In this document: positions 1 through 64,000 of the stretch, one piece after another
Position numbering within the stretch: the first letter of the stretch is position 1
Layout of the letters: every line of letters starts with the position of its first letter
Assembly: GCF_001570745.1 (NCBI RefSeq)
Contig: NZ_BCSG01000018.1
Location: 1 to 64,000 of the forward strand
Source: Alicyclobacillus mali NBRC 102425
GTDB taxonomy: Bacteria; Bacillota; Bacilli; Alicyclobacillales; Alicyclobacillaceae
Direction of reading: 5' to 3'
DNA length: 64,000 nt
Made by a program: the position numbers and the translations under genes
The notes under the pieces: generated by a model
What the model saw: only the letters and a program-made list of their open reading frames with translations
Told to the model about the DNA's origin: nothing
Database searches by the model: none

Positions 1-1311
1 AAAAGGCTCAATCAACAAAATCCCCAGAATTGCAACGCCATAAAGTCCAAATACGCCTGCACATAGGACAAACAAAAATTGTAACAACCGTGTCGCCTGC
101 ACCATCCCCAAGGCTGGCGCGGTAAAGGAGGCGATACCGGTGGCGGCGACAATAATGATCATGCCTGCGGACACGATCCCGGCGCGCACTGCAGCCTCCC
201 CGATGACCAGGGTGCCCACAATGCTCACAGACTGCCCCACGGCTCTAGGCAGTCTCGTTCCCGCCTCCCTCAGTGCTTCGAACGCGAACATCATGAAAAG
301 CGCTTCAAAGACCGTCGGAAAAGGGATCCCGGCGCGCTGAGAACTGATCTTTTGAACGAGCGGCGTAGGAACCAAGTCTTGGTTATACGTCAACAACGAG
401 ACATACACGGCCGGGAGTAGTACCGATGACCAAAACATGATGTGGCGCAAGAGACGAAGAGGCAAGGCGAGCGTGTAATGCATGTAGTAGTCTTCCGGCG
501 ACGTGATGAATTGCGCGAATGTCGCGGGGAGCACCATGCACATGGGGGTGCCGTCCACTACAATTGCGACTCTTCCCTGCAGCAGCCCCGACACCACGCG
601 TTCGGGCCGTTCTGTTTCCTCGATGGTTGGAAAAATTGTCCTTGGCGCATCTGCAATCCACTCCCTGACCACATTCATGTCGACCACACCATCAATACAC
701 ACCTTAGATAATCGCGAGGAGACCTCTTGAATGAGTTGAGGCTTCGTAATACCTTCGACATATAGAAGGGAAACCGTCGTTCTCGTTCGCTCACCGATTG
801 TAAAATCGAGAATCCTGAGGTCTGGTGAACGCAATCTCTTCCGCAATAAGGCGATATTCAGAACGCGGTTCTCCACGAACGCCTCTTGCGGCCCCTGTAA
901 CGTCGGTTCGTTTTCCGCTCGATCAACCTGGCGACCTGGCAAAGACTCGACGTCCCAGATGAAAGCTGTTCCGAGTCCGTCTTGAAAGAGAACCGCTTTC
1001 CCTCCCAGCACAGCTGTGACCACGTCATCTCGCTTCTCAGTTGCGTTCATCGACATCCATAGTGCCTGCTGCCTCAAGTGCTTCAAGGATGATATGGACT
1101 TCTTTGACGCTTCTTCCAAGCGCAAGATCGAGAGTCCCATTTGAATACGCTCTGCAGCCACAAGACCGTCGATCCACACAACGAAGGCGAGGGATCCGTT
1201 CCATTCAAACGGCATTCTCTTGAGATCAGGAGCGGAGGCTAAACAAGCCTGGAGCATCAACCAGTTGTCTTCGACCCGCTTCGATAGAAGCCCATCTGCT
1301 CTGCCTGTCAT
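1..1311 (-). CDS. Spore germinant receptor subunit A (GerA family), C-terminus cut by the window edge
   Basis: Integral membrane A subunit of a nutrient germinant receptor in the inner spore membrane. The minus-strand frame is open from ATG 1311 to the window edge, 437 codons; about 50-100 C-terminal residues are missing. Visible family marks are the N-terminal soluble domain, the segments IFPTIEETERPE and GRVAIVVDGTPM, then SPEDYY, then hydrophobic spans including QSVSIVGTLVIGEAAVRAGI. No strong ribosome binding site lies before 1311, so the start is the first ATG after the in-frame stop. It lies 69 bases downstream of the glutamate-synthase-like gene on the same strand and may share its transcript. 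The B and C partners would lie beyond the left edge. Confidence 0.9.
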   Translation of the reverse strand, partial: MTGRADGLLSKRVEDNWLMLQACLASAPDLKRMPFEWNGSLAFVVWIDGLVAAERIQMGLSILRLEEASKKSISSLKHLRQQALWMSMNATEKRDDVVTAVLGGKAVLFQDGLGTAFIWDVESLPGRQVDRAENEPTLQGPQEAFVENRVLNIALLRKRLRSPDLRILDFTIGERTRTTVSLLYVEGITKPQLIQEVSSRLSKVCIDGVVDMNVVREWIADAPRTIFPTIEETERPERVVSGLLQGRVAIVVDGTPMCMVLPATFAQFITSPEDYYMHYTLALPLRLLRHIMFWSSVLLPAVYVSLLTYNQDLVPTPLVQKISSQRAGIPFPTVFEALFMMFAFEALREAGTRLPRAVGQSVSIVGTLVIGEAAVRAGIVSAGMIIIVAATGIASFTAPALGMVQATRLLQFLFVLCAGVFGLYGVAILGILLIEPF

Positions 1312-1380
1312 CCTGCATCACCAGCGTACCTGGAATGCGATTCTCCCGTAGCGTTCACCAAACTCGATTTCCCTATGCGT

Positions 1381-2784
1381 CTAGACGAGTGGGCACCCTG
1401 TAATCCTCGCAACCTCGGCATCCCACGCAACAAGGTCGCTATGATCCAAGGCGTGAACCGAAGGCTTACCGAGCGCTCGCAAGCCGACGCCTATCTCGTC
1501 GGCACACGCCTGAAGAAACTTTGCCAACGACTCTGCCCCGGTGCGGACGTCAAACTTCGCCGAAATCTCCGCATTGGCCCACGCGATCTGAGTCGGAGGT
1601 TCGAACGGCAGTGTGCGCGCGAGTTGAGTATGCACGACTGAAAATAGTGCAGCTGTCCCCATGTAAACCGCCGAAGCGCCCAAACAGAGCGCTTTCATAA
1701 TGTCCCCCGGCGTTCGAATCCCGCCCGAGACAATGAGGTCCACCCTATCTTGGTACCCTCGCTCGCGCAGAAATCGAGCAGCACGACAAAGGGCGGAGAG
1801 TGTGGGAATCCCAAAATCGTCAACGAGCACCGCAGGAGACGCATGGGTCCCACCCTGTGCCCCATCGACCACAATCACATCTGCGCCAGCTTTCACAGCC
1901 CACTCAATGTCTTGCTCGATGTAGTGACTCGCTGGAATCTTAACCGCAATGGGGGCTCCTCCGCTTATTTTCCTTAATCTTCTGATTAGAGAGCGAAAGG
2001 CGAGCATTCGCTCGACTTCGGGATGGCCGGCCGGTATATAGGCCACGTCCGATGCATCGGTCAGCCCCAAGTCTCTGCGGGTAGTTCGATCCAAACCTTT
2101 CGCGGACACAAACGTCCCAGAACCGACATTCGCTCCTTGTCCGAAGCGAATTTCAATCATATGTGCTCGTTGGAAAGCCGATTCGCCCCCGCGCCATGGC
2201 GCGCGATGGTACTGAACCACCCATTTGTCTGCCCAGTGCGTCCATTCCGCTACGACGGGGCCTTGCCCCACATTGCATGCCGTTCCAGCTTTCGCCGTAC
2301 CAAGTGCAATCGCTTGGACAATGGGCTTTCGTAAAGCAACACCATATCCCATGGCACTTACGAGAATTGGCATCGACAATTGCAGCGGCCGTTTACAGTG
2401 TCGACCGATGGTGACCTGAAGATCCACTGGATCCGTCAACTCAAGAGGGCGGCGGCGAAGAGGGCCCGGCGTGAGGAGCAGTCCGTCAAAATGCGGGAAA
2501 GAGCGTCCTGTCCCAATCGGCTTTTCTAACGCTCTTCCGCTTTGCGCGCGCAACTCATTTTCCAACGTCCATTGTAGACCAAATTTTTTAAGCGCCGTGT
2601 AACCCTCTAACAGATTGTTCGTATAAGGATCTCGGAATAGAATTTCTGTAAATCTGCGCACCGCCAGTTTGAAGAAAGTCCGCAATAGCCATGGAGATAA
2701 CAATAGCAGCAGAAGGAAAATGACGCTCAACTCGACCCCAATGACGATGCATACACTTTGGAGAAACTCCACCCTGCTTCCCAT
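1381..2784 (-). CDS. FMN-binding glutamate-synthase-like membrane protein (YerD-type)
   Basis: 467 residues. A hydrophobic span at about residues 10-34 anchors a cytosolic TIM-barrel domain like the FMN domain of glutamate synthase. Family marks are ILVSAMGYG, IAVKIPASHYIEQDI, VIVVDGAQGGTHASP, LIVSGGIRTPGDIMKALCLGA and VYMGTAALF. The cysteines that hold the 3Fe-4S cluster in true glutamate synthases are not seen after this point, so electron donor and reaction are uncertain. ATG 2784 is chosen because AGGAGG lies at 2790-2795; the frame stays open upstream without a site. It precedes a gerA gene on the same strand, so a role in spores is possible but is only inference. Confidence 0.8.
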   Translation of the reverse strand: MGSRVEFLQSVCIVIGVELSVIFLLLLLLSPWLLRTFFKLAVRRFTEILFRDPYTNNLLEGYTALKKFGLQWTLENELRAQSGRALEKPIGTGRSFPHFDGLLLTPGPLRRRPLELTDPVDLQVTIGRHCKRPLQLSMPILVSAMGYGVALRKPIVQAIALGTAKAGTACNVGQGPVVAEWTHWADKWVVQYHRAPWRGGESAFQRAHMIEIRFGQGANVGSGTFVSAKGLDRTTRRDLGLTDASDVAYIPAGHPEVERMLAFRSLIRRLRKISGGAPIAVKIPASHYIEQDIEWAVKAGADVIVVDGAQGGTHASPAVLVDDFGIPTLSALCRAARFLRERGYQDRVDLIVSGGIRTPGDIMKALCLGASAVYMGTAALFSVVHTQLARTLPFEPPTQIAWANAEISAKFDVRTGAESLAKFLQACADEIGVGLRALGKPSVHALDHSDLVAWDAEVARITGCPLV

Positions 2785-2883
2785 ACGTGCCTCCTGAACC
2801 AGATGGAACGCACCATCACGTGTGGTCTCTCGCGATATGTCTCCTCCCCCCATAGTCTCGACATCTAAACCTAGTCCTACACG

Positions 2884-4674
2884 TCATACCGACTCGCCAA
2901 ACACTCCGTTCGTGAGGACACTGGACCCTACTTCTCGTTGAATGCTCCACAACTCGCTGTAGACGCCGCCTCGATAAACAAGCTCGCGATGCGTACCGCG
3001 TTCGACGACGCGTCCTTCGTGTAATACGAAGATCTGATCCATGTATTCCATACCCGTAAGCCGGTGGGTGACCCAGACTACGGTCTTGTCTCGCAGCGCG
3101 GTAAAAAACGCTTCCATGAACGAGCGTTCCGTTTCGACGTCAAGCGAAGAAGTCGGTTCGTCACAGAGTACGACCTCGGCCCCAGAGAGCACAGCCCGTG
3201 CGAGAGAAAGCCGCTGACGCTCACCGCCCGAGAGCGAGTACCCGCGATCATGCAGCACCGTGTCGAGCCCCTTCGGAAGCCGCGAAACGAGATCCTCGAG
3301 CTGCGCGATGGAGAGGGCCGTCATGAGTTCCTCGTCCGTAGCATCAGGCCTCGCGAGCAAGAGATTCTGGCGAAGTGTCGTATGGAAGATGTATGTATCC
3401 TGCGGCACCGCTGTGACGAGACGTCGAAGCTCAGCCTCCGCCAAGCCGACGAGTGGATGGCCGAACCATCGCACCTCGCCCTCATCGTAGGCGACGAGAC
3501 CTAGCGCCACGTGGAGCAACGTCGATTTACCGGCCCCGCTGTCCCCAACGATGGCAACCCGGTGACCACGGGGGACCTCGATGTCGACGTCCCTCAGCGC
3601 CCACACGTCTCCTCGGCGGCAGGAAAGACCACGCGTCGAGAACGCCGTATGGGTAGAAGCGAGAGCGAGTGGCAAAGTGGCCGACGCCCCTTCGCTCTCC
3701 GCTTGTGGACCGACCTCCCCGCTCGACACCGGCGCGAGATCGGCCATCTTCGCAACCGACCGGCTCACCTCAAAAGCATCCGCGAATGCTGGTCCCACAG
3801 TGGTCCAAGGTTCCATGGCCGCCATGACCATGAGTGTCACGGCTGCTATCATCGTGCCAGGCAAGTGCGACATGAGATGCAGTTCGATGGCCTCGGCGAG
3901 AACGACCGCCACAGTAGCCGTAGCGCCCACATACAACGCTCCATCGAGGATCGCGCGCACGGCGTCGAGGTGAGCAGTCAGCCGCTCCTCCTCCTCTTCC
4001 CAACTGTCCAGGCGCGCGAGCATCTCGTCAATCTCGCCATGCGCGAGTAGCTCCTCGATCCCACGGACGAGATCGTCCATCCCGGCTTCGCGCCTCTGGC
4101 GAATGGCGAACCTCGAGCTATGCCAGCGATTCGAGATCAACAAGGCCAGTAACGGTGCCCCGATTCCTGCCACGAGAACGCCGAGCGCGAATGTCACCGC
4201 GAGGCTCAGATCCATCCGCGCGAGCCATGCACCCACCAGCGCGCTCGAAGCAAGGCCGCTCCCGAGCGGCAAAAGAAGCCTCAGAAGCCCGTTCTGCACT
4301 CGTTCCATGTCCGTCAGGATGAGATCCAGGGTCGACACGGTGCGACGGCCAATCAAGGAATCCGGATGGCGCTCTAGATGCGAAAATACGATCGCGCGCA
4401 GGCGTGCCGTCAGACGAAGGACGGTGTCGTGCGAAATCAGGCGCTCGAGATAACGAAACGCCGCCCGACTGGTGCCGAAAAACCGCACGCCCACAATGGG
4501 CACCCACAGCATCAGAATCGTCGACGGTTTGAGCGCCGCGGCGGAAATCAGGTAGCCCGCCGTCGCCATCATCGCCGCAGCGGCCACGAACGTGGCGGAG
4601 GAAAGCCCAGTGCTACCCGCCACACGGCCGACGACTGGACGCACAAATCCCCACATCCAGCGCACGCGTCTCAT
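2884..4674 (-). CDS. cydC: Thiol reductant ABC exporter, CydC subunit
   Basis: 596-residue half-transporter with an N-terminal six-helix membrane domain and a C-terminal ATPase. Walker A is GDSGAGKST, the signature is LSGGERQRLSLARA, and Walker B is VVLCDEPTSSLD. With CydD it exports cysteine or glutathione-type thiols and is needed to assemble cytochrome bd (family knowledge). The start is ATG 4674: it overlaps the cydD stop by one base (TGATG) and has AGGAGGTG at 4683-4690. The open frame continues upstream inside cydD but is not coding there. It is the last gene of the cydABDC operon. Confidence 0.93.
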   Translation of the reverse strand: MRRVRWMWGFVRPVVGRVAGSTGLSSATFVAAAAMMATAGYLISAAALKPSTILMLWVPIVGVRFFGTSRAAFRYLERLISHDTVLRLTARLRAIVFSHLERHPDSLIGRRTVSTLDLILTDMERVQNGLLRLLLPLGSGLASSALVGAWLARMDLSLAVTFALGVLVAGIGAPLLALLISNRWHSSRFAIRQRREAGMDDLVRGIEELLAHGEIDEMLARLDSWEEEEERLTAHLDAVRAILDGALYVGATATVAVVLAEAIELHLMSHLPGTMIAAVTLMVMAAMEPWTTVGPAFADAFEVSRSVAKMADLAPVSSGEVGPQAESEGASATLPLALASTHTAFSTRGLSCRRGDVWALRDVDIEVPRGHRVAIVGDSGAGKSTLLHVALGLVAYDEGEVRWFGHPLVGLAEAELRRLVTAVPQDTYIFHTTLRQNLLLARPDATDEELMTALSIAQLEDLVSRLPKGLDTVLHDRGYSLSGGERQRLSLARAVLSGAEVVLCDEPTSSLDVETERSFMEAFFTALRDKTVVWVTHRLTGMEYMDQIFVLHEGRVVERGTHRELVYRGGVYSELWSIQREVGSSVLTNGVFGESV

Positions 4675-6431
4675 CAGGCAAGCACCTCCTCGCCACGGTA
4701 ACGGCTCACCATAGCGTGAAAATAGCCATGCGCACGCAGAAGTTCCTCCGGTCTGCCCTGTTCGACGAGCCGACCGCCGTCGAGGACGAGGACGCGATTG
4801 GCCGCGAGTGCCACGCTCAGTCGATGCGCGACAACGATGGAAGTGCGCTGCCGTAACCAAGGAATCAGATGCCCCTCAAGCGCGCGCTCGGTGGCGAGAT
4901 CGAGCGATCTCGTCGGCTCATCGAGCAGCGCCACGGCCGGCCTCCGGAGGACCAGGCGCGCCAGGGCCAGCCGCTGCCGCTCGCCGCCCGAAAGCTGCAC
5001 CCGCTCGCCGTCGATCTCCGTATCCATGCCGCCAGGCAGCCGCTCGACGACCTGGTCGAGCCCCGACATCCACAGCGCCTCCCGAATCTCCTCGTCGGAT
5101 CGCGGCTCTTTCCACGTGACGTTATCGCGCAACGTCGCGTGGAACCACGTTGGCTCCTGCGCGACGAGGCCCAGATGACGGCGAAACGCGCCAAGATCAA
5201 TCTCGTCGAGCGGCACGCCGCCGACCAGCACCTCGCCTGACTCCGGCCGGATGAAGCCGAGCAGCACGGCGAGGAGCGTGCTCTTACCCGCGCCGCTCGG
5301 CCCGACGACGGCGACCAACTCGCGCGGCCCAATGCGGAACGAGACGTCCTGAAGCGCGGGCTTCGTGGCGCCGGGATAGCGGACGGTGACGTGACGAAAC
5401 TCGATGGCGACGCCCTGCGGGCTCACGAGCGACGTCCGGCCTCCGTCGCGTAGCGGCATGGAAGATATCGGCGTCTCGAGCACCTCCCGGTGCCGCTCAA
5501 GCATCGCCACGCCGTCCCGCGCCGCGTGATACTGGGCACCCGCCGTGCGAATCGGCAGGTAATATTCCGGCGCGAGCAGGAGCAGCACGAGGGCCACGCC
5601 GAAGTCCATGCGGCCGTTCAACAAGCGGATGCCCAGCGAGACGGCCACGAGGCCGATGCTCACCATGGTGAAAAGCTCCGTCACGAGCGAGGACAGAAAC
5701 GCGAGCCGGAGCACCTTCATGGTCGTTCGCCGATAGTCGTCCGCCACGCGCTCGATGATGTCCACCTGCGCCCGGCTGCGCCCAAACACCTTCAGCGTCC
5801 AGAGCCCGCGCACCACGTCGAGGAAGTGGCCCCCGAGGCGTTCGAGGGCCTCAAACCGCCTGTCGGTGGCTTTCTGCGCCGCCTGCCCCACGAGGACAAG
5901 CAGCAGCACCATGAAGGGCACCGTCCCCGCAAGAATGACGGCCGTCAACCGATCCTCGACCGCAGCAAACGCGAGGATGGCGATCGGCACCGCCGCGGAC
6001 GCAGCCGCTTGCGGAAGATAGCTCGCGAGATACGCGTCCATTCCGTCGATCCCGTCCGTGAGCCACGTCCGCCATGCTCCGGCCGGATGGCGGCGTACCT
6101 CCACCGGCCCAAGCGCAGCCATCTGCTCGACCATCTCGCGCCGAATGCGCCGTTTGACATGCGAGGCGAAGCGCTGGGACAGCCACTTGGCGACTGCCAT
6201 CAGGACCGCTCTCGCCGCGATCACGGCGAAAAACGCGATGAGCGCGGCGAACCACGCATGTGCCCCGTCCGCACGCGGGAATACAGAACTCACAGCCCGC
6301 GACAGGTACCACGCCTGCGGCAGGACCAAGAGCCCGGCGAGCGCGGATGCGGCGGATGCGAGCAGGAACGTACGTCGTTCCTGGCGCGTCGCGACAGGCA
6401 GGTGACGAGTGACGGAACGCATGGGCTTCAC
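4674..6431 (-). CDS. cydD: Thiol reductant ABC exporter, CydD subunit
   Basis: 585-residue partner of CydC. It has an N-terminal membrane domain and a C-terminal ATPase with Walker A GPSGAGKST, signature LSGGERQRLALARL and Walker B VALLDEPTRSLD. The heterodimer CydDC exports reduced thiols to the outer face of the membrane and supports haem insertion into cytochrome bd. The start is either GTG 6431 or ATG 6422, three codons later; the weak AAGG-type site lies closer to the ATG. It begins 9 bases after the cydB stop and ends in a one-base overlap with cydC. Confidence 0.93.
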   Translation of the reverse strand: MKPMRSVTRHLPVATRQERRTFLLASAASALAGLLVLPQAWYLSRAVSSVFPRADGAHAWFAALIAFFAVIAARAVLMAVAKWLSQRFASHVKRRIRREMVEQMAALGPVEVRRHPAGAWRTWLTDGIDGMDAYLASYLPQAAASAAVPIAILAFAAVEDRLTAVILAGTVPFMVLLLVLVGQAAQKATDRRFEALERLGGHFLDVVRGLWTLKVFGRSRAQVDIIERVADDYRRTTMKVLRLAFLSSLVTELFTMVSIGLVAVSLGIRLLNGRMDFGVALVLLLLAPEYYLPIRTAGAQYHAARDGVAMLERHREVLETPISSMPLRDGGRTSLVSPQGVAIEFRHVTVRYPGATKPALQDVSFRIGPRELVAVVGPSGAGKSTLLAVLLGFIRPESGEVLVGGVPLDEIDLGAFRRHLGLVAQEPTWFHATLRDNVTWKEPRSDEEIREALWMSGLDQVVERLPGGMDTEIDGERVQLSGGERQRLALARLVLRRPAVALLDEPTRSLDLATERALEGHLIPWLRQRTSIVVAHRLSVALAANRVLVLDGGRLVEQGRPEELLRAHGYFHAMVSRYRGEEVLA

Positions 6432-6440
6432 CTTCGTTCC

Positions 6441-7454
6441 TCAGTATTCGAGCGGGTGATCGCTCGACAACCGCTTCCGGAACACCCAGTAACTCCATCC
6501 CTGGTACAGGAGAACGAACGGCACCACCGTCAGCGCGACGATGGTCATCACCTTCAGCGAATACGGATTCGATGCCGTGTTATAAATCGTCAGGCTCCAC
6601 GCCGGATTCAGCGAGCTGACCATCACCCGCGGGAACAGGTCCATGAAGACCGTGATGGTCGAAAGAACGATGGTCAGCCCCGTCATGAAGAACGCCCAAC
6701 CGTCGCGCTTCGCGCGAATGAAGAACTGGACCGAGAACAGCGCCAAACCGGCCAGGACAGGCACGACCCCCGGGTCAATGCCCCGGCGCGTGAACATATC
6801 CGTCTCGAGATAGCTCAGCACGACGAACAGGAAGGTGAGCGCCGTCGCCCACGCGCCGATGGCCGTGGCCGCCGCTCGAGCTCTCTCCTGCAGCACGCCG
6901 GACGTTCTAAGCGAGATGAAGAGCGCCCCGTGCAGGACGAAGAGAAGCGTCATGCTCACCCCGCCCATGACGGAGTACAGGCTGATGAGATCCCAGAACG
7001 ATCCGACGTAATTCTTGTTCTGATCAATCGGAACGCCGTGCATCATGTTGGCGAGGGCAATGCCCCAGAGGAGCGGTGGCAACAGGCTGCCGCCGAAGAT
7101 GACCCAGTCCCAGAACGTCCGCCAAGCCGGGTTCTCCACCTTGCTGCGAAACTCGAAGGCGACACCTCGCCCGATGAGCGCCACCAGCAGCAGAAAGAGC
7201 GCCATGTAAAATCCGCTGAACAGCGTGGCATACCAGCCCGGAAAGGCGGCGAACATCGCTCCGCCAGCCGTGATGAACCACACCTCGTTGGCATCCCAGA
7301 ACGGCCCGATGGTGTTGATGAGCAGCCTGCGTTCCCCATCCGTCTTGCCGAGAAACGGAACCAGGATGCCCACGCCGTAGTCGAAGCCCTCGAGGAAAAA
7401 GAAGCCGATGAACAACACGGCGATGATCGCAAACCAGAACGATTCAAGTGTCAT
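6441..7454 (-). CDS. cydB: Cytochrome bd quinol oxidase subunit II
   Basis: 337-residue membrane subunit of the cytochrome bd terminal oxidase, which oxidises quinol and reduces oxygen to water. Multiple hydrophobic helices run the full length. The N-terminus (FWFAIIAVLFIGFFFLEGFD) and the segment INTIGPFWDANEVWFI are typical of CydB. It sits between cydA (33 bases upstream) and cydD (9 bases downstream) on the minus strand, so the oxidase and its assembly exporter are probably co-transcribed. Confidence 0.95.
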   Translation of the reverse strand: MTLESFWFAIIAVLFIGFFFLEGFDYGVGILVPFLGKTDGERRLLINTIGPFWDANEVWFITAGGAMFAAFPGWYATLFSGFYMALFLLLVALIGRGVAFEFRSKVENPAWRTFWDWVIFGGSLLPPLLWGIALANMMHGVPIDQNKNYVGSFWDLISLYSVMGGVSMTLLFVLHGALFISLRTSGVLQERARAAATAIGAWATALTFLFVVLSYLETDMFTRRGIDPGVVPVLAGLALFSVQFFIRAKRDGWAFFMTGLTIVLSTITVFMDLFPRVMVSSLNPAWSLTIYNTASNPYSLKVMTIVALTVVPFVLLYQGWSYWVFRKRLSSDHPLEY

Positions 7455-7487
7455 CTCGCGTACCTCCTAAGGCTCGTCGCACGCCCA

Positions 7488-8873
7488 TCAAAGCGCCACT
7501 GGCGAAAGCGACTCGGATTCATCGCCGTGATCGTCTTCCACTGGCCCCTGTCGCACGACGCGCGCGATGAGGAACAGGTCCACCACGGCAAGAAGACCGT
7601 AGAGCACCGTGAAAACAATGAGGGTCGTGAGCACCTCGCCCGCGGACACGGTCGGTGACACCCCGTCTCGCGTCAGCTGCAGGCCGTACACCACCCACGG
7701 CTGTCGCCCCATTTCGGTCATGATCCAGCCCATGCTGTTCGCGATGAAGGGCAAGGACGTGGCCCAGAGCATCCACTTCAGGTAGCGCCTGCTAGGAACC
7801 AATCGATTGCGAATGATCCGCCACACGCCCCACGCGGAGGCGAGGAACATCAGAGCACCCGCGAAGACCATGATGCGGAAGCTCCAGAAGATCACCGGGA
7901 CGTCGGGAATGTAATTGCCCGCGCCATATCTCGCCTGCATCTGTTGCTGGAGTTCGAGGATGCCGGGCACACTGCCGTACAACCGGTTGTAAGAGAGCAC
8001 GCTGAGGAGGTATGGAATCTGAATCATCCACGTGTTCTTGTGCGCGCCAGCGTGGATGATGGCGAACAGCGTCCACGGAGCCGGGCTGCCACTGGTCTGC
8101 CAAAGCGCCTCCGAAGCCGCCAGCTTCATCGGCTGGGACACGAGGAGATACTGCGCCTGCTCGTGCCCGACGACCATCACGAGAAAGCTCGCGGCCACGG
8201 CCACGATGGATGCAATCGCGAAGCTCGGCTGGAACACCTCGATGTGGCGCTTGCGCAACAGTTGATACGCGCTGATGCCCATGACGACGAACGCGCCGGT
8301 CACGAGTGCTCCTAGAAACACGTGCGGAAATTCGTACCACAACTGCGGGTTGGTCAGGAGCGCGCCGAAGCTCGACATTTCGGCATGACCGTCTTTGAGC
8401 GTGTAGCCCACCGGGTGCTGCATGAAGGCATTCGCGGTCAGGATCCAGAACGCCGAGAGCGTGGTCCCGATGGCCACCAGCCAGATGGACGCCACGTGCA
8501 TGCGCTTCGAGAGCTTATCCCATCCAAACATCCAGACGCCGAGAAACGTAGATTCGAGGAAAAATGCGAGCAGCGACTCAATCGCCAGCGGCGCGCCAAA
8601 CACGTCGCCCACAAAGCGGGAATAATTCGCCCAGTTCATGCCGAACTGGAACTCCTGCAAAATGCCCGTCACCACGCCCACCGCGAAGTTGATGAGAAAG
8701 ATCTTCCCCCAGAACTGCGCCATCTGCTTGTAACGATCGTCCTTTTTGGCGACGTACAAGGTCTCCATGATGGCAATCAGGTACACGAGACCGATGGTCA
8801 CCGGTACAAAGAAGAAGTGATACACCGTGGTGATGCCAAACTGCCACCGCGCCAACGCGACTTCACTCGGCAT
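7488..8873 (-). CDS. cydA: Cytochrome bd quinol oxidase subunit I
   Basis: 461-residue haem-bearing subunit. His19 (in TTVYHFFFVP) matches the haem b595 ligand, the histidine in YEFPHVFLGA a haem b558 ligand, and the methionine in WIMTEMGRQPW the other b558 ligand; the acidic pair sits in IESLLAFFLESTF. At 461 residues it is shorter than E. coli CydA, which fits the short Q-loop class. ATG 8873 is chosen over the ATG ten codons upstream because GGGGGAG lies 6 bases before it and the conserved N-terminus begins there. First gene of cydABDC. Confidence 0.96.
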   Translation of the reverse strand: MPSEVALARWQFGITTVYHFFFVPVTIGLVYLIAIMETLYVAKKDDRYKQMAQFWGKIFLINFAVGVVTGILQEFQFGMNWANYSRFVGDVFGAPLAIESLLAFFLESTFLGVWMFGWDKLSKRMHVASIWLVAIGTTLSAFWILTANAFMQHPVGYTLKDGHAEMSSFGALLTNPQLWYEFPHVFLGALVTGAFVVMGISAYQLLRKRHIEVFQPSFAIASIVAVAASFLVMVVGHEQAQYLLVSQPMKLAASEALWQTSGSPAPWTLFAIIHAGAHKNTWMIQIPYLLSVLSYNRLYGSVPGILELQQQMQARYGAGNYIPDVPVIFWSFRIMVFAGALMFLASAWGVWRIIRNRLVPSRRYLKWMLWATSLPFIANSMGWIMTEMGRQPWVVYGLQLTRDGVSPTVSAGEVLTTLIVFTVLYGLLAVVDLFLIARVVRQGPVEDDHGDESESLSPVAL

Positions 8874-8888
8874 GAGCTCTCCCCCTTC

Positions 8889-8930
8889 CATACTCGTGAT
8901 CACAAGTGATACTTGGAGCGCTCCTTACAC
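8889..8930 (-). promoter_or_regulatory. Cluster of palindromes upstream of cydA
   Basis: Three short palindromes adjoin each other 22-50 bases before the cydA start: GTGATCAC (8896-8903), CAAGTGATACTTG (8903-8915) and GGAGCGCTCC (8915-8924). They could be operator sites or 5' untranslated structure for redox control of the oxidase. They do not match the full 18-base Rex consensus, and no clear -35/-10 pair was found, so the regulator is unknown. Confidence 0.35.
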
Positions 8931-9039
8931 TTGGATCGTATCACCATATACTTCGAAAAAAATGCACTCTATGTGTAGGTTTTTGAACAAACCGCGGCAC
9001 GAGCTTGAACAGTTTGTAACGACCGCACAGGCAGCCGAC

Positions 9040-9083
9040 AAAAAAGCCGCTCCAGGGCTTCTCGTGAGCCCTTGTGAGCGGCT
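9040..9083 (-). terminator. Rho-independent terminator of the MFS gene
   Basis: Read on the minus strand, AGCCGCTC (9083-9076) pairs with the sequence at 9052-9045. An inner AGGGCT/AGCCCT stem sits within the loop, and a run of six T follows. It lies 15 bases past the stop of the MFS gene and upstream of the cydA leader, so it separates the two units. Confidence 0.85.
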
Positions 9084-9097
9084 GTATCCGACGCGGC

Positions 9098-10711
9098 TCA
9101 GCCCGCGTGTTCCTCGTTCTCCTCAGCGCGAAAATATTCTTCACCCTTGAGCTTCACCTCAGGCAGGAAGAACGTACCGATGAACGTGAGCGCGGAAAAG
9201 ATCAAGCCCACCAAGAACAGCTTTTGGATTCCGTACGTCAAGGACAACTTCACTGCCTGCATCAGCTGGTGATAGAGCGCCTGCCCCGCAGGGCCAAGTC
9301 GGTCGAATTCCGATGCGATGGCCTTCTGCGCCTGAGAGGTGAGCAGCGCCTGCGGGTTCAGCGAACCGAGTTTTCCCTTCACCGCTGAGAGCGCCGGAGG
9401 AAGGGACGCGCTCAGCTTGTTCGAAAAGGCGTGATTCAGCACGGTTCCAAACACCGGCGAAGCAACGACGCCGCCGAGCGAACTCACGAACTGCTGGCTC
9501 GCGTTTACCGTCCCCATCACGCGATACGGAAATGCGTTTTGCACCGCCATGTTCATGAGCGGCATCAAGGCGCCAATGCCAAGGCCCAGCACAACCATGT
9601 CCACCATGATGGTCGGCCACGACGTGTGCACGTCAATCCGGTTCAACAAGATGGAACCCACCACGATCACGGCGCCCGACAGCCAAGCCACATGGCGGTA
9701 CCGCCCCGTCTTGGACATCACCTGTCCAGAAACCATGCTCCCAACCATGAAACCGCCCATCATCGGCGTCATGATCCAACCGCTGTTCTGCGCGTTGAGT
9801 CCGATCACGCCCTGGACGAAGATGGGCAGGTACATCAGACTTCCGAACATCGCCATTCCCACGAGCAACTGCAGCACGAGCGACGTGGTGAAGATGCGGT
9901 TGCGGAACAGCCACGGCGCGACAAGCGGATCCGGCGCCCGCATCTCCCAGAACACGAACACCACCAGCACCACCACGCCGCCTGCCAACATGCCGAGGAT
10001 TTCAGAGGAGCCCCACGCGTACTTGCTTCCTGCCCACGTGAGTGCGAGCAGGATGGGCACAAGGCCGACGGTGAGAAGCGCCGCGCCCTGCCAGTCCACC
10101 TTGACCTGATCCTTCGTCCGAACCCTGGGCAGTGCGAATACGACGCCGACGATGGCCACGATCACGAACGGCAGGTTCACGTAAAACACCCAGCGCCACG
10201 ACCAGTCGTCCGTGATGAAACCGCCAATGGCCGGCCCTACAATGCTCGAAAGCCCAAACACGGCCATCATCACGCCCATCCAGCGGGCGCGCTCCTTCGG
10301 GGAAAAGATGTCCCCGACCGTCGCCCGCGGCATGCTCATCATGGCTCCCGCGCCCACGCCCTGCACCGCGCGCGCCCAGACGAGTTCCATCATGCTGTGC
10401 GCCTGGCCCGAGATGGCGGATCCGACGCCGAACATCACGAGGCCGAACAAATAGAACGGCTTGCGCCCAAACACATCCGACAGCTTACCGTAGATAGGTA
10501 CTGTGATGGACGACGTGATCATGTAGGCGGTGAACACCCACGTGTACAAATTCAAACCGTGCAAGTCGCTGATCACCGTCGGCATCGCCGTCGACACCAC
10601 GGTCTGATCCAGCGACGAGAAGAACATTGTCACGAGCACGGTGGCAAACGCCCACCACTTGCGGGCGCCGGTGATTTGATTGGTACTCTGCACCTCGTAC
10701 GCGGCGCTCAA
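9098..10711 (-). CDS. MFS drug efflux transporter (EmrB/QacA, DHA2 family)
   Basis: 537-residue proton-coupled drug exporter with about 14 hydrophobic helices. Marks are SSLDQTVVSTAMPTV near the N-terminus, YGKLSDVFGRKPFYLFG and the antiporter motif GPAIGGFI. AGGAGG (10719-10724) lies only 1 base before ATG 10717 but 7 bases before TTG 10711, so TTG 10711 is the likelier start; the ATG overlaps the marR stop. It follows marR directly, which suggests that MarR represses the pair and that an effector of the pump relieves this. Substrate unknown. Confidence 0.9.
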   Translation of the reverse strand: MSAAYEVQSTNQITGARKWWAFATVLVTMFFSSLDQTVVSTAMPTVISDLHGLNLYTWVFTAYMITSSITVPIYGKLSDVFGRKPFYLFGLVMFGVGSAISGQAHSMMELVWARAVQGVGAGAMMSMPRATVGDIFSPKERARWMGVMMAVFGLSSIVGPAIGGFITDDWSWRWVFYVNLPFVIVAIVGVVFALPRVRTKDQVKVDWQGAALLTVGLVPILLALTWAGSKYAWGSSEILGMLAGGVVVLVVFVFWEMRAPDPLVAPWLFRNRIFTTSLVLQLLVGMAMFGSLMYLPIFVQGVIGLNAQNSGWIMTPMMGGFMVGSMVSGQVMSKTGRYRHVAWLSGAVIVVGSILLNRIDVHTSWPTIMVDMVVLGLGIGALMPLMNMAVQNAFPYRVMGTVNASQQFVSSLGGVVASPVFGTVLNHAFSNKLSASLPPALSAVKGKLGSLNPQALLTSQAQKAIASEFDRLGPAGQALYHQLMQAVKLSLTYGIQKLFLVGLIFSALTFIGTFFLPEVKLKGEEYFRAEENEEHAG

Positions 10712-10713
10712 TG

Positions 10714-11193
10714 TCATACCTCCTGTCGGGGAATCTCCTCCCCATCCCACTCCGTTCGAAGGTGTTTCGCTGCCGTGACCATCGTTTCCAGGGCTGAAAC
10801 GCACTGTTCAAACGCCCCGGGCTCGATGCGCGACACCATCTGCCGCATCATCTCGAACCACGCCCGCTCCACCTCGGCGAGCTTGGCGCGCCCGGCCTGC
10901 GTGAGCTCGATCACGACGACGCGCCTGTCCTCTTCATCCCGCAGCCGCGACACGTAACCATGATGCTCGAGGCGATCGATCATCACCGTGATGGCGCTCG
11001 GCGTCACCTCCAGCCGCTCCGCGAGCTGCGACACCTTGAGCCGCCCTTCGCGCCGAATCATCTGCATGGTGAAATACTGGCCCGCGGTGAGGCCCGTGTG
11101 CAGCCGATTCAGCAGGTGTGGTCCAAACTCCTGCGCCAGCACGCCGAGCGACTGTGCAAACCGCTGGGTCAGCGCGTCCATGTCCCCTTGCAT
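10714..11193 (-). CDS. MarR-family transcriptional regulator
   Basis: 159 residues. The winged helix-turn-helix spans about residues 40-110 (LKVSQLAERLEVTPSAITVM, then DEEDRRVVVIELTQAG, the wing DxRxxxv motif). ATG 11193 is chosen because AGGAGG lies 7 bases upstream; an earlier frame start at 11223 has no site. Its stop overlaps the start region of the MFS gene, so the two are translationally coupled. It probably represses its own operon through the inverted repeat at 11265-11285. Confidence 0.92.
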   Translation of the reverse strand: MQGDMDALTQRFAQSLGVLAQEFGPHLLNRLHTGLTAGQYFTMQMIRREGRLKVSQLAERLEVTPSAITVMIDRLEHHGYVSRLRDEEDRRVVVIELTQAGRAKLAEVERAWFEMMRQMVSRIEPGAFEQCVSALETMVTAAKHLRTEWDGEEIPRQEV

Positions 11194-11264
11194 CCGCCAT
11201 CCTCCTGATGCGCAATCGTTCACGTCGCCAAATCTTTATAACGAGCTAATCTTTCTATCGTTTA

Positions 11265-11285
11265 ACATTTACATTGTATAAATGT
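11265..11285. promoter_or_regulatory. Probable MarR operator in the marR / AIM24-like divergent region
   Basis: An inverted repeat with 7-base arms (ACATTTA at 11265-11271, TAAATGT at 11279-11285) around a 7-base centre. It lies in the AT-rich divergent spacer, 72 bases before marR and about 105 bases before the plus-strand gene. Size and AT-richness fit MarR-family operators; assignment is by position only. Confidence 0.5.
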
Positions 11286-11389
11286 CCTGCGCGGGCGTCA
11301 AGTCGACAACATCCGACCCATACCGCTCGCCGCTTGTGGTACGATCACCCCAACTGTACAGGCGTTTCGTCGCGAAGAGGAGGAGTGGA

Positions 11390-12067
11390 ATGGAATACCG
11401 CATTGAGGGCTCGACCATGCAGACGCTCGAAATTCGACTGGAACCGGGAGAAAGCGTGTTTTCGGAGGCGGGGTGCCTGCTTTCGATGACGCCAGGCACG
11501 TACATGGAGACGCGGGCGCCGGGCGGCCTCGCAGGCATGTTTCGGCGGGCGCTGAGCGGCAACAGCGTATTTCTCACCTACTATCGCGCCGCGCGAGGCG
11601 AATCCGTGGTGCAGTTCACCACGCGCATGCCTGGGCACATCCTCGCGCTGCCGCTGCGCCAATACGGACGCGTGATCGCAGAGCGGCACAGCTTTCTCTG
11701 CGCGGAGTCGACGGTGGACTACGGCGTGGAGGTCACGCTCAACATCGGCCGCTTTCTCGGCGGCAACGGCCTGGCGCTGACCCACCTGGCAGGCGACGGG
11801 ATGGCGTTTCTGTCCATTGACGGCGAGATCGTCGAGCGCGATCTCGCCCGGGGCGAGAGCCTGCTCGTTCATCCAGGCCACATCGCGGCGTTCACAGACG
11901 GGATCGACTACCGAGTCCAGCTCATGCAGGGCGTCGCCAACATGTTGTTTTCGGGAGACGGGCTGTTCCTGGTGCAACTGACGGGGCCGGGGCGCGTGTG
12001 GCTCCACTCGGTTACCGTGCACAACCTGGTCCACATCATTCAGGAGTACTGGGGATCGCCGCGCTGA
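11390..12067 (+). CDS. AIM24 / TIGR00266 family protein
   Basis: 225 residues of mainly beta structure rich in glycine, as in the AIM24 family (YRIEGSTMQTLEIRLEPGES, GLAGMFRRALSGNSVFLT, GDGLFLVQLTGPGRVW). The molecular function of the bacterial family is not established. ATG 11390 follows a GAGGAGGAG site by a few bases; the frame open upstream lacks one. Divergent from marR, and its last 32 bases overlap the end of btuD on the other strand. Confidence 0.85.
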   Translation: MEYRIEGSTMQTLEIRLEPGESVFSEAGCLLSMTPGTYMETRAPGGLAGMFRRALSGNSVFLTYYRAARGESVVQFTTRMPGHILALPLRQYGRVIAERHSFLCAESTVDYGVEVTLNIGRFLGGNGLALTHLAGDGMAFLSIDGEIVERDLARGESLLVHPGHIAAFTDGIDYRVQLMQGVANMLFSGDGLFLVQLTGPGRVWLHSVTVHNLVHIIQEYWGSPR

Positions 12068-12809
12068 CGCTGAGGCGCAGGGCTCCCGTGTGCGGATCGC
12101 GAAACGGGCGCGCATCCACGCGAAAGACGGCGCGCAGAAGCTCAGGCGTAAACACCTCGTCGGGCAATCCGTCGGCGACCAACCGGCCGCGGTGCAGGCA
12201 GACCGTGCGCTGACAGTGAGCGAGAGCGAGTTCCAGATGGTGCAGGGCGATGATGATCAGGCGGCCTTCCCCGGCGAGGGCGCGCAGCCTGGCCAGGATG
12301 TCGAGCTGATAGTGGATGTCGAGGCTCGCGATGGGCTCGTCGAGGAGCAAAATCGGCGCCTCCTGGGCCAGGCAGCGTGCAATGGCCGCCCGCTGTCGCT
12401 CGCCCCCGGAAAGATTCGCGAGCGGCGTGTCTTGGTACCCCATGAGCCCCATCACGGCGAGCGCGTCGTCCACCGCGGCCGCGTCCGCCCTGCCAAGCAC
12501 ACCGCTCGGCGCGTGGCTGTATCGCCCCATCTCGACAAACTCGCGCACGGTAAAGGGGATGTCGTCTGCGACAAACTGCGGAAGATACGCGACGCGGCAA
12601 GCGCGCCAGCGGGGTTCTCGCGCGTGGATGGGCTCGCCCATGACCTGAACCGTGCCGCCCGTCGGGCGAAGCACGCCTGCCATCGCGCGCAGGAGCGTGG
12701 TCTTGCCTGCGCCGTTCGGGCCCACCAGGCCCACCATCTCGCCCGGGGCAAATTCGGCGCAAATGTCCTTCAGAATGGGATGGTAGTGGAGATGGTGGAT
12801 CTCGATCAT
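12036..12809 (-). CDS. btuD: Cobalamin (B12) ABC importer ATPase
   Basis: 257-residue ATPase of the FecCD/BtuCD importer type. Walker A is GPNGAGKTT, the signature LSGGERQRAAIARCL, and Walker B LLLDEPIASLD. It powers uptake through BtuC. ATG 12809 overlaps the btuC stop (ATGA). The B12 riboswitch upstream of the operon argues for cobalamin or cobinamide rather than a siderophore. The 3' end overlaps the AIM24-like gene convergently by 32 bases. Confidence 0.88.
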   Translation of the reverse strand: MIEIHHLHYHPILKDICAEFAPGEMVGLVGPNGAGKTTLLRAMAGVLRPTGGTVQVMGEPIHAREPRWRACRVAYLPQFVADDIPFTVREFVEMGRYSHAPSGVLGRADAAAVDDALAVMGLMGYQDTPLANLSGGERQRAAIARCLAQEAPILLLDEPIASLDIHYQLDILARLRALAGEGRLIIIALHHLELALAHCQRTVCLHRGRLVADGLPDEVFTPELLRAVFRVDARPFRDPHTGALRLSVSAAIPSTPE

Positions 12810-13822
12810 AGGCCCGCGTCCCTTCCACGCCGCTGTCGGTACAACAGATAGAGAAAAAAGGGCACGCCGAGGCACGACGTCACGATGCCGACGTTCAATT
12901 CCGCGGGCTGAACCGCGGTCCGGCCGACGAGATCGGACAGCGTGAGCAGCACCGCGCCGCCCATGGCGGATGCGGCGAGGAGCGGGCGGTGATTCGGGCC
13001 CATGAGGCGCCTCAGGATATGCGGCACAATGAGGCCAACAAACGAGATGACGCCCGTCGTGCTCACGGCCACCGCCACGATGAGCGCGGCCACGGCAAGG
13101 GATACGCGCTTGATGCGCTCCACGTCCACGCCCACCGCCTCCGCGTGCTCCTCTCCCGTCGTGAGAATGTCGTACGCAAAGGCGAGGCGCAAAAAGACGG
13201 GCATGGCCAGCGCGTTGACGGCCGCAAGCGTCGCGGCTTCCGTCCAGTTGGATCCGTCCAGGCCGCCGAACAGCCAGAACATCATCTGCTGCATCTCCTC
13301 GAGTGGGGACAGGTCGAGGATGGCCGTGATGATGGCGCTGCAGAGCGAGCTCAGGGCGACGCCCGCGAGAAGCAGCCGGTACATATCGGTGCGCCGCGCG
13401 CTCGTCGCCAGCCGGTAGATGATGGCAGCCACCGCCAGGCCAAAAGCGAAGGCCAAGGCGGGCGTGGCCACTTGGGTGCGCGCGGCAAACCCCGTCGAGA
13501 CGGCGATCACGGCCCCGAGCGCGCCGCCGCTCGACACGCCGATGACGCCCGGGTCCGCCATGGGGTTGCGCAGAATGGCCTGGAGCACGGCCCCTGAGAG
13601 CGCGAGCGCGGATCCCGCCAACACGGCCACGACGAGCCGAGGCCAGCGAATGGCCCCCACGACCACCGCGTCAAGGCCGCGATGGCCAGCGAAGTACGCC
13701 CACGTGTCGGCCGGGATGTGCCAAAAAGGGATGATCACGGGCCCGATGCCGATCTCAAGCGCCGCCGAGGCGAGGAGCGCGAAGGCAAGCGCTCCAAAGG
13801 CCCAGGCGCGGCGCCTGGTCAT
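12806..13822 (-). CDS. btuC: Cobalamin ABC importer permease
   Basis: 338 residues, FecCD/BtuC permease family with about ten helices. Marks are the segments ALSGAVLQAILRNPMADPG, GVSSGGALGAV and the coupling region VGLIVPHILRRLMGPNHR. ATG 13822 overlaps the btuF stop (ATGA), which fixes the start; a longer frame upstream lies inside btuF. Middle gene of btuF-btuC-btuD under a cobalamin riboswitch. Confidence 0.9.
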   Translation of the reverse strand: MTRRRAWAFGALAFALLASAALEIGIGPVIIPFWHIPADTWAYFAGHRGLDAVVVGAIRWPRLVVAVLAGSALALSGAVLQAILRNPMADPGVIGVSSGGALGAVIAVSTGFAARTQVATPALAFAFGLAVAAIIYRLATSARRTDMYRLLLAGVALSSLCSAIITAILDLSPLEEMQQMMFWLFGGLDGSNWTEAATLAAVNALAMPVFLRLAFAYDILTTGEEHAEAVGVDVERIKRVSLAVAALIVAVAVSTTGVISFVGLIVPHILRRLMGPNHRPLLAASAMGGAVLLTLSDLVGRTAVQPAELNVGIVTSCLGVPFFLYLLYRQRRGRDAGL

Positions 13823-14802
13823 GCCATCACCTTCGGCGACTTCAGGTGTGCTGTGGGATGCAGCACCTTCGCGACGTCGTACACGGCCCGCACGACGTAC
13901 TGCGACACCGAGGAGATATCGGCGCTGTTGATGGCGTACAGGTGATGCTCGCGCACCGCGGTGACCGACTGGAGCGCCGGATCGGAGGCGAGTTTCTTCA
14001 GGAAGGCGGCGTCGTCGGACGAGTCGATGATCACGTCCGGGTTCCACTTGACAATCTGCTCGTCCGTGATCTTCTGCCACCCGTTCAAGATGTGCGCCAC
14101 GTTCACGCCGCCCGCGTCGCGGATGATGTCGTCGACGGTCGTGTCGCGCCCGGCCGTATAGCCGTACGAGCCGTAGTCGAGGACGGTCGGCCGCGGTTGG
14201 CCCTGAACCGCGCCTTCGATTTGTGCGATGTCTTGCTTCATGTTGGCGACGACCGCATTGGCCTTGGCGGGCTCGCCGACGAGGCGGCCGACGGTCAGGA
14301 TGTTCCGCTCGATGTCGGCGATGGCGTTGAAGTCATTCAGGCTGAACGCATACATGGGTACGCCGGCCTGGTGAAGCTGATCGAGCACGGTCTTCGTGAC
14401 GTAGCCCGCTTCCAGGACGAGATCGGGATGGACGGCCAGCGCCTGCTCCGGATCGTCACCGCTCCAGGCGCGAATGCCCTTGACCTGGGCGACCACATTC
14501 GAGTACTCGGGATTGGACGCCATGGTCGTCACGAGCGCAATGCGAGATCTGGGGACGAGGGATACGAGGATCTCGTCCGTGCCCTCCGAACCGGACACAA
14601 TGTGCATCGGCTGGTGTTTCAGGGTGACGGTGTTCCCCATGTCGTCCTTCACGGTCATGGGATACGAGATGGCAGACGCTGCGCTCGAATTCGTAGTGAG
14701 GCTGTTTTGCGTGGCCTGCGGCGTGCCACAACCGGAGACGGTGGCGCCGAGCGCAAGCGCCACAGCCAGCGCGGTTCCTTGGAACAACGGACGTTTCAAC
14801 AC
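13819..14802 (-). CDS. btuF: Cobalamin-binding lipoprotein of the ABC importer
   Basis: 327 residues: a lipoprotein signal peptide with lipobox VSGC near residue 25, then a periplasmic-binding fold of the BtuF/FhuD class (MHIVSGSEGTDEILVSLVP, VHPDLVLEAGYV, DVIIDSSDDAAFL). It delivers corrinoid to BtuC. The start is GTG 14802 or TTG 14799, just after a GGGGGG site; upstream codons fall in the untranslated leader. First gene after the riboswitch. Confidence 0.88.
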   Translation of the reverse strand: MLKRPLFQGTALAVALALGATVSGCGTPQATQNSLTTNSSAASAISYPMTVKDDMGNTVTLKHQPMHIVSGSEGTDEILVSLVPRSRIALVTTMASNPEYSNVVAQVKGIRAWSGDDPEQALAVHPDLVLEAGYVTKTVLDQLHQAGVPMYAFSLNDFNAIADIERNILTVGRLVGEPAKANAVVANMKQDIAQIEGAVQGQPRPTVLDYGSYGYTAGRDTTVDDIIRDAGGVNVAHILNGWQKITDEQIVKWNPDVIIDSSDDAAFLKKLASDPALQSVTAVREHHLYAINSADISSVSQYVVRAVYDVAKVLHPTAHLKSPKVMA

Positions 14803-14905
14803 GTGTGGACCCCCCAATCTGTGCGTGGAGCGGTCCCATTCGAAGAAATGGCGGACGTAAATGCCCGCGCGCGTGCACGCGCCTTTCCTCGAAGGGCGCC
14901 CGCGT

Positions 14906-15086
14906 GTCGCTGGGCAGGTCTCCTGGCTCACAGGTCTCGTCCGCGCGCCTTCCCACCAAGATGGCAGTGGCGTCACGGATTGGCTCGACAGAGCCCGCTT
15001 TCCTGTTCACAGTGGCGGGACCGCGCCGGACTCTCACCGGCTTCCCTATTCTCTTCGCCGCGTTGCCGCGCGAAGCACCCAGCGAC
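14906..15086 (-). promoter_or_regulatory. Cobalamin riboswitch
   Basis: On the minus strand the leader carries the class hallmarks: a 9-base P1 helix (15086-15078 with 14914-14906), GCCGGTGAGAGTCCGG, CCCGCCACTG, a second GCCACTG, GGTGGGAAGG, and the B12 box with GCCAGGAGACCTGCC at about 14913-14928. It lies about 100 bases before btuF. Bound adenosylcobalamin should turn the importer down. No U-tract terminator is obvious between it and btuF, so control could be translational or through an unrecognised terminator. Confidence 0.95.
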
Positions 15087-15190
15087 ATGGATCGAGTTCC
15101 ATCGTAGATGGGGGCGGATAGCTTGTCAAACGGCATGCGTGTCACACAACGCGGTTGACAGACGTCTACAGAAAAAAGGAGGTCATGCGC

Positions 15191-15727
15191 ATGTGGGGAA
15201 AGGTCGCGTTGCTTGCCACCTGCCTCGCCGCGAGTGTCCCTGTCGCGGCTGCGGCTGTCGGCTCTGGAAGCTCGGGCCCCCTCCGAGCGAGCCTGAGCCC
15301 ATCCTCCTCCCATCCGCCCACTCCTGCGGTGCAGGACATGCGCAGCGTGTCCATCACCGCAGGCCTGGCGGGAATCGGGTATGAGCCCATCCACCCTGCC
15401 CAAGTCGAGGCGGAAATCGCGAAATGGATGAAGCAGGCCCGACCCGTGCAGGTGAACATCCCGAAGCTTCCCGGCCCACCTATCATTGTAAACGCCAATA
15501 TCGATCCGCCCGAGGTGTTCCTCACACTCGCGTCCGGCGCAACCGCCACGCTGATGCCGACCACCTACTTCTCAGGCCGGGGCGAACCGCTGTCCAAGGA
15601 CATCCAGCACGTGCCAGACGTCGTGACGTTCACCGAAGGATCGCGCACGTGGTATCTGCGATCCGCGCCGCTGTACACATGGCTGATGGACGGCGGCTGG
15701 AAGCGCGAGTTCCAACTGGCGCATTGA
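15191..15727 (+). CDS. Secreted protein of unknown function
   Basis: 178 residues with a signal peptide (MWGKVALLATCLAASVPVAA), a Ser/Pro-rich linker to about residue 45, then a globular part with no family I recognise; it contains VNIPKLPGPPIIVNANIDPP and VVTFTEGSRTWYLRS. ATG 15191 is 8 bases after AGGAGG (15177-15182); ATG 15185 is only 2 bases away, so 15191 is preferred. It is divergent from the B12 operon and starts about 100 bases beyond the riboswitch. No function is proposed. Confidence 0.7.
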   Translation: MWGKVALLATCLAASVPVAAAAVGSGSSGPLRASLSPSSSHPPTPAVQDMRSVSITAGLAGIGYEPIHPAQVEAEIAKWMKQARPVQVNIPKLPGPPIIVNANIDPPEVFLTLASGATATLMPTTYFSGRGEPLSKDIQHVPDVVTFTEGSRTWYLRSAPLYTWLMDGGWKREFQLAH

Positions 15728-15776
15728 ATCCTCGGTCGGATACGAAACCTCGGGCGGAAGCGACCTAAACCTTGAC

Positions 15777-15803
15777 GCGCGCCAGGGAAGTGTCCTGGCG
15801 CGC
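15777..15803. terminator. Hairpin between convergent genes
   Basis: A perfect 10-base stem GCGCGCCAGG / CCTGGCGCGC with a 7-base loop lies between the stop of the secreted protein gene and the stop of pduO. Neither side has a long T run, so it may be a weak bidirectional terminator or an mRNA 3' end stabiliser. Confidence 0.55.
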
Positions 15804-15810
15804 CGGTCCG

Positions 15811-16386
15811 TCACTTGCCGTCGCGAAAGACGACGGGGCTGTGCTCGTACGCGATCTCGTCCACGCCTGCGCGCGCGTTTGCGGCGCGGGCCATGACAAA
15901 CAACAGATCCGACAGGCGGTTCAGAAAGCGCAAGGCCGCTTCTGGCACGGGTTCATCCGCGGCGAGGCGCCACGCCTCCCGCTCCGCGCGGCGGACGACC
16001 GTGCACGCCAAATGAAGCGCCGCCCCCGCAGGGCTTCCCTGCCGCAACACAAACTGCGTGAGCGGCGGCCCCTCCTCCTGATACTTGTCGATGAGGGGTT
16101 CGAGATCGTCCACCCACGACGGATCGACCTTCGGCACGTAATCCTTCGCGGAAGGCGGCGCCGCCAGGTCCGCGCCCACGTCCCACAAGCGCTGCTGTAA
16201 CCAGATCGCGAGACGGAGCATGTCCGACAGCTGCTCGCCCTGCATAAGACTCGCGGCGAGCCCAAGCGCCGCGCAGGCCTCGTCCACCGCGCCGTACGCT
16301 TCGATGCGCCGGTCGCCCTTGTGCCTGCGCTCGCCGCCGATGAGGGCGGTGGTGCCGCGATCGCCCCCGCGCGTGTACAGCCTCAT
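15811..16386 (-). CDS. pduO: ATP:cob(I)alamin adenosyltransferase, PduO type
   Basis: 191 residues. It transfers the 5'-deoxyadenosyl group from ATP to cob(I)alamin to form coenzyme B12. The N-terminal ATP-binding motif YTRGGDRGTT, then KGDRRIEAYGAVDEA, and the C-terminal RFLNRLSDLLFVMAR are typical. ATG 16386 overlaps the cobT stop (ATGA). With cobT it supports salvage of imported corrinoids, matching the btu operon nearby. Confidence 0.93.
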   Translation of the reverse strand: MRLYTRGGDRGTTALIGGERRHKGDRRIEAYGAVDEACAALGLAASLMQGEQLSDMLRLAIWLQQRLWDVGADLAAPPSAKDYVPKVDPSWVDDLEPLIDKYQEEGPPLTQFVLRQGSPAGAALHLACTVVRRAEREAWRLAADEPVPEAALRFLNRLSDLLFVMARAANARAGVDEIAYEHSPVVFRDGK

Positions 16387-17465
16387 GTCACATTCCTCCC
16401 TGACCTTGCTCGTTCCGAAAACATCGCGGTCCCCTCGAGCACGTCGAGCCCCGCCCTCAGGATGGGCCACGCCATGAGCGCGCCCGATCCTTCGCCCACG
16501 CGCAGGCCGAGATCCAGCAGGGGACGCTTGCGGAGCTCGCCGAGCAAGAGCGCGTGCGCAGGTTCCGGCGACAGGTGACCCGCAATCAGAAAGTCGCGCA
16601 CGCCGGGGCGCGCGCGTTCTGCCCACAAGGCGCAGGCCCCGACGAGCACGCCGTCCAACAGAACCGGCAGCCCAATGGCGGCAGCCTCGAGAATGGCGCC
16701 GCAGATGGACGCCAACTCCAGGCCGCCCAGGTGCGCGAGGCCGGCCAGCCAGCGCGCGTCACCGGCCGAAAACGAGGGCTCGCGCTCGCCCCATACGGAG
16801 AGGGCGGTGCGCACCACAAGGCGCTTCTCGGCGAGCGCCTGCTCGCGGATACCCGTGCCCGTCCCGACGACGAGATCGACGTCCACGGCGAGGAGCCAGG
16901 CGGAGAGCGCGCTAGCCGCGGTTGTGTTGCCGATGCCCATCTCGCCAAGGACCACGAGATCAGCGCCGTCCGCGTGCGCGTCGCGCACGGCCTGCATGCC
17001 GATTCGAATCGCTTCCGCGCACTCGTCGAGGGTCATCGCCGGCCCGCGCGTGAAGTCGCGAGTACCCGCCGCAACCTTGCTCCGCCGGACGTCCGGATGG
17101 CTAGGCGCGGACACCATGCCGACATCGTAGACGCGCCATGGAACGTCGAACGATCTCGCCAGCACAGTCGACACACTGCGGCCCGACGCGATGTGGTTCA
17201 CCATCTCCTCCGTCACGTGCTGGCCGTAACGCGAGATGGGGCGGTCCTTGGCCACGCCGTGATCGGCCGCGAAGAGCAAAAAGAAGGGGCGGCGAATGCG
17301 CGGATGCGCCGTACCCTGGATGGCCGCGATGTCGCAAAGCACGGGTTCGAGCGATCCGAGGCTGCCAACGGGCTTCGCGAGTGCATCGAGCCGCGCCTGA
17401 ACCGTGTCGCGCCAGGCCGGATCCACGTGGTGCGGCGATGGTAATTGCAGGACAATTTGCGCCAC
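16383..17465 (-). CDS. cobT: Nicotinate-nucleotide:dimethylbenzimidazole phosphoribosyltransferase
   Basis: 360 residues. It activates the B12 lower ligand to alpha-ribazole phosphate. Family marks are KPVGSLGSLE, FAADHGVA, EMGIGNTTAASA and, near the C-terminus, the catalytic glutamate region LRVGEGSGALMAW. GTG 17465 is chosen: GGAGGAG lies 8 bases upstream and about 350 residues is the usual length; the longer open frame runs back through hxlR on the other strand and is not coding. First gene of cobT-pduO. Confidence 0.92.
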   Translation of the reverse strand: MAQIVLQLPSPHHVDPAWRDTVQARLDALAKPVGSLGSLEPVLCDIAAIQGTAHPRIRRPFFLLFAADHGVAKDRPISRYGQHVTEEMVNHIASGRSVSTVLARSFDVPWRVYDVGMVSAPSHPDVRRSKVAAGTRDFTRGPAMTLDECAEAIRIGMQAVRDAHADGADLVVLGEMGIGNTTAASALSAWLLAVDVDLVVGTGTGIREQALAEKRLVVRTALSVWGEREPSFSAGDARWLAGLAHLGGLELASICGAILEAAAIGLPVLLDGVLVGACALWAERARPGVRDFLIAGHLSPEPAHALLLGELRKRPLLDLGLRVGEGSGALMAWPILRAGLDVLEGTAMFSERARSGRNVT

Positions 17466-17591
17466 CCTCTCACTCCTCCGCTTGGTGTCTCCCTCCGATG
17501 TACCAGAAGAAAGGGCATTGCGCAACAAATCTACGGATGGCGTGCGACTTTCATTTGAGTTGTGGTAGAATAGGTTAGGGAGATGATGGTC

Positions 17592-17966
17592 ATGGGCAAC
17601 CATGAGCAGATTTGCCCCCGATTCGAATGGGCGTTTGCGTTGCTCGGCAAGCGCTGGACCGGGCTCATCATTCGCGTCTTGCTCGAGGGGCCCAAGCGCT
17701 TTAAAGATATCTCGGATATGATTCCCAACATGAGCGACCGCATGTTGGCCGAGCGATTCAAGGAGCTCGAGAGAGCCGGACTGGTCGTTCGGCGAGTGTA
17801 CGCGGAGACACCCGTGCGGATTGTGTACGAGTTGACGCCGAAGGGCGAGGCGCTTCGCCCGGTGATGGAAGCCGTGCAAAAATGGGGCGACGAGTGGGTC
17901 ACCGACTCGGATTGCGACGAGTATCAGCGTCGGTACAAGTGCGCATCGCGAGATCGTGCACTGTAG
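17592..17966 (+). CDS. HxlR-family transcriptional regulator
   Basis: 124 residues: winged helix of the HxlR/MarR-like class with the conserved N-terminal cysteine (QICPRFEWAFALLGKRW), then RFKDISDMIPNMSDRMLAER and the wing YELTPKGEAL. Such proteins often sense electrophiles or redox state. Three ATG codons (17583, 17586, 17592) follow TAGGGAG; 17592 gives the best spacing. Divergent from cobT, but a link to B12 genes is not shown. Confidence 0.88.
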   Translation: MGNHEQICPRFEWAFALLGKRWTGLIIRVLLEGPKRFKDISDMIPNMSDRMLAERFKELERAGLVVRRVYAETPVRIVYELTPKGEALRPVMEAVQKWGDEWVTDSDCDEYQRRYKCASRDRAL

Positions 17967-17992
17967 AGCATACAAGACAAGGGTTTCGCGCA

Positions 17993-18026
17993 GGCTGTCG
18001 CCAGGGCATCCGCCCGTGGGACAGCC
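17993..18026 (+). other. Stem-loop between hxlR and queD
   Basis: GGCTGTC at 17993-17999 pairs with GACAGCC at 18020-18026, with further GC pairing inside. It is followed by CTCTGTCATG rather than a T tract. It may be a weak terminator for hxlR or a structured queD leader. The preQ1 riboswitch consensus is not present. Confidence 0.35.
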
Positions 18027-18092
18027 TCTGTCATGTGAGCGCGAACCAAGCCGTCAGTCATCAACGCGGGAGTTCTGCGAGGAGTGAGACGC

Positions 18093-18560
18093 GTGAACGC
18101 GTATGGCATCCCGAGCCGCCTGCAGGTGCTCGGCTCCGACATCGACAGATCACAGTTGAAATATCACGACCGCCGCGTGGCCGTGACGAAAGAATTCACG
18201 TTTGACGCGGCACATCATCTTCACGCCTACGACGGCAAGTGCGCCAATCTTCACGGTCACACGTACAAGCTCGTCATCACCGTGAGCGGGCGCGTGAATG
18301 ACATCGGCATCGTCGTGGACTTTGGCGACTTGAAGCGCGTGTTCGAGGACGTGATCAAGCGCCGGCTGGACCACCAGTATCTGAACGAGGTGCTGCCGCC
18401 GATGAACACGACGGCGGAGAATATGATTGTGTGGATGTGGGAGGAACTGGACCGCGCGCTGGAGGCGCACGGGCGGGATCGCGACGTGAGACTGGAGCGG
18501 CTCGAGCTGTATGAGACGCCGACGAGCCGAGCCTCGCTGGATCGGGCGTGGATGTCGTGA
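18093..18560 (+). CDS. queD: 6-carboxy-5,6,7,8-tetrahydropterin synthase
   Basis: 155 residues. It converts dihydroneopterin triphosphate to 6-carboxytetrahydropterin, an early step of queuosine synthesis. The zinc histidines are in FDAAHHLHAY and CANLHGHTYK, with the catalytic cysteine just before the HGH motif. The enzyme core starts near residue 33; the first 32 residues are an extension. GTG 18093 sits 8 bases after GAGGAG (18079-18084). Its stop overlaps the start of queE. Confidence 0.93.
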   Translation: MNAYGIPSRLQVLGSDIDRSQLKYHDRRVAVTKEFTFDAAHHLHAYDGKCANLHGHTYKLVITVSGRVNDIGIVVDFGDLKRVFEDVIKRRLDHQYLNEVLPPMNTTAENMIVWMWEELDRALEAHGRDRDVRLERLELYETPTSRASLDRAWMS

Positions 18561-19321
18561 AGGTGGACGTGGCTTCCATCCGCGCGCCGTGGGAAGGCGC
18601 CTACGAAGAGGCGAAGCGGGGCGATCCCGGCCAGATTTCGCTGCCCATGGTCGAGATCTTCGAGACCGTCGAGGGCGAAGGTACGCGCGCGGGCTTCCCC
18701 ACGACCTTCGTGCGGGTATTTCACTGCAACCTGCGCTGCACGTGGTGTGACACGCCGTACAGCTATGCGCCGGAGCGCCCGGCGTTTCACGCGACGCTTC
18801 GGGAGATCGCCGAGCGCGTCGAGGCATTTGGTTGGCCAAACGTGTGCCTCACGGGCGGCGAACCCCTCATCCATCGGCACAAGTCGCAATTGCTCATCGA
18901 GGCCATCGCGGGTATCGAGTGGGTTCGAGACGTGCACATCGAGACGAACGGCGCCATCGACGTGCGCCCGTACGTCCGGTTTCGCGACGCCTCGGAGCGG
19001 CTGCGCGAGGTGGTGCGGTTCATCGTCGACTACAAGCTGCCCGCGAGCGGAGAAGAGAGCCGCATGATCGGCGAACACCTGACGTCTTTGTCCGAGCGAG
19101 ACGAGGTGAAATTCGTGATCGCGAACGAACTCGACTTCGCGCGCGCGCTTGAAGTCGTGCAGGCGTATCCCACGCGAGCGACCATCCTGATGAGCCCGGT
19201 GTGGGAAACCATGCCGCCTCGGGATCTCGTGGCGCTCATCCTGAAACATCGCCTGCGCGACGTGAAGCTGAACCTGCAGCTTCACAAAGTCATCTGGGAT
19301 CCGAGCGCGCGCGGGGTGTAA
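18557..19321 (+). CDS. queE: 7-carboxy-7-deazaguanine synthase (radical SAM)
   Basis: About 254 residues. It turns 6-carboxytetrahydropterin into 7-carboxy-7-deazaguanine. The 4Fe-4S motif is CNLRCTWC (CxxxCxxC), with VEIFETVEGEGTRAGFPTTF before it and CLTGGEPLI after it. GTG 18557 overlaps the queD stop (GTGA); GTG 18548 in the same frame is an alternative. The conserved core begins near residue 30. queC and queF are not seen nearby. Confidence 0.93.
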   Translation: MKVDVASIRAPWEGAYEEAKRGDPGQISLPMVEIFETVEGEGTRAGFPTTFVRVFHCNLRCTWCDTPYSYAPERPAFHATLREIAERVEAFGWPNVCLTGGEPLIHRHKSQLLIEAIAGIEWVRDVHIETNGAIDVRPYVRFRDASERLREVVRFIVDYKLPASGEESRMIGEHLTSLSERDEVKFVIANELDFARALEVVQAYPTRATILMSPVWETMPPRDLVALILKHRLRDVKLNLQLHKVIWDPSARGV

Positions 19322-19344
19322 TGCAGCAAGAAGGAGGCCGGATT

Positions 19345-20013
19345 GTGCTCATCCTGTTTGATGCGTACGGAACACTGCTTGATTGGCACGGCGGCATCGC
19401 ACACGCCCTGGCACAGGAAGATGTCCCCGCTGACGAGGCCGCTCGGCTGGCGAATGAGATTCGCGATACCCAGCTTCGGCTGGCGTGGCACGCGGCGCTC
19501 ACCGAGGCCTACCGCGACTTCGACCGCTTGACGCTCGACGCCGTCGCACACGTCTTGCAGGGGCGCCTGGATGCGCCGGCCGTCGAGCGAATCGCCCGCG
19601 CGCAGGATGACCTGCCTGTGTTTTCCGACGTCGCGGAGGGTCTCGAGAAACTCCGGGGAGAACGGCTCGCCATCCTGTCCAATGGCACACTGCGCGCGCT
19701 GCAAGCCGCGCTCGCCGCGCGCGGCCTCTTGTTCGCCTTCCATCACGTCGTGAGCGTGGATCCCGTCCGGACCTACAAGCCTGCGCGCCGGGCTTATCAG
19801 CACGCGCTTCAAACCCTCCGAGTGGAAAAGCGCGACGTGCTCTTCGTCTCAAGCAATGACTGGGATGCCGCGGCCGCGGAACACTTTGGATTTCGCGCCT
19901 GTCTCCTCAGCCGATCCGGCTCCCGGGCACTCCCGTATGGGCGTTCGCCGCGGGCGGTCATCCGCTCCATGGCGGATCTGCCCGCGCTCCTCTCCTCCAT
20001 CCGCACACCATGA
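19345..20013 (+). CDS. HAD-superfamily hydrolase (haloacid dehalogenase type II)
   Basis: 222 residues with the four HAD motifs: nucleophile aspartate in LFDAYGTLLDW, the SNG motif in ILSNGTLRAL, lysine in TYKPARRAY, and the acidic motif SSNDWDAAAAEHFGF. Family members cleave C-halogen or phosphate esters; the substrate here cannot be told. GTG 19345 lies 7 bases after AGGAGG (19332-19337) and gives the usual N-terminus, whereas ATG 19321 overlaps the queE stop without a site. Ends at a strong hairpin. Confidence 0.87.
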   Translation: MLILFDAYGTLLDWHGGIAHALAQEDVPADEAARLANEIRDTQLRLAWHAALTEAYRDFDRLTLDAVAHVLQGRLDAPAVERIARAQDDLPVFSDVAEGLEKLRGERLAILSNGTLRALQAALAARGLLFAFHHVVSVDPVRTYKPARRAYQHALQTLRVEKRDVLFVSSNDWDAAAAEHFGFRACLLSRSGSRALPYGRSPRAVIRSMADLPALLSSIRTP

Positions 20014-20016
20014 AGC

Positions 20017-20043
20017 GAGCTGCCAACGGGACGTTGGCAGCTC
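20017..20043. terminator. Bidirectional hairpin terminator between HAD gene and SASP gene
   Basis: A perfect 11-base stem GAGCTGCCAAC / GTTGGCAGCTC with a 5-base loop starts 3 bases after the HAD stop. On the plus strand it is followed by CGTCTGTCTTC. It also lies just past the convergent SASP gene. Confidence 0.75.
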
Positions 20044-20061
20044 GTCTGTCTTCAATGGCCG

Positions 20062-20262
20062 TTACGCGCGGCCTGCGAGGCTCTGCTCAGCGTACGCCAC
20101 AAGGCGCTTCGTGATCTCGCCACCCACCGAGCCGTTCTGACGCGAGGTGGTCTCCGGGCCAAGGTTGACCCCAAACTCCGTCGCAATTTCGTACTTCATC
20201 TGATCCAGCGCGTTCGACGCCTGCGGAACCAGTGTGCGATTGCTACCCGAGTTGTTTGCCAT
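20062..20262 (-). CDS. Alpha/beta-type small acid-soluble spore protein
   Basis: 66 residues, the usual SASP length. It coats and protects DNA in dormant spores. Family marks are [20 protein letters not shown], containing the GPR protease region (YEIATEFG), and [17 protein letters not shown] good site AAGGAGGG lies ahead of ATG 20262. A SigG-type promoter is visible upstream, consistent with forespore expression. Confidence 0.96.
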
Positions 20263-20299
20263 CTTTCATGCCCTCCTTATGTGGTGGTGATGACACCTG

Positions 20300-20328
20300 T
20301 AGTGTGACCGGGCCATTCAGCCGTATGC
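20300..20328 (-). promoter_or_regulatory. SigG-type (forespore) promoter for the SASP gene
   Basis: On the minus strand GCATA (20328-20324) and CACACTA (20306-20300) are 17 bases apart, close to the SigG consensus GxATR and CATnnTA with a 17-18 base spacer. The predicted start gives a leader of about 30 bases before ATG 20262. Confidence 0.6.
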
Positions 20329-20440
20329 CCCATAAAGCGCGCCAAATCTTGACTCGCCTGGCGTTGCGATCGCGACCGAGAGGCTGTACATTGGATTGAA
20401 ATGAAGTCAAATCGCCAAGCTGTGGATGTGAGTGGAATCG

Positions 20441-21916
20441 ATGTCGAATCGCGTGGCCATCGTCGACCTCGGATCGAATTCGTGCAGAATGTCGATTTTC
20501 GAGATCGACGAGGAGTCGTATCGCCCTGTGTACGAAGTCAAACAGAATGTGCGGCTGGCCGAAGGCATGACGGGCCAGCGACGCTTAACGGAAGCCAGCG
20601 TTGAACGCGCCATTTCCTGTCTGCGCCAGTTTGTACGCCAAGGTGCGCTGCACGACGTCGCCGAGTGGATGCCTGTTGCGACGGCGGCGCTCCGCCAGGC
20701 CGAGAACGGCGATGACGTGAAGGCGAGAATCGAGCGGGACACTGGTCTCCGCTTCCGCGTGCTCACCGGCGAAGAGGAAGCCCGCTACGGGTTCCTCGGC
20801 GTGGTCAACACCATGCCTCTTCACCATGCGGTCATTTTCGATATCGGCGGAGCGTCGAGCGAGATCGCCATCATGCGCAATCGCGCACTTGTGCGGGCCG
20901 CCAGCCTGCCGTACGGCGCTCTCAATCTGCGCGAGATGTTCGGCCGATTCGGAGAACAGACGTGCGTAAAGATGGCAAGCGATTGCGCCGCCGAGGCGCT
21001 TCACGACCACACCTGGGTGCAGGAAGGCGAACTCCTTCCGCTCATCGGACTCGGCGGAACCGCGCGGGCGCTGGCAAAGCTGTATCTGGCGGAGACCCAT
21101 CGGAAAACGCCGCGGCTGCACGGCTTCGAACTTCCCGCATCGTATGTGGACGTCAAGCTGAAGCAACTTCAGCAAATGAGCGTCACCAAGCGGCGCAAAA
21201 TGAAAGGCATCGCCAAACACCGGGCGGAAATTATCACCACGGGGCTGGCCGTTCTGGCGACGTTCGTGCGCACCCTGAAGCCCCCTTCGCTGTTCGTCAG
21301 CCGATGCGGCATTCGCGAAGGACTGCTGTTTGAACGATTGCTCGGGACCGTCCAACCGGTGGTGCCGTCCGTCCTCGAGTTCAGCGTCCGGAATTTCCAG
21401 CGCCACTTTCGCATCGATCGCGCCGCCGCAGGCGCGGTCGCCGACATGGCCATGCGCCTCAGCGCACAACTCGCTTCCCGGCTCAACCTCGATGCGAGCG
21501 ACAGAATGGTGCTGTGGACCGCGGCGCAGCTCGAAGGCGCGGGAGCGTTCGTCCATCCCGAGCGATGGCGCGATCACGCCGCGTACCTCATCCTACACTC
21601 GGATCTGTACGGGCTCCGGCCGATGGAATGGCAGCTCGTGGCTCAGGTCGTCCGGTTCGATCATCGAGACCCGCGGGCAAAGAAGCTGTCCCTTTTGCTT
21701 CGCCTGTCGAGGTGGCTCGCCCTGGAACTGGGCATTGAACCGCACGAGGTCTCCAGGATCAAGGGCGGCGAGATTCAGATTGAAACCAGCCGCAGGCTGC
21801 AGGACATCGCGGAAGACACGGCGGATGCCAAGGTGGCCGAGGACCTCCGCAAAGCGCTTCAGATCACGTGCACCTTCCGCGAGTCCGGTTCCGCGGTGCT
21901 TCGCTCTGCTCCCTGA
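20441..21916 (+). CDS. Ppx/GppA family phosphatase (exopolyphosphatase-like) with C-terminal HD-like domain
   Basis: 491 residues. The N-terminal half is an actin-like ASKHA fold: phosphate 1 motif AIVDLGSNSCRMSI, then VATAALRQAENG, GEEEARYGFLG, and phosphate 2 motif VIFDIGGASSEIAI. The C-terminal domain resembles the helical HD-like part of Ppx. It acts on polyphosphate or pppGpp; which one cannot be told. The ribosome binding site is weak; ATG 20441 is the first codon before the conserved motif. Terminates at a hairpin shared with the convergent lgt-like gene. Confidence 0.88.
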   Translation: MSNRVAIVDLGSNSCRMSIFEIDEESYRPVYEVKQNVRLAEGMTGQRRLTEASVERAISCLRQFVRQGALHDVAEWMPVATAALRQAENGDDVKARIERDTGLRFRVLTGEEEARYGFLGVVNTMPLHHAVIFDIGGASSEIAIMRNRALVRAASLPYGALNLREMFGRFGEQTCVKMASDCAAEALHDHTWVQEGELLPLIGLGGTARALAKLYLAETHRKTPRLHGFELPASYVDVKLKQLQQMSVTKRRKMKGIAKHRAEIITTGLAVLATFVRTLKPPSLFVSRCGIREGLLFERLLGTVQPVVPSVLEFSVRNFQRHFRIDRAAAGAVADMAMRLSAQLASRLNLDASDRMVLWTAAQLEGAGAFVHPERWRDHAAYLILHSDLYGLRPMEWQLVAQVVRFDHRDPRAKKLSLLLRLSRWLALELGIEPHEVSRIKGGEIQIETSRRLQDIAEDTADAKVAEDLRKALQITCTFRESGSAVLRSAP

Positions 21917-21946
21917 CGGCCGAACGCCAGGCCGAGCGCCAACTGA

Positions 21947-21987
21947 AACAGGGCGATGCGCCTGCTTCCAGGTGCACCGCCCTGTTT
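21947..21987. terminator. Hairpin terminator between ppx-like and lgt-like genes
   Basis: AACAGGGCG (21947-21955) pairs with CGCCCTGTT (21978-21986) with a smaller GC stem inside. The plus strand continues TTTATTCG. It follows the ppx-like stop by 30 bases and touches the lgt-like stop codon, so it can serve both convergent genes. Confidence 0.7.
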
Positions 21988-22801
21988 ATTCGCCCTTTGC
22001 TTCCTGAACGCAAAGCGGCGTTTTTCGCTTCTCCTTTAGGAATACCCAAATCCCGAGTGCAATTCCGACGACCACCGACGCGAGCGCCGTCCACTGCGCG
22101 GCATCCCAGCCGAATACGCCGCGCGGCGAGTCTCCGCGCAACATCTCCAGGAAGAAGCGACACACGTTGTACGTCACGAGGTAGTAGACGAACGGAAAGC
22201 CGAGCGGCCAACCCTTTTTCCGCTGCAGGATCACAAACAGCAGCGCAAACAGCGCGACATCCACCATGCCCTCCCACGTCACCGCGGGCCAGAGCGGCTG
22301 CTTGCCGTACGTCTCGTACGCCAGCGTGCCCGGCGGATAGACCTCGCCAAACCCTTGGTGCGTCGGCGCGCCAAATGCACTTCCGTTCATGAAGTCGGCG
22401 TCCCGGCCGATGCTCTGTCCCAAAAGAATGCCGGGTGTGGCGATGTCCGCAAAATGTAGGAAGCTGAGCCGATGCCGACGAAGGTACCAGATGGCGGCAA
22501 CCAATGCACCGGCGATCCCGCCCTGAATCGACAGGCCTCCGTTCCACACCTGGACGATTTGACCTGGGTGTGCCGAGTAGTAGCCCCAATCAAAGAAGAA
22601 GACCTGCCAAAATCGGGCGCCGACAATGCCGCCGACCAGAAGCCACGGCGCCAGGCCCCACCAGTGGTCCGCGTCCCCCGGATTGCCTCGGATTTTTGCG
22701 AGATACAGCGTCACGCCCAAGCCGAGCAAAAACGCGAGCGCGAAAATGGTGCTGTATGAGCGAACCGGAAAGGAGCCGATGAAGAACCAATACGAGTGCA
22801 C
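21986..22801 (-). CDS. lgt: Lgt-family (prolipoprotein diacylglyceryl transferase) membrane protein, divergent
   Basis: 271 residues with seven predicted helices and the Lgt architecture (SIQGGIAGAL, IGRDADFMNGSAFG, YYLVTYNVCRFFLEMLRGD). Genuine Lgt transfers diacylglycerol to the lipobox cysteine. Here three residues reported as important in E. coli differ: the His of the HGG segment is Gln (SIQGG), and in the signature GRxGNFxNxE the first Asn is Asp and the Glu is Ser. The signature Arg is kept. It may be a working variant or a paralogue. GTG 22801 starts it; the upstream AAGGA is distant. Confidence 0.75.
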   Translation of the reverse strand: MHSYWFFIGSFPVRSYSTIFALAFLLGLGVTLYLAKIRGNPGDADHWWGLAPWLLVGGIVGARFWQVFFFDWGYYSAHPGQIVQVWNGGLSIQGGIAGALVAAIWYLRRHRLSFLHFADIATPGILLGQSIGRDADFMNGSAFGAPTHQGFGEVYPPGTLAYETYGKQPLWPAVTWEGMVDVALFALLFVILQRKKGWPLGFPFVYYLVTYNVCRFFLEMLRGDSPRGVFGWDAAQWTALASVVVGIALGIWVFLKEKRKTPLCVQEAKGE

Positions 22802-22863
22802 AGCCGCTGCACATCCTTTGCCGCGAACATCTGTCCAATGGACTCTTTAGACAGCCTACCGGT

Positions 22864-23196
22864 TCATCGCGAGCGCGTCAATGTCCGAACTAGGACCATC
22901 CGGTCGTGTCCAGCGCGTGGCCGACGACCTGGAAAGCGCCTCCGATGCAAGCGAATCCACGAGGGATTCAGCCTCCGGCCCTCGCCAGCCGCGGGCGGAA
23001 GGTCGCTCATGCACGGCCGTTGCGCGTCCTCCGCCTGCGCGGCGCGCGGGCGCATCAGCGCGACAAGATGAAGATCCAAGAGTTGACTGAGCCGAATGAC
23101 CTCACTGTCCTGCAGACTGCCAGCCTCCGCCGCGCGCTCCATCATCTTTTTTCGCAGATGTTCGACGAGGTCCGTTGTCTGTCCCTGTTCTGGCAT
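22864..23196 (-). CDS. Spo0E-like aspartyl-phosphate phosphatase with long C-terminal extension
   Basis: 110 residues. Residues about 8-48 match the two-helix Spo0E family (LVEHLRKKMMERAAEAG, then the signature LSQLLDLHL). Such proteins dephosphorylate Spo0A-P and delay sporulation. Family members are usually 50-85 residues; here an Arg/Pro-rich tail of about 60 residues follows and resembles no domain I know. ATG 23196 follows GGGGG by 5 bases. A TATAAT box (23241-23246) lies upstream. Confidence 0.75.
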   Translation of the reverse strand: MPEQGQTTDLVEHLRKKMMERAAEAGSLQDSEVIRLSQLLDLHLVALMRPRAAQAEDAQRPCMSDLPPAAGEGRRLNPSWIRLHRRRFPGRRPRAGHDRMVLVRTLTRSR

Positions 23197-23240
23197 ATGA
23201 ACCCCCTACCCCAAACGACAGCCAAACACCAACGCCCACC

Positions 23241-23246
23241 ATTATA
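23241..23246 (-). promoter_or_regulatory. Probable -10 box for the Spo0E-like gene
   Basis: A perfect TATAAT on the minus strand, 45-50 bases before ATG 23196. No good -35 hexamer is found at 16-18 bases, so this is tentative. Confidence 0.4.
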
Positions 23247-23282
23247 CGACGTTCGGCAGACGCGATCGCGGTCCAATCTGGG

Positions 23283-23301
23283 CAAAATCGTGGCGATTTT
23301 G
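23283..23301 (-). terminator. Possible terminator of metA
   Basis: A palindrome CAAAATCG / CGATTTTG around a 3-base loop lies 30 bases past the metA stop. The stem is AT-rich and only a short T tract follows, so it is a weak terminator candidate or an operator. Confidence 0.35.
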
Positions 23302-23330
23302 TCGATCCACGCAGCAGGATGTCGAAATCG

Positions 23331-24266
23331 TCACACCTGGGCCTGGCGCTTGCGCACGCGGCCGCTCAGATCGAACGGTGTCACCTGATACACGCAGTAG
23401 TTCAACCAGTTCGCAAACAGCAGATTGGCGTGCGAGCGCCAGCGATTGAGCGGCGTTTGGGAGGGATCATCGCCTGGGAAATAGTTCTTGGGCAGTTGCA
23501 TGTCCATTCCGCGTTGGACGTCCCGTTCGTACTCTTCCGCCAGCGTGGTCGCGTCATACTCGGGATGCCCAGTGACAAAAATCTGGCTCGCGTCCGGCGT
23601 CGCAGCAAGATACAGGCCGGCACCCGGCGACGTGGACAAAATCTGCAGCTCAGGCACCCTCGCCACGTCTTCGATGGCGACGTCCGTATGGCGCGAATGC
23701 GGCGCGAGAAAGACATCGTCAAATCCTCGCGTCAAGTCGCAGCGGAGCTCCACCGTGTGCTCGAACACCCCGAAACATTTCTCGGGCAACGGGCGCTTTG
23801 GAATGCCGTAATGCCGGTACAAACCTGCCTGCGCTCCCCAGCAGATGTGCAGCGTGGACGTCACGGCCGATCGCGTCCAATCCAGAATCTCGCACAACTC
23901 GTCCCAATATGTCACTTCTTCAAAGGGAAGATGTTCAACGGGAGCACCCGTGATGATCATGCCGTCAAACGCCTGCTCGGACACCTCATCAAACGTCTGA
24001 TAAAACAGCTCCAAGTGTTCCGCAGACGTATTTTTCGCCACGTGGGAGCGCATGCGCAAAAGCGTAACCTCCACCTGCAGAGGAGAATTTCCGAGCAGGC
24101 GAAGAAGCTGCGTCTCGGTGACCTCTTTTTTGGGCATGAGGTTGAGGATCAAGATTTTGAGAGGGCGAATGTCCTGCGTGAACGCCCGCTGATAGCCCAT
24201 GACGAAGATCTGCTCGGCGGCCAGAACTTCTTTCGCGGGCAGATCATCCGGCACCTTGATGGGCAT
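23331..24266 (-). CDS. metAA: Homoserine O-acetyltransferase (MetA family)
   Basis: 311 residues, cytosolic, first committed step of methionine synthesis from homoserine. The catalytic cysteine is Cys142 (HICWGAQAG) and the histidine lies in [10 protein letters not shown]. Residue 111 is Glu ([10 protein letters not shown]); in this family Glu111, as in B. cereus, goes with acetyl-CoA use while Gly111, as in E. coli, goes with succinyl-CoA, so an acetyltransferase is predicted. ATG 24266 follows a GGTGGGGG site; the upstream extension of the frame lacks one. No SAM riboswitch was seen upstream. Confidence 0.92.
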
Positions 24267-24428
24267 GCTGACCCCCACCTTTCCGCGTCTTGGCGCTTTC
24301 TTCGGCGTGCACGGCGGCACGCACCCATGAGCGCAACGCCATCAGTGTAGCACAGGGCTTCCCGTCCGCAAAGCAAGGGGGTCTCGCGCAAAGCGCCGCG
24401 ACATATGCATGACCAGGAGGGATGTCTG

Positions 24429-24833
24429 TTGCTGTTCGCGGTGGTGTTGTGCGTCCTGTGGATGGAGAGCTGGGCTGTGTTCCAGAGCGCGCGAAGGTTT
24501 GGCCGAGTTCCGCTCGCGGGGTGGCGTGTTTCCCCCGCTCATCTGATGCGCCTGACCTTCGCCGTGCAGCTCGCCGTGGAACTCGCCTGCCGCAGCAAAG
24601 CATTGGGAGGGGCGGCAGCCGCCGCACTGGGCTGCCTGGCGGGTGTGATGGCGCTTCGCCCGCGCTCGCTCCTCGAAATGTCCGAACTCATGATGGAGGT
24701 GTTCATGGGGATTTCCATGGGCATATTCCTGATTGGCAACATCCCGGCTCACATCGCATGGCTGCTTCTTTTGCCCATCGCTGTGTCGAGCGGAATGGCC
24801 TTTCTGGCCGGACTGCGCCCGACGACGCCCTAA
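24429..24833 (+). CDS. Small integral membrane protein of unknown function
   Basis: 134 residues with about four hydrophobic helices (LFAVVLCVLWMES, GGAAAAALGCLAGVMAL, FMGISMGIFLIGNIP, AHIAWLLLLPIAVSSG). No family is recognised. TTG 24429 lies 8 bases after AGGAGG (24415-24420); ATG 24405 lies before that site and is less likely. The end overlaps the PiT-family gene convergently by 4 bases. Divergent from metA. Confidence 0.6.
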   Translation: MLFAVVLCVLWMESWAVFQSARRFGRVPLAGWRVSPAHLMRLTFAVQLAVELACRSKALGGAAAAALGCLAGVMALRPRSLLEMSELMMEVFMGISMGIFLIGNIPAHIAWLLLLPIAVSSGMAFLAGLRPTTP

Positions 24834-25942
24834 ACGACGTCGTGGCGATCCGCCTGCGCCTCTCGCGCCGGCGACACCATCCATGCCGGCCTGTCGGCGC
24901 GCTGGGTTCCCAGGTGAGACTGCGGCCGCATGCTCCAATACAACAAGGCGACCACGACAGATCCGATTGACACGACGAGCGGGACGTACGCCCCCATCAC
25001 CGCCGCCTCAATCACGAGATAACTCGCGAGCATTGCGACGAGCGGCGACACGAGCCAGGTCTTCAGAATGGTCCGAACGACCTTCTGGCGCCACACGTCG
25101 AGTCCGATATGCGATTGTCCCACGCCGAAGATGGCGAGGGTCGTGGCCTGAACCTGAGGCACGGGGATGCCGCCGAACGCCGCTGCCAGAACCAAACTCG
25201 CGCTGGTGACCGAGACCACGATGCCCTGAAGCACAGACAGGTTGGTGATCCGCTTGGCGTTGGTCTCGAGCACGCGCCCTCCGAGCGCGAATGCGCCCAG
25301 CGCCACAAACAGCGCGCCCCAATAGAGGCCAGCGTGTACGGTCAGGACACGTGATGCGACGAGCGGTCCGACGGCGTTCGCGACGTTGTGCATGCCGGCT
25401 GAGAACGCCTCGTAACATCCGGATGCGAGCAGCACCGCGTGAAGCACAGCTGCCACCACACGCCCACGCTGGCCGACCCACGGGTCCAACCTGCGCGCGA
25501 TGAGACCAAGCAGATACGACAGCACCATCGACAGAAATGGGACCACAAGCCACATGGACACGATGAACGCCAATCGGCCCGTGTGCACGTGTCCGACCGC
25601 GAGCCCTGACCCCACCACGGCTCCGACCGTCACCTCGCTCGTGGACAGGGGCACGCCGACGACGTTCGAGACAAAGAGCGTCACGCAGGCCGCAGCGAGG
25701 ACAATGAGCGTGATCTCGACGGTCACGAGGCGAGACGGGACAATGCCGTTGGAGATGGTCGAGACGACTCGACCCCCTCCGAGCGTGGCCCCGAGGAACG
25801 CAAACACGGAGACGAGAAAAAGCGCCACCCACTTTCGGCGGACCGCCCCCGCGCCGTACGCAGCGCCCATGGAGGCCGCCGTACCGCTTGCACCGATGTT
25901 GGCTGCGAAAAACATGGCGACCATCCAAGCCGCTAAGACCAT
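24830..25942 (-). CDS. PiT-family anion permease, CysP-like (sulfate or phosphate)
   Basis: 370 residues, about ten helices, with the two inverted PiT signature repeats: FFAANIGASGTAASMG near the N-terminus and SAGMHNVANAVGPLV in the second half. The N-terminal NIGASG variant resembles, from memory, the B. subtilis sulfate permease CysP rather than phosphate transporters with GANDVANA in both halves. Neighbouring metA fits sulfur metabolism, but the substrate is not proven. ATG 25942 follows AGAGGGA by 7 bases. A strong promoter lies 75-103 bases upstream. Confidence 0.78.
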   Translation of the reverse strand: MVLAAWMVAMFFAANIGASGTAASMGAAYGAGAVRRKWVALFLVSVFAFLGATLGGGRVVSTISNGIVPSRLVTVEITLIVLAAACVTLFVSNVVGVPLSTSEVTVGAVVGSGLAVGHVHTGRLAFIVSMWLVVPFLSMVLSYLLGLIARRLDPWVGQRGRVVAAVLHAVLLASGCYEAFSAGMHNVANAVGPLVASRVLTVHAGLYWGALFVALGAFALGGRVLETNAKRITNLSVLQGIVVSVTSASLVLAAAFGGIPVPQVQATTLAIFGVGQSHIGLDVWRQKVVRTILKTWLVSPLVAMLASYLVIEAAVMGAYVPLVVSIGSVVVALLYWSMRPQSHLGTQRADRPAWMVSPAREAQADRHDVV

Positions 25943-26016
25943 TCTTCATCCCTCTTTCCATATGAGCCGACCGCCGGCGCATAAAACAAAGTAATCATAA
26001 TTATTAAGTCGGAATT

Positions 26017-26045
26017 ATTGTATCAGAACGGTTTTACTTATGCAA
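26017..26045 (-). promoter_or_regulatory. SigA-type promoter of the PiT/CysP-like gene
   Basis: TTGCAT (26045-26040) and TACAAT (26022-26017) on the minus strand are exactly 17 bases apart. The AT-rich stretch just downstream (TAATTCCGAC then TTAATAATTA) partly resembles the sulfur-regulator CymR motif, which would fit repression by good cysteine supply; that part is speculative. Confidence 0.6.
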
Positions 26046-26054
26046 TGGCCTGGG

Positions 26055-26084
26055 GCGATCTCGGCGGTCATGCGCCGAGATCGC
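26055..26084 (-). terminator. Strong hairpin at the panD stop
   Basis: A perfect 12-base stem GCGATCTCGGCG / CGCCGAGATCGC with a 6-base loop that contains the panD stop codon. No T tract follows on the minus strand, so it may act as an mRNA 3' barrier rather than a classical terminator. Confidence 0.5.
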
Positions 26085-26466
26085 TGTGCCAGTCATCTGC
26101 AGGTTTTGCCGTCAAGATGGACGTGATGCGATTGTCGTCATCCACGAGGACCACGGACGCTGTGAAGGTCTCCCACTCCCCATCATCCACCCAGGCGAGC
26201 GACAGGACGATGACGCGATCGCCCGGTTGAAAATGGCGCGCCGGTGGACCGTTGAGGCAAACGACGCCGGAACCCTCAACTCCGGGAATGGCGTACGTGG
26301 ACCATAGGACGCCGTTTTCCACGTTCGTGATCTGCACCATCTCGTATGGGCGAATATTTGCGGCCCGCATCAGCACGGGGTCGAGCGTGATGCTGCCCAC
26401 GTAGTTGAGATCCGCCTGCGTCACCCGAACGCGGTGGAGCTTGCCTTTGCACATCTGTCGAAGCAC
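26068..26466 (-). CDS. panD: Aspartate 1-decarboxylase
   Basis: 132 residues. It makes beta-alanine for pantothenate and CoA. The self-cleavage site gives Ser25 in NYVGSITLDP, which becomes the pyruvoyl group, and Lys9 is in CKGKLHRVRV. GTG 26466 follows GAGGGGGG; upstream codons give an extension absent from the family (usual length about 127). panB and panC are not in the window. Confidence 0.94.
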   Translation of the reverse strand: MLRQMCKGKLHRVRVTQADLNYVGSITLDPVLMRAANIRPYEMVQITNVENGVLWSTYAIPGVEGSGVVCLNGPPARHFQPGDRVIVLSLAWVDDGEWETFTASVVLVDDDNRITSILTAKPADDWHSDLGA

Positions 26467-26545
26467 GGGATACCCCCCTCGCATGTGCTCGCTTCAGCAT
26501 ACGCGAGTAGGGCAAATCCGCATGCCGGCCGACGCACCGCGCTCC

Positions 26546-27475
26546 TCACGCGACCGGCTGGGAGGCGTTCGCGCCGCCCGCCGCCGTGGCATTCCCCGTG
26601 GCATTCCCCGTGGCATTCCCCGTGGCATTCCCCGTGGCATTCCCCGTGGCATTCCCCGGTGTGGGCGATCCCGTCGACTGCCATTCGATGGGGCCCATCC
26701 CGAACGTGGACACGAGCTCGTCAAACAGCAGCTTCCCCGCGAGAATGTGCCCTGCCTCATTTGGGTGCCAGGCGTCGCCATAGTACATCTTCCACGTTTG
26801 GTGATGGGCTTCCATGTATAGCGTCATGTCGCGGTTCAAGTCGAGATAGTAGACGTTCGGGTTGTCGAACGAGGACACCACGTCGCTCTCCACCTGCATG
26901 TACGCTTCATCTTCGGCGTGATTGTATGTTGCCGTGGCTTTGGTCACGGGCGACGTGACCACGAGCACCACCGCGTGCTCGGCAAGCGCTTCCTCGATTT
27001 CGTCCGCGATGGCTTGACGAAAGGCTGCCAACGGCGTCTTGTCGTAGATATCGTTGAGAAGCCCCCAGGAGAGGACGACCACCTGAGGCCGATCTTGCTC
27101 CAGCCATGCCAGGTACTCGCCTTCTCGGTCAAGCGTCACCGGCGAGCCGCCGACCACCGTTCGGTCGTCATACACGTAGGTGGTGTCCGTCGACGCCGAC
27201 AGCGCGGCGAAAGCCCGGCGCAGGTAACTGTCGTCGTGAGGATCCTTCCATCCGTGCGCCATGGATCCTCCGACGACCATCACCTTCTCCGTCGTCAAAC
27301 GCGGAGACAGGGAGGCCGCGCCGTCAGCCGCAAACACGCTCGCGTCTCGGCTCTGCAGCCACCCCACGCACCATCCGCTCACGGCCAAAAGCGCGCCCGA
27401 AGCGATCCATCCGAGCCGTCGGCGCCACACGTGCGCGCGCTTAATCTCCGGTCGCATTGACCGGCTTCGCCTCAT
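26546..27475 (-). CDS. Secreted or anchored SGNH/GDSL-family hydrolase with GNAT tandem repeat tail
   Basis: 309 residues. A hydrophobic segment near residues 20-38 is a signal anchor or signal peptide. SGNH blocks are the serine in VVGGSMAHGW, the Asn in SWGLLNDIYD and the Asp/His pair in DAWHPNEAGH. The substrate is unknown; an ester or acyl group at the cell surface is usual. The C-terminus holds six perfect GNAT repeats encoded by a 12-base tandem repeat. ATG 27475 is chosen before the basic N-terminus MRRSRSMRPEIKR; ATG 27457 is possible. Confidence 0.83.
   Translation of the reverse strand: MRRSRSMRPEIKRAHVWRRRLGWIASGALLAVSGWCVGWLQSRDASVFAADGAASLSPRLTTEKVMVVGGSMAHGWKDPHDDSYLRRAFAALSASTDTTYVYDDRTVVGGSPVTLDREGEYLAWLEQDRPQVVVLSWGLLNDIYDKTPLAAFRQAIADEIEEALAEHAVVLVVTSPVTKATATYNHAEDEAYMQVESDVVSSFDNPNVYYLDLNRDMTLYMEAHHQTWKMYYGDAWHPNEAGHILAGKLLFDELVSTFGMGPIEWQSTGSPTPGNATGNATGNATGNATGNATGNATAAGGANASQPVA
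26586..26657. repeat. Six perfect 12-base tandem repeats (VNTR) inside the SGNH hydrolase gene
   Basis: The unit GTGGCATTCCCC (plus strand) occurs six times without mismatch and encodes Gly-Asn-Ala-Thr on the minus strand. Because the unit is a multiple of three, copy number can vary without a frame change. Confidence 0.97.
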
Positions 27476-27553
27476 GCCGACCTCATCCTCTCTTCTGCAC
27501 TTCCCCTGCCCTCCTTCGTGATAGCACACGTTTGTTGAAATGCGATCAAAACT

Positions 27554-27772
27554 TCACATCACGGAGCCGTGATCGTCGCAATGAGCCCGGGCAATGATTT
27601 GGCAGATGTGATCTCGGTCCACCACATCGTCGTCAAACGTGACAACCGCGATTTGGTCGGCCAAATCCACGTCAAAGTTGCGAACGCCTTCCACGGCATG
27701 CAGCGCCACGGAGACCTTGTTGGCGCATAGGGAACACGTGGCGTCGCGAAGCGTGAGCGTTGACAAGGTCAT
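27554..27772 (-). CDS. Heavy-metal-associated (HMA) domain protein, CopZ-like
   Basis: 72 residues, one ferredoxin-like HMA domain. The metal-binding motif is CSLC (residues about 13-16, in RDATCSLCANKV), and the core continues with ALHAVEGVRNFDVDLADQ. Probably a copper or other soft-metal chaperone; a CopA-type ATPase is not adjacent. ATG 27772 has GGAGG about 9 bases upstream. Confidence 0.85.
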   Translation of the reverse strand: MTLSTLTLRDATCSLCANKVSVALHAVEGVRNFDVDLADQIAVVTFDDDVVDRDHICQIIARAHCDDHGSVM

Positions 27773-27831
27773 GTTGCTGCCTCCTCCCTGCTTTGGCCAT
27801 AGCATGAAGCGAGAAGTTGTGCGTTATGCCT

Positions 27832-27861
27832 GCATGATGAGGTTGAATCTGGAAGATAATA
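27832..27861 (+). promoter_or_regulatory. Possible SigG-type promoter of the gerA-gerC-gerB operon
   Basis: GCATG (27832-27836) and GATAATA (27855-27861) are 18 bases apart, a fair match to SigG GxATR and CATnnTA. It ends 27 bases before the gerA start, which fits forespore expression of a germinant receptor. Confidence 0.45.
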
Positions 27862-27888
27862 AAGGTCGAAGCCAGGGGAGGGACGTCC

Positions 27889-29555
27889 ATGCACTGGTTC
27901 AAGTCGTTTACCGAGCGATTCGGACTTACGAACCCCGTCCGCGGCCGGTATCGCCCGCGCATTCCGAGCCAGCGCGACATGCCGACCTACACTGGCAATC
28001 TGGAGGACGCACTGAAATACTTCCGGAGCACGGTGGGACAGAGCGACGATTTCGTGGTACGGATCTTCGAAATTGGGAAGGTGTCTGGCGCGCTCCTGTT
28101 TTACACCAGCATCTGCGACAAGCGCGCGGTGGAGGATACGCTTCGCGCCATTCATCGCCACCGATTCCCGCGCCGCGCGCCGCGCCCGCTGCCGCAGTAC
28201 CTGGTGGAGCGGGTGCTGTCGGGATCGGAGACCATGTTCATGGAGAGCACCTTCGAGCTGAAACAAGCCATTGCGGCGGGAAAACTCGTCATGCTCCTGG
28301 ACGGCCACCCACCGGCGATTGTCATCAGCGCGAAGGCGGTGGAACACCGCGCGCCCGACCAGCCGATTCTCGAGACGTCGACCCGAGGATCGCAGGTCGC
28401 TTTCGTGGAGAATATCGACATAAATCTCGGCATGATCCGCCAGCACATGTCCACCGATACGCTTGTCGTGAAGCGCTGGTCCATTGGCGTGCGCTCCCAC
28501 CGCGTCGTGGCCATGGTGTACGTGCGCGACATCGCAAACCCCTTCTCGTAGAGACGGTGTCGAAGCGACTCGAGGCCATTCACACCGACATCATCAGCGG
28601 GTCCGCTGCGGTCGAACAGCGCATCGTGGATCACCCGTGGTCCCTGTTCAGCCTCGTGCGCATGACCTCCCGCGTGGATGGAACGAGCATGGAGCTCAAC
28701 CAGGGCAAGGTCGCCATCGTGGTGGACGGCGATCCGACCGTGCTGCTGGCGCCGGCGACATTCCAGGACTTCTTCCAGACCGTCGAGGACTATATGCACA
28801 CCTGGTGGGAAGCGACGTTCATGCGGGTTCTCCGCGTGATCGCGTTCATCCTCGCCGTCTGGCTCCCGGCGCTTTACATCGCGTTTGTCGACTACAGCCC
28901 GGACCTGCTCCCAAAGACGATGGCGTTGCAAATCGCGCAATCCCGCCAGGGCGTGCCTTTTCCTGCCGTGATGGAAGTCATCATCATGCAGATTGTCGTC
29001 GAAATCCTGCGCGAAGCGACGCTGCGCATGCCGAGGCAAATGGGACAAGCCATCAGCATCGTCGGCGGTCTGGTCGTAGGCGAAGCCACGGTCCAGGCGG
29101 GCATCGTCTCCAATGTGCTCCTCATCGTCGTGGCGCTGTCGGCCGTCTCCGTGTTCGTGACGCCGAGCTACGAATTCACGGTGATGTCGCGCCTCGGCGG
29201 CTGGGTGATGATCATCGCAGCCACGCTGCTTGGCTTCTACGGCGTGGTGCTTGCCACCATTTGGACCCTGTTCGAGATCTGCAATCTATCTTCCTTCGGC
29301 ATCCCATACGTGGATCCGCTGGGCGGCGATCACGTCAAGGACTTCTTCCTCGACGGGCTCGTGCGGCTGCCCATCACGGTGCTGGATCGGCGCCCCGAGC
29401 ACCTGCATCCCGTGGACACCACGGGTGACACGGACCTCATGGTGCCCATGCCGAACCCGCAGCTGGAGAAGTGGGAACCTGGCGGCAAGCGGCCTCACAG
29501 CGACATGCGCCGGCAAAAGGCCAAGTGGCGAAAAAGGAAGAGATTGGACCTATGA
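27889..29555 (+). pseudogene. gerA: Germinant receptor subunit A (GerA family), split by a -1 frame change
   Basis: The N-terminal half reads in one frame from ATG 27889 (site GGGAGGGA) to a TAG at 28549-28551 after ...YVRDIANPFS. The C-terminal half continues in the -1 frame as LLVETVSKRLEAIHTDIISG and runs to 29555 with the usual membrane helices and the family segment GQAISIVGGLVVGEATVQAGI. Joining ...DIANP to LLVETV restores an ordinary GerA of about 555 residues. The join lies at 28536-28542 (A AAC CCC), a -1 slippery heptamer. Explanations: a lost C in the C run (mutation or sequencing error) or programmed frameshifting. Both halves stay intact, so loss would be recent. Confidence 0.85.
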
Positions 29556-30703
29556 GCTTCCGGGGCGCTCGCTGGCTGGTCGCCGCGCAGGCCGCGGCGC
29601 TCCTGTTTCTCGCAGGGGGATGCGGTGATTACCAGAAGATCAACGACCGCTCGCAGATCATCGGTATCGGCGTAGATCCGGTACCGGACAAGCCGGACAT
29701 GTTGGCCTTCACGCTTCAGGTTCCCAATCTGGAAATTGCAACCCAACAAAGTCCCGGCCTGGGCACCGGAGGTCGGCAAGGAGGCGAGGCTGTACCCTAC
29801 AAGAACTTTTACGTCGAAGCAACATCGGTGCAATCCGCCGTTTCCCGGGCTCAGACGATGTACGACAAGTCGTTCTTTCTCGGCAACCTGGAGACTGTCG
29901 TGTTCCAGACGGGCCTCAGCGAGCGGGATTTGACGCGCGTCACCGAACAGCTGATGCGTGATGAGACCATCGACAAGCTCGCGTACGTCGTGGCGACGCG
30001 AGATTCGGCGCGATCCGTCCTCGAAGCGAGGACGAACGCGCCTCCTGCGACCACCATCGAAGCGATGTGGTACAACGACATGCCGCAGCGCGGATACTCG
30101 GCGCCCGAAAAGCTGTGGCAATTTTGGAGGGACGCTGAACTCATCGGCCGGGAGCCACACGCGCCGCTTGTCGAGGCCACCGACGACAGCATACGCATGG
30201 ACGGCACCGAGCTGTATTTTGGCTATCAGCCGGTCGGATGGCTCACGCCGGACGATACCGTGTTTTACAACTTTCTCGCGGGACAGGTTCGCGCCATTTC
30301 CATATCCATCCCCGACGCCCGTCGCACCTTTGACGTCCGCATCATGCGCTCGCGGGTGCATCTGCGCGAAGTCCCCACCAAGGACGGGATGGTGCTCTGG
30401 GACGACATTCAGGTGCGCGCCAACCTGAACTCGACGGAGACGATGGCGCAGCGCCCTCTCACGAATCGGGAGGTCGAGCGATACGAGGACGTCGTGGAGC
30501 GATACCTCCACGACAACTGTGTTCGGGTCTTTCGCGCCCTTCAGTCCGTCCAGGCCGATGCCGTTGGATTTGGCTATCGGTACCTGATCCATCATCCGGA
30601 GCGCATCTACGAAATTCGAGATCGCTGGGGAGACGAATTTGGCCACGCGCGCATCCACGTGACGGTGAGATGCCGGATCTCGCGCGAAGGCAATATTCTC
30701 TGA
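29552..30703 (+). CDS. gerC: Germinant receptor lipoprotein subunit C (Ger(x)C family)
   Basis: 383 residues. A lipoprotein signal with lipobox LAGGC near residue 24 is followed by the Ger(x)C fold: DRSQIIGIGVDPVPDKPDML, DKSFFLGNLETVVFQTGLSE, and a C-terminal domain with FRALQSVQADAVGFGYRY. It anchors to the outer face of the inner spore membrane and joins the A and B subunits. ATG 29552 overlaps the gerA stop (ATGA) and has AAGGAAGAG upstream. Confidence 0.93.
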   Translation: MSFRGARWLVAAQAAALLFLAGGCGDYQKINDRSQIIGIGVDPVPDKPDMLAFTLQVPNLEIATQQSPGLGTGGRQGGEAVPYKNFYVEATSVQSAVSRAQTMYDKSFFLGNLETVVFQTGLSERDLTRVTEQLMRDETIDKLAYVVATRDSARSVLEARTNAPPATTIEAMWYNDMPQRGYSAPEKLWQFWRDAELIGREPHAPLVEATDDSIRMDGTELYFGYQPVGWLTPDDTVFYNFLAGQVRAISISIPDARRTFDVRIMRSRVHLREVPTKDGMVLWDDIQVRANLNSTETMAQRPLTNREVERYEDVVERYLHDNCVRVFRALQSVQADAVGFGYRYLIHHPERIYEIRDRWGDEFGHARIHVTVRCRISREGNIL

Positions 30704-30725
30704 AGTGAGCAGGAGGCGAACCAAC

Positions 30726-31901
30726 GTGAACGCGCAGAACGAGCGCCTGTACAACCTGTCGGCCTTTCAGGCCATCGCGCTCTTCTCGTCGAGCTTCCTG
30801 CCGGTCATGTTTTGGATCTACCCCACCGTCGCCGTGCACTACGCCCGACTGGACGCGCAGTGGGCCCTTCTTGTGACGGTGCTCATCGGCGTCGTCATCA
30901 GCTGGGTGCACGGGCGACTGAACGACCGCTTCCCCAACATGACAGGCCCCGACTTCGCGTGTTTGGTGTGGGGAAAGTGGATAGGCAAGGCCATCACGGC
31001 GCTGTATGTGCCTGTCTACCTGCTGTTTCTCGGCGTGAGCCTGTACTTCACGATTTCGCTCATGAAGTACTTCTTCCCGCTCACCATGCGCATGTGGCTC
31101 GCGCTCGCCATGACCGTCGTCGCATGGCGAGGCGCCTGGTGCGGGGTCGAGGCCATGGGCCGGGCATCGGCCATCGTCCACCCGCTCACCTTCGCGGGCA
31201 TCCTGGCGTCGTTCGGCGCCATCCTGGCGAACGCGGATCAGCCGCTCATCCCGCTCTCATTCACCAGCCCGTCGCAGACAGCCTCCGGGGTCTACCACCT
31301 GCTCCCGCTCTATCTCGGCATGGACCTCATCCTCATTGTAAACCCGTATTATCGGCACCGCCGCGGCAAGAGCGAGTGGTATCCGGTCATCGCCACCGCC
31401 ATCGGTGGCGTGGTGGTCATGCTCGTGTTCTTTTCCATCGTCGTCAATCTCGGATTCACGCCGACGGAGCGCCTCGCCTATCCGGTTCAGGCGGTGATTC
31501 AGCTCATCCGCCTGCGAGGATTTCTCGTCGAGCGCCTCGGCATCGTGATCATCATCCTGTCCGTCGCCTACACCGCGCTCTTCCTCGGCAATCATATCTG
31601 GGCGCTCTCCACCACCATCGCGCGGATTGTCGGCGTCTCCGATCACAAGTTCCGGCCGTTCACCCTCTTCGTCGCGCCGAGCATCTTCGCCATCAGCCAA
31701 ATCATCGCCACGACCATGCATGCCCGCGACATCGTCACGATGATCCTCGCGCCGGCAAGCTGGGTGGTGGTGGTCATCATTCCCGTATCGACGCACCTCA
31801 TCGCAAGCATCCGCGGCCTCCGAACCGACACCCGCGAGGAACTTCAGGCGCAAGGGCGACAGCGGCCGCCCAAGCGCAGGCGGATCCGAAGCTCGCCGTA
31901 A
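30726..31901 (+). CDS. gerB: Germinant receptor permease-like subunit B
   Basis: 391 residues, about ten helices, GerB/amino-acid permease superfamily; this subunit is thought to bind germinants. It begins LSAFQAIALFSSSFLPVMFW and has the conserved loop PDFACLVWGKWIGK. GTG 30726 follows AGGAGG (30711-30716) by 9 bases; GTG 30705 lies before the site and is unlikely. The operon order A-C-B is seen in several receptors. It ends in a basic, probably cytosolic tail. Confidence 0.92.
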   Translation: MNAQNERLYNLSAFQAIALFSSSFLPVMFWIYPTVAVHYARLDAQWALLVTVLIGVVISWVHGRLNDRFPNMTGPDFACLVWGKWIGKAITALYVPVYLLFLGVSLYFTISLMKYFFPLTMRMWLALAMTVVAWRGAWCGVEAMGRASAIVHPLTFAGILASFGAILANADQPLIPLSFTSPSQTASGVYHLLPLYLGMDLILIVNPYYRHRRGKSEWYPVIATAIGGVVVMLVFFSIVVNLGFTPTERLAYPVQAVIQLIRLRGFLVERLGIVIIILSVAYTALFLGNHIWALSTTIARIVGVSDHKFRPFTLFVAPSIFAISQIIATTMHARDIVTMILAPASWVVVVIIPVSTHLIASIRGLRTDTREELQAQGRQRPPKRRRIRSSP

Positions 31902-31979
31902 AATCCATTGCCATTTCCGCGCGCGTCTGATGAAATAGACGAAAAGCGGGCACGTACCGCGCAGACGGGAGGCATCCAC

Positions 31980-32405
31980 GTGATTCGATTGCGCGGCCAC
32001 CATTTGCTCTGCCTCCTGGGATACCGAGGCATGGGCTACTCGGACGACTACGTTCGCAACATGACGCAGGTCTACGAAGCGCTCCGCACGGACCCTCAGA
32101 CGCGCGTCTGCGTCGTGGCGGGCCCGGATGACCTCTGCGACCACTTTCCGACGGATCAGCCCTACCACTGCCAGAGCGCGTCCGTCCACCGCCGCGACGC
32201 CAAGGTGCTTTCGCGCCTCGGCCTGCGCGCAGGCCAGTGCATGCCGTGGCGCGAGATCGAGCGCCGCGTGCGTGATCGCGTCCGCCCGGAGGACATCCGC
32301 TCGCTCTGCCACACGTGTTCGTGGCGCTCGCTCGGCGTGTGCGAGGAAGGCGTGGACCTCATTCGCAGGCGGCTTCCGCTTCCCCCCGCGCCCCCGCCGC
32401 CCTGA
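31980..32405 (+). CDS. DUF1284 family protein, cysteine-rich
   Basis: 141 residues. The N-terminus IRLRGHHLLCLLGYRGMGYS is the DUF1284 hallmark. Cysteines occur throughout, including CQSAS, CMPWREI and a final CHTCSWRSLGVC cluster, which suggests an Fe-S or zinc site; the function is unknown. GTG 31980 follows GGGAGG. It lies 78 bases after gerB on the same strand and could be read from the same transcript. It ends 3 bases from the convergent kinase gene. Confidence 0.8.
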   Translation: MIRLRGHHLLCLLGYRGMGYSDDYVRNMTQVYEALRTDPQTRVCVVAGPDDLCDHFPTDQPYHCQSASVHRRDAKVLSRLGLRAGQCMPWREIERRVRDRVRPEDIRSLCHTCSWRSLGVCEEGVDLIRRRLPLPPAPPPP

Positions 32406-32408
32406 CTT

Positions 32409-33887
32409 CTACGCATCGCCATTTGCTACAGGCAGGAGCACCATAACCGTGGTGCCTCGACCGACCTCGCTCTCAATGAGGAGGTCGCCGCCGTGATCGG
32501 CCACCATTCGCTTGGAGACCATCACCCCGAGGCCGGTGCCCTGCTCCTTCGTGGTGAAGAAGGGTTCACCGATGCGCGCGAGCGCGTCAGGCGACATGCC
32601 ACTGCCCTCGTCGGAAATCTGCACGCGAGCCGCCCCGCCCTCCTGCCACAGGGCCACGCGAAGAACGCCGCCCGGCTGCATGGCCTCAATGCCGTTGCGC
32701 ATGAGGTTGATGAACACCTGCTTGAGCTGATTGGCGTCCCCCTGCACTTTGATGGTCGCTGCCCGCGGCTCGTACTGAATGTCGACGCCGTGCAAAAGCG
32801 CCTGAGCGCTCATGAAGGCCACCACTTCTTGCACGAGATCCACGAGATCTAACTGTTGAAACTGCGGGCGGTCCGGCCGAGCCAAGCGCAAAAGCTCCGA
32901 CACAATGGCCTCCATCCGCGACACCTCGCCGCGCATGATTTCCAGATACCGCCGATTGTTCGATCTCGCCCGCTGATACATGAGGTCGATAAATCCGCGC
33001 AGCGCGGTGAGGGGATTTCGGATTTCGTGCGCAATGCCGGCGGCCAGTTGCCCCACCGCGGCGAGCTTGTCGGAACGGGCCAACAGTTCACGCGAGGCCG
33101 CGAGTGCGAGTTCGGACTCCTTCTGCGCCGTCACATCCTGTACCGCGCCGAACAGCACGCCGCGGCCCGCGCCGTGCTCGTGATAGCGCCCGACGGATCG
33201 CACGAAGCGAATGTGACCGCGCCCCGTCCGGATGCGGTATTCCAACTCATACGTGTGCGTGTGCATGGCGCGCGAAACGGCCTGCTCCACGAGCGGCCGA
33301 TCTTCCGGCACCACGGTCTCCAGAAATGCGTCGTGCGTGGCGGCGAAGTGTTCGGGCTCCATCTCCCAGATGTCGAACACCTCCTGCGACCAGGTGAGCC
33401 GCCGCGTCGTGACATCCAGTTCCCAATAGCCCGATCTCGCCAGTCCATACGCCAATTGCAGCCGCTCCACCGACGCCTCAAGCGCCGATTCGCGTTTCTG
33501 GCGATCCGTCACGTCGCGGTGCCACACCATCACGCCGACGAGCTGCCCGCGCCACTCGTCCGGCAGCAGCACGCTCTCCACCCAGCGCGCGGAGCCAACA
33601 ACGTCGTGCCGCCACACCAGCCGCCCAACGGCCCGGCCCGTGACCACCTCCAGCCACGCACTGGCCCATCTGGCGCGCTCTTCGTCAAGCATGGGCCATG
33701 CCGCAAAGGAGCGCCCGACAAGATCCGACGCGTGCATCCAGGGCCGGACGGATGGCGTCACATAGAGACATTCCGCGTTCAGCGCGTGATACGAGACCCA
33801 ATCCGGGCCCTCGCGAAAGGCGCCGCCCAGCGCATCGCTCACCGCCTGCACGCGCGCGTTCAAAGAAGGAAACCGACTGTCTACCAT
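32409..33887 (-). CDS. Soluble PAS-domain sensor histidine kinase
   Basis: 492 residues without a membrane helix. Two PAS-like domains cover about residues 20-270 (the second with LARSGYWELDVTTRRLTWS), then HisKA with the phosphorylated His in GIAHEIRNPLTALRGF, and an HATPase domain (NLMRNGIEAM, ISDEGSGMSP, FTTKEQGTGLGVMV). The layout recalls the cytosolic sporulation kinases that feed Spo0A; no response regulator is adjacent, which fits that reading, but it is inference. ATG 33887 follows AAGGTGG; GTG 33896 is an alternative. Confidence 0.87.
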   Translation of the reverse strand: MVDSRFPSLNARVQAVSDALGGAFREGPDWVSYHALNAECLYVTPSVRPWMHASDLVGRSFAAWPMLDEERARWASAWLEVVTGRAVGRLVWRHDVVGSARWVESVLLPDEWRGQLVGVMVWHRDVTDRQKRESALEASVERLQLAYGLARSGYWELDVTTRRLTWSQEVFDIWEMEPEHFAATHDAFLETVVPEDRPLVEQAVSRAMHTHTYELEYRIRTGRGHIRFVRSVGRYHEHGAGRGVLFGAVQDVTAQKESELALAASRELLARSDKLAAVGQLAAGIAHEIRNPLTALRGFIDLMYQRARSNNRRYLEIMRGEVSRMEAIVSELLRLARPDRPQFQQLDLVDLVQEVVAFMSAQALLHGVDIQYEPRAATIKVQGDANQLKQVFINLMRNGIEAMQPGGVLRVALWQEGGAARVQISDEGSGMSPDALARIGEPFFTTKEQGTGLGVMVSKRMVADHGGDLLIESEVGRGTTVMVLLPVANGDA

Positions 33888-33918
33888 CGAATCCACCTTA
33901 GCTCCGCTGCCTGAGTGC

Positions 33919-33940
33919 GAAAAAAGCCGAACGGGCTTTC
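33919..33940 (-). terminator. Terminator-like hairpin in the kinase leader
   Basis: On the minus strand AAGCC-CGTTC-GGCTT is followed by a run of six T, 30 bases before the kinase start codon. The stem is only 5 base pairs. It could be an attenuator in the leader of the kinase mRNA or the end of a short upstream RNA. Confidence 0.45.
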
Positions 33941-34099
33941 CGCGTCGGCCACACCCATCCGCCGCTCCATCTGGCTCTCACAGGTCGCGGCGGCGTCTTC
34001 CGCTATGTATGTGCTATCTCGTTGTGCTTCTGGTTGCCGTTCACCCAAGCTGTCGATCACCGCGCCAATCGAGCCGCCCACTTGGGCGCATCTACGCGT

Positions 34100-34128
34100 A
34101 TCATAGCGAATTCCAACCCTCAAAACAA
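34100..34128 (-). promoter_or_regulatory. SigA-type promoter upstream of the PAS kinase
   Basis: TTGTTT (34128-34123) and TATGAT (34105-34100) on the minus strand with a 17-base spacer. The expected transcript starts near 34093 and has a leader of about 200 bases before ATG 33887. Confidence 0.55.
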
Positions 34129-34261
34129 TCCACAACAATTCCCACACTCGGCCAGGCGGGCACCGTTTGACCGCGGGAGAAAAAGGCAGGGGCTCGCCAG
34201 CCACCCCGCGAAACACGCGGAATGGAGGGCGGCCCCTGGCAGGCGAACGCCTGGTTTTCGC

Positions 34262-35284
34262 TTAAAACGCGCGCTGGTACTGAACCGGGACCTCCGGCTT
34301 TTCCCCGAGGGCAAGAGCGGCGTGAAAGGGCCAATACGGATCGCGCAGGAGACCTCGCGCGATGGCCACCAGGTCCGCATCGCCGTTGGCAATGACGGAC
34401 TCGGCGAGCGCGGGGTGATCCAGCATCCCCACCGCAATGACAGGAACCTGGAGCGCTCCCTTGATCTCGCGTGCTGGCGGAACCTGAAATCCCGGATAGT
34501 TGCCAGGGCGCCGCGCGCCTGGGCGCCCCTCGCCACCTGTCGACACGTGGATGACGTCCGCTCCCGCGTCTCGATACCGCCTGCAAATCTCGATGGCGTG
34601 ATCGACGTCATAACCGCCATCCGCGTACTCGATCGCCGAGACGCGCACGAAGAGCGGCATGCCCGAAGGCAGCTCGGCCTTCACCGCCTGAATCACCTCG
34701 ACGCCAAACAACGCCAGATCCTCGCCGTAGGCGTCCTTGCGCTGGTTGGTGAGCGGTGAGTGGAACTGGTGAATCAGATACCCATGCGCGCCGTGAAGCT
34801 CGATCACGTCGAATCCAGCCTTCACCGCCCTGCGCGCGGCGGCGGCAAACTTCTCCACCATCTGCTTCACTTCGTCAGTCGAAAGTTCGCGCGGCGTTTT
34901 GTACTGCGGCCCGTCAAACCGAATCGGAGATGGCGCCACCGGAACGACGGCATCTTCCGCCTTGCGGCCGGCATGCGCGATCTGAATGCCGATCTTGGCG
35001 CCGTGCGCGTGGCACGCGTCGACGATGCGCTGAAACGGTGGAATGTGATCATCCGACCAGAGGCCGAGATCGTAGTCGGTGATGCGCCCGTCCGGCTCCA
35101 CGTCGGTCATCTCGACGATGATGAGCCCGACGCCGCCCACGGCTCGGCTCGTGTAGTGCGTGAAATGCCAGTCGTTCGGCTTGCCGTCCTTTGCCGTCAC
35201 GGAGTACTGGCACATGGGCGCCATGACAATGCGGTTTTTCAATTCAAGGTTGTGGATGGCGTACGGTGTAAACAGGTGAGCCAT
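34262..35284 (-). CDS. namA: NADPH:flavin oxidoreductase, old yellow enzyme family (NamA/YqjM-type)
   Basis: 340 residues, FMN TIM barrel that reduces activated C=C bonds. The thermophilic-like OYE marks are Cys25 in VMAPMCQYS, the histidine pair in ELHGAHGYLIHQFHSPL, and the FMN phosphate region ADLVAIARGLLRDPYW. The length is close to B. subtilis YqjM (338). ATG 35284 starts the conserved MAHLFTPY; the frame upstream lacks a site. It stands alone between two kinase loci. Confidence 0.93.
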   Translation of the reverse strand: MAHLFTPYAIHNLELKNRIVMAPMCQYSVTAKDGKPNDWHFTHYTSRAVGGVGLIIVEMTDVEPDGRITDYDLGLWSDDHIPPFQRIVDACHAHGAKIGIQIAHAGRKAEDAVVPVAPSPIRFDGPQYKTPRELSTDEVKQMVEKFAAAARRAVKAGFDVIELHGAHGYLIHQFHSPLTNQRKDAYGEDLALFGVEVIQAVKAELPSGMPLFVRVSAIEYADGGYDVDHAIEICRRYRDAGADVIHVSTGGEGRPGARRPGNYPGFQVPPAREIKGALQVPVIAVGMLDHPALAESVIANGDADLVAIARGLLRDPYWPFHAALALGEKPEVPVQYQRAF

Positions 35285-35346
35285 GCGGCCTGCGCTCCCT
35301 TCGGCAGCGTGCGGAGGACCTGCGTGGGCCAACCGCTTTTTCTTGG

Positions 35347-36738
35347 TTAAGAGCTATTCTTTTTATAGCACATGGAGCGCAGGCGGGCAAAACGGCCACT
35401 GCGGCGCTCCGCCGGTGGCCTCAGAGGCAGGCGCACCTCGACTTCGGTCCCCGCGCCGTGCGGTCCGGGGCTCGCAATGCGGATCTGTCCTCCGTGGGCC
35501 TCGGCGATCCACTTGGCAATCGAGAGGCCAAGGCCTGCCCCGCGCGTGGCCCGAGACGGATCGGCCTGGTAAAAGCGGTCAAACACGTGCGGCAGGTGCT
35601 CCTGGGGGATGCCTCGGCCCGTGTCGCACACGGCGAGGATGGCGCCGCTGCCCGAGAGATGCGCGCGAACCTCCACCCAGCCGCCTCGGGGCGTGAAGGC
35701 GATGGCATTGTCGAGCAAGATGCCTACGAGCTCCTGAAGCCGGTCAGCATCCGCCTCCACCATGGCCTCAGCGGCAGAGACGCGAAGTTCGATGCCTTTC
35801 TCTTCGGCGAGCGGCGCGAACCGCTGCGCGGCCTCCCGGGCGACGGCGGCGAGATCGACCGGCTTCGGACGAATGACCGCCTCGCCCTCGTCAGCCTTGG
35901 CGAGCGCGAGCAGATCGTTCACCAGCCTCTGAAGACGGCTCGTCTCGCGATCCAGCGACGCGACGATCTCGCTCACATCCATGATGGTCTCCCCCGGATG
36001 GCGAAACATGCGATCGATCTGCAGCCGCATGACCGCGAGCGGCGTCCGCAGTTCATGGGACGCGTTGGCGACGAATCGCCGCTGTTCTTCGAAGCTCCTG
36101 CGGATGGGGCGAAGCGCGCGGGAGGCAAGGGCAAACCCGGCGCCTGCGGAGACAACGGAAAACAAGCCGGCGGAGGCGCTCAAAATGGTCAGCAGCTCGC
36201 GCAGAAAGGCGACATCCTGGGCACGGTTGTACAGGATCATCACGGCGTTGGCCGACTGCGCGCCGACTCGCACCGGCCTTGGCGGGACCACTTTCATCCC
36301 CAAGAAAGGCACGCCCCCGAAGCTCGCCTCGCGTGGACGCGCGCCGAATCCGTACGTCGCGACGAGCGCCACTTCAGACGACGTGAAGCTGCCCGTTGGC
36401 GATTGCGATACCACCCTTGTGCCGTCGAGCAGCACATACACCAGATGTTGTTCGCGCGTCTCGTTCACCTCCGCCAGCCATCGGTCCGCGTCAGGTCCGG
36501 GGGGAATGGCATGACCTCGCGCGAGAGGCGCAGCCGCATCGCCGTCGGCATCGCCCGGGAGAATCTGATCATCCCGGCACGCGCGCAGATTGGCGGCGGC
36601 AGCGCTCATCGTGGCGATCTCGTCCGCGCGGACGCGGTGATCGGTAAACGCATAGACGACTGCGCTGAAAAGAAGGAGAATGCCGGCAAATACGGCGGTG
36701 TACAGGAGCACAAGGCGAAGCGCAGTTTTCCGAAACAC
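35347..36738 (-). CDS. Membrane sensor histidine kinase
   Basis: 463 residues. TM1 is at about residues 8-31, an extracytoplasmic sensor of about 145 residues follows, TM2 is near 180-205, then a short HAMP-like linker, HisKA with the His in FVANASHELRTPLAVMR, and HATPase (LLDNAIAFTPRGG, DTGRGIP, GAGLGLSIAKW). GTG 36738 starts immediately after the response regulator stop, so the pair is translationally linked. The signal is unknown. Confidence 0.93.
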   Translation of the reverse strand: MFRKTALRLVLLYTAVFAGILLLFSAVVYAFTDHRVRADEIATMSAAAANLRACRDDQILPGDADGDAAAPLARGHAIPPGPDADRWLAEVNETREQHLVYVLLDGTRVVSQSPTGSFTSSEVALVATYGFGARPREASFGGVPFLGMKVVPPRPVRVGAQSANAVMILYNRAQDVAFLRELLTILSASAGLFSVVSAGAGFALASRALRPIRRSFEEQRRFVANASHELRTPLAVMRLQIDRMFRHPGETIMDVSEIVASLDRETSRLQRLVNDLLALAKADEGEAVIRPKPVDLAAVAREAAQRFAPLAEEKGIELRVSAAEAMVEADADRLQELVGILLDNAIAFTPRGGWVEVRAHLSGSGAILAVCDTGRGIPQEHLPHVFDRFYQADPSRATRGAGLGLSIAKWIAEAHGGQIRIASPGPHGAGTEVEVRLPLRPPAERRSGRFARLRSMCYKKNSS

Positions 36739-37413
36739 TCACGGGTCACTCCACATGTAGCCGACGTTGCGGACCGTGCGAATGGCGGCGTCGTACCCGA
36801 AAGGATGCAACTTCTTTCGCAGGTAATGGACGTACAGATCCACCGTCGTATCCATGACATCCGAATCAATTCCCCAGACGCGGTGGAAGATGCGCTCGCG
36901 CAGGAGAATCTGTCCGCGGTGGCTGAGCAGGTATTCGAGCAAATCGAATTCCTTGTCGCTCAACTTGACGGGCTCGTCCTCAAACATCACGCGGCGGGCC
37001 AGCGGATCCAAGACGAGAGGGCCGGATCGAAGCGTCATGTCCGTGCCCAACTCTCGATTGCGGCGCAATAAAGCCCGCAGCCTGGCCAAAAACTCCTCAG
37101 TGGCGAACGGTTTTGGCAAGTAATCGTCTCCACCCGCGTTGAGTCCTTGAACGCGGTGGTCGACATCGCCCAATGCCGTGAGAAACAGAACCGGCACGTG
37201 GACGCGCTTGTCCCGCAGGGCTCGGACGAGATCGTAGCCCGACAGGCCGGGCAGCATGACGTCGACGACGAGCGCGTCATACACCGCAGTCTCTGCGAGA
37301 TAGAGCCCATCCTCGCCGTCATACGCCACATCCACCTGAAACGACTCCTCGCGCAAGACCTCGGCGAGTGCGTCCGACAAACCCTGATCGTCTTCCACGA
37401 GAAGGATGCGCAT
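36739..37413 (-). CDS. OmpR/PhoB-family response regulator
   Basis: 224 residues. The receiver domain has Asp51 as phosphoacceptor (ALVVDVMLPG) and the conserved lysine in YLPKPF; the C-terminal winged helix carries LSDKEFDLLEYLLSHRGQIL and VDLYVHYLRKKL. ATG 37413 follows GGAGG by 6 bases and starts MRILLVEDD; upstream codons are not supported. It is the first gene of a two-gene operon with its sensor kinase. Targets are not evident from the window. Confidence 0.95.
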   Translation of the reverse strand: MRILLVEDDQGLSDALAEVLREESFQVDVAYDGEDGLYLAETAVYDALVVDVMLPGLSGYDLVRALRDKRVHVPVLFLTALGDVDHRVQGLNAGGDDYLPKPFATEEFLARLRALLRRNRELGTDMTLRSGPLVLDPLARRVMFEDEPVKLSDKEFDLLEYLLSHRGQILLRERIFHRVWGIDSDVMDTTVDLYVHYLRKKLHPFGYDAAIRTVRNVGYMWSDP

Positions 37414-37590
37414 AACGCCCTCCAAACGCTGCTGTTGCTTGAATCGGACACCCGACACCGAGTCGGCGAAAGGTCCCACAAGAAAATACGCGGTCAAGCT
37501 TGAAATCGGCTTGGAAGCGTGCCGTTCCAATCCGGTTTTGAGGTCTCTTCAACAAAATGATGACTTGGACTAGAAACGGAGGGGCATGGC

Positions 37591-38037
37591 TTGTCTGGGC
37601 TCGAACATCTCTTACCAAGCACGATCCACCCGATGGTGGTGCACTTCACCATCGCCATCGCGTATCTCGCCGGTGCCGCAGGGCTCGTGGGCGGAGTGCG
37701 CCAGACGTCGTTTTGGTCTCGGGCGTTTCTGTATCTTCTCCTGCTCGGCATCCTCGCCACCGCATCGGCCGCCGTCGCGGGTGTCGTCAGCGAGTCCTAC
37801 CTCGCCAGGATTCCCGCACCGGTCGCACCACTGCTGCACACGCACAAGGAATACGGCCTGTTTACAGGCGCCTTCCAGGTGATTGCCACCGCCCTCCAAC
37901 TCGCATGGGGAACCCGGCGCAGCCGCGTCTCCTGGCTCGCGGTCGTCTGTGCCGTCATTGCCTGCGTGTTCGTCACCATGGCGGGCCACCTCGGCGGCAC
38001 CATGGTGTACCACTATGGGCTCGGGGTCAGGGCCTGA
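37591..38037 (+). CDS. DUF2231-like membrane protein
   Basis: 148 residues, four hydrophobic helices, starting LPSTIHPMVVHFTIAIAYLA, the pattern of DUF2231 proteins, which may bind haem or quinone in the membrane (function not established). TTG 37591 lies 6 bases after GGAGGGG. The last codons form part of a large hairpin shared with the convergent symporter gene. Confidence 0.78.
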   Translation: MSGLEHLLPSTIHPMVVHFTIAIAYLAGAAGLVGGVRQTSFWSRAFLYLLLLGILATASAAVAGVVSESYLARIPAPVAPLLHTHKEYGLFTGAFQVIATALQLAWGTRRSRVSWLAVVCAVIACVFVTMAGHLGGTMVYHYGLGVRA

Positions 38038-38055
38038 AGCCCTCGCCCCGAGCCC
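38017..38055. terminator. Large bidirectional hairpin
   Basis: GGGCTCGGGG (38017-38026) pairs with CCCCGAGCCC (38046-38055) around an inner AGGGC/GCCCT stem. It covers the DUF2231 stop codon and lies 18 bases beyond the convergent symporter stop. Confidence 0.65.
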
Positions 38056-38073
38056 GCCCCAGCGCGGGTTGTG

Positions 38074-39543
38074 TCAGGCATCATATTCGCCCGCCCGATG
38101 AACCGGAATGTCGGCGGCCCGCAGCGCCGTGCGGCGCATGTCCCAAGAACGGGTTGCCGCCGACACGAGCAGCGTGACGACAAAGTTGGCCGCCAGTGCG
38201 ATGAACCCGCTGTTCAGCCCGGCGACGATGGTGTGATCCGTGAGCGCAAAATACGCCACCAACAGGACACCTACGAGAATTCCGCAGGCGGCACCCGGCA
38301 AGGTGACCCAGGCGCGCCGCCACACACACAGGAAGACCGATGGGAAGAACTGCGTCACGAAGTTGTATCCCATGAGAAGTAGCGCCACAATGGCCGCGTT
38401 CGAGTGAATCGAAAAGAGAAATGTGACGGCGGCCACCAGCCAAACCACCACGCGGGCCACGGTCTGGACCTCCCCCGCACCAGCATTTGGCCGCAATGGG
38501 CGATACAGATTCTCGGCCACGAGCGTGCCGGCAGTCATCAGCATGAGCGATCCCGGCACCATGGCCGTCAACACACCCGCGCCGCCAATCACACCCACAG
38601 CCCACGCCGGAAACACGTGCTCCACGGCCGCGAGCAGGGCAAGATTGCTGTTCTTGAGACCAGGAACAATCAGGATGGCCGCGAATCCCGCAAAGAAGAC
38701 GAACAGCAGGATAAGTTGGTAGAGCGGGAGAAACGTCGCGTTGCGCCGAAACACGCGCTCGTTCTTAGCTGTGTACACGGCTCCAAAGGCGTGCGGCCAC
38801 ATGTAAAAACCGAGGCCCGTGAGGGCCACTGTCGAGATGAACCACGGGACGCCCATCCCTTTGGCACCCAATTGTAAAAAGCCGGGCCGGAGGTGGGCAA
38901 TGGATGTGAACATGGCGTGAAGACCGCCGACGCGGGCCGGCAACAGGATGCCCACAGCCACGACGACCGCGAGAATGGCGAGATCTTTCAACACCGCCGT
39001 CCAGGCGGTGCCGTGCACCCCACTCAGCGTCACATACAGCGCGAGCACCAGCATGGCGATCGCAATGGCCCACGCCTCCGGCAAGCGGCCGTAGGATGCC
39101 ATTTGCACAATCAAACCAAGTCCGGTCATCTGCGATTGCAGATACGGCACCAGCGCAATCACGCCGACGATGGCGACCAACGCGCCGAGGAGCCTGCTGT
39201 CAAATTGGGCCGTGAAGAAATCGGGTTGAGACAGAAGATTGCGCGCTTTGGCGTAGCGCCAAATGGGCGGTAGCAGGAAATACGAGAGAACGTACGCCAC
39301 GGCCCCATACGCCAAAATGTACGCTGCGGGCCCACCCGTGCCGTACGCCCACCCACTTCCACCGAGAAAGGTGAACGTCGTGTAGATTTCCCCCGCCAAG
39401 AGGAGAAAGACGAAAAGAGCTCCAAAACCGCGCCCGGCCACCGCCCACTGCTCGAGATCCATCCGCTTGTGCGCTCGCGACCACAGCGCGAGGACAAATG
39501 CGACAGCGATGGCCACCGCGATGATGACAAGAGGTGCACTCAA
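38074..39543 (-). CDS. Sodium:solute symporter (SSS family)
   Basis: 489 residues, about 13 helices, SSSF family (GRGFGALFVFLLLAGEIYTT, FLGGSGWAYGTGG, LYVTLSGVHGTAWTAVLKD). Related proteins carry monocarboxylates, pantothenate or proline; the substrate here is unknown. TTG 39543 follows an AGGAGGAG site that includes the stop of the DUF3311 gene. The pairing with a small DUF3311 partner is typical of this subgroup. Confidence 0.9.
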   Translation of the reverse strand: MSAPLVIIAVAIAVAFVLALWSRAHKRMDLEQWAVAGRGFGALFVFLLLAGEIYTTFTFLGGSGWAYGTGGPAAYILAYGAVAYVLSYFLLPPIWRYAKARNLLSQPDFFTAQFDSRLLGALVAIVGVIALVPYLQSQMTGLGLIVQMASYGRLPEAWAIAIAMLVLALYVTLSGVHGTAWTAVLKDLAILAVVVAVGILLPARVGGLHAMFTSIAHLRPGFLQLGAKGMGVPWFISTVALTGLGFYMWPHAFGAVYTAKNERVFRRNATFLPLYQLILLFVFFAGFAAILIVPGLKNSNLALLAAVEHVFPAWAVGVIGGAGVLTAMVPGSLMLMTAGTLVAENLYRPLRPNAGAGEVQTVARVVVWLVAAVTFLFSIHSNAAIVALLLMGYNFVTQFFPSVFLCVWRRAWVTLPGAACGILVGVLLVAYFALTDHTIVAGLNSGFIALAANFVVTLLVSAATRSWDMRRTALRAADIPVHRAGEYDA

Positions 39544-39546
39544 CGC

Positions 39547-39738
39547 TCACTCCTCCTTTCGATTGGCCGGATCGCACGCGTACACGATGGCCATGACCAG
39601 GGACGTGAAGACAATGCACACCACCATGTAGAAAAACAGGAACGGCATACCGAGCACAATGGGATAGGTTCGGTTTGCGAACACCACGCCGACGAAAATA
39701 CAGAGCACAGGGATGAGCGCGAGCGCACGGATGGACAA
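39547..39738 (-). CDS. DUF3311 small membrane protein, symporter partner
   Basis: 63 residues with two hydrophobic helices (LALIPVLCIFVGVVFANR and PFLFFYMVVCIVFTSLVMAI), the usual DUF3311 form. It is found directly upstream of SSS symporters and is probably an accessory subunit. TTG 39738 follows GGAGGG by 7-8 bases. It ends 3 bases before the symporter start. Confidence 0.85.
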   Translation of the reverse strand: MSIRALALIPVLCIFVGVVFANRTYPIVLGMPFLFFYMVVCIVFTSLVMAIVYACDPANRKEE

Positions 39739-39846
39739 TGCGATCCCTCCTTCCTATGGCGTATTTTTCGGAATCGAACGATAAACCAGACGACAAGTGA
39801 CTATAGAATGCATGGTATTCGGCGCGTCGTCGAGAATTCCTGCCAG

Positions 39847-39884
39847 CAAAGAAAGCGGCCCGCGCTCATCCGAACGCAGGCCGC
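39847..39884 (-). terminator. Rho-independent terminator of the GNAT gene
   Basis: On the minus strand GCGGCC and GGCCGC form a stem, extended by TGCG/CGCG, and TTTCTTT follows. It begins within the last codons of the acetyltransferase gene and separates it from the DUF3311-symporter unit. Confidence 0.75.
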
Positions 39885-40726
39885 AGAAGTGCGTAGAGGT
39901 GTTGCCGCTGGCCGGGAAGCGCGGGCGCGCCGCGCAACATCATCACCGAGGATGCCTGTCCCTCAAAGCCGAGCTTGCGAAGGCGATGCAGAAAGGAAGA
40001 ACGTTCGGCCGGCACATCCATCGCAATCGAACCGTCCACGTCTTCCGCCAGCAGGTGCATGAGGTGGAGCGCCATGATGTCGTTCTGCGCAACAATCGGC
40101 CCCAGGCGCATCCCGGTTGCAGATGAGAGCGCCAAGCCGATGCCCTGGACCTTGTTGGCCTCGTCTCGAACCGCGATGACCTTGTCCGCCGCGCGAACCA
40201 CGCGCGGAAGCAGTTGCGAGCGGTCGGCGCCGAAGGCGGCCCCATCCAATCTGTACGCGTCCTCGAGCCACGCGTCGTCCGAAGCGTCTGCCGCCATCGG
40301 CTCCTGCGGAAGATGCGGCGCAAGCACGCGATCCGCCCGAAGCCGCACCACCTCTCCAACCGCGCGGAACCCGAACCGAGCGTAGAGCGGCGCGAGTTCC
40401 TTTCGAGCCACCAGGCCGACGGGTACGGGACCCGCCCCTAGGTCAAGCTGGCGCAGGGCGTGATCGATCAGTTTGCCGCCGAGGCCTCTGCGCTGAACAT
40501 CCGGCACAACGGCGACGTTCCCGAGCCATGCGAGGCTCTGGCCATGCCGGTACACGCTTGCGACGCCCGCGAGTTGACCATCCAAGTACGCGCCCCACGC
40601 CTCGCCGGTGGCAAACAACAGGTCGATCTCGGCGGGATCAAACCGCCACCCCACCGACTCCACCACATTGGCCCATGCGGCGCGATCCGCCTCTCCCAGG
40701 CGAGAAATCACCCATTCCGTTGCCAT
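39866..40726 (-). CDS. GNAT-family N-acetyltransferase, two-domain
   Basis: 286 residues. The N-terminal GNAT domain has the acetyl-CoA motif VAVVPDVQRRGLGGKLIDHA and LYARFGFRAVGE; the C-terminal half is a second GNAT-like domain (GIGLALSSATGMRLGPIVAQ, LHRLRKLGFEGQ) as in YitH-type proteins. The substrate is unknown. ATG 40726 follows AGGAGG. Confidence 0.85.
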   Translation of the reverse strand: MATEWVISRLGEADRAAWANVVESVGWRFDPAEIDLLFATGEAWGAYLDGQLAGVASVYRHGQSLAWLGNVAVVPDVQRRGLGGKLIDHALRQLDLGAGPVPVGLVARKELAPLYARFGFRAVGEVVRLRADRVLAPHLPQEPMAADASDDAWLEDAYRLDGAAFGADRSQLLPRVVRAADKVIAVRDEANKVQGIGLALSSATGMRLGPIVAQNDIMALHLMHLLAEDVDGSIAMDVPAERSSFLHRLRKLGFEGQASSVMMLRGAPALPGQRQHLYALLRPAFG

Positions 40727-40773
40727 GCGTGCCTCCTGTGCGCCGGTTTTCGCGCCTTAGCGCGATGATCATA

Positions 40774-40801
40774 CGAAAACATCACCCAATGTGGGTGATG
40801 T
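40774..40801 (-). terminator. rnpB: Terminator of rnpB
   Basis: On the minus strand ACATCACCCA pairs with TGGGTGATGT around a 3-base loop, followed by TTTTCG. It lies 22 bases past the 3' end of the RNase P RNA. Confidence 0.8.
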
Positions 40802-40822
40802 CCGCTCCGCGACGATATGTAC

Positions 40823-41228
40823 GCGAAGAAGCAAGCCTGTAAGCCGAGTTCTGTCCTCCTGTGCTGCAAGCGGCGTGACGCCTCGCACGTGTGGAGTGGC
40901 AATCATCTATCTAGGCCGACCGTTGCCAGCCGGCTCCAGCGACCAACCCGGGCGCGCGGCGGGCCACCGCATCAGCGCCCCTACTTGGTCTTGCTCCGGG
41001 TGGGGTTTACCTAGCCAGCCCGTCTCCGGGCTGCTGGTGCGCTCTTACCGCACCGTTGCACCCTTGCCTGAGCTCAAACGAGCCATCGGCGGTCTGCATT
41101 TCTGTAGCACTTTCCCTGAGATCGCTCTCGCCGGACGTTATCCGGCACCCTGCCCTGTGGAGCTCGGACTTTCCTCCCGTGCAGCCTCGCGGCTCGCACC
41201 GGCGATTGCCCGGCTTACTTCTTCGCAT
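40823..41228 (-). ncRNA. rnpB: RNase P RNA, A-type
   Basis: Catalytic RNA that removes 5' leaders from pre-tRNAs. The ends pair (GCGAAGAAG at 41226-41218 with 40831-40823, helix P1). Conserved stretches on the minus strand are GAGGAAAGTCCGAGCTCC, CAGGGTGCCGG, GGGAAAGTGCTACAGAAA, GCGGTAAGAGCGCACC, GGTAAACCCCACCCGGAGC, AGATAGATGATTGCC and ACAGAACTCGGCTTACAGG. The P13/P14 segment GCGGTAAGAGCGCACC and the CACCCGGAGCAAG region follow the E. coli-like A-type layout, not the B-type of Bacillus. Confidence 0.95.
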
Positions 41229-41238
41229 CAGCATGCAG

Positions 41239-41267
41239 AGTATACTCGGATTTCGCCTCACATGCAA
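41239..41267 (-). promoter_or_regulatory. rnpB: SigA-type promoter of rnpB
   Basis: TTGCAT (41267-41262) and TATACT (41244-41239) on the minus strand, 17 bases apart. The predicted start near 41232 coincides with the 5' end of the RNase P RNA. Confidence 0.75.
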
Positions 41268-41404
41268 TGGCGGATTCCGGCGATCTCGCCCGCCGCTGGA
41301 TGCATACCCGCCCATCTTTTGTTATGGTAAGGGTAAGTCCAACATGTGCGCTTCAGATGAGACACGATTTCAAGGCAACACGTGCTTGAGAGGAGTGGAT
41401 CATC

Positions 41405-42178
41405 TTGTTGACGCGAAGACCCGGAGTCACCGTGCTGCACCTGGACGAAAGCCTGGCGATTCAGTCGCTCCCATTCCCGCCCGAGCACGAGGTCGTGCGG
41501 CTGGACGATATCCCGGGAACGCACGGCATGTGCGATCCGTTTGCGGCGCGCGCCATCGAGCAGCGCCTCGCCCGCCGAGCGTTCCACGGCGTAACGCTGA
41601 TTGGGAGCGGCACCTACCACTACGTCACCTACTTCCTTCTCCGCGAATGCCAGGAGCCGTTTTCGCTGGTCTTGTTCGACCATCACACCGACTGCGCCGA
41701 AGAACCGCCCCTCCTGTCCTGTGGAAACTGGGTGAGGCGCGCGCTCTTTCGCGTGCCGAAGCTCCGCCGTGTGGTCATCGTGGGCGCGCGCGACGCTGGC
41801 GAATTGCGCCATCTCGGCCGCCGACACCCGGATGTCACGCTTATCGATGAAACGGAGATCTCGTCGCTTCCGGCGCCGCGGAGGCTCGCGCAACGCGTGC
41901 TCGATGCCGCCGGGAGTCATCCGGTGTACGTGAGCATCGACAAAGACGTGCTCCATCCGGCCGACGCGGCCACCGACTGGGACGGAGGCACCATGCGCCT
42001 GCGGATGCTTCTGTACGCCCTCGTCGCCCTCCGGCGCCGCCGACGCATCCTGGGCGTCGATCTCTGCGGCGAATGGCCCGTCTCCCCCGTTGGCGCGGTG
42101 AGCGCCCAGTCCCTTCGGCAAGTCCGGAAGAACGAGGTCGCCAACCGCGCCATTCTCCTCACCCTGCGATCCGGCTGA
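41405..42178 (+). CDS. Arginase/agmatinase-fold protein with altered metal site
   Basis: 257 residues. Metal-binding motifs of the ureohydrolase fold are recognisable: LFDHHTDC (canonical DAHxD) and VSIDKDVLHP (canonical SxDxDxxDP), but the last Asp of the second motif is His, and the usual GGDHS is replaced by GSGTYHYVT. It may therefore act on something other than arginine or agmatine. TTG 41405 lies 9 bases after AGGAG. Stands alone, 4 bases from the convergent nif3 stop. Confidence 0.75.
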   Translation: MLTRRPGVTVLHLDESLAIQSLPFPPEHEVVRLDDIPGTHGMCDPFAARAIEQRLARRAFHGVTLIGSGTYHYVTYFLLRECQEPFSLVLFDHHTDCAEEPPLLSCGNWVRRALFRVPKLRRVVIVGARDAGELRHLGRRHPDVTLIDETEISSLPAPRRLAQRVLDAAGSHPVYVSIDKDVLHPADAATDWDGGTMRLRMLLYALVALRRRRRILGVDLCGEWPVSPVGAVSAQSLRQVRKNEVANRAILLTLRSG

Positions 42179-42182
42179 CGCC

Positions 42183-43292
42183 TCACACAAAGCGCCACGG
42201 GTCGACGCCCTCGACGTCCACGCGGACCTCGACTCCCGGCCCCAAAGCCTCACCCAGCTTGCGGGCCACGGCCTCGCAAACTGGCGCCTCGAGCGCCGCG
42301 TGCGGCACGTCGACAATGGCGAGCCCGTCGTGCACGGCGTCCGCCGCCTGATGGTGCGACACGTCCGCGGTGACCAGCGCGTCGGCACCGAGAGCCAAGG
42401 CGCGTGGAATCCACCCACTCCCAGAACCTCCGAGCACGGCGATCTTCTGCACGCTCGCCCGCGGGCAACCCGCGTACCGAAGGTGGGGCAGGTGAAAGGC
42501 GCGCCTCACCCGATCCACAAAGGACTCGAGTTCCATGGGTTCCGGCAGCGTGCCGATGCGCCCGATTCCGAACGGGCGGCCAGGAACCGCCAGCGGATAG
42601 ATGTCATATGCCACTTCCTCATACGGATGCGCCTTCAGCATGCTCGCGACGATGCGGTCGAGATCGCGCTCGTAGGCAATGGTCTCCAGCCGCACCTCGT
42701 CCACCAGTTCGAGCTTGCCCTCCTCGCCGATATACGGATGGGTGCCGGGCCCCGGCTTGAACGATCCCGTCCCAGGCGTACCAAACGTGCAGTGCGAATA
42801 CGCGCCGATGTGGCCTGCCCCTGCATCCCCGAGCGCCTGGCGAACCGCGTCCACGTGCGACACCGGCACGAAGACGACCACCTTGGCAAGTTTGTCACGC
42901 CCCGTGACGTCCAGCAATTCGGGCTGGCTGAGGCCCAACTTCTCCACGATCACGTCGTTGACGCCGCCAGGCGCGCAGTCGAGATTGGTGTGCGCCGCAA
43001 AGAAAGCGGTCTGCTGCGCGACCAGCTTCGCGACCATGGCCTGGCGGGGCTTGTCCCAGCGAATCTCGGACAGCGGCCGAAAGAGAAGCGCATGGTGCGC
43101 GACGATCATATCCGCTCCCCATGCCACAGCGCGATCCACCACGTCGGGCGTCACTTCGAGCGTCACCACGAGCTTCGCGACGGGTCGGGCGGGATCGCCC
43201 AGTTGAAGCCCGATGCGATCGCCCTCCATCGCCATGTGGGGCGGCGCGATGACATCCATCGCCCGCATGACGTCGGCAACCGTCACCTGCAT
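42183..43292 (-). CDS. Nif3-like dinuclear metal protein (YqfO family)
   Basis: 369 residues. NIF3 halves flank an inserted PII-like domain, as in B. subtilis YqfO: VTLEVTPDVVDRAVAWGADMIVAHHALLF, FFAAHTNLDCAPGGVND in the first part, VVFVPVSHVDAVRQALGDAG in the insert, and ALVTADVSHHQAADAVHDG near the end. The biochemical role is debated (GTP cyclohydrolase type 2-like). The start overlaps the trmK stop, the same pair as in Bacillus. Confidence 0.92.
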   Translation of the reverse strand: MQVTVADVMRAMDVIAPPHMAMEGDRIGLQLGDPARPVAKLVVTLEVTPDVVDRAVAWGADMIVAHHALLFRPLSEIRWDKPRQAMVAKLVAQQTAFFAAHTNLDCAPGGVNDVIVEKLGLSQPELLDVTGRDKLAKVVVFVPVSHVDAVRQALGDAGAGHIGAYSHCTFGTPGTGSFKPGPGTHPYIGEEGKLELVDEVRLETIAYERDLDRIVASMLKAHPYEEVAYDIYPLAVPGRPFGIGRIGTLPEPMELESFVDRVRRAFHLPHLRYAGCPRASVQKIAVLGGSGSGWIPRALALGADALVTADVSHHQAADAVHDGLAIVDVPHAALEAPVCEAVARKLGEALGPGVEVRVDVEGVDPWRFV

Positions 43293-44053
43293 GTCCTATC
43301 CTCCTCCCATCGTGCCAAGAGCGCGTTCCAGATCTTCTTCCGCCTCGCGAGCAGTTCGAGCTGAGCGGCGTGCAGCGCGCGATGGTCTGATCGCTCGACG
43401 CGCGCCATGGCCCGCTCGGTGCGCCTCACCTCGGCTTCGATCCGGCAGCGAAGGCCCGGCGCACTCGCTAGGCACAGCAGCGGCCCGACCATCCAGAGCG
43501 CCTCCCACGCCTCGTCCGGCCGGAGGCCGCGATCGCAGAGGTGCGACAGCGGAACGGAGTAAGCTGGATCGGGCCCGCCCCGATATTCCGCGGCGATGAT
43601 CTCGTACGGCTTGTCCGCTTCGCACACCGCCTCCTCCGCGGCGAGATGAAACCCAAGGCGATACAGCGTCTGCCGCAACACGTGACCAGCCCCCATGGGC
43701 TGAAACACCAGCCGACGCGCGGAACGCGCGATATCCTCCCGTCTCTCGACCATGTCCGCCTGCGCGCGCCCACCAAGGCCCGCCGACACAATGACGTCCG
43801 CCTCACCCACCTGGAGCGGCTCCAAACCGTCCCCCAGGCGAATGGACGCGCGCGACAAAAGCCCGCGAGCGGCTAGATGCGCGCGGGCTTGGGACAGCGG
43901 GCCCTCGCGGACATCCGTCGCGATGGCGCGGCGGGTCATGCCCGCTTCGAGCGCGAATACTGGCAGGTAGGCGTGATCGGTGCCGATATCGGCCAACGTT
44001 TCACACGGGAGCGCCAATTCCGCCACGGCCCGGAGGCGCGGCCCCAAATCCAT
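43283..44053 (-). CDS. trmK: tRNA (adenine22-N1)-methyltransferase
   Basis: 256 residues. The class I SAM domain has motif I LADIGTDHAYLPVFALE and the catalytic-region segment VIVSAGLGGRAQADMV; a C-terminal helical part ends in basic helices. It methylates A22 of tRNA. ATG 44053 is 6 bases after GAGAGGGGG, and MDLGPRLRAVA is the family N-terminus; ATG 44059 is too close to the site. Overlaps nif3 by ten bases. Confidence 0.93.
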   Translation of the reverse strand: MDLGPRLRAVAELALPCETLADIGTDHAYLPVFALEAGMTRRAIATDVREGPLSQARAHLAARGLLSRASIRLGDGLEPLQVGEADVIVSAGLGGRAQADMVERREDIARSARRLVFQPMGAGHVLRQTLYRLGFHLAAEEAVCEADKPYEIIAAEYRGGPDPAYSVPLSHLCDRGLRPDEAWEALWMVGPLLCLASAPGLRCRIEAEVRRTERAMARVERSDHRALHAAQLELLARRKKIWNALLARWEEDRTCR

Positions 44054-44097
44054 TGCCATCCCCCTCTCGACTTCACTCACGCCATCAACAGTTGGGT

Positions 44098-44697
44098 TTA
44101 CGCCTTCCAAAACGGGGCCTGTCGTCCCCGGAGCATGTACTCGATATGGGCAAACACCTCGCGCACGGCTGCGCGAAACTCCCCTTTCGTGGACGCGGCG
44201 CCGCAGCCCGTCGCCTCCACGCCCAGCGTGCGCGCGACGGCAATCGCCCGCGGAAGGTGGTAGTCAGACGTGATGATGACCGCCGTCCGATACCCTCGAT
44301 CTCGCATGATATCCTTGCTGTGATACAAATTTTCCCACGTGTTGGTGGACATTCTCTCTTCGTGCACCGCGTCCGCGGGGACGCCGTTCATGACCAGGAA
44401 ACGCTTCATGCTCCTCGCCTCGGCAACGGTCTCGTTCTCCCCCCGGCCGCCGCTCACGATGATGGCGCGGATGTAGCCCTGGCGATACAACGCAATGGCC
44501 GCTCGAAGCCTGGCCGCAAGCGGATGGCTGGGTTCAAAGCCATCCGTGTACGCGCCGAGCACGACACCCACGTCGCTCTTCTCCGGGCGCATGGACCTTC
44601 CCTCGTATTTCAGGCGTTCGGCAAACCGAATGAGAAACGCGAGCGACCCCACCGCCGCCACCCCGCACGCCAGCAGGCACATCCACAGCCAGGCCAA
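44098..44697 (-). CDS. YdcF/SanA-family membrane protein (DUF218)
   Basis: 199 residues: one N-terminal helix and a DUF218 domain (VGVVLGAYTDGFEPSHPLAARL, IIVSGGRGENETVAEARSM, TNTWENLYHSKDIM, VIITSDYHLPRAIAVAR). Linked in other bacteria to the cell envelope and peptidoglycan precursor recycling; the exact role is unknown. The frame starts at TTG 44697. The best site plus ATG (AAGGAGA with ATG 44716) is out of frame by one base, so the N-terminus is uncertain. Lies between rpoD and trmK. Confidence 0.82.
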   Translation of the reverse strand: MAWLWMCLLACGVAAVGSLAFLIRFAERLKYEGRSMRPEKSDVGVVLGAYTDGFEPSHPLAARLRAAIALYRQGYIRAIIVSGGRGENETVAEARSMKRFLVMNGVPADAVHEERMSTNTWENLYHSKDIMRDRGYRTAVIITSDYHLPRAIAVARTLGVEATGCGAASTKGEFRAAVREVFAHIEYMLRGRQAPFWKA

Positions 44698-44871
44698 GTT
44701 GTCCCCACCGCCTCATCGCCGTCTCCTTCTCCCACGATACGCGGACGATGAGAGCTGTAGACCGGCGAGCAATGAGCCAACGTTTCGTCGCCCAGTTGCC
44801 AAAAACGAAATCAGGCCGCCACGCCCCATCACGAGACGAGCAGCCTGTGCATGCGCGGAGTGGCCATATCC

Positions 44872-45978
44872 TCACTCGAGGAAGTCCTTGAGCCGCTTGC
44901 TTCGACTCGGGTGGCGCAGCTTGCGGAGCGCCTTCGCCTCAATTTGGCGGATGCGTTCCCGCGTCACCCCAAACACCTTGCCGACTTCCTCCAGGGTGCG
45001 AGTGCGGCCGTCATCCAATCCGAAGCGCAGCCGAAGCACGTTTTCCTCGCGCTCCGTCAGCGTGTCGAGCACGTCCTCCAACTGCTCCTTCAAGAGCTCG
45101 TAAGCCGCCGCGTCCGCCGGCGCGGGTGCCTCGTCGTCCGGAATAAAGTCGCCGAGATGCGAGTCATCCTCTTCGCCAATCGGCGTCTCCAGCGACACAG
45201 GTTCCTGCGCGATTTTCTGAATCTCGCGCACCTTCTCCGGCGTCAGGTCCATCTCGGCGGCAATCTCTTCCGGCGTCGGCTCACGCCCCAACTCCTGAAG
45301 GAGCTGCCGGGAGACGCGGATGAGCTTGTTAATCGTCTCCACCATGTGCACCGGAATTCGGATGGTCCGCGCCTGGTCGGCAATGGCCCGCGTGATGGCC
45401 TGCCGGATCCACCACGTGGCGTACGTGCTGAACTTGTAGCCCTTTCGGTAGTCAAACTTCTCAACCGCCTTGAGCAAGCCCAGGTTGCCTTCTTGGATCA
45501 GGTCGAGAAACAGCATGCCACGCCCGACGTATCGCTTCGCGATGCTGACCACAAGGCGCAGGTTGGCCTCCGCCAGGCGCTGCTTCGCCTCTTCGTCCCC
45601 TTGTTCGATCCGCTTGGCGAGCTCGATCTCCTCCTGCGCGGACAAAAGCGGCACGCGCCCAATCTCCTTCAGGTACATGCGCACGGGATCCGAAATCTTG
45701 ACGCCGGGCGGAACGGAGAGATCGTCGAGATCGTAATCGTCGTCCTCGCGCCCCCCTTCTTCGTCCCGCTCGTTCACGACGTCAATCCCGAGTTCCGCCA
45801 GCTGTTCGAAGAAATCATCCATCGCATCGGCGTCCATGTCGAACGAGCTCAGCCGATCCGAGATCTCCTCATATGTCAACGAGCCTTGTTTTTTGCCCAG
45901 TTCAATCAGCTGCTGTTTCGCTTCCTGAAGGGTGATACCCTGATCCTCATCGCGGATTTCGTCATTCGTCTTCGCCAT
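44872..45978 (-). CDS. rpoD: RNA polymerase primary sigma factor (SigA)
   Basis: 368 residues. Region 1.1 is present ([20 protein letters not shown]), then an acidic linker, region 1.2 ([11 protein letters not shown]), regions 2.1-2.4 ([37 protein letters not shown]), region 3 ([19 protein letters not shown]), and 4.2 ([18 protein letters not shown]). Full-length for a Bacillales SigA. It lies 36 bases after dnaG, the classical primase-sigma operon. Confidence 0.98.
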
Positions 45979-46014
45979 GTTCCCCGCCTCCTTTACCCCA
46001 TTCGGCGCAACCCG

Positions 46015-47820
46015 TCATTCGGCGTGGAGCGCGCGGGGCTGCTTCATGGTTGCAATCTGGCTCTGAATCCACTCCACTTGCAGTTTGATCTCTCTAGTCT
46101 TTTCTTGGTCGCCGGCCGCCTCGGCCTCGCCCCACGCTCGCACCTTTTCCTTCAACTCCTGCTCCAACCTGGAAAGCTCGAGCGCCCTCAGGTAATCCTC
46201 CACGAGTTCCACCGTGATCTCAGGAGGCTCGTCAAACAGGAGGGAAGACGCCAGGCGAATCAAATCCTCATCTTCCAGCCGATCCACGAACGCGGACGGC
46301 GGTTGTCCTGGCTGCTCGAGCCGCCAGGAGTACACGTGCGACAAAAGCGCCGTATGCAGTGGATGGGCAAGCTCGGTGACGCCCTTCTCCATCAGGTACT
46401 CTGCCGCTTCCTGGCTGAACAGCGCAGCCTGGAGAATCCGGAGGCTCACCTGATCCTTCCCCTTGGCGGCGCGCGGAGCATTCATCCACGGGGCAACCTC
46501 TTCCCTCGAAGGAGAACGACGCCTTAATGGTTTCGCGAAACCGCGCATCTCCTCCTTCAATGTTTCGACAGAGAGGTTAAATTCCTGTGACAAATTTCGC
46601 AGCTGATATTCCTGTTCAACCGGGCTTGCGCGCTCCGCCAGCAGTCGCAGCGCCTGACGCAAAAACTCGGTTCGACCGGCCGGGCTCACCCACTCCGCGC
46701 GGGCGCGCAGGTCCTCCATCAAGAACTGAACCGCGGTCCACGTCGATTCCGACAGCATGCGCTCAAACGCCCGCGCGCCGTGTGCTCGGATGTATTCGTC
46801 CGGATCCATGCCGTCAGGGAGCCGAAGCACCACGGGCGTGACACTGGCCTGCTCAAGCACGTCGATGGCCCGGACCGCCGCCTTACGCCCGGCCTCATCG
46901 CCGTCGTATGCGATGACGACCTTGTCACATTCGGCCTTGAGCAACTGGGCCTGCTCTTCTGTCAAGCTCGTACCGAGCGTTGCAACCGCGCATTCGATGC
47001 CCGCCTGAGCCACAGCCAAAACATCCATGTAACCTTCGAGCAGCAGAGCTCTCCGTTCCTGGCGTATCGCCTTCCGCGCGCGATGCACATTGAAGAGCAT
47101 CCTGCCCTTGTGAAACAGCTCATATTCGGGCGAATTGAGGTATTTGGGCTTCACTTCGTCGCCCATGGCCCTCGCGCCGAAGGCGACGACCTGTCCTCGC
47201 CGGTCCGCGATGGGAATGATGACGCGGCCGCGAAACCGATCCACCAGTTCACCGCCGAGATCCACCGCGAGTCCGCAGGAAATGAGTTCTTCAGCCGAAA
47301 AGCCCTTTTGCTGAAGAAACGACATCATGGCCCGGCCCGAGGGAGGCGCATAGCCCAATTGGTAGCTCGCCATGGTTGACCGTGAAATTCCGCGCGAAAG
47401 AAGATAGTGAAGGGCTTGCACTCCAGCATCTGTATTCATTAGAATGTGGTTGAACGCTTTTGCGGCCAGCTCGTGTGCCTGCCGGTACCGCTCGAGCTTA
47501 GGTGAGCGTGGAGCAGACGCTCGCATCGATTCTGGCACGGCGATACCGCAGCGCTCGGCGAGCAACGACACCGTCTCTGCAAACGACAGGCCCTCGATAT
47601 CCATGAGAAATCGGAACACGGTGCCGCCGGCCCCACATCCGAAGCAATGGTATACTTGGCGGTCGGGCGAGACGGAAAACGAGGGCGTGCGCTCGTTGTG
47701 GAACGGGCACAGTCCAACATACGAGCGCCCCGACTTGCGCAGAGGCACGTATTCGCTGATGACTTCGACGATGTCGACCTTCTGGCGCAGCGTATCTATG
47801 AACGTCTCTGGAACGTTCAT
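46015..47820 (-). CDS. dnaG: DNA primase
   Basis: 601 residues. The N-terminal zinc-binding domain has CPFHNERTPSFSVSPD and YHCFGCG (CHC2 fold), then the Toprim catalytic core (LLEGYMDVLA, VIAYDGDEAGRKA), and a C-terminal helicase-interaction domain. ATG 47820 follows AGGGGGTG; the family N-terminus is VPETFIDTLRQKVDIVEVIS, so the open codons upstream to 47949 are not used. Followed by rpoD. Confidence 0.97.
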   Translation of the reverse strand: MNVPETFIDTLRQKVDIVEVISEYVPLRKSGRSYVGLCPFHNERTPSFSVSPDRQVYHCFGCGAGGTVFRFLMDIEGLSFAETVSLLAERCGIAVPESMRASAPRSPKLERYRQAHELAAKAFNHILMNTDAGVQALHYLLSRGISRSTMASYQLGYAPPSGRAMMSFLQQKGFSAEELISCGLAVDLGGELVDRFRGRVIIPIADRRGQVVAFGARAMGDEVKPKYLNSPEYELFHKGRMLFNVHRARKAIRQERRALLLEGYMDVLAVAQAGIECAVATLGTSLTEEQAQLLKAECDKVVIAYDGDEAGRKAAVRAIDVLEQASVTPVVLRLPDGMDPDEYIRAHGARAFERMLSESTWTAVQFLMEDLRARAEWVSPAGRTEFLRQALRLLAERASPVEQEYQLRNLSQEFNLSVETLKEEMRGFAKPLRRRSPSREEVAPWMNAPRAAKGKDQVSLRILQAALFSQEAAEYLMEKGVTELAHPLHTALLSHVYSWRLEQPGQPPSAFVDRLEDEDLIRLASSLLFDEPPEITVELVEDYLRALELSRLEQELKEKVRAWGEAEAAGDQEKTREIKLQVEWIQSQIATMKQPRALHAE

Positions 47821-47891
47821 CACTGCACCCCCTATGCGGCGTGAACCCACGGCCGTATGTGGCCATGTGGTTCGCCGGTACCTACTCACGT

Positions 47892-47917
47892 ATTCTACAA
47901 AGTAGGACACTTTCCTC
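47892..47917 (-). promoter_or_regulatory. SigH-like promoter upstream of dnaG-rpoD
   Basis: On the minus strand GAGGAAAG (47917-47910) and GTAGAAT (47898-47892) are about 11-12 bases apart, matching the SigH pattern RnAGGAwWW and RnnGAAT. It lies about 70 bases before ATG 47820. In B. subtilis the sigA operon is also read from a SigH promoter at sporulation onset. The rest of the 265-base dnaG-recO spacer shows no gene. Confidence 0.45.
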
Positions 47918-48085
47918 CTATCCGCAAAAAATTGTCTCTTTCTCGACACGAATCGACACCAAGGCTTCTCTCGAAGCTTGCGGCGTCCCCGGAAGCCAGC
48001 TCTGAGACATGCCTAGTATCGACGCCCCAAGTCAAATTTATCCTCTTCTCTATCCCCGAATCAGTTTATGGTTCCCACATGTCGC

Positions 48086-48901
48086 TTATGTGTGAAGATC
48101 GCCGCGATGATCGTCAGGGGCGTCGGGGAGCGACGCCACGATATCGTCGAGCACTTGGCGCGCTCGGCCTCCCACGCCTGCGAATTCGCGCAGTTGATGC
48201 GCGAGAATGCGAGACAGCGAATCCCGCATGCCGCCCGAAAGATCGACACGGTGAAGTTTGGCAATATCGGCGTACGTCAACAGGTGGAGGACAGCCGCTA
48301 TCTTGCGCGGCACCGGCCACGCGCGGGTTACGTCGCTCGCCACGGCGCTCACGCACTCTCCGCAAATGAGGCCGCCTTCGCGCGGATCGTAGCGCAGCTC
48401 TCCGCCGGCCTGTGCAAATTCGGCACCGCAGCGAATGCAGCGGCGCCAATCGGGCGCCACCCCGAGCCACGCGCACACCTTTAGCTCAAACGCGCGCGCG
48501 AGCACATCCGCAGGCACTCGATCCGCCTCCAGCCCGTCCAACACCGACACAAATTGCCGGTAGGCCGCCGGAGGCGCGTCGGGCCGCTCCGGAACGGTGC
48601 GGCTGGCGAGATCGCACAAATAGGCGGCGTAGGCCGCTTTGACCACATCTTCGTGTACGGCGCGTCGCAGGCGGGCGATCTCGGCCTGCCGCACGTCGCC
48701 CATCCCCCGCCCTTGGTACAATACGTAGGTCCCTTGCGCGCAGAGGCGCGCCGCCGCCGACAGGCGCCCGGTCGACCTTGCGCCGCCTCGCGCCATGGCC
48801 GTCACGAGCCCTGTTTCGGTCAGGAGCGTCAGGATGGCATCGCGCTCGCCGTAGCGCACAACCCGCACGACAACGGCCTCTGTCGTCCATATCACCGTCA
48901 C
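48086..48901 (-). CDS. recO: DNA repair protein RecO
   Basis: 271 residues. The N-terminal OB fold (TTEAVVVRVVRYGERDAILTLL) is followed by a helical domain and the zinc ribbon CIRCGAEFAQAGG ... GLICGEC (four cysteines). It loads RecA together with RecR and anneals DNA. GTG 48901 follows GAAGGG by 6 bases and sits 2 bases after the yqzL stop; GTG 48895 is an alternative. Last gene before the dnaG promoter region. Confidence 0.94.
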   Translation of the reverse strand: MTVIWTTEAVVVRVVRYGERDAILTLLTETGLVTAMARGGARSTGRLSAAARLCAQGTYVLYQGRGMGDVRQAEIARLRRAVHEDVVKAAYAAYLCDLASRTVPERPDAPPAAYRQFVSVLDGLEADRVPADVLARAFELKVCAWLGVAPDWRRCIRCGAEFAQAGGELRYDPREGGLICGECVSAVASDVTRAWPVPRKIAAVLHLLTYADIAKLHRVDLSGGMRDSLSRILAHQLREFAGVGGRARQVLDDIVASLPDAPDDHRGDLHT

Positions 48902-48903
48902 AC

Positions 48904-49065
48904 TCAGCCCTTCAGCGACGCCTGGAAATGCGAATCCTGATGGAGCTCGTCTTCTTCCGGTTGTTCCTCGTCCGGGAGTTGTTCTGCTTCTTGACAGGCC
49001 CGATACAGGAGGTACGCGTACACGTCCCCGGTGAGCTCGAATACCTTCCACGTGATGTCACGCAT
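48904..49065 (-). CDS. yqzL: YqzL-like small protein
   Basis: 53 residues beginning MRDITWKVFELTGDVYAYLL, which matches the short YqzL family found between era and recO in Bacilli; the acidic tail (PDEEQPEEDEL) is longer than in most members. The function is unknown. The start is ATG 49065 or ATG 49071, both after AAGGGAG. It ends 2 bases before the recO start, so it belongs to the era-recO operon. Confidence 0.88.
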   Translation of the reverse strand: MRDITWKVFELTGDVYAYLLYRACQEAEQLPDEEQPEEDELHQDSHFQASLKG

Positions 49066-49156
49066 CGGCATCGTCTCCCTTCCGCTCCGCGGACTGCATT
49101 TCCATGGTTGTAGTCTGCCGTGATGCCCCTCCCGTATACCCGGAATCCCCTGGGGC

Positions 49157-50053
49157 TCAGCCGTCCCGATCGAAGCCGAACTGGTGCAGCAACGCCGGCT
49201 TGTTCCGCCAATCCCGCTTCACTTTGACCCACAGCTCCAGGTAAATCCGATTGCCGAACAAAGCCTCAAGCTCGTGCCGCGCCATCTCGCCCACGCGCTT
49301 TAACATCTGGCCCTGTTTGCCGATGAGAATGGCCTTTTGGCTCTCCCGCTCGGTGTAAATGACCGCGCTGACGTACAACGTGTCCGACGAACGGCGCTCC
49401 ATGTGTTCCACGGCCACCATCACCGAGTGTGGGACTTCGTCGCGCGTCAGCATCAGCACTTTTTCCCGCACAATTTCGCTGACGATGAACGATTCCGGCT
49501 GGTCCGTGATCATGTCGTCCGGGTAATACCTCGGCCCCTCCGGCAGTCGCTTCTCGATCACCTCGGCCAAGAGGTCCACCTGCTCGCCTCTGAGCGCTGA
49601 AATCGGCACGTATTCGTCAAAGGGCCGGAGCGCCTGATACTCCTCGATGCGCTTCAACACAAGGGCGCGATCCTCCAGTGCATCCACTTTGTTGAGCGCG
49701 AGAGCGACCGGCGTCCGCACGCGCTCGAGCTGCTTGACGATCTCGATTTCCGTGGGATGCACGTACGAAGACGCATCCACCACCAGGACGATCACGTCCA
49801 CCTCGTTCAGCGTCTTGAGCGCGATGTCCACCATGTACTCGCCCAAGCGATGCTTCGGCTTGTGAATACCAGGCGTGTCGATGAAGATCATCTGCGACGT
49901 CTCCGTCGTCCGCACGCCGCGGATGCGGTTGCGCGTCGTCTGCGGTCGGTTCGACATGATGGCGACCTTCTGCCCGACGAGCGCGTTGAGAAGAGTCGAC
50001 TTGCCGACGTTCGGCCGACCTATGAGCGCCACGAAACCAGATTTGTAGGTCAT
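49157..50053 (-). CDS. era: GTPase Era
   Basis: 298 residues. G1 is GRPNVGKST, switch and G3 DTPGIHKPKHRLGEY, and G4 LNKVDAL; the C-terminal KH domain has IGKQGQMLKRVGEMARHELE. It assists 16S rRNA 3' end processing and 30S assembly. ATG 50053 overlaps the dgkA stop (ATGA) and has GGGGGAG upstream. The large frame open upstream of 50053 is out of phase with dgkA and not coding. Confidence 0.97.
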   Translation of the reverse strand: MTYKSGFVALIGRPNVGKSTLLNALVGQKVAIMSNRPQTTRNRIRGVRTTETSQMIFIDTPGIHKPKHRLGEYMVDIALKTLNEVDVIVLVVDASSYVHPTEIEIVKQLERVRTPVALALNKVDALEDRALVLKRIEEYQALRPFDEYVPISALRGEQVDLLAEVIEKRLPEGPRYYPDDMITDQPESFIVSEIVREKVLMLTRDEVPHSVMVAVEHMERRSSDTLYVSAVIYTERESQKAILIGKQGQMLKRVGEMARHELEALFGNRIYLELWVKVKRDWRNKPALLHQFGFDRDG

Positions 50054-50589
50054 TCCGCTGCTCCCCCCTTTCGCGGCCGTTTGATCTCGATGTCTGGGTG
50101 GTAAGGCCAAAGCCTCACTGCCCATACGGCCATCAACCAAATGGTGACAAGAACCACTGACCCCAGATTGCGAAGGCTCCAAAGCCACAAGTGCCACGGC
50201 CAGTCGGACACGAGCAGCCACGCCGCGATGGCGAGCGCTCCAAACGCGACGAACGTCACGGCGCCGCTCGCGACGTCCTTCGCCATGCCAGCCACCGGAT
50301 GATCTTTCCAGGTGGAAGCCACGTCCACGGCCAGTTCGATCGCCGTGTTGAACAGTTCTGCGGCGAATACGCACATCGACACGAACACCGTCAGGGCCGC
50401 CTGCGCGATGCTGGGGCGCAGGCACCACTCGACGGCGGCGAGGCAGGTGAACAGCCAGACGTCCCGCTTCAGATTTTTCTCTGTGTGGAAGGCGTACACG
50501 ACGCCGCGCAGGCTGTACGCCACGGCGCGGACAAACGGCTGCGCCTTGGCGTCGGTTCGCGCGTGCCCGCCTCGCCCCGCGTCCTTCAT
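50050..50589 (-). CDS. dgkA: Diacylglycerol/undecaprenol kinase family protein
   Basis: 179 residues. The DgkA core runs to about residue 125 with the catalytic segment ELFNTAIELAVDVAS; two further hydrophobic spans and a charged tail follow, making it longer than B. subtilis DgkA (about 123). In Gram-positives this enzyme phosphorylates undecaprenol. The N-terminus carries FHTEKNLKRDVW. It sits between ybeY and era; the cdd gene often found here is missing. Confidence 0.9.
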   Translation of the reverse strand: MKDAGRGGHARTDAKAQPFVRAVAYSLRGVVYAFHTEKNLKRDVWLFTCLAAVEWCLRPSIAQAALTVFVSMCVFAAELFNTAIELAVDVASTWKDHPVAGMAKDVASGAVTFVAFGALAIAAWLLVSDWPWHLWLWSLRNLGSVVLVTIWLMAVWAVRLWPYHPDIEIKRPRKGGAAE

Positions 50590-50607
50590 GGATTCACCGC
50601 CTCGTCA

Positions 50608-51081
50608 CTACGATCTCGCCAGCCCGATGCCGAGCAAGATCTCCTCCTGAAGCCCGAACATCTCGCGTTCGCCCGCCTCATCCTCGTGATCGAACCCGTT
50701 CAGGTGCAAAAAGCCGTGCACCAACAAAAACGCCATTTCTCTTGCGAGGGAATGGCCGTATGCCCCGGCCTGTTCGTGGGCGCGATCGACGCTCACCACG
50801 ATATCGCCGAGGATGGGGTCCACGTCGTCGGGATCGGCCAGCGCCACGCCCTCGTTCATCGGGAAGGACAACACGTCGGTGGGCCTGTCCACCTGGCGAT
50901 AGGTCCGGTTCAACTCGTGGATGGCGCCATCGTCGACCAACAGCACGGACACCTCGCCCCGCACCCCGATTCGCTCGGCCGCCGCCTCAAGCACGCGTTC
51001 GACAAACGCCTGCGGGTCAGCGTTCGGCGGATCGAGCGGCCATTCCACCTCACAGGTGACATCGATGGACAAACGGTTCAC
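50608..51081 (-). CDS. ybeY: rRNA maturation endoribonuclease YbeY
   Basis: 157 residues with the zinc-binding motif HGFLHLNGFDH (HxxxHxxxxxH), and the conserved arginine region LNRTYRQVDRPTDVLSFP. It acts in 16S rRNA 3' processing and ribosome quality control. The start overlaps the pgpH stop by 4 bases; dgkA follows after 18 bases. Confidence 0.96.
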   Translation of the reverse strand: MNRLSIDVTCEVEWPLDPPNADPQAFVERVLEAAAERIGVRGEVSVLLVDDGAIHELNRTYRQVDRPTDVLSFPMNEGVALADPDDVDPILGDIVVSVDRAHEQAGAYGHSLAREMAFLLVHGFLHLNGFDHEDEAGEREMFGLQEEILLGIGLARS

Positions 51082-53201
51082 TTTGCCACTTCCTTCTTCA
51101 ACTTGTCAATGTCGGGATACTCAATGCGCGCGTGGTAAATGCCTTTGAGCGTCTTCATGAATGCTCCGACCATCGCGTCGAGATCCTGCAGGGTCAGATC
51201 GCATTCGTCCAATTGCCCGTCCTGGAGGCGATCTCGGATGATCTTGCGGATGACGCCCTCCACGCGGTTGGGCGTCGGCCGCGACATGCTGCGGACCGCA
51301 GCCTCGACCGCGTCGCAGATCATGATGATGGCGCACTCGCGCGTCTTGGGCTTTGGGCCCGGGTATCGAAAGTCGTCCACGCGCACGGTTCCGTTTTTAT
51401 CCTGCTCCTTGGCCTTGTGATAAAAATACCACAAAATAGTCGTCCCGTGATGCGTGGCGCAAATATCCTGGATGGGCTTCGGAATCCCGGCCTTGCGCAG
51501 CATCTCGAGTCCATCCGAGACGTGCGACGTGATGATGAGGTGGCTGAGACTCGGCGCCACCTTGTCGTGCGGATTCTCCTTCGTCATCTGGTTCTCCACA
51601 AAGAACATGGGCCGCCTTGTCTTGCCGACATCGTGGTAATACGCGCCCACGCGGCACAGAAGTGGATCGGCCCCCACCAGTTCCGCCGCGGCCTCCGCAA
51701 GGTTGCCGACAATCAGGCTGTGGTGGTACGTGCCCGGGGCCTCGAGCAACACTTTCCGCAGCAGTGGATGATTCGGGTTCGACAGTTCGAGAAGCCGAAT
51801 GGGCGTGAGCAGACCAAACGCCGATTCGAAAAACGGCAAAATACCCATTGTCAGAATGGCCGCGAACACGCCGTTCAGCGCAGCCAGGCCCACATGCAGC
51901 GACAGCGCGTGCAGATCTGTCCCCCGGCTCGTTTCCAACAAGTAGAGCGCGATGACCGTGCCCATGTTCACCGCTGACACGATGAATCCCGCCCGCATGA
52001 ACGTCGCCCGGCTGGTGACGCGCGCAACGCTGTAGGCGCCGACGAGCGATCCGACGAAGCCGTAGAACACAAAATCGTAGTTCATCCCGAACGCAGCCCC
52101 GAGCAGAAACGAGAAGAAAAAGGCCGCCACCACAGCGAGGGACGAGTCCATCATCACCGTGATGAGCATCGCGCCAAGCGAGATGGGCAGCAGATACGGC
52201 GTCGACGTCGGCCCGCCCGCCTCGACAATCCACTTGGTCACCGCAATCAGGATGGCCATGAGGACGAACACGAGCCCCAGGATGCCAAGCATCAGGTTAT
52301 CCAGCCGGCGCCTCGGTGCCCTTCGCTCGACGTAGGCGGCGAGCATCGCGATTGAAAGCGCGATGAACACAGCGAAGCCAACCCCGACGCGAACGCTCGG
52401 ATACGCCGAATACAGTCCCACGTCCTTGAGCTTGCTGATGACGTCCTGCGTGACAACCTGGTTCTTCGCGACGATCACGTCGCCTTGATGAATCAAAACC
52501 GGCTGAACGCTCTCCGCGGCTTGCTCACGCGCCTCCTGCGTCGCCTGCGCCTGATACACCATGTTGGGCCGGAGCACGCTCACCGCGGTGTTCTGCACAA
52601 TCAGGGCCGCATCTCGATCCAGCCCGAGGTTGAGATTCACAATCTGCCTGTCCACAAGAAGCATCGACTGTTGCATCGAGTCGGCGTAAAACGGCTGACT
52701 CAGGATGGCCTGTACCACTTTCGCCGCGTCTTTCTCAAGCCCGGCGAGCCGCGCGGCAGGCTCGCCCAGCATCAGTTCCAGCGTCGAGGTGGACAGCCCT
52801 TGCGGCGCAACACGCCGCACCTCCGCCAGGCGCTCGGCCGGCGTCAGGTTCGGATTGCCGGCGGCCGATCTCGCCGCGTCAAACAGCCCGGCGAGTTGTT
52901 GCAGCGCGTCCGACAGCACCTGCGGCGACTGCGCGTACTGCTTCGGGACCTTCGCCTCTGCCGCCTGGCGTTTGGCTGCCGTCGCAGCCGTATCGACGGC
53001 CGTCACCGGGGCCACAACGGTCGTGGGGCTCACCTCTCCGACCGCGAAATGATACCGGGGAGGCATCATGCTCGACGCGAGAATTGCGAACAAGAGAACG
53101 CCGAGACCCGCGTATATCCACACGCGGATTCGCCGACTATGGCGAAACGCATCATCGTCCAGCCAGCGGCGAATGGCGTTACCCCATCCTGTCCACTTCA
53201 T
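51078..53201 (-). CDS. pgpH: 7TM-HD family phosphohydrolase (c-di-AMP phosphodiesterase PgpH)
   Basis: 707 residues: a TM helix, a large extracellular domain to about residue 270, seven helices, then a cytosolic HD domain with GTYHHSLIVGN, YYHDVGKTRRP and LIITSHVSDG. PgpH degrades the second messenger c-di-AMP in related Firmicutes. ATG 53201 is chosen since AAGGAG lies 10 bases before it; the ATG at 53210 touches the site. It follows phoH as in other Bacillales. Confidence 0.94.
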   Translation of the reverse strand: MKWTGWGNAIRRWLDDDAFRHSRRIRVWIYAGLGVLLFAILASSMMPPRYHFAVGEVSPTTVVAPVTAVDTAATAAKRQAAEAKVPKQYAQSPQVLSDALQQLAGLFDAARSAAGNPNLTPAERLAEVRRVAPQGLSTSTLELMLGEPAARLAGLEKDAAKVVQAILSQPFYADSMQQSMLLVDRQIVNLNLGLDRDAALIVQNTAVSVLRPNMVYQAQATQEAREQAAESVQPVLIHQGDVIVAKNQVVTQDVISKLKDVGLYSAYPSVRVGVGFAVFIALSIAMLAAYVERRAPRRRLDNLMLGILGLVFVLMAILIAVTKWIVEAGGPTSTPYLLPISLGAMLITVMMDSSLAVVAAFFFSFLLGAAFGMNYDFVFYGFVGSLVGAYSVARVTSRATFMRAGFIVSAVNMGTVIALYLLETSRGTDLHALSLHVGLAALNGVFAAILTMGILPFFESAFGLLTPIRLLELSNPNHPLLRKVLLEAPGTYHHSLIVGNLAEAAAELVGADPLLCRVGAYYHDVGKTRRPMFFVENQMTKENPHDKVAPSLSHLIITSHVSDGLEMLRKAGIPKPIQDICATHHGTTILWYFYHKAKEQDKNGTVRVDDFRYPGPKPKTRECAIIMICDAVEAAVRSMSRPTPNRVEGVIRKIIRDRLQDGQLDECDLTLQDLDAMVGAFMKTLKGIYHARIEYPDIDKLKKEVAK

Positions 53202-53234
53202 GACCAACATGCTCCTTGCGCTCGAGGCAGGGCC

Positions 53235-54206
53235 TCAGCCCTGCCTCGCCTGATCTTGTGCGTACGCGTCGATGATCTTTTGAACCAGATGATGCCTCAC
53301 GACGTCCGACGGGCTGAACGTGTGAAACGCGATACCCGGAATGCCTCGCAGCACGCGCTGCGCGTGCACCAACCCAGACAATCTGCCCGTCGGGAGGTCA
53401 ATTTGCGTCACATCGCCTGTGATGACCATTTTTGAGTGAAAGCCGAGGCGCGTGAGGAACATCTTCATCTGCTCAATGGTCGTGTTCTGCGCCTCGTCAA
53501 GGATGACGTAGCTGTCTTCAAGCGTGCGCCCGCGCATGTACGCAAGCGGCGCAATTTCAATGTTTCCGCGCTCGAGCGCGCGGATGACCTGCTCCTGCCC
53601 GTAGATATCGTGCAGCGCGTCGTACAAGGGCCGCAGATACGGATCGACCTTCTCCTGGAGATCCCCTGGGAGAAAGCCAAGCTTCTCGCCCGCTTCAACG
53701 GCGGGCCGCGTCAGCACAATCCGCTTGACCTCGCCGCGTTTTAGCGCCATCACGGCCATCGCCACCGCGAGATACGTCTTGCCCGTGCCGGCCGGTCCCA
53801 CGCCAAACACGATGTCGTTTCGACGGATGGCGTCGACATACCGCCGCTGGCCCAAGGTCTTGACCCGGATGGCCTTGCCCTTGTACGTCGTGCCGATTTC
53901 CGTCGTGTACACGTCGATCACGTCGTCGAGATCGCCCGCGTGCGCCATTTCAATCATGTATCGATAATCCGATTCGCCGAGTTGCATCCCGCGGCGAACC
54001 AAGGTGGTGACCACGCTCAACAGATGCTGCAGGCGCGAGACCTCGTCTTCGTCGCCCACGAACTGGATTTCCGTGCCGCGCACAATCACCTTTGCGGAAA
54101 ACGCCTGACTGAGCAGGTGCAAAAGCAAGTCGTTCGGCCCGAGTGCTTGCACCGCTTCCTCATTTGTAGGAAACACCCATTTCTTCGTCGCCGTCTGCTC
54201 AGCCAA
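53235..54206 (-). CDS. phoH: PhoH-like ATPase
   Basis: 323 residues, the usual PhoH length. Walker A is GVGPAGTGKTYLAVA, Walker B SYVILDEAQNTT, with GFLPGDLQEKVDPYLRP and MVITGDVTQIDLP. Function uncertain; linked to RNA metabolism and, with YbeY, to ribosome maturation. The likely start is TTG 54206 with GGGATGG upstream; no ATG or GTG fits between it and yqfD. Located 20 bases after yqfD. Confidence 0.93.
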   Translation of the reverse strand: MAEQTATKKWVFPTNEEAVQALGPNDLLLHLLSQAFSAKVIVRGTEIQFVGDEDEVSRLQHLLSVVTTLVRRGMQLGESDYRYMIEMAHAGDLDDVIDVYTTEIGTTYKGKAIRVKTLGQRRYVDAIRRNDIVFGVGPAGTGKTYLAVAMAVMALKRGEVKRIVLTRPAVEAGEKLGFLPGDLQEKVDPYLRPLYDALHDIYGQEQVIRALERGNIEIAPLAYMRGRTLEDSYVILDEAQNTTIEQMKMFLTRLGFHSKMVITGDVTQIDLPTGRLSGLVHAQRVLRGIPGIAFHTFSPSDVVRHHLVQKIIDAYAQDQARQG

Positions 54207-54225
54207 CGATGCACCATCCCCGTCC

Positions 54226-55440
54226 TTACGATTGCGCCGCGCCCTGGGACTTGAGCGGTTCTCCTGCCTCCGGGATGGGCGCGGGAGCGCCGATGTCCTG
54301 TTGGACGCGCGTGAGTATGGTCGCGTATAGAGTACCACGCTCGAGACGCTCCTGTAAAACCGACTGGCCCAGGATGACCATATCCCCGCCGGCAAGGGAC
54401 CGGACGTCGGAGGCTGCCATGACAAGTGCCTCCTGCTTGGCCGCCGCGACATCCAGGTTCCATACGGTGGGCTTGACCTCGTACAGCGTGGCGTGCACCC
54501 ACTGCACGGGCAATCTCCACGTTCCGATGTGCCAGTCGGTCTCGGCGTCGCGCTCGTAGACGCCCGAAGGCGCTTCTTGAAATCCCCACACGCGCAGTCG
54601 CGTGCCACCCACGGCGAGATACTCGCGTGAGACCGAAGCGCCGGTCAGTCCTTGTGTCGAGATCTGAAGCGGAATGGACACGTCGGACGTGTACCAAACC
54701 TCTGCGAACACGCTGCCGCTCGCAGGAACGCTGGGGCCGCGATCGGTCAACAGGCCGGAGATGAGCACCTGCCCCGGCTGCACGACTTGATTAGGCTTGA
54801 CCATCACGCGGCCGCGGGACGCCTGCACGTCGAGGATGACCCCCGGACGCGTTGCGACGATGTTGCACGGCGTCTGACTCGCTTGGGGAACACCCGGGAT
54901 CTTCGGAATCCCCCGCACCACCGCGACGGACCCTTTGACTTCCACCCCGACCCAGACGTAGTTCGGCGCCCGAGCCACCACGCGCTCCGCCAGCTCAGCA
55001 GGCTGCGCGAGGCGCGACTTCCACTGCCCCACCTCCAGCCCTGCCTCCGCTGCGGCCTGTCTCAATTCCGCTTCCTGATCCTCGCCCTCCGCGCCGACGA
55101 TCTCGACGCGCCACACGATGGACGAGAGCGCGTAGAGAATGGCGACGAACGCCAACGCGCCAGCGGCGAACGCCTTGCGCCTCCTCAACCGCCGCGCGAG
55201 AAACGGCGCGCCGTGTCGTTCGACGACGCGAAACCGCACGCCGAAGTCCCGCCGAGACGCCATCAGGCGGCGAAGCGCCGAAACACCCAACCGGAGCATC
55301 ACGCCGCCCGTGGCGAAGCGCACATCGCGCACAACCACGCCGTCTTGCTGCAGCCACGCGACGATGTGGCGCGCCCCAGGCCCCGTCACCCAGAGCGTCA
55401 CAGATCCGTTGAGAAACCACTCGAACCGGGAGTCGCTCAT
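54226..55440 (-). CDS. yqfD: Sporulation protein YqfD
   Basis: 404 residues with an N-terminal cytosolic part and one membrane helix near residue 95 (AFAAGALAFVAILYALSSIV), then a long extracytoplasmic region. The family is expressed in the mother cell and needed for efficient sporulation; the mechanism is unknown. ATG 55440 overlaps the yqfC stop (ATGA). Followed by phoH, as in B. subtilis. Confidence 0.92.
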   Translation of the reverse strand: MSDSRFEWFLNGSVTLWVTGPGARHIVAWLQQDGVVVRDVRFATGGVMLRLGVSALRRLMASRRDFGVRFRVVERHGAPFLARRLRRRKAFAAGALAFVAILYALSSIVWRVEIVGAEGEDQEAELRQAAAEAGLEVGQWKSRLAQPAELAERVVARAPNYVWVGVEVKGSVAVVRGIPKIPGVPQASQTPCNIVATRPGVILDVQASRGRVMVKPNQVVQPGQVLISGLLTDRGPSVPASGSVFAEVWYTSDVSIPLQISTQGLTGASVSREYLAVGGTRLRVWGFQEAPSGVYERDAETDWHIGTWRLPVQWVHATLYEVKPTVWNLDVAAAKQEALVMAASDVRSLAGGDMVILGQSVLQERLERGTLYATILTRVQQDIGAPAPIPEAGEPLKSQGAAQS

Positions 55441-55721
55441 TGCGCGCCACCCCCAAAGCTCAGGTGGCGAACGCGACCCACGGCGTGAATTTCCCGCTCC
55501 GTCACGAGTTTGATGACGAACGACTCTCCCTCGATCTCGACGACCCGATCGCCGAGATCGCACGAGATCCGGTCCGATGAAACCTCGAGCAGCGCCTTCG
55601 CGCCCTCGATCATCACGTCGTCGCCCACGATAGTCACTCGAGCCACGGCTTCGACGGTGTCGGGCGGAAGGCGCAGCACCTCGCCCGCGCGCCGCTTGAT
55701 TGAAGACGTCCATCCCGGCAT
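55437..55721 (-). CDS. yqfC: Sporulation protein YqfC (YabP family)
   Basis: 94 residues, YabP/YqfC family (DTVEAVARVTIVGDDVMIEG, LLEVSSDRISCDLGDRVVEI). Mother-cell sporulation protein of unknown mechanism, always paired with yqfD. ATG 55721 follows GGAGG by 8 bases; the ATG at 55775 lacks a site. First gene of the yqfC-to-recO operon. Confidence 0.92.
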   Translation of the reverse strand: MPGWTSSIKRRAGEVLRLPPDTVEAVARVTIVGDDVMIEGAKALLEVSSDRISCDLGDRVVEIEGESFVIKLVTEREIHAVGRVRHLSFGGGAQ

Positions 55722-55799
55722 GGCCCATTCCTCCCCCTGGATGACTATGCGAGACAGGCTCGCAATAACACCCATCGGGATGAGCCCGAGAAATGAACG

Positions 55800-55828
55800 G
55801 AGGAGCCGTCCTCAGAGAACGGCTCCTC
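55800..55828 (-). terminator. Hairpin between yqeY and yqfC
   Basis: GAGGAGCCGT / ACGGCTCCTC, 10-base stem and 9-base loop, followed on the minus strand by TTCATTTCTC. It lies 25 bases past the yqeY stop and should end the rpsU-yqeY transcript. Confidence 0.7.
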
Positions 55829-55852
55829 GTGTATTCGGGTGTTCACCCACCC

Positions 55853-56296
55853 TTATGCGAGCAGGCGCTCGACGATTTGCTGGACGCGACGGCCGTCCGC
55901 GCGCCCGCGCACCTCGGGCATCAGCTCGCGCATCACCTTGCCCATGTCGGCCTTTCCGACGGCGCCGACCCGCGCCATCACGTCCTTGGCCAACTGTTCG
56001 ATCTCGTCGTCGCCGAGCTGCGCCGGCAAGTAAGACTCGAGCACGGCGATTTCCTGCTCGGCCTGTTCAATGAGATCCGTCCGTTTTGCTTCCTGAAACG
56101 CCTGGAGGGAATCTCGGCGCTGCTTGATCTCCTTCTGAATGACGGCCAGCGCGTCCTCATCCGTCAGCGCTCGACCCAGCTCGATTTCTCGATTCTTGGC
56201 AGCCGATTTCACCATCCGGATGACCGAGAGCCGGACCTTGTCCTTGTCTCGCATCGCCTGCTTGAGGTCCTCATTCAGCTGATCAAGGATGGCCAT
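55853..56296 (-). CDS. yqeY: YqeY/GatB-like protein
   Basis: 147 residues, all-helical YqeY family related to the tail domain of GatB (QLNEDLKQAMRDKDKVRLSV, YLPAQLGDDEIEQLAKDVM, ending GRADGRRVQQIVERLL). Suggested to interact with tRNA or its amidotransferase, unproven. ATG 56296 follows GGGAGG. Located 22 bases after rpsU, the standard pair. Confidence 0.93.
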   Translation of the reverse strand: MAILDQLNEDLKQAMRDKDKVRLSVIRMVKSAAKNREIELGRALTDEDALAVIQKEIKQRRDSLQAFQEAKRTDLIEQAEQEIAVLESYLPAQLGDDEIEQLAKDVMARVGAVGKADMGKVMRELMPEVRGRADGRRVQQIVERLLA

Positions 56297-56318
56297 GCTT
56301 GGATCCTCCCGATTCGCC

Positions 56319-56501
56319 TCAGTAGCTGCGGCGGCGCTTGCGCTGGGCTGCCTGGGCCTTCTTCTTGCGCGCGACACTCGGCTTCTCGTAATGCTCGCGT
56401 TTGCGAACCTCCGCCAACACGCCATCGCGGGCCATCTGCTTTTTGAAGCGTCGCAGCGCGCTGTCGATGGATTCATTCTTGCGCAGACGGACTTCCGACA
56501 T
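56319..56501 (-). CDS. rpsU: 30S ribosomal protein S21
   Basis: 60 residues, basic, with the S21 pattern [20 protein letters not shown] and the Lys/Arg-rich tail [18 protein letters not shown] 56501 follows GGGGAGGGG; the earlier frame start lies within that site region. First gene of rpsU-yqeY. Confidence 0.97.
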
Positions 56502-56621
56502 GAGATCCCCTCCCCCCGGACACATCAGTTGTCGCCATTATAGTACAGCAGGAAATGCTCGTCAAACACGCATGCCGCCCCGGTTGAGCGCATAGGTTGT
56601 CCTAGAACGGGAGGGAGGCGC

Positions 56622-57557
56622 ATGATCACCCACATCTTCGCCACCGCCCTCGCACTCGTTGCCTTCCTCGGCGGCCTGCGCCTCATGCGGTCCGGCTTCG
56701 AGCGCATGGCAGAAGGGCGCCTGGCGCGCCTCATTCGGACGGCCGCGTCGACGCCGACGCGCGGGATGGTCACCGGAGCCGTGAGCACGGCGCTGCTTCA
56801 GTCCTCCGGGGCAGTGACCGCCATCACGGTCGGACTCGTCGCCGCCGGAAGCCTGGATTTCGCGAGCGGCCTAGGACTGGTCCTCGGTGCCAACGTGGGC
56901 ACGACCATCACACCCCAACTCCTGAACCTGAATCTCTGGGGCATCGTGCTCCCAGCCCTCGCGGCAGGCCTCGCGCTCTCTCTGCACCCTCGTCTCAAAC
57001 ATCGACCGCTGGGCGAAGGACTTGTTGGATTTTCCTGCATCTTCATCGCGCTTCAGGCGCTTACCAGCGCGCTGCGCCCCCTCGCGATGGCCCCCTTCTT
57101 CCACCAGGCGCTCGCCGGCGCTGGGCGCAACATCCTGCTCGCGTCACTCGCCGGCTGTGCTCTGAGCGCGCTCGTCCAGTCCTCAACCGCCACAACGGTC
57201 ATCGCCATGGCGCTCGTCGGCGGGCACATGATCCCCCTGGAAGGCGGGATCGCCATCTCACTTGGCGCCAACATCGGCACCTGTCTCACGTCGGTCATCG
57301 CGGCCATCGGCACGCCGCGCCCCGCGCAGCGCATCGCACTCGCCCACGTGCTCCTGAACACCATGGGCGTCGCGGCGTTTCTTCCTATCCTGCATCCCTT
57401 CGCGAGCGCGGTGTCCCTCGCGTCGGCTTCACCCGCTCAGGCGGTGGCCAACGCCAATACCGCGTTCAACGCCATCTGCACGCTCGCGGCTTGGCCGTTC
57501 GTGCGCCAGTTCGCTCGTCTCCTCACGTGGATGCTGCCGGATCCGCGCACGGCCTGA
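56622..57557 (+). CDS. yqeW: Na/Pi cotransporter II-type membrane protein (YqeW/NptA family)
   Basis: 311 residues with two inverted repeats each holding a QSS motif (ALLQSSGAVTAITVG and ALVQSSTATTVIAMA) and LGANVGTTITPQLL / LGANIGTCLTSVIAA. Probably a sodium-coupled phosphate transporter or exporter. It lacks the C-terminal PhoU-like domain of longer family members. ATG 56622 follows GGGAGGGAGG. It is the only plus-strand gene in this block. Confidence 0.9.
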   Translation: MITHIFATALALVAFLGGLRLMRSGFERMAEGRLARLIRTAASTPTRGMVTGAVSTALLQSSGAVTAITVGLVAAGSLDFASGLGLVLGANVGTTITPQLLNLNLWGIVLPALAAGLALSLHPRLKHRPLGEGLVGFSCIFIALQALTSALRPLAMAPFFHQALAGAGRNILLASLAGCALSALVQSSTATTVIAMALVGGHMIPLEGGIAISLGANIGTCLTSVIAAIGTPRPAQRIALAHVLLNTMGVAAFLPILHPFASAVSLASASPAQAVANANTAFNAICTLAAWPFVRQFARLLTWMLPDPRTA

Positions 57558-57562
57558 TAGCA

Positions 57563-58861
57563 TCAGGCCTCGTCCAGCAACTTGAGCGCGGACGACGTGC
57601 CGAGCCGGTCCGCGCCAAACCGGAGCAGGTTGCGCGCCGCCGCCCTCGTGCGAATGCCGCCGCTCGCCTTCACACCCGCGCTGCCGGCGACCGCGATGGC
57701 CATAAGCGCGACGTCCGCTGGGCGCGCGCCCGCCCGGTGATACCCGGTCGACGTTTTGACAAAGTCGGCGCCCACCGCCGCCGACACCAAGGCGCCCTTG
57801 ACCACGGCGTCCGGCCCGAGCGCGCTCGTCTCCAGAATCACCTTGACCCAAACGGCGGGAGACCTGAGCCGCGCGGCCTCGACCACCGCCCGCACCGCCT
57901 GCGCATACGTCCACACGCCCCCTTCGGCCAGCGCGCCGATGGGCCCTACCATGTCGATCTCGTCCGCCCCCGCGGCGACGGCCTCGAGCGCCTCCTGCCG
58001 CATGGCGTTCGCGCTCTGTGTCCCGTGCGGAAAGCCAATGACCGTGCACACCCGGACGCCGCTTGCCGCCATCGCCCGCTTCGCCAGAGGCACGTGGCGC
58101 GGAGAGATGCACACCATCGGAAGGTTGTGTTGGATGGCCTCCAGGCACAGGTTTTGCACGTCGATCTCGCTCGCCTCGGGTTTCAGCAGCGTCGACTCGA
58201 TGGCCGCCCTCACGGCAGCTTGCGTCACCTCGCGAGGCAGCTGAAGGCTCTGTGGTTTCGGCAGAGGCAACTCTGGGAAGGTCACGGCCAACTCCTCGCG
58301 GCACGCCTCCACCAGTTTCCGAGTCGCAGGCTCTGCCTCGCGCCACGCCGCGACCAGATCATCCCAAGGCTCGTCCGGCCCGAGCGCCCGCCACGCCTCC
58401 TCGAGCCGCCCATCTCGCCACGCGAGAAGCGCCTCCGCCTTCTGAAACACAAACCGCCAGTTCGCGTAGCCGCGCTCGTCGTGGCGCCGCCTCGCCTCGT
58501 CCCACGGCAAAAAGTACGCCCCGTTCACTTCCTCGGCCTGGTGCACCGGCTCGGAGCCGTCTTCGGCCACCATGAGAAAGAGCCGCACCTGCTTGCGCAC
58601 CGGCTCGCCACCGCGCTCGATGAGGTACTCCACGCGCCCGATGTCGCCCGCGATGCGCCCGATGACCCCCGTCTCCTCCTGGACCTCGCGCAGCGCCGCC
58701 TGCTCCCACGATTCGCCGGGCTCGAGGTGTCCCTTGGGAAAGGACACCTTGCCGTACTGATCGTCAATGAGGAGCACCTCGCGCGCCCCGTTTCGCTCGC
58801 GCACCACGACGCCCCCAGCTGCCCGCTCCACGCGCATCGTCACGATGTCATCCGCCCCCAT
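57563..58861 (-). CDS. deoC: Nudix hydrolase - deoxyribose-phosphate aldolase fusion
   Basis: 432 residues. Residues 9-140 are a Nudix domain with a perfect box GHLEPGESWEQAALREVQEE at 44-63 (GX5EX7REUXEEXGU). Residues 140-205 are a helical linker. Residues 208-432 are DeoC: Asp303 in EIDMVGPIG, Schiff-base Lys369 in DFVKTSTGYHRAG and Lys398 in GVKASGGIRT. DeoC cleaves deoxyribose 5-phosphate to glyceraldehyde 3-phosphate and acetaldehyde. The start overlaps the mtaB end; GTG 58843 or ATG 58837 could also serve. No frame break separates the parts. Confidence 0.9.
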   Translation of the reverse strand: MGADDIVTMRVERAAGGVVVRERNGAREVLLIDDQYGKVSFPKGHLEPGESWEQAALREVQEETGVIGRIAGDIGRVEYLIERGGEPVRKQVRLFLMVAEDGSEPVHQAEEVNGAYFLPWDEARRRHDERGYANWRFVFQKAEALLAWRDGRLEEAWRALGPDEPWDDLVAAWREAEPATRKLVEACREELAVTFPELPLPKPQSLQLPREVTQAAVRAAIESTLLKPEASEIDVQNLCLEAIQHNLPMVCISPRHVPLAKRAMAASGVRVCTVIGFPHGTQSANAMRQEALEAVAAGADEIDMVGPIGALAEGGVWTYAQAVRAVVEAARLRSPAVWVKVILETSALGPDAVVKGALVSAAVGADFVKTSTGYHRAGARPADVALMAIAVAGSAGVKASGGIRTRAAARNLLRFGADRLGTSSALKLLDEA

Positions 58862-60273
58862 TCCATCGCCTGCTCTTCGCCAGGCGCCTGCTCTTCGTCG
58901 GGGAACGTCACCTGCTCGAGAAAAACGGCCCGGTGCACGCCCGGCCCGACGCCTGTCATCCGGACGCGGATGACCTCGCCGACCATCGACTCCAGCGGCA
59001 CGCCCGAGGGCGCCTCGAACGCCACGCGAAGGTAGTGGCCGTCGTAGCCCACGAGCATGCGGGACGCCTCCGGCAGGTGGCTGTACGCGCGGCGCGCCTC
59101 GTCGTCCGCCGAGGCGAGCGGCGACTCCGCGATGACCTCGAGATCCCGCCCCACGAACGATGCGGCGTACGCCTGGCGGAGATCGTCTCCGAGCGCGATC
59201 ATCCGCGCGACGCGCTCGCGCTTGACGTCCTCCGGCACCTGATCCTTGAACTTGTACGCCGCAGTGCCCCGCCGCGGGGAGTACGGAAACACGTGCAGCT
59301 GCGCGTACCCCTGCGCGCGCACAAACGCGTACGTCTCCTCGAACTGCTCGTCCGTCTCGCCCGGAAAGCCGACGATCACGTCCGTCGTCACGGCGAGATC
59401 GGGCAGACGGCGGCGAAGCTCCCGGAGCGTGTCGGCGTACTCGGCGGTCGTGTAATGCCGGTGCATCCGCCGAAGCACCGGATCGGAGCCCGCCTGAAGC
59501 GGGATATGCAAGTGCGGCACGACCTTATTCGACGCCGCGAGCACGTCCATCAGGCGATGGTCGATTTCGCTCGCCTCAATCGAGCTAATCCGGATGCGAA
59601 ACGGCAGGTCGATGCGCTCGAGCTCGACCAGCAGATCCGCCAGGCGATAATGCTCAAAGTCCTCGCCATAGCCACCCGTGTGGATGCCCGTCAGCACGAT
59701 CTCGCGATAGCCGGCACGCGCCAGCTTCGTGGCCTGCTGCACGACGTTCTCCGGCTTGCGGCTGCGGATGAGCCCTCGCGCGCGCGGAATGATGCAAAAC
59801 GTGCAGAAGTTGTTGCAGCCGTCCTGGATCTTGAGGTTGGCCCGAGACCGCTCCTCGAAGTACGGCACGTCGAGTTCGTCGAACTCGTTCGCCTTCATGA
59901 TGTTGCCGACCGCCAGATACGGCTTCCGCTCCGCGAGGACGGCCTCGACGTGATCGACAATTTTCGACTTCTGATCGTTGCCCACAACCAGGTCCACGCC
60001 CTGAATGCGCGCGATCTCGTCAGGCGCAATCTGCGCATAGCAGCCCGTGACCACCACGACCGCGTCCGAATTCGTGCGGACGGCGCGCCGGATCATCTGC
60101 CGACTCTTGCGATCGCCCGTGTGCGTGACGGTGCACGTGTTGACCACGTACACGTCCGCCACGCTGTCAAACGGCACCTGCGTGTAGCCGCGCCGCTTGA
60201 ACGTCTGCCATATCCCCTCGGTGTCATAGAAGTTCACCTTGCAGCCCAAGGTGTGAAATGCCACCGTAGGCAC
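58840..60273 (-). CDS. mtaB: tRNA t6A37 methylthiotransferase MtaB
   Basis: 477 residues. The N-terminal UPF0004 domain has three cysteines (TLGCKVN, NTCTVT, VTGCYAQ), the radical SAM core the motif CNNFCTFC, and a C-terminal TRAM domain ends near residue 455. It makes ms2t6A in tRNAs reading ANN codons. GTG 60273 follows GGGAGG by 8 bases; the frame open upstream lies in rsmE. It overlaps the Nudix-DeoC start by 22 bases. Confidence 0.95.
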   Translation of the reverse strand: MPTVAFHTLGCKVNFYDTEGIWQTFKRRGYTQVPFDSVADVYVVNTCTVTHTGDRKSRQMIRRAVRTNSDAVVVVTGCYAQIAPDEIARIQGVDLVVGNDQKSKIVDHVEAVLAERKPYLAVGNIMKANEFDELDVPYFEERSRANLKIQDGCNNFCTFCIIPRARGLIRSRKPENVVQQATKLARAGYREIVLTGIHTGGYGEDFEHYRLADLLVELERIDLPFRIRISSIEASEIDHRLMDVLAASNKVVPHLHIPLQAGSDPVLRRMHRHYTTAEYADTLRELRRRLPDLAVTTDVIVGFPGETDEQFEETYAFVRAQGYAQLHVFPYSPRRGTAAYKFKDQVPEDVKRERVARMIALGDDLRQAYAASFVGRDLEVIAESPLASADDEARRAYSHLPEASRMLVGYDGHYLRVAFEAPSGVPLESMVGEVIRVRMTGVGPGVHRAVFLEQVTFPDEEQAPGEEQAMEWGRMTS

Positions 60274-60277
60274 ATTC

Positions 60278-61027
60278 TCAACCTCCCATGTCGCCGGATT
60301 CGGCAAGCGCAATCGCGAGCGCCACCGCGCCCGCGGTCTCCGTGCGCAGGATGCGCGGACCGAGCGTGACCGTCTGGCAGCGCGCGTCCTGCTTCGCAAG
60401 CCGCCTCTCGCCGCTGGCAAGTCCGCCCTCCGGCCCGACCACCACAGCCGTTCGATTTCCAGCCCCGTGGGCCCGCATGGCCGAGCGGATGCCGCGTTCC
60501 CGTTCCTCCTCGTCGAGCACCAGGACGCGATGGACCTCGTGTTCCGCGATCACGGCGAGCGATGTGGAGAAGTTCGGCGCAAAGACCACAAACGGCACCA
60601 CGTCGCGCTGCGCCTGCATCGCCGCCTCGCGCACGACCTTGCGCCAGCGCGCGAGCTTCTGATCCACCTTGGGGCCCGAGAGCTTAACCACCGAACGCTC
60701 GGCCTCAAACACGACAAATCCCCAGGCGCCGATTTCCGTACACTTCTGCAGGATGACATCCATCTTCTCGCCTTTGGCCAGCCCCTGCACCAGGACAAAC
60801 CGCTGCCGGGGTTCATTCGAAGGCGCGCGCTCGCGCAAGTGCACGCAGACCTCGCCGGATCGCACCTCTGCGATCTCGGCCCAAAACGGCCCGTTGGCAG
60901 CACACACGACGAGGTCCTCGCCGGGCCTGGCGCGCAGGACGCGCGAGAAGTGATGCCCGTCTTCCCCGCTCACCCACATGCGAGACCCTTCATCCACCTG
61001 GGCGTCCAAAAAAAGGCGCGGCAACAT
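60278..61027 (-). CDS. rsmE: 16S rRNA (uracil1498-N3)-methyltransferase
   Basis: 249 residues. The N-terminal PUA-like part (DGHHFSRVLRARPGEDLVV) precedes a SPOUT knot domain with VVVGPEGGLASGE and TLGPRILRTETAGAVAL. ATG 61027 shares its first base with the prmA stop (TGATG). B. subtilis yqeU equivalent at the same locus. Confidence 0.95.
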   Translation of the reverse strand: MLPRLFLDAQVDEGSRMWVSGEDGHHFSRVLRARPGEDLVVCAANGPFWAEIAEVRSGEVCVHLRERAPSNEPRQRFVLVQGLAKGEKMDVILQKCTEIGAWGFVVFEAERSVVKLSGPKVDQKLARWRKVVREAAMQAQRDVVPFVVFAPNFSTSLAVIAEHEVHRVLVLDEEERERGIRSAMRAHGAGNRTAVVVGPEGGLASGERRLAKQDARCQTVTLGPRILRTETAGAVALAIALAESGDMGG

Positions 61028-61977
61028 CAGCGCTTCACCGCCAAGACGCTCACCCAGTCGTCCTGATGCGCCCTGCGCACCACCGAAAACCCGTGATCCG
61101 CGAGCGCCTGCTCCACCTGCTCGCGCTGCGATTCGATGTAGCCCGACGTCAACAGGAATCCGCCCGAAACGAGGCGCGGGCGGACCTGCGGAACGAGCGC
61201 GATCACGACGTCGCGCAGAATGTTGGCCACGGCGAGATCAAACGTCTCTTCCGGACGGAGCGCGGCCAAAAGGTCTCCTTCGCGCACATCGACGCGATCC
61301 CCGAGCCCGTTCTTGCGCGCGTTGTCTCTTGCGGCCGATACAGCGACGGGATCGAGGTCGATGGCCACCACACGCTCGGCGCCGACGAGCGCCGCAGCGA
61401 TGGCGAGCACGCCGGTGCCCGTCCCGACATCCACCACGCGCATCCCAGGGCGGACCACCTCGGCCAAGATCTCGGCGCACATCTGCGTCGTCTGGTGATG
61501 CCCCGTGCCAAACGCCATCCCTGGCTCGATGGCGATGACGCGCCGATGGCGGTACGGCTCGAGATCGGCCGGCTCGGCCCAGACTGGGGCGATGACCAGC
61601 GAATTCCCAACGGGAATGGGGTGATACTGTTCCCGCCATGCGTCCTTCCAGGCGGATTCATCCACCAATTCCACCTGAACGTCCGAGGCCTGCGGCCCGG
61701 GATTTAGCCCCGCCTCTCGGACGCGCTGCACCGCATCTCGCACCCGGCTCTCGATCTCGCCTCGGTCATGCGCCTCTGGAATATACACCGAGATCTCCAC
61801 GTCCTGCGTGGGCGTCAACTGCTCGTCAAACCACTCACCGAACCGCGGCGGCCTCACCTCCGCCGGCGAAATGCCCTCCATCTGCACGCCCTGCACGTCC
61901 GGATAGCTCTCCAGCACAGCGGCCAGCGCATCCGCCGCTTCGTGCGTCACGCGCACGCGCACGTGCCACCAACGCAA
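61027..61977 (-). CDS. prmA: Ribosomal protein L11 methyltransferase
   Basis: 316 residues. An N-terminal substrate-recognition domain (WWHVRVRVTHEAADALAAVL) is followed by a class I SAM domain with motif I VVDVGTGTGVLAIAA and post-motif DLAVANILRDVVIALVP. TTG 61977 lies 7 bases after AGGAGG. Sits between dnaJ and rsmE as in Bacillales. Confidence 0.95.
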   Translation of the reverse strand: MRWWHVRVRVTHEAADALAAVLESYPDVQGVQMEGISPAEVRPPRFGEWFDEQLTPTQDVEISVYIPEAHDRGEIESRVRDAVQRVREAGLNPGPQASDVQVELVDESAWKDAWREQYHPIPVGNSLVIAPVWAEPADLEPYRHRRVIAIEPGMAFGTGHHQTTQMCAEILAEVVRPGMRVVDVGTGTGVLAIAAALVGAERVVAIDLDPVAVSAARDNARKNGLGDRVDVREGDLLAALRPEETFDLAVANILRDVVIALVPQVRPRLVSGGFLLTSGYIESQREQVEQALADHGFSVVRRAHQDDWVSVLAVKR

Positions 61978-62019
61978 TGCGACGCCTCCTCACGACATAT
62001 GTGATAAGTCTTCATGGCA

Positions 62020-63159
62020 TCAGCCGAGAAACGCGTCCTTCACGCGCTCCATGAAAGTCCGCTGCTGCTCGTGCGTCTGCTCGCCGAGCTCCTTCGCGAG
62101 CTGGCGGAACAGTTCCTTTTGCCGCTCCGTCAGATTCGTCGGCGTGACCACGTGGACCCGAATGTGCTCGTCTCCGCGCACCAGGGGGGACCCAAGCTTC
62201 GGAATCCCCTTGCCGCGCAGGCGGAACGTCGTGCCCGTCTGCGTTCCCTCCGGAATCCGGAGCTTCACCTTGCCCTCCAGGGTCGGCACCTCAATTTCGT
62301 CGCCCAGCGCCGCCTGCACAAACGAAATTGGCACGTCGACGTAGATGTTCGTGCCTTCTCGCTCAAACACCTCGTGCGGTTGGACGTGAATCACGACAAA
62401 CAAATCCCCTGGCGGCCCCCCGTTCGGGCTCGGCTCGCCGTAGCCCGCCATGCGCAGACGCGTCCCGGTGTCGACACCCGGAGGGACTTTGACGTCGACG
62501 CTCCGCCGCACCCGCCGCCTGCCCTGACCGCGACAATCCGGACAAGGTTGATCGATGATCTGGCCGCGCCCGTGACACACCGGACAAGGACGCCGGTTGA
62601 TCATGCGGCCGAACGGCGTGTTCGTGACCGTCTGCTGTTCACCCGTGCCGTTACACGCCTGACAGACGCGCGGCTTGCTGCCAGGCCTTGCGCCGGATCC
62701 TCCGCACGTCGAGCACGTCTCAGTCCGAGGCACCTGGATCTCGCGATTCGCCCCGAAGGCCGCCTCCTCAAACGTGATCTCCATCTCGTACTCGAGGTCG
62801 TGCCCCCGCACGGGCCCCCTCCGCGTGCCTCCGCCAAAAAACATATCGAAGATGTCGCCAAAACCGCCCAGGTCGAAATCGCCAAACCCAGCCCCAGGAC
62901 CCCCGGCCTGACCCTGAAACCCGCCGAAGCCTTGCGCGGGATCTTCATGGCCAAACTGGTCATAGCGCGCTCGCTTATCCGGATCCGAAAGCACACCGTA
63001 CGCCTCTGCGATCTCGGCGAACTTCTGCTGCGCATTCGGGTCGTCCTTGTTGACATCGGGGTGATACTGGCGCGCGAGCTTCCGATACGCTTTCTTGATC
63101 TCTTCCTGCGTGGCGGACCGGCTGACACCGAGAACCTCGTAGTAATCTCGCTTGCTCAC
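62020..63159 (-). CDS. dnaJ: Chaperone DnaJ
   Basis: 379 residues. The J domain (residues 1-70) has the HPD motif in YHPDVNK; a Gly/Phe-rich stretch follows, then the zinc domain with four CxxCxGxG repeats ([32 protein letters not shown]), then the two C-terminal substrate domains. It stimulates DnaK ATPase. It lies 114 bases after dnaK with a hairpin in the gap. Confidence 0.98.
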
Positions 63160-63208
63160 CGGTATCCCTCCAAACGACCACCGTCACTCCACACCATCTT
63201 ACAACGAG

Positions 63209-63239
63209 GGCAGGGCGACGTCACGCGCATCACCCTGCC
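63209..63239 (-). other. Stem-loop in the dnaK-dnaJ spacer
   Basis: GGCAGGG and CCCTGCC form a 7-base stem around a 17-base loop. No T tract follows, so it may be an mRNA processing or stability element that sets the dnaK to dnaJ ratio. Confidence 0.4.
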
Positions 63240-63273
63240 TGATCCACCATTCATCCCATTCTATGCGCTTCGA

Positions 63274-64000
63274 TCACTTCTTGTCCGGGTCCACTTCCCG
63301 GAAGTCCGCGTCCACCACCGTGTCAGACGCCTGACCCGTGGTTCCAGTGGCAGCATCGGCAGCCCCGGCTTGTTGCCCCGCGCTCGCCGCCTGCGCGGCT
63401 TGCTCGTACAGCTTCGTCGACAGCTTGTGCAACGTCTCCTGCAGCGCTTCAGACTTCGCCTTGATGGCCTCGGCGTCCGATCCGGCCATCGCGTCGCGCA
63501 GTTCCTTCTGCTTCGATTCAGCCTCGCTCTTGAGGGACGCGTCCACTTTGTCGCCGAGATCGCGCAGCAGTTTGTCAGTCTGATAGAGGAGTTGATCCGC
63601 TTGGTTGCGTAACTCCACCTGTTCGCGGCGCTTCTTGTCCTCTTCGGCGTACATCTGCGCTTCCTGCATCATCCGCTCGACCTCGTCCTTGGACAGGCCG
63701 CTCGAAGCTGTGATGGTGATGCGCTGCGACTTGCCAGTCGCGAGATCCTTCGCCGACACATGTACGATGCCGTTTGCGTCGATGTCGAAGGTGACCTCGA
63801 TCTGCGGCACGCCGCGCGGAGCGGGCGGGATATCGTTCAACGTGAAGCGGCCAAGCGTCTTGTTGCCCGCTGCCATCTCGCGCTCGCCCTGCAACACGTG
63901 AATCTCGACAGACGTCTGGTTGTCAGCCGCCGTTGTGAAAACCTGGCTTTTGGACGTCGGAATGGTCGTGTTTCGCGGGATGATCCGCGTGAACACGCCG
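63274..64000 (-). CDS. dnaK: Chaperone DnaK (Hsp70), C-terminal part, cut by the window edge
   Basis: The frame runs off the right edge; the last 242 codons are visible. They cover the substrate-binding domain ([53 protein letters not shown]), the helical lid and a C-terminal tail rich in Ala/Gln/Gly ([17 protein letters not shown]) ending [13 protein letters not shown]. It works with DnaJ and GrpE; grpE and hrcA would lie beyond the right edge. Confidence 0.98.

Follow-up and report, generated by a model that had tools for sequence, protein, structure and literature searches.

The window analysed here, 64,000 bases long, is the beginning of one contig of a draft genome (85 contigs, 2,786,970 bases in total). 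On its forward strand lies a germinant-receptor operon whose first gene is broken. As a whole, gerA spans 27889-29555 with a -1 frame change inside; gerC (Ger(x)C; 29552..30703), whose ATG overlaps the gerA stop in the sequence ATGA (29552-29555), and gerB (spore germination permease; 30726..31901) follow on the same strand. Both downstream genes are intact in their open reading frames and Pfam domains, as the preliminary description had stated. Matches above the cut-offs to PF03323, PF25198/PF05504 and PF03845 in adjacent genes give the domain order of a GerA-type A-C-B operon; the same three proteins score below the stricter cut-offs of NCBIfam, and the A subunit does not lie in one frame, its halves being separated by a TAG at 28549-28551.

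The ATG of gerA at 27889 is preceded by AGGGGAGGG. From this start, frame zero runs for 220 codons (27889..28551) and closes with GAC ATC GCA AAC CCC TTC TCG and the premature TAG; the sequence spanning the break (28531-28552) is ATCGCAAACCCCTTCTCGTAGA. The -1 frame is open from 28542 (CTT CTC GTA GAG ...) to the gerA stop at 29553-29555. The 5' part encodes most of the N-terminal soluble domain and matches the Pfam GerA profile at positions 2-180 (E 1.3e-32), and the 3' part (28542..29555) encodes the rest of this domain and then, to judge from the family, the membrane domain, matching positions 182-465 of 466 (E 9.8e-105). On the solved chain 6o59_A, the 5' part aligns with residues 10-194 and the 3' part with residues 198-272; by this alignment, the break sits inside the soluble domain, between residues 194 and 198. 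A short product of 220 residues would be without about 75 residues of the soluble domain, and presumably without the membrane helices as well. The heptamer A AAC CCC (28536..28542) stands exactly at the break, in phase as X XXY YYZ, and the two halves are related by -1; both points had been made before and agree with the sequence and the reading frames. The further claim that a slip would give an ordinary GerA holds for length, as no residue is lost or gained, but not for composition: the isoleucine of the closest relatives becomes leucine at the break.

DNA matches to gerA were found in all 15 genomes of the genus Alicyclobacillus, the source genome included. The site was read codon by codon in nine (G001, G002, G003, G005, G009, G010, G011, G012 and G014), and all nine orthologues are uninterrupted, with 542-555 codons. 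None of these nine has the heptamer at the site of the break and none is split there. The gene is thus intact and in frame in relatives that have no slippery site, an outcome that the preliminary description had itself set against frameshifting; the conservation of A AAC CCC, which it had proposed to look for, was seen in 0/9. At the site, the orthologues have GCG or GCC, AAT or AAC, CCN and then a variable codon, which is ATT or ATC in the five closest relatives, GTA or GTC in three and ACG in one. The remaining five genomes of the genus gave weaker DNA matches. Among these genomes, GerA regions free of stops occur in G004 (1007963), G006 (4001961) and G007 (119647), and codon 259 of another region in G006 (2128902) is a TAG.

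The match to gerA is 1,667 bases long in the window versus 1,668 in four of the five closest relatives; in G014 it is 1,665, the G014 gene being one codon shorter. Together with the codon comparison, these lengths place a one-base difference from the nine orthologues at 28542..28543, between the C run (28539-28542) and TTCTC. The window reads AAC CCC and then TTCTCGT, and the closest relatives read AAY CCN and then an ATT or ATC codon. Most simply, the lost base would be the one after the C run rather than one of the run itself. The original suggestion, that a run of five C lost one, could be had in two steps and is disfavoured by the ATT or ATC in the five closest relatives, so that it is not the simplest account.

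Between the window and five close relatives, the 5' part of gerA has a dN/dS of 0.027-0.064 and the 3' part one of 0.035-0.064; for the pairs computed within a set of four of these relatives, the two parts have 0.032-0.069 and 0.031-0.073, respectively. Values for gerC (0.054-0.124, the comparison with G012 covering only 244 codons) and gerB (0.057-0.095) are looser than those for gerA. Residue changes unique to the window number three in the 5' part and three in the 3' part, one of these at the break. The corresponding counts are 0 and 1 for G002, 1 and 1 for G003, 4 and 4 for G009, and 7 and 12 for G012; G014 has three in the 5' part and was left out of the 3' comparison. Neither dN/dS nor the unique residue changes give a clear sign of relaxed selection after the lesion, and by these measures both halves are under purifying selection like that on the genes of the relatives. 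Such a pattern is compatible with a recent lesion, with an error and with retained function. The intact orthologues in the relatives and the lesion unique to the window are what one would expect of a recent pseudogene made by an indel.

The frequency of similar breaks was gauged by looking up frames of G002, each of at least 100 codons, in 324,772 bases of the source genome (contigs C18, C4, C30 and C32). This census took frames whose best match reached at least 88%, at a coverage of at least 90%, and so comprised 152 conserved frames (58,715 aa), 11 of which were flagged. Only gerA, the long halves of which show 95% and 96% identity, changes frame beyond the first 60 residues. Two others change frame within the first 60 residues (56 of 969, 47 of 690). 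In three long genes a single stop lies some 15% of the way along (103/666, 77/493, 67/451), and these are read as having starts placed too far upstream, on residue-level inspection of the first only (103/666). Two flagged frames, of 307 and 128 codons, are spurious and overlapped by better-conserved intact frames (97%; 95-96%); the last three are short (138, 111 and 109 codons), the 138-codon one being overlapped by an intact frame at 92%. In the reverse control, 7 of 163 genes of the source genome (G000) were flagged when read in G002. Coarser censuses, which had flagged 18/54 and 13/61 picks, many of them antisense frames, are superseded by the 152-gene census, and a generally poor assembly as the cause of the break is not supported by it. 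A 109-codon frame at 20065-20391 of the window (minus strand) contains two stops there and none in G002 and G003 (about 90% alike); it is possibly spurious.

Further GerA loci of the source genome lie on contigs C4, C30 and C32 (two), all four whole, and a fifth is apparently cut by contig ends (the start of C18 and C31). The window portion of this second gerA occupies 13-1254 on the minus strand (profile 3-422) and is cut by the contig start; its missing end (423-465) matches C31:4-132. Across the genus, the survey of 15 genomes yielded 116 GerA matches, with splits in G000, G006, G007, G009 and G011. Adjacent split matches occur in G006, G007 and G011; the pieces of the split in G009, and of one of the two in G000, are on different contigs, so that an assembly gap may be the cause. 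At three loci, a gerA gene that is otherwise open has a single in-frame stop (L053 in G012, TAG; L054 in G004, TGA; L055 in G006, TAG). Like the break described here, these are small lesions in A-subunit genes with other whole copies present, but they affect other genes or other places, and none of those read shares this deletion; the splits in G006 and G011, unlike that in the window, involve more than one lesion each. With broken gerA genes common in the group and other GerA loci in the genome, losing one receptor is plausible and would probably be tolerable. A comparable case is CBO1973A, a gerA pseudogene of Clostridium botulinum (PMC4161481) that likewise has a disrupted frame beside further germinant receptor genes; CBO1973A would encode the C-terminal region only, whereas the gerA of the window is whole but for one base. 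Titles and abstract beginnings among the literature matches listed contain no report of a frameshifted gerA in Alicyclobacillus.

In-phase X XXY YYZ heptamers number 18 in 6,360 codons (0.28%) of 17 coding sequences, gerB among them, that were picked by hand from the window. The chance of finding one exactly at the break is about 0.3%, and within seven phased places it is 2%; a coincidence exactly at the break is a priori unlikely. The related A AAC CCG occurs in gerB and also at codon 522 of two intact gerA orthologues (G012, G014). One synonymous GCA (GCG or GCC in the nine relatives) and the C run next to the deletion are enough to make the heptamer, which would then be a by-product of the two. 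PMC3711429 ties slippage in transcription to a homopolymer run of some eight bases or more, or to a combination of two shorter runs; the break, with three A and then four C, has no such run. Restart of translation in the 3' part is likewise not supported, the GTG at 28557, five bases past the TAG, having no clear ribosome-binding site by eye.

We regard a recent one-base deletion in gerA, at one of six GerA loci of the genome, as the probable origin of the break. In its favour we count the nine whole orthologues, the purifying dN/dS, the single break of the census, the recurrence of gerA lesions and the other GerA loci. Against it we count the in-phase heptamer exactly at the break, at about 0.3% a priori, and the strong constraint on the 3' part, which also suits a gene still making some full-length protein; the window-unique changes (three in each part) exceed those of G002 and G003, but not those of G012 or G009. 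A sequencing or assembly error in a gerA that is in truth intact is unlikely, yet it is the alternative that we take most seriously. The species is represented by one isolate, the genome is a draft of 85 contigs and neither part of gerA shows clear relaxation of selection, all of which would suit an error in a base. What speaks against an error is that the 152 conserved genes hold one frame change beyond the first 60 residues and that the missing base lies, most simply, outside a homopolymer. Sequencing indel errors cluster in homopolymers, and a lost base outside the C run therefore lowers the standing of an error at a homopolymer without removing it. In favour of an error, PMC3711429 takes frameshifted genes that are validated by BLASTp but unclustered to be sequencing errors and not genuine indels.

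Slippage at the heptamer could matter in two ways, as rescue of a damaged gene or as programmed control. For rescue, ribosomes slipping by -1 on A AAC CCC at a low rate would compensate in part for a real deletion and yield a small amount of full-length GerA, with leucine in place of isoleucine; we hold this to be very improbable, in spite of the in-phase heptamer exactly at the break. Indels compensated by frameshifting are described in PMC5009743. In PMC4066793, 55 of 64 heptamers exceed twice the background with IS911 stimulators and 39 of 64 do so without a stimulator, codons made of pyrimidines throughout (CCC, for example) shift more readily than CCA, and the tetramer C_CC.C reaches at least four times the background with a pseudoknot. 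In the same source, however, CCN codons shift less readily on average than AAN and UUN, motifs that mix a purine X with a pyrimidine Z also shift less, and the sister motif A_AA.C_CC.A stays under the threshold in E. coli even with the IS3 pseudoknot. A_AA.C_CC.C is not among its 21 gene-search patterns, which were chosen partly for shiftiness and partly for under-representation (Sharma et al. 2014). By these rules, A AAC CCC would belong to a weak class in E. coli, and slight slippage at gerA may occur because CCC is better than CCA and 39/64 motifs are active without a stimulator. Folding of five stretches around the break, four of them downstream, by a model without pseudoknots gave no structure beyond chance (z -0.76 to +0.29 versus shuffles), which lends no support to either rescue or programmed control. 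That a low-efficiency slippery site at the break itself partly sustains a chromosomal receptor gene that has suffered an indel, so that spores carry one germinant receptor in very few copies, is slightly less credible still; if true, such a rescue would be an uncommon instance of a bacterial chromosomal gene compensated by frameshifting. Programmed -1 frameshifting that sets the receptor dose is the most remote of the readings, notwithstanding a heptamer in phase, a preserved protein length and frameshifting of up to 13% reported for a 'Spore germination protein' cluster (PMC3711429). By the account in that paper, a programmed frameshift requires a cluster of at least five genes with a conserved site (Antonov et al. 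2013); here the frame change and slippery site are conserved in none of the nine orthologues read. The cluster likewise consists of spore germination genes with a frame change, assayed for frameshifting in E. coli, but it comprises, as described, two adjacent annotated genes without fused homologues, whereas the break in the window is internal to a gene that is one frame in nine relatives. Among the three origins first proposed, mutation is hence favoured, error is left standing, and programmed frameshifting loses its footing in the nine orthologues.

The best reading is therefore that one redundant receptor operon has recently been lost, not that it is governed by a programmed frameshift. If the deletion is real, as we infer, the 220-residue fragment made in frame zero would end within the soluble domain, without the membrane part, and would be unlikely to form a receptor. 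A young lesion would explain why the 3' part retains its frame and conserved sequence. gerC and gerB, intact as they are, may be translated less; a drop in gerC translation is possible because its start overlaps the gerA stop, and coupling across this overlap would be lost. It follows that annotation should enter gerA here as frameshifted and that predictions of germinant responses should leave this operon out of the working receptors. Until relatives have been compared, little weight can be put on an in-phase X XXY YYZ heptamer that coincides with a break.

Breaks near the same place occur in other gerA genes. At L050 (G007:C1:3680500-3685500), a gerA changes frame at about profile position 180, where six T precede AAA. 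Two other genera have a gerA that is apparently interrupted within about 10 codons of the homologous place by insertion-sequence ends (L060/L061 in G026, L063/L064 in G028); these are of the type GTGTAAATT / AATTTACACC in G026 and similar in G028, resemble IS256, and in G026 are accompanied by an apparent 8-base duplication, judged by eye. A hotspot of breakage near profile position 180 is not convincing. Breakpoints were listed by hand, 22 in all or 14 once doubtful cases and those at contig ends are dropped; the list did not take in single stops, several small fragments or the breakpoints of G023. Scans of it returned P between 0.036 and 0.21, the window sizes having been chosen afterwards. 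Upstream of gerA, at 26584-26658, the window carries a perfect 12-bp tandem repeat of 6.2 copies (CCGTGGCATTCC), which encodes a Gly-Asn-Ala-Thr run inside the 3' end of the frame 26546-27529 on the minus strand.
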